Assembly (NCBI GenBank): GCA_015232535.1
Contig: JADFZM010000009.1
Coordinates: 1-35,820, forward strand
From: Candidatus Omnitrophota bacterium
GTDB taxonomy: Bacteria; Omnitrophota; Gorgyraeia; Zapsychrales; Zapsychraceae
Direction of reading: 5' to 3'
Length of the DNA stretch: 35,820 nt
Numbering within the stretch: the stretch's first letter is position 1; the number at the start of each line of letters is the position of its first letter. Below the pieces are notes generated by a model. That model ran no database searches. It worked only from the letters and a program-made list of their open reading frames with translations, and was not told the DNA's origin. The translations under genes were made by a program, and so were the position numbers. Shown here one piece after another: positions 1-35,820 of the stretch.

Positions 1-10
1 ATACGCCTTT

Positions 11-26
11 TTTTAAAGCTTTAAAA
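11..26. other. 16-bp perfect palindrome at the left edge
   Basis: TTTTAAAGCTTTAAAA reads the same on both strands. It lies just after a T-rich run (positions 8-14) that could be the tail of a terminator belonging to a gene outside the window. A functional role is not demonstrable from this fragment. Confidence 0.3.
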
Positions 27-71
27 TCAATTTACACACAATCTAATATACAACCAAGTCTCGTGTGACAA

Positions 72-99
72 TTGCAAAAAAGGCGAAACCTGTTATAAT
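72..99 (+). promoter_or_regulatory. Sigma-70-type promoter for the TPR gene
   Basis: TTGCAA at 72-77 and a perfect TATAAT at 94-99 are separated by 16 bp. The expected transcription start, about 7 nt after the -10 box, falls on the ATG at 106, so the mRNA may be leaderless. No Shine-Dalgarno sequence precedes the ATG, which agrees with this. Confidence 0.7.
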
Positions 100-105
100 G
101 TTGGA

Positions 106-2589
106 ATGAAAATTTTGAAAACAAAAAATAAATTACTATACTGCCTATTATCGCTATTATTCATTTTCGGGTCTTTCGCGCTTCCCGGTTTGGCCCAAAA
201 TAATGAAGAGGAACTATTCCTCGTCGCCCAAAAAGCTTTTGAAGACGGGTTTTATGACGTTACAATCCGCTATGTAGACCAACTTACGGAGCAATTCCCG
301 CAATCAACTAAGCTGATCCAAGCCAAGCTTCTGTTAGGGCAATGTTATTTCTTTAAAAACCAGTATTTAAAAGCATATGAGATATTTAACGGCCTCCTGC
401 AATACCCTGAATTAAAAGACGCGACGCTCTTTTGGCTGGGGGAGACTTACCTTAAAGGTGGCGATTACCCAAAAGCAGAAGAGCAATATAAACAGATTAT
501 CCAGCTTTTCCCCGATTCAGTATACTTTCCCCAGGCCTTTTATTCCCTGGGATGGGTTTATTTCGATAAAGGTGACTTCGTAAAAGCAAAAGAGGTCTTT
601 AAAAAGCTGGTTACACAATTTCCTTCTAACCAGCTCGCCGAGGACTCGTTTTATAAAATCGGCGAATGCGAATATAACAGCCAAAATTACAAAGAAGCAA
701 TCGATAACTTCCAAGTTTATATAAAACTTTACCCCGATACCACTCGCATGGCGGAATGCTTCTTTTATATCGCCGAATCTCATTATTATTTAGGAGACCC
801 GCTGACCGCCGTGACTTTTTATGCAAAAGCAGGCGATAAATCGCTGGACCACAAACTTGCCCTGATGGCTAAGGTGAGCATGGGGTGGAGTTACCTCAAG
901 CTCGCCAAATATAAAATTTCACAAGAGGCCTTTGAGGGTGCCTTAGCTTTCGCCCAGGAAAAAGGGATACTTACCGACGACGTCTATCTGGGGTTGGCTA
1001 ACCTCTATTCCGAAACCAAAGAATACAATAAAGCCCTGGAGTCTTTCCAAAACTTAATCAGCAACTTTCCCAACAGCCGCAGGATGGCCGAGGCCATGCT
1101 CGGCAAAGCAAATATCCATTTTTTGCTCAATGAGTACAAAGACGCAATCGTAGTTTACGCCGAGCTTATCAGTAAATATTCCTCAGATAAAAATAACGCG
1201 GCTCTCGTGGAGAAAGCATATTTCGGCCTAGCATGGTCTTACCTTAAGGATGGCAAGGTGGACCTTTCAATAAAAACGTTCAACGAAATAAAAAATAAAG
1301 CTGAGAATAAAACCGTTAAAATGAGCGCCTTGGCACAGATAGGCGACGCGTACCAAGACATCGGGGAATGGAATAAAGCAATAGAAATCTACGACCAGGT
1401 CCTTAAGGATTACCCCGAAAGCATTTACGCCGATTACCTTCAGTACCAGCAGGGAATAGCACTGCTGAAGACGGGGAATCTTGATTCGGCTACTTTATCT
1501 TTTCAAGCCTTGCAGTCAAACTTCCCGGAGAGCAAATATTTAAACGACGTTAAATATTACCTAGCGGTGGCTTATTTCAAAAAAGGGGACTGGACTTCGG
1601 CCAAAAACCAGATTAAGCCTTTCATCGAAGGGCTTGAGGGAGAAAGCGAATTCTTGTCCGAAGGCTACTATATACTGGCCCTTTCAAATTTTAACCTTGA
1701 TAATTATAAAGAAGCGGCGGAGAATTTCCGAATTATTATTGATAAATTCCCCGATCAGAGTTCGCTTCTTAAGAACTCAGACCTCGGGATAGCAAAATGC
1801 CTTTACAAATCCGGGAATGTTAAAGATGCCTTAAAACATTTCCGGATGCTTTTATTCAAATATCCCGAATCAAGCACCGCGCAGGAGGCATTAATATGGC
1901 TCGGGGACCATTATTTGAGCATCGCCGACTTCGATAATGCAATAAACTACTATCAGCAATACGTCAATAATTATCCGGGCGGAGAAAAGATCGATGAAGT
2001 TTATTTTGAGCTGGGCGAAGCCTATCAAGCTAAAAAAGAGTTTGATAAGGCAATCGCCGCCTATAAAAGAATTAAAGAAGGGAATAAAAATATTTATGCC
2101 CAGGGTAAACTTTCAATCGCCGAAATAATGTCGCAGGCCTTTGATCCGCAGGAGGCGATTAAAACATATGAAGACATTATTCTGAGCTCTCCCGAACTCA
2201 AAAAGGATATTTATTTGAAAATCGGCTTAGTTTACAAAAAACAGAATGATAACGAAAATGCTATAAAAGCCTTTTATGAGGCATTAAAATCGCCTCCAGG
2301 AGAAAGCAAGATAACTGATGCTGAAATCCAGTTCAATATCGGCGATATACTGGAAATGTCCGAGAAGCCAGATAATGCCTTGGAAGAATACCTCAAAATC
2401 CCTTACCTCTACAAAAAAGACATTGAATGGGTAATTAAGGCTTATTTGCGTGCCGCACAGATTTTTGAAGACCAGGATAAATGGGAAAACGCAAAAGAAG
2501 CGTACAACAAAATCATAGAATCAAAAACAGAAGAGGCGGCATACGCCGAAGAAAGACTATCCTGGATAAAAGAAAATATAAAAGAATAA
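106..2589 (+). CDS. Large periplasmic/outer-membrane tetratricopeptide-repeat protein
   Basis: This 827-residue protein begins with a Sec signal peptide (basic residues 2-9, hydrophobic core about 10-29, likely signal peptidase I site after A30). The rest is a near-continuous run of about 34-residue TPR-like helical pairs, with recurring patterns such as A-x-x-F/Y-x-x-hydrophobic and F/Y-P-[DEN]-S between helices. TPR arrays of this kind are protein-interaction scaffolds, as in the CpoB/YbgF and BamD families. It is immediately followed by ExbB-like and ExbD-like genes, so it probably works at the envelope with that complex, as CpoB does with Tol-Pal; this is inference from context. The ATG at 106 is chosen because it opens directly into the signal peptide. 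No ribosome binding site precedes it. The exact partner and function are not identifiable. Confidence 0.88.
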   Translation: MKILKTKNKLLYCLLSLLFIFGSFALPGLAQNNEEELFLVAQKAFEDGFYDVTIRYVDQLTEQFPQSTKLIQAKLLLGQCYFFKNQYLKAYEIFNGLLQYPELKDATLFWLGETYLKGGDYPKAEEQYKQIIQLFPDSVYFPQAFYSLGWVYFDKGDFVKAKEVFKKLVTQFPSNQLAEDSFYKIGECEYNSQNYKEAIDNFQVYIKLYPDTTRMAECFFYIAESHYYLGDPLTAVTFYAKAGDKSLDHKLALMAKVSMGWSYLKLAKYKISQEAFEGALAFAQEKGILTDDVYLGLANLYSETKEYNKALESFQNLISNFPNSRRMAEAMLGKANIHFLLNEYKDAIVVYAELISKYSSDKNNAALVEKAYFGLAWSYLKDGKVDLSIKTFNEIKNKAENKTVKMSALAQIGDAYQDIGEWNKAIEIYDQVLKDYPESIYADYLQYQQGIALLKTGNLDSATLSFQALQSNFPESKYLNDVKYYLAVAYFKKGDWTSAKNQIKPFIEGLEGESEFLSEGYYILALSNFNLDNYKEAAENFRIIIDKFPDQSSLLKNSDLGIAKCLYKSGNVKDALKHFRMLLFKYPESSTAQEALIWLGDHYLSIADFDNAINYYQQYVNNYPGGEKIDEVYFELGEAYQAKKEFDKAIAAYKRIKEGNKNIYAQGKLSIAEIMSQAFDPQEAIKTYEDIILSSPELKKDIYLKIGLVYKKQNDNENAIKAFYEALKSPPGESKITDAEIQFNIGDILEMSEKPDNALEEYLKIPYLYKKDIEWVIKAYLRAAQIFEDQDKWENAKEAYNKIIESKTEEAAYAEERLSWIKENIKE

Positions 2590-2620
2590 GCGCGTGCCTG
2601 GCAAAACTGAGGGAGCAAAC

Positions 2621-3268
2621 ATGATAAACCAAGGCTTTGAGGAAATATCTTTAATAAAATTGCTCGCATCCGGAGGCCCATTCATGTGGCCGATACTTTT
2701 ATGCTCGGTAATCGCCCTAGCCATATCCTTGGAGAAACTGCTCTACCTTAGAACAATCGAGAACGGATTGACCGAGCTTAAGTCAGCAGTTTTTGATTTC
2801 ATTAGGAATAATAATATAAAGGCGGCTATTGCCTATTGTGATTCGAACCCTTCGCCTGCGGCAAAAATTCTTCTTTCCGGCCTTTCAAAATTCGGTTCCA
2901 CCAAAGAAGAAATAAAAGACAGCATGGAGGAGGCCAGCAGCTTTGAAATTCCTATCCTAGAATCAAGGTTAAACGCCCTATCCACAATCTCGCATGTTTG
3001 CCCGCTTTTGGGGTTGCTGGGCACGGTAAGCGGAATGCTTAAATGTTTTAGGATAATACAGTTAAAATCGACAGCTTTGAATCCGCTGATTCCAAGCGAT
3101 CTTGCAGGAGGCCTTTTCGAATCTCTTATATCCACGCTGGTTGGGCTTATCGTCTCCATACCGGTCTTTATAGCCTATAATTATTTCGCCTCCCGAATAA
3201 GGCATTTGGTTAGCAAAATGGAGTCTGCCGCGTCGCAGATGTGCAACTTGCTAAGGGGTTTAGACTAA
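2621..3268 (+). CDS. MotA/TolQ/ExbB-family proton channel-like protein
   Basis: The protein has 215 residues and three membrane segments, at about 20-42, 125-148 and 167-190. The last two carry the family signatures LLGLLGTVSGM (T135) and GGLFESLISTLVGL (T172), matching the conserved threonines of TolQ/ExbB. The family forms a pentameric channel around an ExbD/TolR dimer and passes proton-driven force to periplasmic partners. The ATG at 2621 is preferred over an in-frame GTG at 2594 because a GAGGGAG Shine-Dalgarno sequence lies just upstream of it. The gene begins 31 bp after the TPR gene and is followed by exbD, so the three are probably cotranscribed. Whether it belongs to a Tol, Exb or specialised system cannot be decided here. 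Confidence 0.9.
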   Translation: MINQGFEEISLIKLLASGGPFMWPILLCSVIALAISLEKLLYLRTIENGLTELKSAVFDFIRNNNIKAAIAYCDSNPSPAAKILLSGLSKFGSTKEEIKDSMEEASSFEIPILESRLNALSTISHVCPLLGLLGTVSGMLKCFRIIQLKSTALNPLIPSDLAGGLFESLISTLVGLIVSIPVFIAYNYFASRIRHLVSKMESAASQMCNLLRGLD

Positions 3269-3307
3269 AACTTCTCTGTTAACTGTATTTACCCGGGGAA
3301 ATAGAAC

Positions 3308-3709
3308 ATGCGATTCAAGAATAATTTGAGGGCCGGACAAACTTCCCGCCAAATAGAATTATTACCCCTATTAAATGTTGTTTTTTTGCTCATAATGTTC
3401 TTGATTCTTGGAGCTTTTTTTATGGTTCAGCCCAGTATTAAGGTTAAGATCCCTAAGGTAATCACCAGCGATTTTCTTACTGAAAATAAATTCGCTGTGA
3501 CCATTACCGACGATAACATCCTATTCCTTAACGGCAAAGTAGCAACAGCCAAAGACTTGTCCCAGGAACTCAACAAATTAAAGGACAGAAAAATCACAGT
3601 CCTCATAAAGGCCGGACAACGGACAAGAATGGGTAGCGTGGTCAAGGTCTGGGAATTATGCCGGAATATGGGGATAGAGAATATCAACTTAGCCACAACC
3701 CAGGAATAA
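3308..3709 (+). CDS. ExbD/TolR-family protein with Asn in place of the membrane Asp
   Basis: This 133-residue protein has the ExbD/TolR plan: a short cytoplasmic N-terminus, one membrane helix (about 18-40) and a periplasmic domain of about 90 residues with the alternating beta-alpha pattern (ITDDNILFLNG, followed by a KDRKITVLIKAG strand). In ExbD and TolR the helix begins with a P-L-[IV]-D motif whose Asp carries protons. Here the motif reads P20-L-L-N23, so the acidic residue is absent; the codon is AAT. The pairing with the ExbB-like gene 39 bp upstream makes the family assignment firm. The substitution suggests altered or lost proton coupling, which is inference. Confidence 0.88.
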   Translation: MRFKNNLRAGQTSRQIELLPLLNVVFLLIMFLILGAFFMVQPSIKVKIPKVITSDFLTENKFAVTITDDNILFLNGKVATAKDLSQELNKLKDRKITVLIKAGQRTRMGSVVKVWELCRNMGIENINLATTQE

Positions 3710-3711
3710 TC

Positions 3712-4146
3712 ATGATTAAAAGCCTTAAAAAAGGGGTGAATCCTGCGGCATTATTCATGCTTTGGTCTTTTCTGATACATCTTTTAATTATACTCCCTAC
3801 CGTTTGTGTGTTTTCGCAAGAAGAAAGAAAAGTCTCCTCCGGCCTTACTTTCCTTGGCTCTTTATTCCCTGCCAATTTTTCAGGGGAAGAAAAATCTGCC
3901 ATTTACCCGGAACAAGGAAAATTCAGAGATTTAGAGATACCCGGGATAAAAGAAAACAAATATAATCCTTTTTTAACTCTGCCTCATATTAAGCCAAAAG
4001 ACAAAACATCTAAAAGCGAAAAAAACTTTATTAAATCTATCTTTGACCTGACAAATATCGAACAGGCGCTAGAGCAAAAAAAGTCAAAGCAAAAAATAAA
4101 ACAGGAAACCGATCCCTTCCGTTATAGGCCATTAAGGTTGGAATAA
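3712..4146 (+). CDS. Small single-pass membrane protein in the TonB/TolA gene position
   Basis: The protein has 144 residues. A membrane anchor spans about 12-34 and is followed by a periplasmic segment that is mostly polar, with a Lys/Gln-rich stretch at about 115-132 and a basic C-terminus. No domain is recognised with confidence. Being third after ExbB- and ExbD-like genes, and having an N-terminal anchor, it occupies the place of a TonB/TolA-like energy transducer, but it lacks a visible TonB C-terminal domain and a proline-rich linker. The ATG at 3712 is chosen because it lies 2 nt after the exbD stop and opens shortly before the hydrophobic anchor. An upstream in-frame ATG at 3658 would overlap exbD by 52 bp and add a non-hydrophobic extension. 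Confidence 0.7.
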   Translation: MIKSLKKGVNPAALFMLWSFLIHLLIILPTVCVFSQEERKVSSGLTFLGSLFPANFSGEEKSAIYPEQGKFRDLEIPGIKENKYNPFLTLPHIKPKDKTSKSEKNFIKSIFDLTNIEQALEQKKSKQKIKQETDPFRYRPLRLE

Positions 4147-4383
4147 ATGATAAAAATTGATTTCTTTTGGGCTTTATCCATGTTTTTTTTTAGCTTTATA
4201 TCACTTGTGTTTATCTTTTGGTTAATTTATAATATAAAAAATAAAAATTCGGGAAGAGGCATTGCCTCAGATATAAAACAATGCCCCTACTGTACATTAG
4301 TCTTCCCCGCCTTTTCTAAAAAAAAGATTCTGGCCTGCCCTCGGTGCAAAAGTTTTATAGATCCCGAGGATATTTCGCCATGA
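4147..4383 (+). CDS. Membrane-anchored zinc-ribbon protein of unknown function
   Basis: The 78-residue product has one N-terminal membrane helix (about 6-30) and a small C-terminal domain with two CxxC knuckles (C46/C49 and C64/C67) spaced like a zinc ribbon. The ATG abuts the stop codon of the previous gene with no gap, implying translational coupling. Tethered zinc ribbons of this size are common but carry no definite function. I do not recognise an ortholog. Its place between the Exb-like genes and a PilX-like gene suggests an envelope role. Confidence 0.75.
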   Translation: MIKIDFFWALSMFFFSFISLVFIFWLIYNIKNKNSGRGIASDIKQCPYCTLVFPAFSKKKILACPRCKSFIDPEDISP

Positions 4384-4392
4384 GGTAGTTAA

Positions 4393-4752
4393 ATGCTAAA
4401 GAAATTAAATCAAGATAAAGAAGGGGTGGTTTTAGTAACAGTACTAATGGTCATAATAGTGCTCATGGTCCTTGCCGTCAGCGTTATCAGCTTGAACGTT
4501 TCACAGGTGAGCTTCTCGGAGACCGAAGTCCAGAGAATTATTAAAGAAAACTTGGCCATAGGCGGCATGAGCTATTTGTATGCGATGCGCGACATAGGAA
4601 ACTCAGATACGCTGTCATTAACCCATGTTATTAATGGCATAACTTATTTCATCGACGCTGATACCAGCGAGCCTTACACTATACGCATAGGGCCTGTAGA
4701 TTCTCAAACCCAGGTTACCGTTCAAAACCTGATAGTCAACGTAAGTTATTAA
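4393..4752 (+). CDS. PilX-like pilus assembly protein
   Basis: This 119-residue protein has the N-terminal layout of PilX/PilW-type accessory pilins: a short basic start, a small G-V-V-L-V-T stretch running into one long hydrophobic helix (about 11-34), then a polar helix (SETEVQRIIKENLA) and a short beta-rich tail. It lacks a clear prepilin G|FxxxE site. A GAGG ribosome binding site at 4382-4385 overlaps the preceding stop codon. It stands apart from the main pilin cluster, about 8 kb upstream of it. The family assignment rests on the N-terminal pattern only. Confidence 0.6.
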   Translation: MLKKLNQDKEGVVLVTVLMVIIVLMVLAVSVISLNVSQVSFSETEVQRIIKENLAIGGMSYLYAMRDIGNSDTLSLTHVINGITYFIDADTSEPYTIRIGPVDSQTQVTVQNLIVNVSY

Positions 4753-5003
4753 ATCAAAATTTTTATCTCTTTTAGCATATAGTCCCTTTCCCTAAAAAAG
4801 CGGTTCAGGCTTTGCCAAAATAAACTTTTCCCATCACAAACAGTAAAAAAATATGATTTTTCTTCATTATAACTCCGAAAAAGGATGAATACTTTCGATA
4901 ATACGAACATTTTTTCACTCAGCACAACGTAATTAGTCATATAGAAAAAGGGCCTAGAATAAAACCCCTTTTCGATTTGCACCTGATTTTGAATTAGACC
5001 CAC
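4749..5003 (-). CDS. Doubtful minus-strand reading frame, 84 codons
   Basis: The 460-bp gap between the PilX-like gene and the helix-turn-helix gene holds one open frame on the minus strand, from a GTG at 5003 to a stop overlapping the PilX-like gene end by 4 bp. The product is rich in aromatic residues (for example YFFTVCDGKSLFWQ) and has no recognised domain. No Shine-Dalgarno sequence precedes the GTG; in-frame ATGs occur inside. It could be a decayed gene or chance reading. The gap is otherwise AT-rich without another gene. Confidence 0.22.
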   Translation of the reverse strand: MGLIQNQVQIEKGFYSRPFFYMTNYVVLSEKMFVLSKVFILFRSYNEEKSYFFTVCDGKSLFWQSLNRFFRERDYMLKEIKILI

Positions 5004-5119
5004 GCCGGCAGGTTAGGCAAAAACAACCCGCGGGATTTCCTTATATATGCTTTTTCCTCTCATCAAGCTTCTATTTTTATCAAAATTACGGCTTATACAC
5101 CAAATACTTGATATTGTGG

Positions 5120-5148
5120 TTGACAAAGTAATCCTGTTATAGTCTAAT
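5120..5148 (+). promoter_or_regulatory. Sigma-70-type promoter before the HTH/pilus cluster
   Basis: A perfect TTGACA (5120-5125) is followed after 17 bp by TCTAAT (5143-5148, five of six consensus). The expected start near 5155 gives a leader of about 58 nt before the ATG at 5213. It probably serves the helix-turn-helix gene and the pilM-N/O/P genes. Confidence 0.65.
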
Positions 5149-5212
5149 TAAGTTTAGATAAGTTCAAATAACAACTTTATACGGCTTTATAAAATAGGAA
5201 AACCAGTCAAAA

Positions 5213-5398
5213 ATGAGAACGCTTTTGGACGTAGATGACTTAGCTCAATACCTAAAGCTGCAAAAACAAACTATATATAATTGGCTTAACCAAAGGAAGA
5301 TATCCGGCATTAAAATAGGCGGCGTCTGGAGATTCGACAAAAGAGAAATAGATAAGTGGCTGCAATCAAAATCAATGAAAACAAAGAAAATCGAATGA
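5213..5398 (+). CDS. Excisionase/MerR-type helix-turn-helix protein
   Basis: The 61-residue protein is a single winged helix-turn-helix of the excisionase type: LDVDDLAQYLKLQKQTIYNW, a turn, then a wing with IGGVWRFDKREIDKWL. Such proteins are small DNA binders, either excisionases or regulators. No integrase or attachment site is near, so a regulator of the following pilus genes is more likely than an excisionase; this is inference from position. A weak AGGA lies 13 nt upstream of the ATG. It sits 30 bp before the PilM-N gene and downstream of a good promoter. Confidence 0.85.
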   Translation: MRTLLDVDDLAQYLKLQKQTIYNWLNQRKISGIKIGGVWRFDKREIDKWLQSKSMKTKKIE

Positions 5399-5428
5399 CA
5401 TAAAATAGCATTATCCGATTAAATCTAT

Positions 5429-7012
5429 ATGTCAAAAAAGCAAGGTAATCAACTCGGTCTTTTCTGGGGGGAAGAGAAGTTAAACTTCGTTGAAGTTCTA
5501 AGCACCTCCCCGGTAAAAGCATTCAGCGTCAAAACAGGGGATCACTCCGTACAATCAAGCGGAGTTTCCTCCGGAGGGAAATTTATCCCGGCCGGAGTAA
5601 GCGACGAGTATAATCTATCTCCGATCGTTTCCAACTCACTTCTTCACCAAAACATAACTTCATCTTCGATTAACTTATCGCTCCCGGCTAAGGATATAAT
5701 CTTTCGTTCCTTCATTCTCCCATGGATGCAGCAGTCCGAAATCAAAAACGTCGTTGAATTCGAGGCCAGCAAATATGTCCCTTTCTCCCTAGATGAGCTT
5801 TACTATTCATACCACGCGATGACAGTTTCTATCAGCGGTGCGAAAAAAATCCGCATAATATTCGTTGCCATAAAAAAAGAAACACTGGACAAATTCATCA
5901 AGGTCCTGCTTTCTGCCAATTTGACCATCGATTCAGTAGAACCGTCCCCGATGAGCATGATAAGGGCTTTAACCCTAAAGAACTTGCTTCCACAGGACAA
6001 GATCGTTGCAATAATACAGAAAGAAAATAATTCCGGTAAAATTTATGTAGTCGAAAAGGGCATACCTCTGTTCGTGCGGGAATTTCAGCTTAGGATACCT
6101 GCCGGCCAGAAAGATACCGGGCCCAAAGCATTAATGATGCTTTTTATTAATGAAATACGAATCTCGCTTGATTATTTCAACCGTCAGAATAACCAGGTCC
6201 AAGCCAAAGAAATCATCCTTATCACCACCTCGGGGGATGAATTGGCAGCCAAAACAATAGAAGACAACATAAAACTACCTGTCGCCTCAGTGAACATCTC
6301 CAATATCCTGGGCACAAAAGAAGAAAAAGACCTGGACCTTATTTGCGCTTACGGCGCGGCAATCTTAACCCCCGGCGGGCCGACTTCTCTTTTTGACCTC
6401 TCAACCGATGAAATAAAATCAAAAGGCCAGATGATGTCGATGGGAATACCGGGGCTTAACATTATTTCCGTTTTAATAACCGCCCTCATTTGCCTGCCGT
6501 TGATAATAGCCTCATTGATTCTTCCTAACAAATTACTCCAGAGATCAAAAACATCTCTAGAGGCAATAAAGAAAGATATAGGCAAAAAAATAGTATTGAC
6601 AAATTCAGACATTAAAAAACAGAATGGCGAAATAAGGGATAAATTAAATTATTTCAAGAACCTCCGTTTTGCCAGTAATACTTTCTATTTTACCGCGACT
6701 ATACCGAGTTTATTGCCAAAAGGAGCGTGGTTAACCAACATGTCCATCAATTATTCATCCTACGACCAAGCGGTCGAAAAGAATACGGAGCAAACAGCGA
6801 TCAAAAACATGCCGGCACAAGAGGTAAATATCTCCGGATACTCTCATTGGGAAGATAAAAACACGCAGTTTAAAATAATCAACAACTTCGTAAAGAATCT
6901 TAAAGAAGACCCGCAGATAGGAAAAGCATTTGATATTATTGACCTGGAATCCGTAAAATCCCAAAACCTGGAAAATTACTCGGTAACTGCTTTTAAAATA
7001 ATAATGAAATAA
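5429..7012 (+). CDS. Type IV pilus PilM-PilN fusion protein
   Basis: The N-terminal part of this 527-residue protein (about 1-330) is PilM-like, an actin-fold cytoplasmic protein, with the typical stretch NVVEFEASKYVPF followed by the SYHAM strand. One membrane helix follows (about 340-366), then a coiled-coil and a PilN-like periplasmic domain (about 366-527, ending YSVTAFKIIMK). PilM and PilN are usually separate genes that bind through the PilN N-terminus, so fusion fixes their stoichiometry. GspL of type II secretion has a similar plan and is the main alternative. The next genes are PilO, PilP and secretin, in standard order. No good ribosome binding site precedes the ATG. Confidence 0.82.
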   Translation: MSKKQGNQLGLFWGEEKLNFVEVLSTSPVKAFSVKTGDHSVQSSGVSSGGKFIPAGVSDEYNLSPIVSNSLLHQNITSSSINLSLPAKDIIFRSFILPWMQQSEIKNVVEFEASKYVPFSLDELYYSYHAMTVSISGAKKIRIIFVAIKKETLDKFIKVLLSANLTIDSVEPSPMSMIRALTLKNLLPQDKIVAIIQKENNSGKIYVVEKGIPLFVREFQLRIPAGQKDTGPKALMMLFINEIRISLDYFNRQNNQVQAKEIILITTSGDELAAKTIEDNIKLPVASVNISNILGTKEEKDLDLICAYGAAILTPGGPTSLFDLSTDEIKSKGQMMSMGIPGLNIISVLITALICLPLIIASLILPNKLLQRSKTSLEAIKKDIGKKIVLTNSDIKKQNGEIRDKLNYFKNLRFASNTFYFTATIPSLLPKGAWLTNMSINYSSYDQAVEKNTEQTAIKNMPAQEVNISGYSHWEDKNTQFKIINNFVKNLKEDPQIGKAFDIIDLESVKSQNLENYSVTAFKIIMK

Positions 7013-7013
7013 T

Positions 7014-7709
7014 ATGGACATTAGACGGCTTAATCAGATAAAAATTGAAGATTTCAAGAACATCGACTTCCTCGAGCTTAAAGACCAGATCTTGAGCCGG
7101 CCGCATATTCTGATCAATATTGCTTTGGCAGCTGTAACCATATTTCTTTCCTTTGGGGCATTAAAAAGTTATCGGGTTAAACTATCGAACCTAAAAACCC
7201 AGGTTAATGAAGCAAATGAAAAGCTTGAATCGATAAAAGAGCAAGAGAAGCTCAATAAAGAGCACAAAGAGTTTCTTAGAAATGCTCCATATCCCATAAG
7301 CATAGAGAGCCTAGGAGATAAAATAACCCGCCTGACTAAGTCCAATTTTATTATCATAAGCAACTTTGACCCGGGGAAAAACAAAGAACTAAAATATATC
7401 TATTCCGCAGATTTAAAGGTCAAGCTTCTGGCAAACACATACGAAGAGATGGTGGTTTTACTGAAAGAAGTAGAGGATTCTGCCGATACCTTCCGTATAA
7501 ACAGTTTTTCAATGAATCTCCAGAAAAACCAGAAAAAATTTCAAGCGGAAGATGAGTACGAAGACGCGCCTGATTTCCAAATCGCCATTGATATGGTTAT
7601 TGAGAACATACAGAATAAAGAAATACCTGTGCAAAGCGAAGAAGAAGCCAAAGGAAAAGCAGTGACAAAATCGGAAAAAAAAGATGAGATCAAGGATAAA
7701 AAAGAATAA
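7014..7709 (+). CDS. pilO: PilO-like inner-membrane alignment protein
   Basis: This 231-residue protein has a short cytoplasmic N-terminus, one membrane helix (about 33-50), a coiled-coil (about 52-85, KVKxx and EANEKLESIKEQEKL) and a ferredoxin-like periplasmic domain (about 90-195). The C-terminal 30 residues are highly charged and rich in Lys and Glu. PilO dimerises with PilN and links the cytoplasmic motor to PilP and the secretin. The ATG comes 1 nt after the PilM-N stop codon, and the end overlaps the next gene by 26 bp, so translation is coupled. GspM is the type II secretion counterpart. Confidence 0.75.
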   Translation: MDIRRLNQIKIEDFKNIDFLELKDQILSRPHILINIALAAVTIFLSFGALKSYRVKLSNLKTQVNEANEKLESIKEQEKLNKEHKEFLRNAPYPISIESLGDKITRLTKSNFIIISNFDPGKNKELKYIYSADLKVKLLANTYEEMVVLLKEVEDSADTFRINSFSMNLQKNQKKFQAEDEYEDAPDFQIAIDMVIENIQNKEIPVQSEEEAKGKAVTKSEKKDEIKDKKE

Positions 7710-8121
7710 GATTACAATTATTTCCGTATTTCTTGTTTTCCTACTTTGCGGAATTTCGTACGCCAAAGGCGAACTCCTTACATACGGCTCTTTTGACCCG
7801 GAGAAATTCAAAATTAGTAACCCTTTTGAAGCGCAATTCCAGGAAATAACCAGCGTAGAAAATAAGCTTAAAGAAAAAAAACCTAAAATGATAAAAAATC
7901 CGGAACAGGCAAAAAAAACAAAAGAAGAGGATAAGCCTTTATCTCCGCCTAAGATAACAATAACCGGGCTTATATGGAACAGCGAAAAACCTCAAGCCAT
8001 AGCTAACGGGCAAATAGTGAATATTGGCGATTATATCGAAGAATGCGAGATACTTGACATAAACAAAGACGGCTTAGAGATCCAATTTATGACAAACAGC
8101 ATACAGATACCGGCGAACTGA
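7684..8121 (+). CDS. PilP/GspC-like periplasmic protein
   Basis: The 145-residue product has an N-terminal export signal (hydrophobic 10-26). A Cys at 22 makes a lipoprotein conceivable, although the surrounding residues are not a good lipobox. A disordered, Lys-rich linker (about 55-85) follows, then a small beta domain ITGLIWNSEKPQAIANGQIVNIGD (residues split over about 93-118), the fold shared by PilP and GspC homology regions that contact secretin N-domains. It starts inside pilO (26-bp overlap) and precedes the secretin gene, which is the canonical place of pilP. Confidence 0.75.
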   Translation: MRSRIKKNKITIISVFLVFLLCGISYAKGELLTYGSFDPEKFKISNPFEAQFQEITSVENKLKEKKPKMIKNPEQAKKTKEEDKPLSPPKITITGLIWNSEKPQAIANGQIVNIGDYIEECEILDINKDGLEIQFMTNSIQIPAN

Positions 8122-8147
8122 TTTTATTTACCGGAATTTTCTTAAAT

Positions 8148-8164
8148 AAAAAAAAAGGGGGGGG
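8148..8164 (+). repeat. A9-G8 homopolymer tract containing the secretin ribosome binding site
   Basis: Nine A (8148-8156) run into eight G (8157-8164), followed by agcttt and the ATG at 8171. The G run plus AG forms the Shine-Dalgarno sequence. Tracts of this length can slip during replication; a change in G count would change the core length and spacing of the ribosome binding site. Homopolymer length may also be an assembly error. Confidence 0.7.
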
Positions 8165-8170
8165 AGCTTT

Positions 8171-9643
8171 ATGCTAAAAAAAGTTAGCGTTATATTTTAT
8201 TTTTTCGCCTTTATTCTCATCACCACAACCGCCAGTGCGGCAAACTTGTCGCAAAAGTATGATTTCCTTGACTCGGAATTCATCGATGAGAATTACCGGA
8301 AAACCATATCTTTGGATTTCCGCAACGCCCCGCTGGAAGACGTTTTAAAAATGTTTGCCCAGCAAGCCGGATGGAATTTTATCGCATCCTCGGAGGTTTC
8401 GGGCGTTAAATTGAACGTCTATTTGGACAAGGTTCCCGTTGAGGAGGCCCTGGAGCGGATCTTATCCGCCAAGGGTTTAACTTACGAGCTCTATCCGGAC
8501 AGCAACATCTTTACCGTAAAACCTTTGGTTAAAACCGACCGTCAATTGGTTACACGTGTTTACCGCCTTAAGAATGCGAGCGTGCCCAAAGCATCGATAA
8601 ATACGACCTTAGACGATATCACAACCGAGCCATCCGGTTTGACCGATGCCATAAAAGCATTGCTCTCGCCAAAGGGCTCAATGGTGGAAGACCCGCGCAC
8701 CAACTCGCTTATAGTAAGCGACACCGCCGACCAGATACCTTTGGTCGAACAGGCTCTTTCCCGCCTTGATGTGAAAATCCCGCAAATATTGATCGAATGC
8801 GAAATTTTAGATACGAAAAAAGGCGATGCCGAGGAAATCGGAATAAAATGGGGCAACCCCAGCAACAATGAAGGCATAGTTATGACTAACACCCCCGGCA
8901 CGCTTCAGACCTTTTGGCCTTTTGATCAGGATAGATTGTTCGGAGGAAGAAATCTAAACTCTGCCGATTGGGAGGTGCCAAAATTAAGTTATACCGCCGG
9001 AACCTGGGCATTGGTTGGATTAGGGCAAAAACTGCAATTGTTAAGAAGCGATACCGATACAAAGACTTTAGCCAGGCCAAGGATCATTACCCTGAACAAT
9101 CAAATGGCAAAAATTGAGATCTCGACCGATCAGGTTATCGGAACGAAGACAGTAACAGACAATGTGACAGGAACATCAACTGATTCGATCGAGAGGGCAT
9201 CTACCGGCGTTAAGCTTAAGGTTACACCCCAGGCTAATATTGATTCCGGGGAAATCACCCTCGCTGTCCAACCGGAAGTAATAAACGCGACCCAATCAAC
9301 GCTTGATCCAACTACCGCCGAACCGGAAACAAGAGGCTCTAAATCCATTACCCGGGTTATGTCGGGAGACACATTGATAATCGGCGGATTGATCCGGACC
9401 GAAGAACAGAACACTTCCTATAGCGTTCCGGTCTTAGGGGCGATTCCTCTAATCGGCCGGGCTTTTAAACATGACAATAGGTCAAAGGTTGACAGGGAAC
9501 TGATCATTTTCCTTACTCCGAATATTATCGAAGATTCATCTAACCTAATGACGGCAAAATCGGCAAACAAAGGATTCCCTCTCAAGCCTTCCCTTGAGAG
9601 AGAACAAGATGAGCCGATAAGCCTCGGGATGAAACAAAAATAA
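8171..9643 (+). CDS. pilQ: Outer-membrane secretin (PilQ/GspD family)
   Basis: The protein has 490 residues. A signal peptide is cleaved after about A23. A short TonB-like N-terminal (STN) domain covers about 42-95 (ISLDFRNAPLEDVLKMFAQQAGWN), then an N1-type KH domain (about 100-190, ending VEDPRTNSLIVSD), and the secretin pore domain with the C-terminal signature VPVLGAIPLIGRAFKHDN. Secretins form the outer-membrane ring through which pili or substrates pass. It is shorter than most PilQ proteins because AMIN domains are missing, and this shorter form also fits GspD-like proteins. The gene lies directly between pilP and pilB. Confidence 0.92.
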   Translation: MLKKVSVIFYFFAFILITTTASAANLSQKYDFLDSEFIDENYRKTISLDFRNAPLEDVLKMFAQQAGWNFIASSEVSGVKLNVYLDKVPVEEALERILSAKGLTYELYPDSNIFTVKPLVKTDRQLVTRVYRLKNASVPKASINTTLDDITTEPSGLTDAIKALLSPKGSMVEDPRTNSLIVSDTADQIPLVEQALSRLDVKIPQILIECEILDTKKGDAEEIGIKWGNPSNNEGIVMTNTPGTLQTFWPFDQDRLFGGRNLNSADWEVPKLSYTAGTWALVGLGQKLQLLRSDTDTKTLARPRIITLNNQMAKIEISTDQVIGTKTVTDNVTGTSTDSIERASTGVKLKVTPQANIDSGEITLAVQPEVINATQSTLDPTTAEPETRGSKSITRVMSGDTLIIGGLIRTEEQNTSYSVPVLGAIPLIGRAFKHDNRSKVDRELIIFLTPNIIEDSSNLMTAKSANKGFPLKPSLEREQDEPISLGMKQK

Positions 9644-9644
9644 G

Positions 9645-9660
9645 AAAGGGCCGACCCTTT
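9645..9660 (+). terminator. Small hairpin after the secretin gene
   Basis: AAAGGG and CCCTTT form a perfect 6-bp stem with a CCGA loop, beginning 1 nt after the secretin stop codon and followed by a mixed A/T run. The stem is short and the T tract poor, so this is at best a weak terminator or an mRNA end-stabilising hairpin. Confidence 0.35.
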
Positions 9661-9680
9661 AACTTTTAAACTTTGTAGTG

Positions 9681-9708
9681 TTGCAATTTTGGAAATAAAT
9701 AGGATAAT
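9681..9708 (+). promoter_or_regulatory. Sigma-70-type promoter before pilB
   Basis: TTGCAA (9681-9686) and GATAAT (9703-9708) lie 16 bp apart, and six bases separate the -10 box from the ATG at 9715. The predicted start therefore coincides with the start codon, the same geometry as the promoter at 72-99. An AGGA at 9701-9704, ten bases from the ATG, leaves normal initiation possible for transcripts that read through from pilQ. Confidence 0.5.
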
Positions 9709-9714
9709 AACTTT

Positions 9715-11457
9715 ATGGCACATTTCAGATTAGGCGAAGTTTTAATAAAAGAAGGCCTTATTACCGAGAAACAGCTCAATAACGCTATTGAGTTCCAGAA
9801 GAAAGAAAAAGGCCGCATCGGGGAAATCCTCATCAAGCTGGGATTCATAACTGAGGAAAACATGATTTCCGCCCTCGGGTCACAGCTTAACATACCCTAT
9901 TATTCCTCCGAGAACGCCGAGCTTCTAAAGCCGCAACCCGATCAAAAGCTGGATAAATTAATACCCTCTGATTTTGCAACTAAGAATATAGTACTTCCTT
10001 TGTCTAAGAATATGAACTCTATTACCTGCGCGGTAAACGACCCCTTAGACCTTATGATGATCGACAACCTAAAGCGGCTGACATCATGCGAGATTAATTT
10101 GGTTATCGCGACCAAAGCCGCTATCCAAAAAGCCATAAATAACTTTTATTTCGCGAATAAAAAAGAAGACCTTGCCGGTACTTCAATGCTTGATCAGGCG
10201 GTCGAAAGCTCATACGCGCAAAAATCGATTGACCAGATGATAACCTCCACCAAAGAGAAACATGAAGCCACCGAGCTAAGCTTAGATAAGCTTATCGAGA
10301 AAGCCGGGGAGGCTCCGGTCATTAAGCTGGTCGACCTGATCATACGCCAAGCCATCGACGAGCGGGCCAGCGATATTCACATCGAGCCTTTTGACAACAA
10401 GATCAATTTGCGTTACCGTATCGACGGGCATTTGTACGAAATCCCGCCGCCAGCGCCGCATTTGCATTTGCCAATCGTTTCGCGTATAAAAATATTATCC
10501 AAGCTCGATATCGCCGAAAAAAGGCTTCCCCAGGACGGTGCTATTGTCGCTAAGCTCGAGGACAGAACTGTCGACTTGCGAATTTCAACGATTCCTACCG
10601 TATGGGGAGAAAAGGTCGTCATGCGTATCTTAGACAAAGCGGCCGTGCCTTTGGAATTAAGCCAGCTGGGGTTCGACGCCAAACAGATTGATACGATAAG
10701 AAAATCACTCAGCTCGCCTTACGGCCTGTTTTACGTCACCGGGCCGACTGGAAGCGGAAAATCGACCACCCTTTACGCCGCCGTGAGTGAAACGAAAGAC
10801 CCTTCAAAGAACATACTAACGGTCGAAGACCCCGTAGAATATAAGCTAGACGGCATAAACCAAGTAGCTATCAAACCCGATATCGGGCTGACCTTTGCCG
10901 CGGCTCTAAGGGCGTTCTTGCGCCAAGACCCCGACATCATAATGGTCGGAGAAACCCGCGACATAGAAACCGCGTCGATATGCGTTCGCGCCGCCTTAAC
11001 AGGGCACTTTGTCTTATCCACCTTGCACACAAACGATGCCGCCTCCGCCATAACCAGGCTGATTGATATCGGCATCCCTAATTACCTATTGACCCCGTCT
11101 TTGACCATGATCCTGGCCCAGAGGCTGGCAAGAAGGCTCTGTTCTAAGTGCAAAGAACCATACGAGCCTTCTGCCGAACAGCACGGAGGTATAAAGTTTA
11201 AAAGCGACCTAATATACCGGTCGAAAGGATGCGACCTTTGCAAAAACACCGGGTACAAAGGCCGAATAGTTGTCTCTGAAGTTTTATGTATCGATGATGA
11301 GATAAAAAGTATCCTTTCAAGAAACGGCAGTTACACGGAAATAAAAGACTGTGCCAGAAAAAACGGAATGCTGACAATCTTTGAGGCCGGGGTGAAACTG
11401 GTAGAAGAGGGGATAACCTCTTTCGAGGAAGTATGCCGTGTCAGCGTCGATCAATAA
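9715..11457 (+). CDS. pilB: PilB/GspE-family secretion ATPase
   Basis: This 580-residue protein is a hexameric ATPase that drives pilus extension. It begins with an MshEN/GspE N-terminal domain (about 1-150; FRLGEVLIKEGLITEKQLNNA), followed by the N2 domain with RASDIHIEP and the motor domain. Walker A GPTGSGKST is at about 343-351, the Walker B region DPDIIMVGETRD at about 405-416, and the histidine box LTGHFVLSTLHTND follows. A tetracysteine zinc site (C476/C479, C506/C509) is typical of extension ATPases and absent from PilT retraction ATPases. No PilT gene is in this window. It is followed by pilC after 21 bp. Confidence 0.94.
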   Translation: MAHFRLGEVLIKEGLITEKQLNNAIEFQKKEKGRIGEILIKLGFITEENMISALGSQLNIPYYSSENAELLKPQPDQKLDKLIPSDFATKNIVLPLSKNMNSITCAVNDPLDLMMIDNLKRLTSCEINLVIATKAAIQKAINNFYFANKKEDLAGTSMLDQAVESSYAQKSIDQMITSTKEKHEATELSLDKLIEKAGEAPVIKLVDLIIRQAIDERASDIHIEPFDNKINLRYRIDGHLYEIPPPAPHLHLPIVSRIKILSKLDIAEKRLPQDGAIVAKLEDRTVDLRISTIPTVWGEKVVMRILDKAAVPLELSQLGFDAKQIDTIRKSLSSPYGLFYVTGPTGSGKSTTLYAAVSETKDPSKNILTVEDPVEYKLDGINQVAIKPDIGLTFAAALRAFLRQDPDIIMVGETRDIETASICVRAALTGHFVLSTLHTNDAASAITRLIDIGIPNYLLTPSLTMILAQRLARRLCSKCKEPYEPSAEQHGGIKFKSDLIYRSKGCDLCKNTGYKGRIVVSEVLCIDDEIKSILSRNGSYTEIKDCARKNGMLTIFEAGVKLVEEGITSFEEVCRVSVDQ

Positions 11458-11478
11458 ATATAAAAAAGGAAATTCGCT

Positions 11479-12717
11479 TTGCCGAAATATTCTTATGTAG
11501 TAAAAGACAAAGAAGGCCGCTCTTTTAAGAACATCACCGATGCCGTAAACAAAAAAATCGTCATCGATAAGCTACAGAAACAGGGTTATTACATAATCAG
11601 CGTCAGACAGATCACCGTCGGCAAATCAGCCGACTCCATCCGGATATCAAAAAAAAAGCAGTTTACCCATAAAAAGGCCACACTAGGAGATTTGCTCGGA
11701 TTCGCCCGTCAGTTTGCAACCATGCTCGAGTCAGGCATTACGATCACCCGGGCTTTATCGGTAATCCAAACCCAGGTCGAAAGCGAAGAGCTTCACAAAG
11801 TAATGACCAAAGTAAAAAACGACGTCGAACAGGGCCGGTCTTTAAGCCAAGCCCTTTCGGCGCACCCGAAAGTTTTCAATCAATTTTGGATAAGCCTTTC
11901 GGAAGTAGGAGAAGCCTCCGGCACGATCCCTATGGTTTTTAACAAACTTACCTTTTATCTTGAACAGCAAGAAAAATTCAAATCAGTTGTAATCTCCGGC
12001 ATCATATACCCCTCAATACTATTCATCGTCGCCACCGGCGCGGTCGCATTCTTTGCCCTCTTCGTCGGTCCTCGGTTCCAGGATATCTTTAAATCAATGA
12101 ATGTACCGCTGCCCGGGATAACAATTTTCTTGCTGGGTTTATTTAATTTTATAAAAACTTACTCATTGCATATTATAGGAGCAGGTTTTGTTGCCTTCAT
12201 CTTCCTAAAGCTTTATATTAAGACGTACTACGGCAGGATAAACTATGAAAAGTTCCTCTTTAACCTTCCAATATTCGGCGACATTATAAAGCTAATCGTA
12301 ATCGAGCGGTTCTGTTCGCAAATGGCGATACTCATAGATTCCGGCGTGCCTATACTCTATGCTTTGGACATTGCCGAGCGTTTAGTCAGCAACAACACCT
12401 GCGCTTTGATCGTCTCCGAGATCAAAGAAGGAGTAAAACGAGGCGAGGTATTAGTCGCCCCTATGGAACGCAGCGGTTTTTTCACTCCGATGACAATACA
12501 GATGATACAAGTCGGGGAGGAAACCGGCGAACTAAGCAAAATGTTCAAACATATCTCCGAGTTCTATCAAGCCCATGTATCGACTTTTATGCAAAGATTT
12601 TCTACAATCGTTGAACCTATCATGCTGGTTTTCATGGGAGGAGTAATAGGGACAATAGTTATCGCTATGTTTCTTCCGATGTTCAACATCGCCCAACTCG
12701 GAGGAGCGGGGGGATAA
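11479..12717 (+). CDS. pilC: PilC/GspF-family inner-membrane platform protein
   Basis: The 412-residue protein has the two tandem T2SSF domains of PilC/GspF (about 70-195 and 270-400), each followed by membrane segments (about 170-195, 213-240 and 375-400). Key stretches are FARQFATMLESGITITRAL and the paired FCSQMAILIDSGVPILYAL. It is the platform on which PilB rotates to add pilin subunits. Translation starts at TTG: an AAGGA sequence lies 8 nt upstream and the N-terminal PKYSYVVKDKEG matches the family start. The gene ends the ATPase/platform pair and precedes the pilin leader region. Confidence 0.93.
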   Translation: MPKYSYVVKDKEGRSFKNITDAVNKKIVIDKLQKQGYYIISVRQITVGKSADSIRISKKKQFTHKKATLGDLLGFARQFATMLESGITITRALSVIQTQVESEELHKVMTKVKNDVEQGRSLSQALSAHPKVFNQFWISLSEVGEASGTIPMVFNKLTFYLEQQEKFKSVVISGIIYPSILFIVATGAVAFFALFVGPRFQDIFKSMNVPLPGITIFLLGLFNFIKTYSLHIIGAGFVAFIFLKLYIKTYYGRINYEKFLFNLPIFGDIIKLIVIERFCSQMAILIDSGVPILYALDIAERLVSNNTCALIVSEIKEGVKRGEVLVAPMERSGFFTPMTIQMIQVGEETGELSKMFKHISEFYQAHVSTFMQRFSTIVEPIMLVFMGGVIGTIVIAMFLPMFNIAQLGGAGG

Positions 12718-12831
12718 ACAGGGGCGCGTAAAAATATATAATAATGCTTTATTTATTTACTTTTTTAAGGTAAATTATTGGCTATAGGATGTTTACATAA
12801 GAGTTAAGTTATCGTTAGTTCTTTGGCATTT

Positions 12832-12841
12832 TGCTTATATT
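12832..12841 (+). promoter_or_regulatory. Possible -10 element for the pilin leader
   Basis: TATATT at 12836-12841 has a TG dinucleotide 2 nt upstream, similar to an extended -10 element, but there is no convincing -35 box. Transcription from it would start near 12846-12848, at the foot of the first long stem of the leader. Confidence 0.35.
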
Positions 12842-12845
12842 TAGC

Positions 12846-12970
12846 CCGTTTGACAACTGCTCTCTTATATGTTATATCTTGAATAGAGAGTTGCAGCTTT
12901 GGTCAAACGGTTATTGATATCAGTAAACCACATAAAGATGTGTGGCACGGAAGTTAAAGTCAATAACTTC
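12846..12970 (+). ncRNA. Structured 5' leader upstream of the major pilin gene
   Basis: The 355-bp gap between pilC and pilA contains no gene but strong RNA structure. A perfect 9-bp stem CCGTTTGAC/GTCAAACGG (12846-12854 with 12902-12910) encloses an inner CTCTCT/AGAGAG stem. Next, an 8-bp stem GTTATTGA/TCAATAAC (12910-12917 with 12960-12967) encloses a hairpin CCACAT..ATGTGTGG. A second hairpin, GAAGTTA/TAACTTC (12950-12956 with 12964-12970), uses the same TAAC bases, so the two cannot form together. An intrinsic terminator follows. This layout resembles an attenuator or riboswitch. Ligand and class are unknown. Confidence 0.55.
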
Positions 12971-12993
12971 AACAAAACAAAAAAAGGTTTGTG

Positions 12994-13026
12994 CCTATTC
13001 TACGCGGTGTGGAATAGGTTTTTTTT
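12994..13026 (+). terminator. Intrinsic terminator 46 bp before the pilin start codon
   Basis: CCTATTC (12994-13000) pairs with GAATAGG (13012-13018) and is followed by eight T (13019-13026). It ends only 46 bp before the pilA ATG, with no room for a promoter in between. It may close the pilC operon, or it may control read-through into pilA. GTGCC at 12991-12995 can pair with GGCAC at 12944-12948, which would occupy the foot of this stem. Confidence 0.8.
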
Positions 13027-13072
13027 ATTGCGAACCTTTGGTTAAGCAACCAAAAAAAAGAAGGAGCAAAAG

Positions 13073-13489
13073 ATGAAAAGTAGAAAAAGCGGTTTTACCT
13101 TATTGGAAATCATCATAGTCATCATAATCGTCGGGGTATTAGCTTCGCTCGCCTTGCCGCGGTTCTTCTCGACGGTTGAGTTCTCAAGAAGTACCGAAGC
13201 CTTGACTGCTATGACGGCGATCCGCCAATCGCTGGAAAGATGCTACAATACTAATAATGCTTCATACGAAAGATGTGGTCTGTTCAATAACCTCGACCTT
13301 GAAAATCCCACAACTTCTCCCAATTCTCACTTTAACTATATCTTCAATGGCATGACCAACAATACATACACAATTGAAGCACAAAGAAACGCCCGAGAGG
13401 GCGGGACCATTACCGATTGGATAAGATTATCGCAGGATGTGAACGGTGTAACTAGAAGTGGAACCGGAGCATTTAAAGGAATCAAATAG
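13073..13489 (+). CDS. pilA: Major type IV pilin / pseudopilin
   Basis: The protein has 138 residues. A six-residue-plus-Gly leader (MKSRKSG) precedes the canonical prepilin site G|FTLLE, with Glu at +5, and the hydrophobic helix IIIVIIIVGVLASLALPRFF. The C-terminal domain has two Cys (C61 and C68 approximately) that could form a disulphide, and a short beta region. It is either the major pilin PilA or the GspG-like major pseudopilin. It is judged to be major because it is first in the pilin cluster, has a strong GAAGGAG ribosome binding site and is set apart by its own leader and a 3' hairpin. Confidence 0.88.
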   Translation: MKSRKSGFTLLEIIIVIIIVGVLASLALPRFFSTVEFSRSTEALTAMTAIRQSLERCYNTNNASYERCGLFNNLDLENPTTSPNSHFNYIFNGMTNNTYTIEAQRNAREGGTITDWIRLSQDVNGVTRSGTGAFKGIK

Positions 13490-13515
13490 CAATAAAGTTT
13501 AGGAATCAAGCGTGA

Positions 13516-13553
13516 ACAACATCGAAGCTCGTAAATCAGGGCTTCGATGTTGT
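13516..13553 (+). terminator. Perfect 13-bp hairpin after the pilin gene
   Basis: ACAACATCGAAGC (13516-13528) pairs perfectly with GCTTCGATGTTGT (13541-13553) around a 12-nt loop. The following CTTTAATAAA is a weak U tract. The hairpin could terminate or protect most pilA transcripts while letting some continue into the minor pilin genes, giving more major than minor pilin. Confidence 0.6.
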
Positions 13554-13577
13554 CTTTAATAAAGGCGTAAGGTAGAA

Positions 13578-14096
13578 ATGCCGCATAAAAATATTCATAT
13601 CAAAGGGTTTTCTCTTTTAGAAATTTCTGTCGCAATCGTCCTTTTAAGCCTCCTCGCCGGAATTGGCATACCGAAATATATAGCTTATATCGACAAAGGC
13701 TTGGAGAGAGAGGCCGTAAATCAGCTCCTTTCGATTCATGCCATAAACCAAATATATAAAGCCAATGCCGGAAGTTATTTTAAGATATCGCAAGCCTGCC
13801 AACCCAGCGAATGCGACCTTTTAGATTCACAATCTTTGGAGGTTCAAGAACCTAAAGTATATAATTTTAACCAAAATTTTGGAACAAATTTGATCGCAAA
13901 TCAGAAATATATTTATCAATATGATGAACCGGGAGTAGGAGCAGACACCTTCACGGCAAAAATAAAATTTAGATTAAGCAACGGCAATGATATCAAAATC
14001 AGAGTCGCCCAAGAAGCCATTTCAAGCACCTCAACTCCCCCAAACCCTTGTTGCGAGGAGGGAGAGTGTTTTACGCTAGATGATTGCAATCTATAA
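13578..14096 (+). CDS. Pilin-like protein with prepilin signal
   Basis: This 172-residue protein has a ten-residue basic leader and a canonical prepilin site G|FSLLE with Glu at +5, then a hydrophobic helix (ISVAIVLLSLLAGIGIP). The remainder is a polar domain with two CQPSEC-type cysteines near 66-71 and a Cys-rich C-terminus (CCEEGECFTLDDC). It is a minor pilin or second pilin. The C-terminal Cys cluster may be a disulphide loop. It lies 88 bp after pilA, beyond the 3' hairpin, and has an AAGG ribosome binding site. Confidence 0.85.
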   Translation: MPHKNIHIKGFSLLEISVAIVLLSLLAGIGIPKYIAYIDKGLEREAVNQLLSIHAINQIYKANAGSYFKISQACQPSECDLLDSQSLEVQEPKVYNFNQNFGTNLIANQKYIYQYDEPGVGADTFTAKIKFRLSNGNDIKIRVAQEAISSTSTPPNPCCEEGECFTLDDCNL

Positions 14097-14106
14097 GGAA
14101 TAGGTT

Positions 14107-14472
14107 TTGCTAAAGATACTTAAAAAATCCGGGTTTGCTTCATTGCTGGAAATAACGATAGCGGCCATAATATTCGTCATCGCAGGGATCGGAATATTCA
14201 CCACCATAGCCATGTTTAGGCCTCAGGCAACCGGCTCCACCAACCGGCTTAAAGCCGCCTATATCGGGAAATATATGCTTGATGAGCTAAGGTCAGGAGT
14301 CGATGCAAATACTTGGAATACTCCATCTTCAAATTTATTCTGGCCTACCCCAGGGACAAAGCTGAGGACTATTACTATTAATTCTGTTGACTACACAATC
14401 GAATGGTTTAGCTTTCTTGTCCCGGGCCTAAACGTCATTGAAACAAGAATGAATATAACTTATAGTGAATAA
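14107..14472 (+). CDS. Minor pilin (PilV/GspI-like) with shifted prepilin motif
   Basis: The 121-residue protein starts at a TTG and has the N-terminal leader MLKILKKSG followed by FASLLE and a hydrophobic helix (TIAAIIFVIAGIGIFTTI). In normal prepilins Glu lies at +5 after the G|F cut; here it is at +6, one residue further. Peptidase cleavage might still occur, or might use the F|A bond. The remainder is a short beta domain. The position between other minor pilins and overlap of its end with the next gene (8 bp) suggest PilV/GspI, but the subtype is not certain. Confidence 0.72.
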   Translation: MLKILKKSGFASLLEITIAAIIFVIAGIGIFTTIAMFRPQATGSTNRLKAAYIGKYMLDELRSGVDANTWNTPSSNLFWPTPGTKLRTITINSVDYTIEWFSFLVPGLNVIETRMNITYSE

Positions 14473-15208
14473 TCAAATAAACTTTAGACTTAAATCTCCT
14501 AGAGCAATTACCCTTACCGAGCTTTTAGTCGCCTCGGTGTTGATCGGCATTGTTATGCTGGGTGTTATCACTTTCAGTTTTACAGTAAAGAATATTCAGG
14601 TGTCAACTCAACGCTCATCATCACTTTCGGCCAAAATAGCCTCTGCCATGAGCTATTTACGCCAAGACGCCTATTCCGCAGTAGGATATTTCGACCCTGG
14701 CTGGTCAGAACCTAATAATCCTCCGGGAATTTCTGCCGGAGTTTACAAAGGGTTTACAGCCCCCACAAATAGCTCCATATGTTTCCGCCATGATACCGAC
14801 GGAGATCCGTCATTGTTCACCACTGACCAATGGAGATGTTATTTTGCGCAATCAGGCGGCCCAAGTATCGATGGTAATTTATTATGCGGGCCAGAAGGAT
14901 TCTTGCTTTGGCGCTGCCCCCTAGATGCGGTGGTAGCCCCTACTGCAGACCAAGGGAGATGTTTAAACGGCGATTCTGGGGCCCTAGAGTCAGCCGAGCC
15001 TTTATTATGCATAACTGCCCAAGACGAATATGCGGGTTCCTCCCGGGAAAATGTTTTTTTCCATATTTCGTTTGATGCGGACGGAAAGCTCCAGTATATT
15101 GAATTAACACTAAAGGCTAAATACGACACACGTTTAAAATCAAACCCTCTAACAAATCCTGAATACGTCATGAAATCCCGCGTTAACCCGCCGCAATCAT
15201 CCCGCTAA
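14465..15208 (+). CDS. Minor pilin (PilW/GspJ-like)
   Basis: This 247-residue protein begins at a GTG overlapping the end of the previous gene. Its N-terminus is basic and runs into A|ITLTE with Glu at +5, a prepilin-like site with Ala rather than Gly at -1, and a hydrophobic helix (LLVASVLIGIVMLGVITFSF). A large polar domain with several Cys (region 98-185) follows. GspJ and PilW are the largest minor pilins and usually come last in such clusters, as here. The Ala at -1 is tolerated by some prepilin peptidases. Confidence 0.78.
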   Translation: MNNQINFRLKSPRAITLTELLVASVLIGIVMLGVITFSFTVKNIQVSTQRSSSLSAKIASAMSYLRQDAYSAVGYFDPGWSEPNNPPGISAGVYKGFTAPTNSSICFRHDTDGDPSLFTTDQWRCYFAQSGGPSIDGNLLCGPEGFLLWRCPLDAVVAPTADQGRCLNGDSGALESAEPLLCITAQDEYAGSSRENVFFHISFDADGKLQYIELTLKAKYDTRLKSNPLTNPEYVMKSRVNPPQSSR

Positions 15209-15249
15209 AGAAGGCATTAATCGGATTGTAAAAAGTTAAAAGCAATTTC

Positions 15250-15278
15250 TTGTCATTAATAAAGTCTTCTGCTATTAT
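15250..15278 (+). promoter_or_regulatory. Promoter of the tRNA gene
   Basis: TTGTCA (15250-15255) and TATTAT (15273-15278) are 17 bp apart. The predicted start near 15285 precedes the tRNA by about 15 nt. The promoter would also serve rsmE, which begins 38 bp after the tRNA. Confidence 0.65.
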
Positions 15279-15299
15279 ATCAATAATTTTGAATTACTT

Positions 15300-15373
15300 G
15301 GGCCGATAGCTCAGTTTGGGAGAGCGCCTGCTCCGCAAGCAGGAGGCCGGGGGTTCGAGCCCCCCTCGGTCCA
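15300..15373 (+). tRNA. tRNA-Ala, anticodon CGC
   Basis: All four stems are intact: acceptor GGGCCGA/TCGGTCC, D stem GCTC/GAGC, anticodon stem CCTGC/GCAGG and T stem GGGGG/CCCCC with loop TTCGAGC. The anticodon CGC is at 15334-15336. The acceptor has the G3-U70 wobble that marks tRNA-Ala for alanyl-tRNA synthetase, which agrees with the anticodon. The base before the anticodon (position 33, at 15333) is C rather than the nearly universal U. Discriminator is A73, and CCA is not encoded. It decodes GCG. Confidence 0.93.
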
Positions 15374-15411
15374 TTAATTTTCTTAAAACCCTTATCCTCC
15401 AAGAATAATTT

Positions 15412-16164
15412 ATGCGCCGTTTCTATTGCCCTAGCTTAAATGCATCTTCAAAAACCGTTTCCATCGAGGATCCTGACGAGATCTTTCATTTGCATAAAGT
15501 ACTGCGCCTAAAAAGCGGGGACAAAATAGAGGCCTTTAACGGGGAAGGTGAGTCCGGGGAGTTTGAAATTATAGCCGTAAACAAAAAATCAGTTGATTGT
15601 CTGCTTCTCTCGATTAAGAATTACCCGGTAAAATCACCTAAAGTAATCCTGGCTTGCGCCGTTCCCAAAAAAAGCAAGTTTGAAATCATTGTCGAGAAAT
15701 CAACCGAATTAGGAGTAGATGAAATAATCCCTCTTATCTCCGACAGGACAGAAATAAGCTTTAAAAAAGACAAAATATATGAGAAGCTACAGCGTTTTAA
15801 GACAATCGCGCTTAACGCCTCTAAGCAATCTCATAGAAATACTATTCCCCGGATAAAAGAGCCCCTTAATTTTCCATACGCTCTAAGCTACTTTAAAAGC
15901 CTAAAATCATCAATACTTGTTCCCAGCTTGATCGAGCCGAGAAAAAATATCATTAAAGCTCTTAATGAACTTTCTTCTCCGAAAGCAGTTTCTATACTTA
16001 TCGGCCCCGAAGGCGATTTTACCGAGAATGAATATGCCTTGGCTTTCAAAGAAGGCGGCATCGGAGTATCGCTCGGCGAAAGCATACTGAAAGTTGAAAC
16101 CGCGGCGATCTCAGCTTTATCCTGCATCAATATCTATTTCGAAAATCCGCAAAAATCATTATAA
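15412..16164 (+). CDS. rsmE: 16S rRNA (uracil1498-N3)-methyltransferase RsmE
   Basis: The 250-residue enzyme uses S-adenosylmethionine to methylate U1498 of 16S rRNA. It has an N-terminal PUA-like domain (about 1-70, with FHLHKVLRLKSGDKIEAFNGEG) and a C-terminal SPOUT (trefoil-knot) domain. The knot signature is LIGPEGDFTENEY followed by VSLGESILKVETAAISAL, which forms the SAM pocket and is diagnostic for RsmE. EKSTELGVDEIIPL in the middle also matches. Length is normal. No good ribosome binding site is visible. It lies 38 bp after the tRNA-Ala gene and may share its transcript. Confidence 0.94.
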   Translation: MRRFYCPSLNASSKTVSIEDPDEIFHLHKVLRLKSGDKIEAFNGEGESGEFEIIAVNKKSVDCLLLSIKNYPVKSPKVILACAVPKKSKFEIIVEKSTELGVDEIIPLISDRTEISFKKDKIYEKLQRFKTIALNASKQSHRNTIPRIKEPLNFPYALSYFKSLKSSILVPSLIEPRKNIIKALNELSSPKAVSILIGPEGDFTENEYALAFKEGGIGVSLGESILKVETAAISALSCINIYFENPQKSL

Positions 16165-16271
16165 GCCTAACATTATTAATAAATTATGAAGATCAACGCC
16201 AGCCGGAAGTACTCGGCAGCATAAATCTTTAATCTATAAGTATTTATATCAATGTCTATCACTATAATATA

Positions 16272-16300
16272 TTGACAACATTTTTGAGCTAAGGTATAAT
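16272..16300 (+). promoter_or_regulatory. Full-consensus sigma-70 promoter of recA
   Basis: TTGACA (16272-16277) and TATAAT (16295-16300) are both perfect and lie 17 bp apart, the optimal spacing. The predicted start near 16307 leaves a leader of about 99 nt. No Escherichia-type CTG-N10-CAG and no GAAC-N4-GTTC LexA box is visible over or near it. Confidence 0.85.
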
Positions 16301-16405
16301 TCCACATCTTTAAAGTTCTTTTATTTTCTTGAAGACGGTTTCCCCGACCATAAACTACAGGGGTTCTTTCCCTCGCCCCAAAAACATAAAAAGAGGAGAT
16401 TCAAA

Positions 16406-17431
16406 ATGGTGGAACAAAAGAAAACGGCAGCAGAGCTGGAAAATAAATCAAAGGCCCTGGAATTAGCCCTGGCCCAAATCGAAAAACAATTCGGCAAAGG
16501 CTCGATCATGAAACTTGACGGGTCAAAGACCGTCGATATCGATGTCATTCCCAGCGGCTCTTTAGCCTTGGATTATGCATTAGGAGTAGGAGGGGTGCCA
16601 CGAGGAAGAGTAGTCGAAATCTACGGCCCCGAATCATCAGGGAAAACAACCTTGACCTTAAGTATTATTTCCCAAGTGCAGAAACTGGGCGGGACGGCCG
16701 CTTTTATCGATGCGGAGCATGCATTTGACTCCAATTACGCCAAAACCGTCGGGGTAAAGCTCGACGATCTGTTGATTTCCCAGCCGGATACAGGAGAACA
16801 AGCCCTCGAGATCGCCGAAACCCTGGTCCGTTCGAGCGCGGTTGACCTGGTCGTTGTTGACTCAGTCGCCGCTTTAACCCCAAGGGCTGAGATTGAAGGG
16901 GATATGGGCGACTCACACATGGGATTACAGGCTAGGCTGATGTCCCAGGCTTTACGTAAACTGACCGCAGTAATAAATAAATCAAACACTTGTGTCATTT
17001 TTATCAATCAGATCCGCATGAAAATCGGGGTGATGTTCGGCTCTCCCGAAACAACTCCCGGGGGGCGCGCCTTAAAGTTTTACGCTTCAGTCAGGATAGA
17101 CCTTAGAAGGGCTGAATCAATAAAGCAGGGCGAAGAATTCATCGGAAACCTGGTAAAGGCAAAGGTTGTTAAGAATAAAGTCGCCGCGCCTTTTAGGGAC
17201 GCCGAATTCACGATTTATTTTAACGAAGGGATATCTCGTTCGGCTGATATACTCGACTTTGCCGTAAAACATGAAGTGGTTCAAAAATCCGGCGCTTGGT
17301 TCACTTTTGAGGGTGAAAAACTCGGGCAGGGAAGGGAAAATTCGATTAAATTTTTAAAAGAAAACCCGAAAACAATAGCCAAGCTCGAGAAAGAAATACG
17401 CACCAAGCTGGGAATTAAAGGCAAGGGTTAA
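16406..17431 (+). CDS. recA: Recombinase RecA
   Basis: The 341-residue protein is the DNA strand-exchange and SOS co-protease ATPase. The N-terminal helix holds [18 protein letters not shown]; Walker A GPESSGKT is at 74-81; the Walker B strand is [12 protein letters not shown]; loop L1 contains [18 protein letters not shown]; loop L2 contains [24 protein letters not shown]. All functional segments are present and length is normal. A GAGGAG ribosome binding site precedes the ATG, and a consensus promoter lies 106 bp upstream. It is followed by recX and alaS in the same direction, a common bacterial order. Confidence 0.98.
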
Positions 17432-17452
17432 GCAAAGCCTGAATCTAGCTTA

Positions 17453-17920
17453 ATGGAAGACGAATCAAAAGCAGATTTCGCAAAAGCCAAGAACGCAGCC
17501 TTGCGTTCTCTTAAATATCGGCTTCGAAGCGAAAAGGAATTGTCCGACAAATTGGCGCAAAAAGGGTTCTCAGTAGAGATTATAAAGCTAACTCTAAAGC
17601 GCCTTAAGGAAATCGGGCTCCTTGACGACCGTAAGTTCGCCGATGCGGTTATTTCCTCTCGCCTCAAAAGGCCCTTCGGAAAAAACCGCATCCGTTTAGA
17701 ACTGGTTAAAAAAGGGGTCGATAAAGAGATAATCGACGAGGAAATGGAAATATTGTCTGATGGCTATGACGAGCTGAGCGTGGTAATCGAATTGGCCAGG
17801 AAAAGAGCTTTAAAATACAAAGACACCGAAAAAGACAAAATCAAACAAAGGATTTACGGCTATTTAACGCGAAGAGGCTTCAGCACTTACACAGCGCTTA
17901 AAGCGATAAACACTTTATGA
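17453..17920 (+). CDS. recX: Regulatory protein RecX
   Basis: This 155-residue protein is all-helical, built from three-helix RecX repeats. Recognisable segments are ALRSLKYRLRSEKELSDKL with KGF following, then LKEIGLLDDRKFADAVISS and a last repeat ending in RIYGYLTRRGFSTYTALKAI. RecX binds RecA filaments and inhibits strand exchange. It lies 21 bp after recA, its usual partner, and its stop overlaps the alaS start by 4 bp (ATGA), indicating coupled translation. No clear Shine-Dalgarno sequence precedes it. Confidence 0.92.
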   Translation: MEDESKADFAKAKNAALRSLKYRLRSEKELSDKLAQKGFSVEIIKLTLKRLKEIGLLDDRKFADAVISSRLKRPFGKNRIRLELVKKGVDKEIIDEEMEILSDGYDELSVVIELARKRALKYKDTEKDKIKQRIYGYLTRRGFSTYTALKAINTL

Positions 17921-20553
17921 AAACAAACGAAATACGAAGCAGGTTCCTAAAATTCTTCTCGGCTAAGAACCACAAGATAATCAGAAGCGATTCTCTGGTC
18001 CCCAAAGATGACCCGACGGTACTTTTTACTACCGCCGGAATGCAGCAGTTCAAGAAACAATTCCTGGGCCAGCTGGAAGGGTTCACCCGCGCATCAACCT
18101 CTCAAAAATGCCTTAGGACCGACGACCTTGACGAGGTGGGTAAAACCGATTTTCACCACACATTCTTCGAGATGCTGGGTAATTTTTCCTTCGGTGATTA
18201 TTTCAAGAAAGATGCGATATCCTGGGCGTGGGAATTCTTAACGGTTGAATTAAATATACCTGAAGACAAACTTTGGGTATCGGTTTATAAAGAAGACTCC
18301 GAAGCCGAAAATATCTGGAAAAACGAAATAAAAATACCGGCCGCGAGAATAGTCAAACTAGGCGATAAAAGCAATTTCTGGCCTTCCAACGCCAAAGAAA
18401 ACGGGCCTAACGGCCCTTGCGGCCCCTGTTCGGAAATCTTTTATGATTACGGCCCTAACCCAAGATGTACAAAAAATGCCTGCGACCCCAGCTGCGATTG
18501 CGGCCGTTTTTCGGAAGTGTGGAATCTGGTGTTTACCCAGTTCAACAGGAAAGACGGAGGAGTTTTGGACCCTCTACCTAGCAAGAATATAGACACCGGA
18601 ATGGGCTTAGAGCGTTTGAGCGCTGTCATGCAGGGTAAAAAAAGCAATTTCGATACGGACATTTTCGAGCCGATCATGAAGGCAATAGAAGAAGCGCAAG
18701 TTAAAATCCCGCTTGATACCCGCGAAAAAAGGATAATCGCCGATCATATACGCGCGGTTGTTTTCGGTATTAACGACGGGGTTGTTCCTTCCAACGAAGG
18801 CCGCGGTTATGTAATAAAGAAACTGATAATCAACTCAAGCGACATACTCCTCCAAAAAGGAACTGATAAACCATCGTTTTTTAAGCTGGCCGAATCGGTA
18901 GTCACGGCGATGCATGAACCGTATCCGGAAATTAAAAATAACTCCCGAAACATAGCGGACATGATAAAAGGGATAGAGGAAGCTTATATAAAAGTCTACA
19001 AAGAAAGGATCCCGGAATTGGCTACATTAGCCCAGGGCATAAACGACCCCGATAAACTGGGAGAGGCCATGTTCAGGTTCAAAGATACTTACGGACTGAC
19101 TATCGGGACTATAGAGAAAACTATCTTGCCCTTGTATGAGAAGAATGGAAAAACAAGCATATTCCTCGAAACCGCATATAAGAAATTCGAGCAATTGCTG
19201 CAATCCCAGCAAAAACAATCGCGTTCCTCGAGCAAAATGACCGGTGACGTTTTTATAAACAAGAATTTGGACTTAAACGTGCCGAAAACAGAATTCCTCG
19301 GATATAAACATCCCCTTGTTAGCGCGACGGTCTTAAGGATATTCATCAACGATTGTGTCAGAAATTCCGCTCAAAAAGGCGACTCCATAAAAATTATCCT
19401 TGATAAATCCCCTTTTTACGCCGAATCCGGCGGGCAGGTCGGCGATACCGGAAAATTAACAAATGATCATTGCTCGGTCAAGATAATCTCGACCGAAAAA
19501 CAGGGAGATGTCTTTATACACATTGGAGAAGTCGAAGAAGGGGAGCTCCGCACCAACGACCCTGTTACCGCCGAAATCGACTACGAGCGGCGTCTTTCGA
19601 TCATGCGTAACCATACAGCGACTCATATACTGCAATCGGCATTAAGGGAAATCCTCGGCCAACATGTTAAACAACAGGGTTCCTGGGTCGGAGAAGACCG
19701 TTTGCGTTTTGACTTCACCCATCCAAAAGCCCTTTGCTTTGAGGAGTTATCTGCAATAGAAGAAAAAGTAAACGGATATATACTTAGTTGCGACAGCGTG
19801 ACCAAGGAATTCTTAACCTTAGACGAGGCTAAAGAAACCGGCGCACTAGCATTCTTTGCCGAGAAATACGGCGAAACCGTGCGGGTTGTATCCATCGGAA
19901 ATTATTCAAAGGAGCTTTGCGGCGGTACACATTTAGAGAACGTGGGCCAAATCGGGCTTTTCAAGATAACCTCCGAGAGCGCTATCGCGCAAGGAATAAG
20001 AAGAATAGAGGCCACAACCGGGCACGGAGCTTTGGCTTTTATCGCCGGGCAGCAAAAAAGCCTGCTGGATATAGCTAACACCCTAAAAGCACCTATCGGA
20101 GAAGTTACTTCCCGAGCAAAAGCCATGGCTGAGAAGATAAAATCCATGGAAAAAGAACTTGATGCCGCCCGCTTTGACTCGATCAAAGCTTCCATCGATG
20201 ATATTCTCCAAAAAGCCGAAAACCATGCCGGCACCAAAATCATTTCCCGTATTTTTAAAGATATAGAGATCGGTATATTAAGAAAAGTTTGCGATCTTAT
20301 CAGGCAAAAAGAAAACTCCTCGGCCATAATCCTAGGAGCCAAAAGCGACGGAAACGCTTCTTTAATAATTTCTTTCTCCGAAGATCTTGTAAAAATTGGC
20401 CTGAGAGCCGATGAATGTATAAAAAAAGTTGCCCCGCTTATAAACGGAAGCGGCGGAGGTAAGCCGCAATTGGCCCAGGCGGGAAGCAAAGACCCAGGGA
20501 ATATCGATGAGGCGGTTAAACAAGCGATAAGCACAATAAAACAAAACATATAA
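17917..20553 (+). CDS. alaS: Alanine-tRNA ligase
   Basis: The 878-residue enzyme charges tRNA-Ala. The class II catalytic core (about 1-240) has motif 1 around the start TNEIRSRFLKFFSAKNH, and motif 2 in FHHTFFEMLGNFSFGDYFK. A four-cysteine insertion occurs near 187-201 (CTKNACDPSCDC). The tRNA-recognition domain follows, then the editing domain with HxxxH (NHTATH, about 564-569) and CGGTH (from about C668), and a C-terminal DHHA1/C-Ala domain with GSGGGKPQLAQAG. Length matches the family. The gene starts in the recX stop codon and is followed by hisD after 4 bp. Confidence 0.97.
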   Translation: MKTNEIRSRFLKFFSAKNHKIIRSDSLVPKDDPTVLFTTAGMQQFKKQFLGQLEGFTRASTSQKCLRTDDLDEVGKTDFHHTFFEMLGNFSFGDYFKKDAISWAWEFLTVELNIPEDKLWVSVYKEDSEAENIWKNEIKIPAARIVKLGDKSNFWPSNAKENGPNGPCGPCSEIFYDYGPNPRCTKNACDPSCDCGRFSEVWNLVFTQFNRKDGGVLDPLPSKNIDTGMGLERLSAVMQGKKSNFDTDIFEPIMKAIEEAQVKIPLDTREKRIIADHIRAVVFGINDGVVPSNEGRGYVIKKLIINSSDILLQKGTDKPSFFKLAESVVTAMHEPYPEIKNNSRNIADMIKGIEEAYIKVYKERIPELATLAQGINDPDKLGEAMFRFKDTYGLTIGTIEKTILPLYEKNGKTSIFLETAYKKFEQLLQSQQKQSRSSSKMTGDVFINKNLDLNVPKTEFLGYKHPLVSATVLRIFINDCVRNSAQKGDSIKIILDKSPFYAESGGQVGDTGKLTNDHCSVKIISTEKQGDVFIHIGEVEEGELRTNDPVTAEIDYERRLSIMRNHTATHILQSALREILGQHVKQQGSWVGEDRLRFDFTHPKALCFEELSAIEEKVNGYILSCDSVTKEFLTLDEAKETGALAFFAEKYGETVRVVSIGNYSKELCGGTHLENVGQIGLFKITSESAIAQGIRRIEATTGHGALAFIAGQQKSLLDIANTLKAPIGEVTSRAKAMAEKIKSMEKELDAARFDSIKASIDDILQKAENHAGTKIISRIFKDIEIGILRKVCDLIRQKENSSAIILGAKSDGNASLIISFSEDLVKIGLRADECIKKVAPLINGSGGGKPQLAQAGSKDPGNIDEAVKQAISTIKQNI

Positions 20554-20557
20554 AACT

Positions 20558-21781
20558 ATGAAAATCATAACCCAGCAATCCGAGGCTTTCCAGAAGTTAT
20601 GCGCCAGAAGCATTCTTTCGTATAAACGCTCAACACAGGAAAGAGTCAAAGAGATCATCGAGGACGTCCGCCTTTACGGTGACGATGCGGTCATAAAATA
20701 TACCCGCAAATTCGATAAAGCTAAATTAAAGCCTCGCCAACTACTTGTCAGCGAAGCAGAGATAAGCGGGGCTTTTCAGGTGATAACCAGCGACTTTATC
20801 ACCCAATTGAAGATTATTTTAAACAATGTTTCTTTATTTTACCGAAAACAGAACCATAAACCATGCCGGATCAGGGATGATGACGGGGTCATGATAAAAG
20901 AATCAATTATGCCCCTCGACACAGTCGGCATTTACATCCCCGGCGGTACTGCTCCTTTGGTTTCAACCGTATATATGACGGTCTTGCCGGCAAAAGTGGC
21001 GGGAGTAAGAAATATAATAATTGCTACACCTCCCAATAAAGACGGGCACATTAACCCCTACATCCTGGCAGTTGCCAACCTTCTCAAGGTCGACGAGATA
21101 TATAAAGTAGGCGGGGCTCAGGCAATAGCAGCTATGGCTTTCGGAACAAAAACAATCCCCAAAGTAGATAAAATAATCGGCCCCGGCAATATATACGTGA
21201 CCGAGGCCAAACGCCAACTTTTTGGGTTCGCCGCTATCGATATGCTGGCCGGGCCATCCGAGCTTGCCATTATAGCCAACCGTTACAGCAACCCCGAAAT
21301 CATTATTGCCGATATGGAAGGGCAGGTAGAACACTTAGGAGGATTGGCGGTTTTGATAACCACCTCAAAACAACTGATAAGACAAGTGCGGAAGAAAGTC
21401 AATAAAGGCTACGCTGTTTTCGCTAAAAATATCGACGAAGCAGTCGAAATCGCCAATAAAATCGCGCCCGAACACTTGCAGATCTTAACCAATAATGCCG
21501 CTAAGGTAGCAAAAAGCATCCGTAATGCCGGAGCGATATTCTTAGGGGAATTCAGCCCGACCGCGCTCGGAGATTATGCCGCCGGGCCCAGTCACGTGCT
21601 TCCGACCATGGGAACAGCCCGCTTCTTTTCCGGGCTTTGCGTATCGGATTTTACAAAGACAAGCCATATAATTTCTTACTCGAAAAGAGCGCTTGAAAAA
21701 GTCAAAGAGCCGATAGAGAAAATAGCTACCCTCGAAGGTTTAGTTAAGCACAAAGAATCGGTACAGATCCGTTTTCAGTGA
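20558..21781 (+). CDS. hisD: Histidinol dehydrogenase
   Basis: This 407-residue enzyme performs the final two oxidations of histidine synthesis (histidinol to histidine, NAD-dependent, zinc-requiring). Signatures include YIPGGTAPLVSTVYMTVLPA, VDKIIGPGNIYVTEAKRQLFG, the zinc-ligand stretch GQVEHLGG, the catalytic APEHL and the late GPSHVLPT..ARFFSGL. It is slightly shorter than the common 425-435 residues. It starts 4 bp after alaS, so translation is probably coupled. It is the first of six his genes in a row. Confidence 0.96.
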   Translation: MKIITQQSEAFQKLCARSILSYKRSTQERVKEIIEDVRLYGDDAVIKYTRKFDKAKLKPRQLLVSEAEISGAFQVITSDFITQLKIILNNVSLFYRKQNHKPCRIRDDDGVMIKESIMPLDTVGIYIPGGTAPLVSTVYMTVLPAKVAGVRNIIIATPPNKDGHINPYILAVANLLKVDEIYKVGGAQAIAAMAFGTKTIPKVDKIIGPGNIYVTEAKRQLFGFAAIDMLAGPSELAIIANRYSNPEIIIADMEGQVEHLGGLAVLITTSKQLIRQVRKKVNKGYAVFAKNIDEAVEIANKIAPEHLQILTNNAAKVAKSIRNAGAIFLGEFSPTALGDYAAGPSHVLPTMGTARFFSGLCVSDFTKTSHIISYSKRALEKVKEPIEKIATLEGLVKHKESVQIRFQ

Positions 21782-21792
21782 AAGGACAGAAA

Positions 21793-22404
21793 ATGCCTGA
21801 CAGAAAAGCCAAATTAGAGAGAAAAAGCAAGGAAACACAAATCAGCCTTTCACTAAATATCGACGGAAAAGGGAAGGCAAGGATAAAAACAAATATAGGT
21901 ATTCTCGACCATATGCTAGAACTTTTCACCTTTCACGGCTTTTTTGACCTAGATTTGAATGTAAAAAAATCCGACCTCAAGATCGACATACATCATACCA
22001 ACGAAGATATCGGGATCGTTTTAGGAAAAGGCTTTGCTGCTGCATTAGGAGAGAAAAAATCCGGGATAAAACGTTTCGGCGACGGATTCGCTTTGATGGA
22101 ATCAACTCTCGCGCGTTCTGTCATCGATATTTGCGGAAGAAGCCACTTAAAGCTTGAAATTCCTAACGAAAAGTCAATTAAGGGCGAGGGAGGCTACACA
22201 ATTACTCATTTCGAGCATTTTTTGGAATCTTTCGCCAAAGGCATAGGCGCGACGATAAATTTAAAGATTGAAAACCCGAGCATTGATATACATACCACTT
22301 TAGAATCAGCCTTTAAATCATTGGGCCTTGCTTTAGATAATGCAACCCAGATTGACAGCCGAAGAAAAGGCGCCACGCCATCGACCAAAGGTATAATAGA
22401 TTAA
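21793..22404 (+). CDS. hisB: Imidazoleglycerol-phosphate dehydratase
   Basis: The 203-residue enzyme converts imidazoleglycerol phosphate to imidazole-acetol phosphate. It is a manganese enzyme; the His/Glu repeats are present as LDHMLELFTFHGFFDL, HHTNEDIGIVLG and the C-terminal HFEHFLESFAKG. It is the monofunctional form without a histidinol-phosphatase domain. The ATG at 21793 is preferred because AAGGA lies 6 nt upstream; an in-frame GTG at 21778 overlapping hisD by 4 bp would add five residues and cannot be excluded. Confidence 0.95.
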   Translation: MPDRKAKLERKSKETQISLSLNIDGKGKARIKTNIGILDHMLELFTFHGFFDLDLNVKKSDLKIDIHHTNEDIGIVLGKGFAAALGEKKSGIKRFGDGFALMESTLARSVIDICGRSHLKLEIPNEKSIKGEGGYTITHFEHFLESFAKGIGATINLKIENPSIDIHTTLESAFKSLGLALDNATQIDSRRKGATPSTKGIID

Positions 22405-22406
22405 AA

Positions 22407-23006
22407 ATGATAACAATAATTGATTACGGAATGGGAAATTTGCGAAGCGTTCAAAAAGCCCTTGAACACGTCGGAGCCAAAGCCAAGATTACTCAAAACC
22501 ATAAAGATATAGATAAAGCGGTAAAAATAGTTTTACCCGGAGTGGGCGCAATGCAACCGGCTTACGATAAATTAAAATCATTATATCTAATTGAGCCTAT
22601 CAAAAATTTCATAAGTAAAAACAAGCCATTCTTGGGGATCTGTCTGGGGTTACAGCTTTTATTTGAAGAAAGCGACGAAGGCCAAAACACTAAGGGCCTC
22701 GGGATACTTAAAGGCAATGTGAATAAGTTCACTAAATTAAAAATCCCGCAAATGGGCTGGAACCAAATAATCATAAAAAACAGAGATTGTAAAATTTTTA
22801 AAGGCATCGATGATCTTGCTAACGTATACTTCTGCCATTCTTATTTCGCAAATCCTAAAGACAAAAATGATATAGCCAGCACAACATCTTACGGAAGGGA
22901 ATTTGCATCTTCAGTTAATAAGGAAAATATTTTCGGAGTGCAGTTCCATCCGGAAAAAAGCCAGAAAATCGGCCTAAAAATACTGGAAAACTTTACCAAA
23001 ATTTAA
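22407..23006 (+). CDS. hisH: Imidazole glycerol phosphate synthase subunit HisH (glutaminase)
   Basis: This 199-residue class I glutamine amidotransferase supplies ammonia to HisF. The oxyanion segment is LPGVGAM, the nucleophile Cys is in PFLGICLGLQ, and the catalytic His/Glu are in GVQFHPEKS near the C-terminus. Residues YGMGNLRSVQKAL at the start are typical for HisH. It lies 2 bp after hisB and 1 bp before hisA, so the genes form one tight operon. Confidence 0.96.
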   Translation: MITIIDYGMGNLRSVQKALEHVGAKAKITQNHKDIDKAVKIVLPGVGAMQPAYDKLKSLYLIEPIKNFISKNKPFLGICLGLQLLFEESDEGQNTKGLGILKGNVNKFTKLKIPQMGWNQIIIKNRDCKIFKGIDDLANVYFCHSYFANPKDKNDIASTTSYGREFASSVNKENIFGVQFHPEKSQKIGLKILENFTKI

Positions 23007-23007
23007 A

Positions 23008-23739
23008 ATGTTAATAATTCCCGCTATAGATATAAGAGAAGGCAAGGTTGTCCGCTTGAGGCAAGGGGACTTTAATCGCGTCACGGAGTATTTTTCGGAT
23101 CCTGTAATCGTCGCTAAGAAATGGCAGGATAAAGGCGCTCAATTGATACATGTAGTTGACCTCGACGGGGCCAAAGCCGGGAAGATGCAAAACATATCTT
23201 TGATCCTCGCCATAATAAAATCGCTTAAAATACCGGTTCAGGTAGGCGGAGGGATACGGGAGCAAGAAGAAATAAAGACGCTATTGGATGGAGGCGCAAA
23301 AAGGGTCATATTAGGAACAAAAGCCGTAGAGGACAAAGAATTCTTAAAAGTAGTTTTATCGAAATGGAAAGATAAAATCGCTGTTTCGGTCGATTGCTCA
23401 AACGGGTTTGTTTCGGAACGCGGCTGGACGGAAACTTCCTCTATTAAGGGGATTGATTTCGTGAAAGACCTGGAAAAACTCGGGGTTAAATGCATTATTT
23501 ACACAGACATCTCACGCGACGGAATGTTAGGAGGTCCGAATTATACGGCTTTAAAAGAACTGCTAAAAACTTCCAAAATAAACATAATCGCCTCGGGCGG
23601 AGTCTCGGATATCAATGACATAAAGAAATTCCTCAAAATAAAAAAGAAAAATTTGCTCGGTGTTATAACCGGCCGGGCTATTTACGAAGGAAAGCTTGAC
23701 TTAAAGGAAGCTTTAAAGCTATGCTCAAAAAAAGGATAA
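23008..23739 (+). CDS. hisA: ProFAR isomerase HisA
   Basis: The 243-residue beta/alpha-barrel enzyme isomerises ProFAR to PRFAR. Catalytic Asp residues lie in [18 protein letters not shown] (N-terminal half) and [14 protein letters not shown] (C-terminal half). Phosphate-binding VGGGIRE and ASGGVSD loops show the half-barrel duplication. A C-terminal segment rich in Lys ([11 protein letters not shown]) is slightly unusual. The final 19 bp overlap hisF. Confidence 0.95.
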
Positions 23740-24476
23740 TCCCCTGTTTAGACGTTAAAGACGGCCGGGTAGTCAAAGGCGTTAATTTCGTCAATTTGCG
23801 CGACGCCGGTGACCCGGTCAAAGTCGCCGAGGCTTATGACCGTCAGCAGGCGGATGAAATAGTTTTCTTGGATATAACAGCCAGCCATGAAAAGCGCTCC
23901 ATCATGCTTGATATTGTCAGAAAAACCGCAGAAAAGGTATTCATGCCTTTGACCGTAGGAGGCGGCATCAAATCAACCAAAGACATCCGGGACCTGCTTA
24001 ATGCCGGCGCTGATAAAGTATCAATAAACACAACTGCTATTTTAAACCCCGGAATAATCAGGGAATCAGCCGCGATATTCGGCAGCCAGTGTATTGTCGT
24101 AGCTATAGATGCCAAAAAAGTTAACGGACGTTTCGAAGTTTACACCCACGGCGGACGGGAAAAAACCGGCAAAGACGCCGTTAAATGGGCTAAAGAGGCC
24201 CAAGCGCTGGGCGCCGGAGAAATCCTCCTGACCAGCATGGATTTTGACGGGACAAAAAACGGCTATGACATTACTCTTACCGACGAAATATGCCGCGCCG
24301 TCAACATCCCCGTAATCGCCTCCGGAGGAGCTGGCAAATTAGAGCACTTTTATGGTATATTTAGCAAAACCGACTCCGATGCCGCTTTAGCGGCATCTGT
24401 TTTTCACTACGCTGAGTTAACAATCCCTCAGGTGAAGGATTACCTGAGCAAAAAGAAAATCGAGGTTAGAAAATGA
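23721..24476 (+). CDS. hisF: Imidazole glycerol phosphate synthase subunit HisF (cyclase)
   Basis: This 251-residue beta/alpha-barrel cyclase uses ammonia from HisH to form imidazoleglycerol phosphate and AICAR. Catalytic Asp residues are in [15 protein letters not shown] and in the AIDAKK strand; the phosphate loops are TVGGGI and [20 protein letters not shown] is a HisF signature. The start overlaps hisA by 19 bp and the stop overlaps hisI by 4 bp (ATGA), so it is translationally coupled on both sides. Confidence 0.97.
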
Positions 24477-24838
24477 CCGTAGAAGCAGAAAAAATAAAGA
24501 TCACGTCTAAAACGATTAAGAACCTTAAATTTAACACCGATGGGTTGATCCCGGCAATCGTCCAGGATTTTAAGACTAATGAGGTTTTGATGCTGGCTTA
24601 TATGAATATCGATTCCCTGAAAGAAACGATCAAGATCGGAAAAACATGTTTTTGGTCCCGGTCGCGCAAAGAATATTGGGTGAAGGGAATGACCTCGGGG
24701 CATTTTCAGTTCGTAAAGTCGATAGCTTATGACTGCGACCTGGACACGCTCCTGATAAAGGTCAGGCAAATCGGAGCGGCCTGCCACACTCTTAAGAAAA
24801 GCTGTTTCTACCGAAAGATCTCGCTAAAAAACAAGTAA
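24473..24838 (+). CDS. hisI: Phosphoribosyl-AMP cyclohydrolase
   Basis: The 121-residue zinc enzyme opens the purine ring of phosphoribosyl-AMP. The signature runs from VLMLAYMN through [18 protein letters not shown] to the metal cluster DCDLDTLL and [10 protein letters not shown], with the expected Asp and Cys ligands. It is the stand-alone cyclohydrolase domain; the pyrophosphohydrolase domain (HisE) often fused to it is absent and no hisE is in this window. hisG and hisC are also not here. Confidence 0.95.
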
Positions 24839-24841
24839 AAC

Positions 24842-26335
24842 ATGGAAATTTATCCTTCACAAAAAGAATTCTTAAAACTGAGCCAAAAGGGCAATTTGAT
24901 CCCGGTTTACGCCGAAATCTTAGGCGATCTGGAAACACCTGTTTCGGCTTATTTCAAAACATGCCAAAAGGCTAAGTATTCATTTCTTCTGGAATCGGTA
25001 GAAGGGGAAGAAAAAGTCGCCCGATTTTCTTTCCTGGCAAAAGATCCGGAGTTGATACTAAGAACAAAAGGAAAGAAAGCAATCATAACCTACGGTAAAA
25101 CTGGAAAATCAGAGGAAAAAACATTTAAACATAATCCGCTGGAATTGGTCGAAGAAGTCCTATCGGCATACCGGTTCGTTAACATTCCCGAGTTGCCGAT
25201 GTTTTGCGGCGGAATGGTCGGATTTATGAGCTATGATGCCGTGCGGTTTTTCGAAAAGCTCCCCCAAAAAACAATAGACGATTTGAATTTACCTGATACA
25301 ATATTTGTTCTTACGAAAGATTTTGTCGTTTTCGACCATCGCTCGCACCGGATAAAGGTAATAAATTGCGTTGAGATTAATGAAAATGATAGTTTAAAAG
25401 GGAAGATAAGCAAATATAATAAATGTATTGCTTCAATCAAGAATTCGCTTAATGATTTAAACAAGACTTTTGTTCTGCCGAAACGGGCCAAAAGAAAAAA
25501 AGACTTTAAAGTCGAGTCGAATTTCACAAAAGAAGAATTTGAAGGGATCATCCGGCGCGCGAAAAAAGAGATCCAATCCGGAGAGATCATACAAGTAGTT
25601 CTTTCTCAGCGTTTTAAAGTAGAATTAAATACGGAGGCAATAAACATCTATCGGGCATTACGGGCTTTAAACCCTTCCCCTTATATGTATTTCTTGTCTT
25701 TTGACGACGTTAAAATCATCGGCTCTTCCCCGGAGATGCTTGTCCGTTACGAAGGAGGAACCGTTGAAACCCGACCAATTGCCGGAACCAGAAAAAGGGG
25801 CAAAGACGAAAAAGAAGATAAGCTGCTAGCGGAAGATTTATTGAACGATCCAAAAGAAAAAGCCGAGCACATAATGCTCGTCGATTTAGGTCGCAATGAC
25901 CTCGGGCGCGTCTGCAAAAAAGGGACTGTGAAGGTTAGTGAGTTTATGAAGACGGAGAAATATTCTCACGTCATGCATATCGTAAGCAATGTCAAAGGCG
26001 AACTAAGCAGCAACAAAACTGCCTATGATTGCCTAAGAGCAGCCTTTCCGGCGGGAACTGTCTCCGGCGCACCGAAAATCCGGGCAATGGAGATAATCGA
26101 GGATTTAGAAAAAACATCCCGCGGGCCATATGCCGGTTGTGTTGGGTATTTCAGTTTTACAGGAAGCTTAAACTCTTGTATTACCATAAGAACAATTGTA
26201 GTAAAAGATGAAAAGGCCTATATTCAGGCCGGGGCGGGAATAGTTGCCGATTCAATCCCCCAAAAAGAATATAAGGAAACTGTCAACAAAGCCAAGGCCC
26301 AAATACAGGCATTGGAGTTGGCAGGGTGTCAATAG
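24842..26335 (+). CDS. trpE: Anthranilate synthase component I
   Basis: This 497-residue enzyme makes anthranilate from chorismate with ammonia from TrpG. The N-terminal domain holds FLLESVEG, the tryptophan-feedback LLES element. The catalytic domain carries [30 protein letters not shown], the motif [10 protein letters not shown], and [18 protein letters not shown]. Length is typical. It is 3 bp after hisI and last in the recA-to-trpE series. No trpG or other trp gene follows; instead a 705-bp repeat-filled gap begins, so the partners must lie elsewhere or the operon was interrupted here. Confidence 0.95.
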
Positions 26336-26370
26336 AAGAAATCCTTTAGCCCTTTGAGCTACGGGATTAA

Positions 26371-26400
26371 CAATCTTAGGGACAAGAACTCCTAAGATTG
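26371..26400 (+). terminator. Perfect 10-bp hairpin after trpE
   Basis: CAATCTTAGG (26371-26380) and CCTAAGATTG (26391-26400) pair perfectly with a 10-nt loop, 35 bp after the trpE stop codon. No T run follows, so it is not a standard intrinsic terminator. A second, smaller hairpin AGCGGG/CCCGCT (26424-26429 with 26440-26445) stands between it and the repeat array. Confidence 0.45.
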
Positions 26401-26454
26401 GTCAATTAACTATAACCATAACAAGCGGGATTAAATAGCCCCGCTAATACGGGA

Positions 26455-27024
26455 TTACACCCCGTGCTTAAAAGGTATGGCAAGGGTGTTAGTTAATCCC
26501 TCGACTTTAGCTCGGGATGGTGAGCTAGAGGCGAACCACTACTTACACCCCGTGCTTAAAAGGTATGGCAAGGGTGTTAGTTAATCCCTCGACTTTAGCT
26601 CGGGATGGTGAGCTAGAGGCGAACCACTACTTACACCCCGTGCTTAAAAGGTATGGCACGGGTGTTAGTTAATCTCTCGACTTTTGCTCGGGATGGTAAT
26701 AAAAAAGCGAACCAATACTTACACCCCGTGCTTAATAGGAATGGCACGGGTGTTCGTTAATCCCTCGGCTTTTGCTCGGGATGGTAATAAAAAAGCGAAC
26801 CAATACTTACACCCCGTGCTTAATAGGTATGGCACGGGTGTTCGTTAATCCCTCGGCTTTTGCTCGGGATGGTAATAAAAAAGCGAACCAATACTTACAC
26901 CCCGTGCTTAAAAGGTATGGCACGGGTGTTCGTTAATCCCTCGGCTTTTGCTCGGGATGGTAATAAAAAAGCGAACCACTACTTACACCCCGTGCTTAAA
27001 AGGTATGGCACGGGTGTTCGTTAA
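26455..27024 (+). repeat. Tandem array: six 88-bp units plus a 42-bp partial seventh
   Basis: Units start at 26455, 26543, 26631, 26719, 26807, 26895 and 26983, exactly 88 bp apart without a single insertion or deletion. Units 1 and 2 are identical. From unit 3, GAGCTAGAG is replaced by AATAAAAAA at the same place, and GTTAG becomes GTTCG from unit 4. Every unit can fold as an ACACCCCGTGC/GCA(C/A)GGGTGT hairpin (12-nt loop), and units 4-6 can add an outer stem GTTCG/CGAAC around ATCCC/GGGAT. Since 88 is not a multiple of 3, the array is not coding. It ends 6 bp before the rpsP Shine-Dalgarno. This 705-bp gap (26336-27040) has no gene. Confidence 0.97.
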
Positions 27025-27040
27025 CTACGAAGGAGGACAG

Positions 27041-27295
27041 ATGGAAGTAACAATCAGATTACAAAAAGCAGGTAAACCGGCCCAAAAACACTTTAACTAC
27101 CGGATAGTCGCTATCCCCAAAAATAAAAGCAGGGACAGCAAATATTTGGAGTTGCTGGGGTATTATGACCCGTCAAAGAAACCGGCCTCAATCGAGCTAA
27201 ATCAAGAAAAATTGGACAGCTGGATCAAAAAAGGCGCGAGACTATCGGACACGGTTAAATCACTTATGCTAAAACTAAAAAGAGCAGCTAAATAA
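27041..27295 (+). CDS. rpsP: 30S ribosomal protein bS16
   Basis: This 84-residue protein matches bS16: a first strand VTIRLQKAG, then FNYRIVAIPKNKSRDSKYLELLGYYDP, the family core, and a C-terminal basic helix. It is a primary assembly protein of the small subunit. The ATG at 27041 is chosen because AGGAGG is at 27031-27036; an in-frame ATG at 26948 would translate the repeat array and add 31 unrelated residues. Usually rpsP is next to ffh, rimM and trmD. Here it stands alone, behind the repeats and before yajC. Confidence 0.96.
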   Translation: MEVTIRLQKAGKPAQKHFNYRIVAIPKNKSRDSKYLELLGYYDPSKKPASIELNQEKLDSWIKKGARLSDTVKSLMLKLKRAAK

Positions 27296-27316
27296 CATTA
27301 AACGAAAGGATTTATT

Positions 27317-27601
27317 ATGCCAACTGCAGGCGGAGGAATCCCTTTTCCTGTTGTAATCGTTGCGGTTTTCTTGATATTTTATTTCATCTATATCAGGCCG
27401 GAAAAAAAACGCCAGCAAGAAATACAACAGATGAAAAATAATTTAAAAAAGAACGACCAGGTAATATCCTTGGGAGGAATACACGGGGTGGTTTCATTGG
27501 TCAAAGATAAAACCGTTGTCGTGCGCGTAGACGACAACGTAAAGATCGAATTCGAGAAAGATTCGATAGTAAGCGTCGTAAAAGCTAAAGAAAACGAATA
27601 G
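27317..27601 (+). CDS. yajC: Preprotein translocase accessory protein YajC
   Basis: The 94-residue protein has one N-terminal membrane helix (about 8-28; VVIVAVFLIFYFIYIRP) and a small cytoplasmic beta domain with the family motif RPEKKRQQEIQQMKNNLKKND followed by VISLGGIHGVV (split here over residues 29-62). YajC binds SecDF and YidC. It lies 11 bp before secDF, as in most bacteria, and has an AAAGGA ribosome binding site. Confidence 0.94.
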   Translation: MPTAGGGIPFPVVIVAVFLIFYFIYIRPEKKRQQEIQQMKNNLKKNDQVISLGGIHGVVSLVKDKTVVVRVDDNVKIEFEKDSIVSVVKAKENE

Positions 27602-27612
27602 GAGAGAATGTC

Positions 27613-29895
27613 ATGAGCAAAAGTACCCGCAATCGTATCTTTTTTATTCTGGCGATAACTGCCGCCGCTTTGTTCTTTACCTTCCCGATCGAGAAGCACA
27701 TAAAATTCGGCCTTGACCTCGAGGGAGGCATGCACATTGTACTAAGGGTTGATGCCTCTAAGCTCCCCGAAAAGAGCCGCAATGACGCGGTTTTAAAAGC
27801 TATAGACATCCTAAGAAACCGTATTGACAGCTTAGGAGTCGGAGAGACTCTAATCCAAAGGCAGGGAAACGATTCCATACTAATTCAGCTACCCGGAGTC
27901 ACTAACAGAGACGAAGCCTTAGCTATGATCGGTAAAGTTGCCCAGCTAGAATTCCGGCTTGTAGTGGAAGATCCGGCAAAGCTCAAAGAAGCGCTATCAG
28001 GCAATGAAACCCCCGGGTACGTTTTAAGGTACATAAAAAAAGAACAAAATGAGCCTATCCTTTTAGAAGAAAAAGTGGCCCTTAGCGGAGAGATAATCGA
28101 AGATGCTATGGTAGATGTCAACACTCAATCCTTCGGCCAATACGAGATTTCCTTACAGTTAAACTCTAAAGGAGCAAAAGACTTCGGAGATATAACAAAG
28201 AATAACGTTAACCGCCGTTTAGCGATTATCCTGGACAATGAGGTATTGTCTGCGCCAAATATCAACGAGCCGATTCTAGGCGGCCGGGCTAGAATAACCG
28301 GGCAATTCAGTTACGATGAGGCTTCCCTATTGTCCAGAGCGCTAAAACACGGTTCTTTGCCGGCTCCGATAATTATCGAAGAAGAGAGAACCATCGGGCC
28401 GCTTTTGGGAAAAGATTCGATTATTAGCGGCATTAAAGCAGTTGTCTTGGGCGGAATTTTGGTCTTTGCTTTTATACTTCTGTATTATCTGGGGGCTGGC
28501 CTCATTCCGGATATTGCCTTGGCCTTGAATATATTGCTCATTTTCGGGACAATGGGGCTCTTGAATTACCTTTTGCCCCAGTCAAAAATAACTCTTACAT
28601 TGCCCGGTATTGCCGGTATCATTTTAACTATCGGCATGGCCGTCGACGCTAATATCCTGATAAACGAAAGGATCCGCGAAGAACTTAGAAACGGCAAACC
28701 TCTTTCGAATGCCGTCAGTAACGGCTTTAACCGCGCGCTTAGCGCCATAATCGACTCAAACATCACGACAATCGTCGCGGCTTTCATGCTTTTCCAATTC
28801 GGTTCCGGCCCGATTAAAGGCTTCGCGGTTACTTTAACGATCGGCCTTGTCTGCAGTTTATTCACCGCTGTTTTTGTAACCCGGACGATATACAGCTTTC
28901 TTATTGAAACAAAAATCCTTAAAGAATTAAAAATGTTGAACTTCTTCCCTAAAACAAACATTAACTTCATCGGGATGAGGCATGTTTGTATCGCTATATC
29001 GCTTATCTTAGCCATCGCTTCCATCGTCACCTTTATCAACCGTAAAGATACAATGTTCGGCATAGATTTTTCCGGCGGGCAACTGCAGGAATACCGTTTT
29101 GAGCGGCCGATCAAAGCTGATGACTTAAGGACTGCGCTTAAAAAGGTTGGCCTGGAGGACGCTACTATACAAATAACAAAAGCGGAAAATACCGCTAAAC
29201 TTAGCGAAGGATTAAAAAAACTCGGCATAGACGAAAAAATCTTCAAACAGAGCCAGGAAGCGGCCGGAACAGAAAACGTCCTTATCCGGACCAGCGAAGA
29301 CACTTATGAAAAAGTAAACCAAGCGTTCAAAGAATCATTCGCCGACAATCCTTTTACTAATCTTAGAATAGAAAAAGTAGGGCCGAGTGTGGGGCAAAGC
29401 CTCAGGCAAAGAGCTCTTTTGGCTATCATTTTCGCTTTGGCCGGAATACTCCTTTATGTGGGTTTCCGATTTAAGCATTTTGACTTTGCAACAGCCGGAG
29501 TTATCGCCCTTTTACACGACGTTCTCATTTCTGCCGGCATACTCGTTATGCTTAACCGTCAAATCGACCTTTTGATCGTATCAGCGCTACTATCAATAGC
29601 CGGTTTTTCGATAAACGATACTATCGTCATCTATGACAGAATACGCGAAAACTGGCATAGGTTAAAGAAACAGACCCTAGCACAGGTCATAAACGACAGC
29701 CTTAACGAAACACTATCTCGTACAATATTGACCAATTTAACGGCTTTTATGGTCGTCTTATCGCTTTATTTGGTAGGCGGAGAGATCCTTAACTCATTTG
29801 CTTTATGCCTGATCATCGGTTTTGTCGCTGGAACTTATTCGACGGTATTTATAGCATCGCCTTTGGTTCTCGCTTGGCAAAAAAAGAAGAAGTAA
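27613..29895 (+). CDS. secDF: Fused protein translocase SecDF
   Basis: This 760-residue protein fuses SecD and SecF. SecD begins with a membrane helix and FGLDLEGGMHIVL; its periplasmic domain spans about 40-265; the TM4 proton site is GMAVDANILINERIREELRNGK. SecF begins near residue 450 (MRHVCIAISLILAIAS), has FGIDFSGGQLQEY and SINDTIVIYDRIREN near the end. Twelve membrane segments are expected. SecDF uses the proton gradient to pull exported proteins from SecYEG. Both D-containing proton motifs are intact. It sits between yajC and mfd. Confidence 0.96.
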   Translation: MSKSTRNRIFFILAITAAALFFTFPIEKHIKFGLDLEGGMHIVLRVDASKLPEKSRNDAVLKAIDILRNRIDSLGVGETLIQRQGNDSILIQLPGVTNRDEALAMIGKVAQLEFRLVVEDPAKLKEALSGNETPGYVLRYIKKEQNEPILLEEKVALSGEIIEDAMVDVNTQSFGQYEISLQLNSKGAKDFGDITKNNVNRRLAIILDNEVLSAPNINEPILGGRARITGQFSYDEASLLSRALKHGSLPAPIIIEEERTIGPLLGKDSIISGIKAVVLGGILVFAFILLYYLGAGLIPDIALALNILLIFGTMGLLNYLLPQSKITLTLPGIAGIILTIGMAVDANILINERIREELRNGKPLSNAVSNGFNRALSAIIDSNITTIVAAFMLFQFGSGPIKGFAVTLTIGLVCSLFTAVFVTRTIYSFLIETKILKELKMLNFFPKTNINFIGMRHVCIAISLILAIASIVTFINRKDTMFGIDFSGGQLQEYRFERPIKADDLRTALKKVGLEDATIQITKAENTAKLSEGLKKLGIDEKIFKQSQEAAGTENVLIRTSEDTYEKVNQAFKESFADNPFTNLRIEKVGPSVGQSLRQRALLAIIFALAGILLYVGFRFKHFDFATAGVIALLHDVLISAGILVMLNRQIDLLIVSALLSIAGFSINDTIVIYDRIRENWHRLKKQTLAQVINDSLNETLSRTILTNLTAFMVVLSLYLVGGEILNSFALCLIIGFVAGTYSTVFIASPLVLAWQKKKK

Positions 29896-29907
29896 TCAAA
29901 CTCAAGC

Positions 29908-31800
29908 ATGTTTGAATCGTTAGAATTATTCGTCGGCCAGGTGGCCGATCTCGAGATAATTCTTAACAATCTAACGGCATTTAACTACATCCACGCCAAA
30001 AAGTCCTTTCAGGAAGGCGAATTCTCCCTGCGCGGAGGAATTTTAGACATTTTTCCGGCAGGCTTCGATTCGCCAGTCCGTATCGATTTTGAAGACGACA
30101 AAATCCGCTCGATAGCCAGCATAAACATAAAAAGCGGGAAATCTGTATGGCAGCACAATATCGTCATCATCCTCCCTTTTAAGCCGTCGAAAAAAGAAGT
30201 CTTCAGCGAAGATATCCCCTTAAGTAATTTCGTCGATATAAAAAAAGGCGATTATGTAGTGCATAACCACCACGGTATCGGCCGTTATCTGGGGATCACC
30301 GACTTCGAGATCAACGACACAAAAAAAGAACATTTAATTATTGAATACAAAGAAAACGATAAACTCTTTGTCCCCAAACATGACATCCACCTTATACAAA
30401 AATTTATCAGCTTCAACAAAAAACCTCCCAAAATATACAAGCTTGGGAGCAAAGAATGGAAAAGGATAAAAACCCTTATCCAGAAAAAGATACAGAGGTT
30501 TGCCGCCGAGCTTCTGCACACCCAGGCTTTGCGCGAAACCCTCAGAGGGTTCGCTTTCTCAAAAGACTCGGATTGGCAAAAAGAATTTGAACGTTCTTTT
30601 CCTTTCGAAGAAACCCCGGACCAAAAAAAAGCCGTGGAGGAAACTAAAAAAGACATGGAATCGGACCGCCCGATGGACAGGCTTATTTGCGGTGATGTCG
30701 GATACGGAAAGACAGAAGTCGCTTTTCGGGCGATCTTTAAGGCGGTCATGGACAACAAACAAGTTGCGGTTTTAGTGCCCACGACGATCCTTGCCGAGCA
30801 GCATTATTATAATTTACGTAAACGCGTCAAAAACTTCCCCGTCAATGTCGCAATGCTCAGCCGGTTTCGCACCAAAAGCGAGCAAAATAAAACAGTCATA
30901 GACCTGTCAGAAGGGAAGGTGGATGTGATAATCGGGACCCACCGTATCTTATCCGACGATATTTCTTTCAAAGACTTAGGGCTGATAATCATCGACGAGG
31001 AACAGCGTTTCGGAGTAAAAGCCAAGGAAAAACTCAAGCGCTTTCGGCTGCTCTCGGACGTCCTTACCCTTAGCGCAACCCCGATACCAAGGACTCTCCA
31101 TCTGGCATTGACCGGGGCCAAGGATATGTCGATAATCTCAACGCCGCCGCAAAACAGGCTTCCGGTTAAAACAATAATCATCGAATTCGACGAATCGATC
31201 ATCAAATCTGCGCTCGAAAGAGAACTAAAAAGAAAGGGCCAAGTATTCTTTTTGCATAATCGCATTGAAGATATCGAACAAATTGCTAGAATAATTAAGA
31301 GGCTCTCTGGGGACGCCCGTGTTTCTGTCGGCCACGGGCAAATGCCGGGAAAAATGCTGGAAGAAATAATGCTGGAATTCCTTACCGGGAAAGTAGATAT
31401 TCTTGTTTGCACAACAATAATCGAATCCGGAATCGATATCCCCAATGCGAACACCCTGATTGTCAACCGTGCCGAAACTTTCGGATTGTCCGACCTTCAC
31501 CAGTTAAGAGGAAGGGTTGGCCGGTTTGACCGCAGCGCATACGCTTATTTTATCGTGCCTTCTCGGAGCCTTCTATCCGCCGAGTCGAAACACCGCATCG
31601 AAGCTATTGAAAAATACAGCGAGCTCGGGTCAGGGTTCCATATCGCCTTTGAGGACATGCAGCTTCGCGGAGCGGGGAACCTCTTAGGAGAAGAGCAGCA
31701 CGGCTACATAACAGCTATCGGATTCGACTTATATTGCCGGATGCTAAAAGAATCTGTTGAAAACCTTAAAAAGAATAAATTAGTTTTAACCGAAGGATAA
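29908..31800 (+). CDS. mfd: Shortened transcription-repair coupling factor Mfd
   Basis: The protein has 630 residues where Mfd usually has about 1,100. It opens in the middle of the UvrB-like domain 1b (GEFSLRGGILDIFP at about 37-50), passes directly to the RNA-polymerase-interacting domain (GDYVVHNHHGIGRYLGI at about 114-130), and contains the full SF2 motor: DVGYGKTEVAFRA, DEEQRFG, ATPIPRTL, and HQLRGRVGR. It ends at FDLYCRMLKESVENLKKN, so the autoinhibitory domain 7 is missing, as are domains 1a, 2 and 3 with the UvrA contact. Both flanking genes are close (12 and 4 bp) and intact, so there is no sign of assembly loss. It may still displace stalled polymerase. Confidence 0.92.
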   Translation: MFESLELFVGQVADLEIILNNLTAFNYIHAKKSFQEGEFSLRGGILDIFPAGFDSPVRIDFEDDKIRSIASINIKSGKSVWQHNIVIILPFKPSKKEVFSEDIPLSNFVDIKKGDYVVHNHHGIGRYLGITDFEINDTKKEHLIIEYKENDKLFVPKHDIHLIQKFISFNKKPPKIYKLGSKEWKRIKTLIQKKIQRFAAELLHTQALRETLRGFAFSKDSDWQKEFERSFPFEETPDQKKAVEETKKDMESDRPMDRLICGDVGYGKTEVAFRAIFKAVMDNKQVAVLVPTTILAEQHYYNLRKRVKNFPVNVAMLSRFRTKSEQNKTVIDLSEGKVDVIIGTHRILSDDISFKDLGLIIIDEEQRFGVKAKEKLKRFRLLSDVLTLSATPIPRTLHLALTGAKDMSIISTPPQNRLPVKTIIIEFDESIIKSALERELKRKGQVFFLHNRIEDIEQIARIIKRLSGDARVSVGHGQMPGKMLEEIMLEFLTGKVDILVCTTIIESGIDIPNANTLIVNRAETFGLSDLHQLRGRVGRFDRSAYAYFIVPSRSLLSAESKHRIEAIEKYSELGSGFHIAFEDMQLRGAGNLLGEEQHGYITAIGFDLYCRMLKESVENLKKNKLVLTEG

Positions 31801-31804
31801 AAAA

Positions 31805-32758
31805 ATGCTGCAAAAAACTTTTAAATTGCTGGGATTTACCATCTTCCTTGCTATTTTTGCTTTTCCCCTTTGTTCCAACGGATATGAAGACGGAATTATC
31901 GCTATTGTCAATAATGAGCTTATAACCTATAAGGACTTCCGCGATTACCTAAAGAAATCCTATGTCGATATGGCTACATCCGGTGCTGCCAAATCCGCAA
32001 TATCCTCCAAAATGCAATACCTCGAAAAAGAAGGCATACATAGATTGATCGAAGAGAAGCTGATAATCAGTAAGGCAAAAATACTCGGCATCGAAGCTCG
32101 AAAGGAAGTTATAGACAAGAAAATAAAAGAGATAATAAAACGTTACCCCTCTAAGAAATATTTTATGAAAACATTGCTTCAGTACGGTGGAACATTAACT
32201 GACTTGAGAAATAAACTATCCGACCAGCTCCTCATACAGCACATGGTAGACCAAGAGGTAAGGGCAAAGGTGCATGTGAATCCCAAAGATGTCACCGAAT
32301 ATTACCAAAATAATAAGGCAAATTTCCATTCGAATGAATCAGCAGAGGTGGATTCTATTTATATAAAATTCAAGGAAACGGAAGGCAAGGAACCATCGAG
32401 AGAAAAAGCCAAAGCGGCTTACCGCGCCTTAACCGAGGAAGGAAAAGAATTTTGGGATGTTTCTACGCAATATTCCGAAGGCACTTCCTTGGGAAAAGTG
32501 GAAAGAGACCAGCTTGTCCCGGAAATCGAGAAAGAAATCTTCTCATTAAAAGAAGGGCAAATATCTTTACCATTCGAAATAGACAAAGGGATATATATTT
32601 TCAGGCTTAAGAAGATAATCCCCGAGAAACTTTACAGCGTCGATGAAGCAAATAAAGAAATAACCGATATTTTATACCAAAAGAATTACCAGCAAAAACT
32701 CGAGGAGTGGCTGAATACACTAAAGAAAAATGCCTATATCGAGATCAAACAGGAATAA
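31805..32758 (+). CDS. SurA-like periplasmic peptidyl-prolyl isomerase
   Basis: The 317-residue protein has a signal peptide (cleavage near residue 26, SNGYEDG), the SurA_N chaperone domain (about 28-160; IVNNELITYKDFRDYL) and one parvulin domain (about 172-270; ending EGQISLPFEIDKGIYIFRLK). SurA binds unfolded outer-membrane proteins; this version has one parvulin domain rather than two. PrsA-like proteins are an alternative, but the adjacent pdxA and ksgA mirror the surA-pdxA-ksgA order of enterobacteria, which supports surA. It starts 4 bp after mfd. Confidence 0.88.
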   Translation: MLQKTFKLLGFTIFLAIFAFPLCSNGYEDGIIAIVNNELITYKDFRDYLKKSYVDMATSGAAKSAISSKMQYLEKEGIHRLIEEKLIISKAKILGIEARKEVIDKKIKEIIKRYPSKKYFMKTLLQYGGTLTDLRNKLSDQLLIQHMVDQEVRAKVHVNPKDVTEYYQNNKANFHSNESAEVDSIYIKFKETEGKEPSREKAKAAYRALTEEGKEFWDVSTQYSEGTSLGKVERDQLVPEIEKEIFSLKEGQISLPFEIDKGIYIFRLKKIIPEKLYSVDEANKEITDILYQKNYQQKLEEWLNTLKKNAYIEIKQE

Positions 32759-33683
32759 ATTCATCGCCATAACCTTAGGCGACCCCGGCGGGGTAGGCCC
32801 GGAGGTTATAGCTAAATCATTAAACGACAGTAAAATAACCGGCCTCGCCAGGTTTATTATTATCGGGGATTATTCCGCATATTCATCCTTTGCTAAGAAT
32901 ATCCCTTCCGGATGCGCCTTCATCGACACAAATTCGCTTAAGAACGCAAAACCGGCAATCGGCTCCCCGAACAGATTAAACGCCCGGGCATCGCTTGATT
33001 ACCTTGATTTAGCAATTAAACTTTTAAAAGAGAGATCTGTTTGCGGCTTAGTCACCGGGCCCGTATGCAAAGAATCTATCCGCGATTGCAATAATAATTT
33101 TGTAGGGCATACCGAGTATTTAGCTGAGAATTTCAACATTAAAGATTACGGTATGTTTTTCTCGGTCGATAATATCCGCACGATCGTCGTGACCCGCCAC
33201 ATACCTCTAAAAGACGTTCCTAAATCAGTAACAAAAAAGAAAGTTTATATCGCGACAAAACTAGGGTTTAATGCTTTAAAAGGCTTTTTCGGTATAAAAA
33301 GGCCCAAAATCGCCGTCTGCGGGCTGAATCCCCACGCCGGGGAAGGCGGCAAAATTGGAGATGAGGAATCAAAGGTCATTATTCCAGCTATGCAAAGATT
33401 AAAAAAAGATGGCATTCTTGTTGATGGGCCCTTTGCCTCGGATACGGTATTTACGCCCAATGTTATCTGCGCCTACGACCTCGTCGTAGCAATGTACCAC
33501 GACCAGGGGCTTATCGGCCTAAAAACAATGCATTTTAATAAACTGGTCAATATGACAGTCGGCCTACCGTTTATCAGGACATCTCCCGCGCATGGTACCG
33601 CCTTTAATATAGCCGGGAAAAACAAGGTCGATCCCGCATCCATGAAAGAAGCGATTCGGCTCTGCGCCACCTTTGCTAAATAA
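32730..33683 (+). CDS. pdxA: 4-hydroxythreonine-4-phosphate dehydrogenase
   Basis: This 317-residue NAD-dependent, divalent-metal enzyme of pyridoxal phosphate synthesis has the start FIAITLGDPGGVGPEV, the phosphate and metal segments VTGPVCKESI and VGHTEYLAE, and the late metal-ligand MYHDQGLIGLK with PFIRTSPAHGTAFNIAG. The ATG at 32730 lies inside surA (29-bp overlap); no other start codon exists before the conserved core, so the overlap is real. Its stop TAA shares one base with the ksgA ATG. Confidence 0.95.
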   Translation: MPISRSNRNKFIAITLGDPGGVGPEVIAKSLNDSKITGLARFIIIGDYSAYSSFAKNIPSGCAFIDTNSLKNAKPAIGSPNRLNARASLDYLDLAIKLLKERSVCGLVTGPVCKESIRDCNNNFVGHTEYLAENFNIKDYGMFFSVDNIRTIVVTRHIPLKDVPKSVTKKKVYIATKLGFNALKGFFGIKRPKIAVCGLNPHAGEGGKIGDEESKVIIPAMQRLKKDGILVDGPFASDTVFTPNVICAYDLVVAMYHDQGLIGLKTMHFNKLVNMTVGLPFIRTSPAHGTAFNIAGKNKVDPASMKEAIRLCATFAK

Positions 33684-34501
33684 TGCCTAATTACAAGCGA
33701 GCCAACCGGAAACCACGAGCAAAAAAGCACCTCGGGCAGAATTTCCTGATAAATAAACATATAATTGACCGCATAATAACTTCCTGCGAATTAAAGCCGT
33801 CGGAAACCATCCTTGAGATCGGCCCCGGCCTCGGGGCTCTGACAAAAGAGCTATCGCTTAGGGCGCAGAAAGTCATCGCCGTAGAGAAAGACCGCGGTCT
33901 TTCACAAAGGCTTAAAGAACAATTTATTGGCAAAAACGTCGAAACAATCGAAGAAGATATCCTTAAGTTTTCTTTTTCTCGCCTTCCACCGCAAACAAGA
34001 ATAATTGCCAATTTGCCATACTATATAACTACCCCGATAATCGAGAAGATAATTAGCGAAAGGGATAATATCCGGGATTGTTTTTTGACGGTACAGCTTG
34101 AGGTAGGAGAGAGGATAACCGCCCCTCCCGGCTCTAAGGAATACGGGTCATTGACATTATTCGTTAATTATTTTACCTCCCCTAAAATGCTTTTTAAGAT
34201 CACCAACACCGCTTTTTCCCCGGTTCCCAAAGTGCAATCCTGTTTTATATATTTAGATATGAAAAAATCAAAGGAAGGAATGGTTGAAGACGAAGATTTT
34301 CTCTTTAAGATAATACACAGTGCCTTTCAGCAGCGGAGGAAAACAATACTCAATTCTCTTTCTTCTTTGATTGAAAAAAAAGATTTGCAAAAGATTTTAT
34401 CAACTGCCGGAATACGGGAAAACCTCCGGGCGGAAAACTTGAGCATGGAAGATTTTATTAATTTATACGGGCAAATCAAGATGAAAATCCCGTGCGGATA
34501 A
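33683..34501 (+). CDS. rsmA: 16S rRNA dimethyladenosine methyltransferase RsmA/KsgA
   Basis: The 272-residue SAM-dependent enzyme dimethylates A1518 and A1519 of 16S rRNA. It has the family start KKHLGQNFL, SAM motif I EIGPGLGALTKEL, the acidic VEKD end, motif IV NLPYYI, and the late segment VPKVQSCFIYL. A C-terminal helical domain ends the protein. The ATG shares one base with the pdxA stop. It ends the + strand series and faces a convergent PilZ gene 15 bp away. Confidence 0.96.
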   Translation: MPNYKRANRKPRAKKHLGQNFLINKHIIDRIITSCELKPSETILEIGPGLGALTKELSLRAQKVIAVEKDRGLSQRLKEQFIGKNVETIEEDILKFSFSRLPPQTRIIANLPYYITTPIIEKIISERDNIRDCFLTVQLEVGERITAPPGSKEYGSLTLFVNYFTSPKMLFKITNTAFSPVPKVQSCFIYLDMKKSKEGMVEDEDFLFKIIHSAFQQRRKTILNSLSSLIEKKDLQKILSTAGIRENLRAENLSMEDFINLYGQIKMKIPCG

Positions 34502-34516
34502 GAAAAATTAGCGGCT

Positions 34517-34921
34517 TTAAGTGCTGTCCCAACCCCGAAACCAGTGCTCAACAAGCTTCTTTTTGTCCAAGGCAAAAGCGAAGGAAAGAAGCAACTCCTG
34601 ATTCTCGGGTGTCATATTAGTAAAATGAACTCCCGTAGAATATCTTGCCTTTTCACGCTTTGACCAGCAAACATATCCGTCCACCTCAAAAGCTTGATCT
34701 TCGGAAAGAAAAACTTTAAGATGGACTTTCTGGTTTGTTATTACTTCTTTATTACTCTCGAGGCAGGCACCAGCGCAGCTCATATCACGGGTAAAAGCTT
34801 CGCGGTATAGATCAGCAGGGTCAAGGCAATGAAACATTACACGGTTCTTTACCTCCCAGCGGGGTAAATACCTTCGGTCTGACGCATTCGGTTTGGGTTT
34901 TTCATCAAAATAAGGCGTCAT
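34517..34921 (-). CDS. PilZ-domain protein, probable cyclic di-GMP binder
   Basis: The 134-residue protein consists of one PilZ domain. The c-di-GMP motifs are RxxxR (R18-YLP-R22, in RRYLPRWEV) and DxSxxG (DMSCAG, near residue 46), both complete. VHFTNMTPE near the end is also typical. A GGAG ribosome binding site lies 6 nt before the ATG. It is the only confident gene on the minus strand, and it stands convergent to rsmA. It may regulate the pilus cluster about 20 kb away, which is inference. The leader is unusual (see the hairpin upstream). Confidence 0.93.
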   Translation of the reverse strand: MTPYFDEKPKPNASDRRYLPRWEVKNRVMFHCLDPADLYREAFTRDMSCAGACLESNKEVITNQKVHLKVFLSEDQAFEVDGYVCWSKREKARYSTGVHFTNMTPENQELLLSFAFALDKKKLVEHWFRGWDST

Positions 34922-34950
34922 AATGATCTCCGCATCTTGGGGAAGCGCAT

Positions 34951-34994
34951 AAAAAAAGCCACTTAAACTTCGTGAGGCTGAAGTTTCCGTGGCT
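34951..34994 (-). terminator. Terminator-like hairpin in the leader of the PilZ gene
   Basis: On the minus strand, AGCCAC-GG-AAACTTC pairs with GAAGTTT-AA-GTGGCT around an 8-nt loop, then seven U follow. The hairpin begins at the predicted transcription start and ends about 30 nt before the PilZ ATG. Transcription would stop after about 44 nt unless the terminator is overcome. On the + strand it could also close transcripts, but the T tract there is weak. Confidence 0.75.
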
Positions 34995-35000
34995 GATTAA

Positions 35001-35029
35001 AATATATCACTTTCTTTTGCTTAGCGCAA
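35001..35029 (-). promoter_or_regulatory. Promoter of the PilZ gene
   Basis: On the minus strand TTGCGC (35029-35024) and TATATT (35006-35001) are separated by 17 bp. The expected start is near 34994, the first base of the terminator-like hairpin. Confidence 0.55.
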
Positions 35030-35109
35030 GGACTATTATTGCAATTATTGCAATAAATAATTTAAGAGTAAAATTCGATAAATTTTAAATAATCTCCTTT
35101 CAATAAGCG

Positions 35110-35115
35110 TATAAT
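35110..35115 (+). promoter_or_regulatory. -10 box before the 52-residue gene
   Basis: A perfect TATAAT lies 45 bp upstream of the ATG at 35161. No good -35 element is seen at the right distance. Confidence 0.4.
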
Positions 35116-35160
35116 AATTGATAAGAGCATACCTACGACGAAAACTTGAAAGGAGCGGAA

Positions 35161-35319
35161 ATGAAAAATATCGGCAAGAAACCGGTTAAGATCTTTAAGA
35201 TCCGCAACAGAAAAGGTTATGCCGCTATCTGCGATGGCAACCTGACCGAGGGCCGAACCCCAATTCAGGCTTTTGACAGGATGCTCAAAGCGGTTAAAAG
35301 GATCTCTAAGAAGAACTAG
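35161..35319 (+). CDS. 52-residue basic protein, possibly HicB/UPF0150-like
   Basis: The ATG follows a strong AAAGGAGCGG ribosome binding site, and the frame runs 52 codons to TAG. The product is basic, and its pattern, KIFKIRNRKGYAAICDGNLTE then GRTPIQAFDRMLKAVKRI (split), resembles the short beta-beta-beta-alpha core of HicB/UPF0150-like domains (YxAxC...TEGxTxxEAxxxxxxAv). This resemblance is weak, and no HicA toxin gene is adjacent. It may be a small housekeeping or nucleic-acid-binding protein. The nearest neighbour is the bTHX gene 133 bp downstream. Confidence 0.65.
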   Translation: MKNIGKKPVKIFKIRNRKGYAAICDGNLTEGRTPIQAFDRMLKAVKRISKKN

Positions 35320-35379
35320 CTCTGGTTCAAGGTTTCTATTATTTATTATTAACCAATTAAGAAAAGAACATTTTAAATC

Positions 35380-35407
35380 TTGAATAATCAGATTTTTTTG
35401 TTATAAA
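35380..35407 (+). promoter_or_regulatory. Promoter of the bTHX gene
   Basis: TTGAAT (35380-35385) and TATAAA (35402-35407) lie 16 bp apart. The predicted start near 35414 leaves a leader of about 39 nt, which contains the AAGGAG ribosome binding site. Confidence 0.65.
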
Positions 35408-35452
35408 TGAATAAACGCAATCATAAAACTTTAATAATCAAAAAGGAGCAGT

Positions 35453-35536
35453 ATGGGAAAAGGCGACAGAAGGACAAAAAGAGGCAAGCTTTTCCGCGGG
35501 ACACACGGTAAAATGCACCCGACAAAAAGAAAATAG
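35453..35536 (+). CDS. 30S ribosomal protein bTHX
   Basis: This 27-residue, very basic protein reads [12 protein letters not shown] then [15 protein letters not shown], matching bTHX, the smallest 30S protein, known from Thermus and many other bacteria. It fills a cavity at the top of the 30S head and stabilises RNA there. The ATG follows an AAAAAGGAG ribosome binding site and its own promoter. The gene is short and easily missed by automatic gene calling. Confidence 0.92.
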
Positions 35537-35820
35537 GACAGGTATTCTAAGTATCGCTTTGTATTATTTGGCTTTTTTTCCTTTAAGTGCTATAACTCGT
35601 TAGCTCCATATGACCTCCTGTTTTTTGTTTGTTTCTCACTCACAAATTAACAGTATTTTGGTCTTTGGAGCTTTTTTCTTTTTTTGTCTCACTTAATGTT
35701 ACAATCTTTCGAATATTTTTCTTGCCATAAAAATCCTTGAATTTATAGCATTAGCCGGTATACTTAATTAGGAGGCGGTTTCACTTATAGCGCTATATGG
35801 AGCGAAAACTTAAACCTATC
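35537..35820. other. Gene-free tail with a promoter and possible start of a further gene
   Basis: No full gene is visible in these 284 bp. TTGAAT (35737-35742) and TATACT (35759-35764), 16 bp apart, form a likely + strand promoter. TATAGCGCTATA (35786-35797) is a perfect 12-bp palindrome just after it. An ATG at 35797 opens a frame that runs to the window end (8 codons), but the nearest AGGAGG at 35770 is too far from it to be its ribosome binding site. Confidence 0.35.

Follow-up and report, generated by a model that had tools for sequence, protein, structure and literature searches.

The window, a stretch of 35,820 nucleotides from a Candidatus Omnitrophota bacterium, carries pilC (11479-12717) and, downstream of it, pilA, and the gap between the two genes holds a putative promoter, several complementary segments and an intrinsic terminator. 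The main features are as follows:

12850-12878, + strand: putative pilA promoter, with TTGACA at 12850-12855, a 17-nt spacer and an extended -10 element, TG-T-TATATC, at 12870-12878
12950-12956 and 12964-12970, + strand: alternative stem GAAGTTA/TAACTTC, 7 bp, mutually exclusive with the 8-bp stem called P1 below
12988-13026, + strand: terminator with its 5' foot; foot TTTGTGCC at 12988-12995, hairpin at 12993-13019, U-run to 13026; -14.7 kcal/mol
13062-13066, + strand: Shine-Dalgarno sequence AGGAG, 6 nt ahead of the ATG at 13073
13073-13489, + strand: pilA, a type IV pilin-like protein of 138 aa (Pfam N_methyl 2.8e-7, ComP_DUS 1.5e-8)

The pilA orthologues of relatives adjoin pilC, and AAGGAG recurs upstream of them. 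The terminator is the sole terminator-like site found in 12700-13100 (shuffles 0.1) and is as clear as the initial annotation of this leader had made it out to be; the 46 bp counted there between the terminator and the ATG (13027-13072) are confirmed. We also judge it right that a leader RNA with a terminator precedes the pilin gene, and that pilA transcripts must cross this terminator. The leader had been listed from 12846, a start that precedes the conserved promoter; we infer a transcription start near 12885, and the first 40 nt or so are probably untranscribed. An inverted repeat, CCGTTTGAC (12846-12854) / GTCAAACGG (12902-12910), flanks the promoter. With the conserved promoter lying at 12850-12878, the transcript probably does not contain the whole of this large 5' palindrome (12846-12910). 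A consensus promoter scan omitted the promoter because its final -10 base is C; TTGACA-N17-TATAC(A/C), mostly with an upstream TATGTT or similar, lies 5' of the aptamer in most pilC-pilA gaps of relatives. A conserved GTAGAA at the transcript start was considered as an antiterminator and set aside: it persists where the terminator differs, and is probably a feature of the initiation site.

Competing stems in the leader

All of the stem pairs described in the initial annotation are present in the window. The 8-bp stem formed by GTTATTGA (12910-12917) and TCAATAAC (12960-12967) has TAAC (12964-12967) in common with the GAAGTTA/TAACTTC stem, and GGCAC (12944-12948) is complementary to GTGCC (12991-12995) at the foot of the terminator. 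Predicted folding exceeds that of shuffled sequences for 12840-13030 (z -4.7) and for 12905-12975 (z -3.1). When the 100-nt leader was shuffled 300 times, 17 of the resulting sequences contained a perfect 8-bp stem, so such a stem alone is not rare; it gains weight because of its homology to P1 of the relatives.

The two exclusive stems had been read as switch-like. The P1 state is predicted at -33.8 kcal/mol and the GAAGTTA/TAACTTC state at -35.1 kcal/mol, a gap of 1.3 kcal/mol, and neither stem contacts the terminator. The complete 11-bp terminator is present in both predicted states, and the supposed switch is thus uncoupled from termination. The letters of GGCAC and GTGCC do pair, as had been claimed, but too weakly to open the terminator: a fold forced to contain this pairing is about 5 kcal/mol less stable and retains 8 bp of the terminator stem. 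As far as the predicted structures go, no signal would be coupled to the terminator. An alternative antiterminator in the nascent fold, GGTCAAAC/GTTTGTGCC, was set aside; its overlap reaches the terminator foot only, and it has no counterpart in the sister species (G001).

Riboswitches between pilC and pilA in related genomes

The pilC and pilA genes adjoin each other in many related genomes. The named relatives are all Candidatus Omnitrophota or Omnitrophica, except for one Planctomycetales, one 'bacterium' and one titled Candidatus Zapsychrus exili. The Rfam models for the c-di-GMP-I riboswitch (GEMM-I, RF01051) and its variant c-di-GMP-I-GGC (RF03167) gave 17 matches above cut-off, in 16 of the 20 pilC-pilA loci given for relatives, with scores of 42-64 bits for intact aptamers. 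From 5' to 3', these gaps contain TTGACA-17-TATAC, P1, GGTAAAC-P2-GG(A/G)CACAAAGCTA, P3, AGCCAGTTGCC and P1', then the U8 terminator shared with the window, CCTATTCTACG..GTGGAATAGG-U(n), and AAGGAG-ATG. The P2 loops are mostly GTAA, GTGA or GCAA, and an AGCCAG block is invariant in nine aligned aptamers. A covariance model (R1), built from eight pilA leaders and a ninth leader of the window genome itself (L109), matches 22 of 43 pilC loci in a further collection that overlaps with the first genome set, always directly downstream of pilC. Riboswitches of the c-di-GMP-I type sit between pilC and pilA across the Omnitrophota.

The faint resemblance to the GEMM-I core remarked on in the initial annotation reflects common descent: the same gap holds GEMM-I in relatives. 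The further suggestion made there, a cyclic-dinucleotide riboswitch class unrelated to GEMM-I, we regard as extremely improbable. Its appeal lies in two competing stems beside a terminator with no Rfam match, but the leaders in the same gap of relatives are homologous to GEMM-I and of the standard c-di-GMP-I type, and the window's own form is unconserved, occurring in no other of 81 genomes of the order. Covariation across relatives, on which the suggestion had been staked, is found for the ancestral riboswitch and not for a new class.

Several Omnitrophota c-di-GMP-I aptamers contain inserted hairpins, both in pilC-pilA leaders (L034, L044, L058 and L059) and among riboswitches of the window genome (L114, L115, L117 and L118). 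A few places of insertion recur: in P3 the hairpins follow AAAGCTA, in the core they fall inside GGAC^GCAAAG, and others lie in the P2 loop. The hairpins are possibly mobile palindromes tolerated inside the riboswitch. In one relative (G023), two pilA-like genes follow each other (L012, at 464 and 1518 of the oriented locus); each of them has a c-di-GMP-I riboswitch to itself, with the same terminator, and a third pilA copy beside pilC (L054) has no riboswitch.

Probable remains of the aptamer in the window

The covariance search against Rfam that the initial annotation had put forward as a check gave no RF01051 or RF03167 match in 12700-13100, even at an E-value of 10, and the leader thus stays below the gathering threshold. 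Matches to manA-II, the greA leader and other Rfam families at 12929-13025 were discarded; they reflect an A-rich stretch and the terminator, with scores of 22.7 and 18.4 bits where the cut-offs are 100 and 60. The best match to R1 in the whole 35.8-kb window, both strands included, is at 12908-12983; it is weak, with a score of 14.2 bits and an E-value of 0.14 for the window and 0.0014 for the gap. We used a reading anchored on P1; a MAFFT alignment of the window with the relatives misplaces P1'. The parts assigned to the ancestral aptamer are:

12910-12967, + strand: P1 helix, GTTATTGA with TCAATAAC
12922-12948, + strand: remnant of the aptamer 5' half, with the AGTAAAC core at 12922-12928, a P2-like hairpin and GGCAC, aligned to GGTAAAC-P2-GG(A/G)CAC of the relatives
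12949-12960, + strand: 5' strand of the former P3, GGAAGTTAAAG(T), with P1' directly after it

The window has the P1 helix that closes c-di-GMP-I riboswitches (RF01051). Its GTTATTG stands 5 nt ahead of (A/G)GTAAAC with the same letters and spacing as in four relatives (L034, L035, L039 and L044), each of which has the matching 3' strand CAATA (CAATAAC in the window); the pairs of P1 vary in other relatives, as in ATTATTG/CGATAAT of L055. The P2-like hairpin, CCACATA/TGTGTGG (12928-12934/12939-12945), has 7 bp and the loop AAGA, so that the GNRA tetraloop of P2, which in this riboswitch class docks into P3, is absent, and both arms differ from those of relatives. The joint that follows, GGCAC-gGAAGtTAAAG, aligns with GGCAC-AAAGcTAAAG of L043. 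Absent from the window leader, when aligned to relatives, are the inner arm and 3' strand of P3 (..TAGCCAGTTGC, ending AGCCAGTTGC) and the AGCCAG block, and the distance from core to P1' is about 40 nt, compared with 62-237 nt in relatives; the P3 deletion is read from one fragmented assembly of 210 contigs. The ligand contacts in the Vc2 aptamer are G20, A47 and C92 (PMC4744006). In the window the equivalent of G20 is kept (12923), that of A47 is perhaps kept (12951-12952) and that of C92 is T (12960) in the P1-anchored alignment, the latter two positions being uncertain because of the P3 deletion.

The leader therefore resembles c-di-GMP-I riboswitches of both Rfam types in its position, the letters and spacing of P1, the GTAAAC core, the P2-like hairpin, the GGCAC-AAG-TAAAG joint and the terminator-type platform before a pilin gene. 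It is unlike them in the loss of P3, of the AGCCAG 3' strand and of the P2 GNRA loop, in having no Rfam match, and in an antiterminator complementarity at chance level. The R1 score is weak by itself, so the case for homology draws on position, promoter, P1, core and terminator taken together.

Complementarity between P2 and the terminator

The window terminator is matched at 78-89% identity in related genomes (E<=0.01), and among relatives its 5' arm is unusually conserved for a terminator, likely because it is complementary to the P2 3' strand and the adjoining core. The duplex between this strand and the terminator beats shuffled sequences in 18 of the 19 relatives, where no more than 6 of 200 shuffles equal it, and its mean over all 19 is -18.8 kcal/mol; L058 has an intact aptamer without the complementarity. 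Across 17 leaders, eleven pairs of the duplex are 92.5% standard, and at most 52% when the strands are slid. Three pairs have changed on both sides, for example from GUA/UAC to GCA/UGC in L046 and L059, although many leaders share ancestry, so that these counts do not represent independent changes. In only 13 of the 19 relatives is the duplex better with the leader's own partner strand than with swapped ones, and the antiterminator occupancy estimated by folding is mixed, exceeding 0.5 in 8 of 19.

In the window the corresponding duplex reaches -13.1 kcal/mol. As 17 of 200 shuffles do equally well, this is no better than chance and not what an OFF-switch antiterminator would display. The duplex consists of GGCACGGA/TTTGTGCC plus TGTGT/ACGCG, with GGCAC/GTGCC as its core, and has a predicted occupancy of 0.04. 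These values bear on whether a reduced, P3-less derivative of the c-di-GMP-I riboswitch might still sense its ligand, with P1 alternating with a rebuilt GAAGTTA/TAACTTC stem and GGCACGGA/UUUGUGCC acting as a weak antiterminator. Two near-isoenergetic states are indeed predicted and a residual duplex exists, but the terminator is touched by neither stem and the duplex is neither better than chance nor appreciably occupied. The leader also retains the G ahead of TAAAC that corresponds to G20, a ligand contact, but P3, the receptor side and the GNRA loop, all parts of the Vc2 fold (PMC4744006), are gone, and the form occurs in no second genome. We consider this reading very unlikely; that such a minimal descendant still switches pilA by the P1/GAAGTTA-TAACTTC alternation and GGCACGGA/UUUGUGCC, possibly with a changed ligand, is more improbable again. 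If the P3-less form did bind the ligand, the requirements of the class would need revision.

The sister species and the genomic setting

The comparison within the genus covers two species. In the sister species the aptamer is gone from both pilA leaders: the one on contig C7 has the promoter and the terminator (89% identical), and the one beside pilC has lost the terminator as well. Searching with the window leader, we found the P3-less form in no other of the 81 genomes of the order, the other genomes matching the terminator part only. The pattern is one of decay, and not of the conservation of a new device. At L062 (3504-4230, - strand) the second pilA of the sister genome lies behind minor-pilin genes, with a leader that has promoter and terminator and no aptamer; a scrap in this leader, GCAGCCGG, may be a trace of the 3' strand of P3.

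The survival of the terminator without an aptamer on contig C7 would also suit a plain attenuator or insulator, in which a constitutive terminator keeps pilA low and control is exerted on the DNA through the inverted repeat that brackets the promoter. A related repeat, CCATTTGA..TCAAATGG, brackets the matching stretch of the sister's pilC-linked leader with one pair changed on both sides, but this amounts to two leaders, the C7 leader has no such repeat, repeats of 8-9 bp at 40-50 bp are fairly frequent by chance, and we identified no regulator. We regard this reading as unlikely. The repeat in the sister genome is at about 210-264 of L063 (- strand), and its one pair change is compensatory; the repeat around the promoter could serve as an operator.

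In the window genome, 11 c-di-GMP-I riboswitches score above cut-off and GGDEF is matched five times; one of these riboswitches (L109) precedes another pilin and has the same kind of terminator. MshEN and PilZ domains commonly bind c-di-GMP. Two likely c-di-GMP protein receptors are encoded in the window: an adjoining pilus ATPase with an MshEN domain (9715-11457) and a PilZ protein (34517-34921, - strand). The pilus may still respond to c-di-GMP through protein even if the leader RNA does not. The window also encodes, at 29908-31800, an Mfd-like protein of only 630 aa. It has UvrB_inter, CarD/RID and helicase domains but seems to lack both the N-terminal part and the C-terminal TRCF domain.

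Discussion

We propose, with a probability of roughly 0.8, that this leader derives by decay from a c-di-GMP-I (GEMM-I) riboswitch. The ancestor, which is intact at this locus in many Omnitrophota, would have been an OFF switch. When no ligand is bound, an antiterminator would form in it between GUAAGGGUAGGACACAA, made up of the P2 3' strand and the core that follows, and UUGUGCCUAUUCUAC, the terminator's foot and 5' arm, and pilA would be read. With c-di-GMP, P2 and P3 would lock into the aptamer, the terminator would fold and pilA would be off; in the proposed OFF logic of the relatives, the ligand would hold P2 and leave the terminator free. In the window genome, P3 and the 3' strand appear to have been deleted and the arms and loop of P2 replaced, with the antiterminator shrunk to GGCAC/GUGCC and a few weak flanking pairs. 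Ligand sensing is probably gone, the terminator would form by default, and pilA would be expressed from transcripts that start at the conserved promoter (12850-12878) and read through the terminator. Homology, synteny, the missing parts and the complementarity in relatives, with its loss in the window, are direct observations, from which the ligand, the OFF logic, the loss of binding and the read-through are inferred. It is odd for a working terminator to persist once the switch is lost, unless the cell tolerates lower expression.

Sensors of cGAMP carry an A variant at the position equivalent to G20. The relatives, by our reading, carry G there, and in this and in their opposite proposed logic they are unlike the Geobacter metallireducens pilM riboswitch, a GEMM-Ib ON switch for cGAMP (PMC9262584), with which they share a GEMM-type RNA and a terminator ahead of type IV pilus genes. 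In their OFF logic they would resemble Cd1 of Clostridioides difficile, a c-di-GMP-I OFF switch in which the ligand-bound aptamer coexists with the terminator and the ligand-free RNA forms an antiterminator (PMC9262584); compared with Cd1, the antiterminator strand in the Omnitrophota leaders would be the P2 3' arm and core, as read from the sequence. Control of a pilin leader by cyclic di-GMP is shared with Cdi-2-4, which lies before C. difficile pilA1 but is a c-di-GMP-II riboswitch, an unrelated aptamer class, and an ON switch (PMC6200980).

The locus would thus be a case of a riboswitch coming apart, readable through its relatives: the aptamer is broken, the promoter and terminator are in place, and the sister species has gone further in the same direction. 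Of greater use, as a by-product, are the intact relatives. The Omnitrophota are an almost uncultured phylum, and the literature collection searched contained nothing on riboswitches in it. For these relatives the letters of the leaders by themselves predict that c-di-GMP shuts off pilA by freeing the terminator from the P2 strand.
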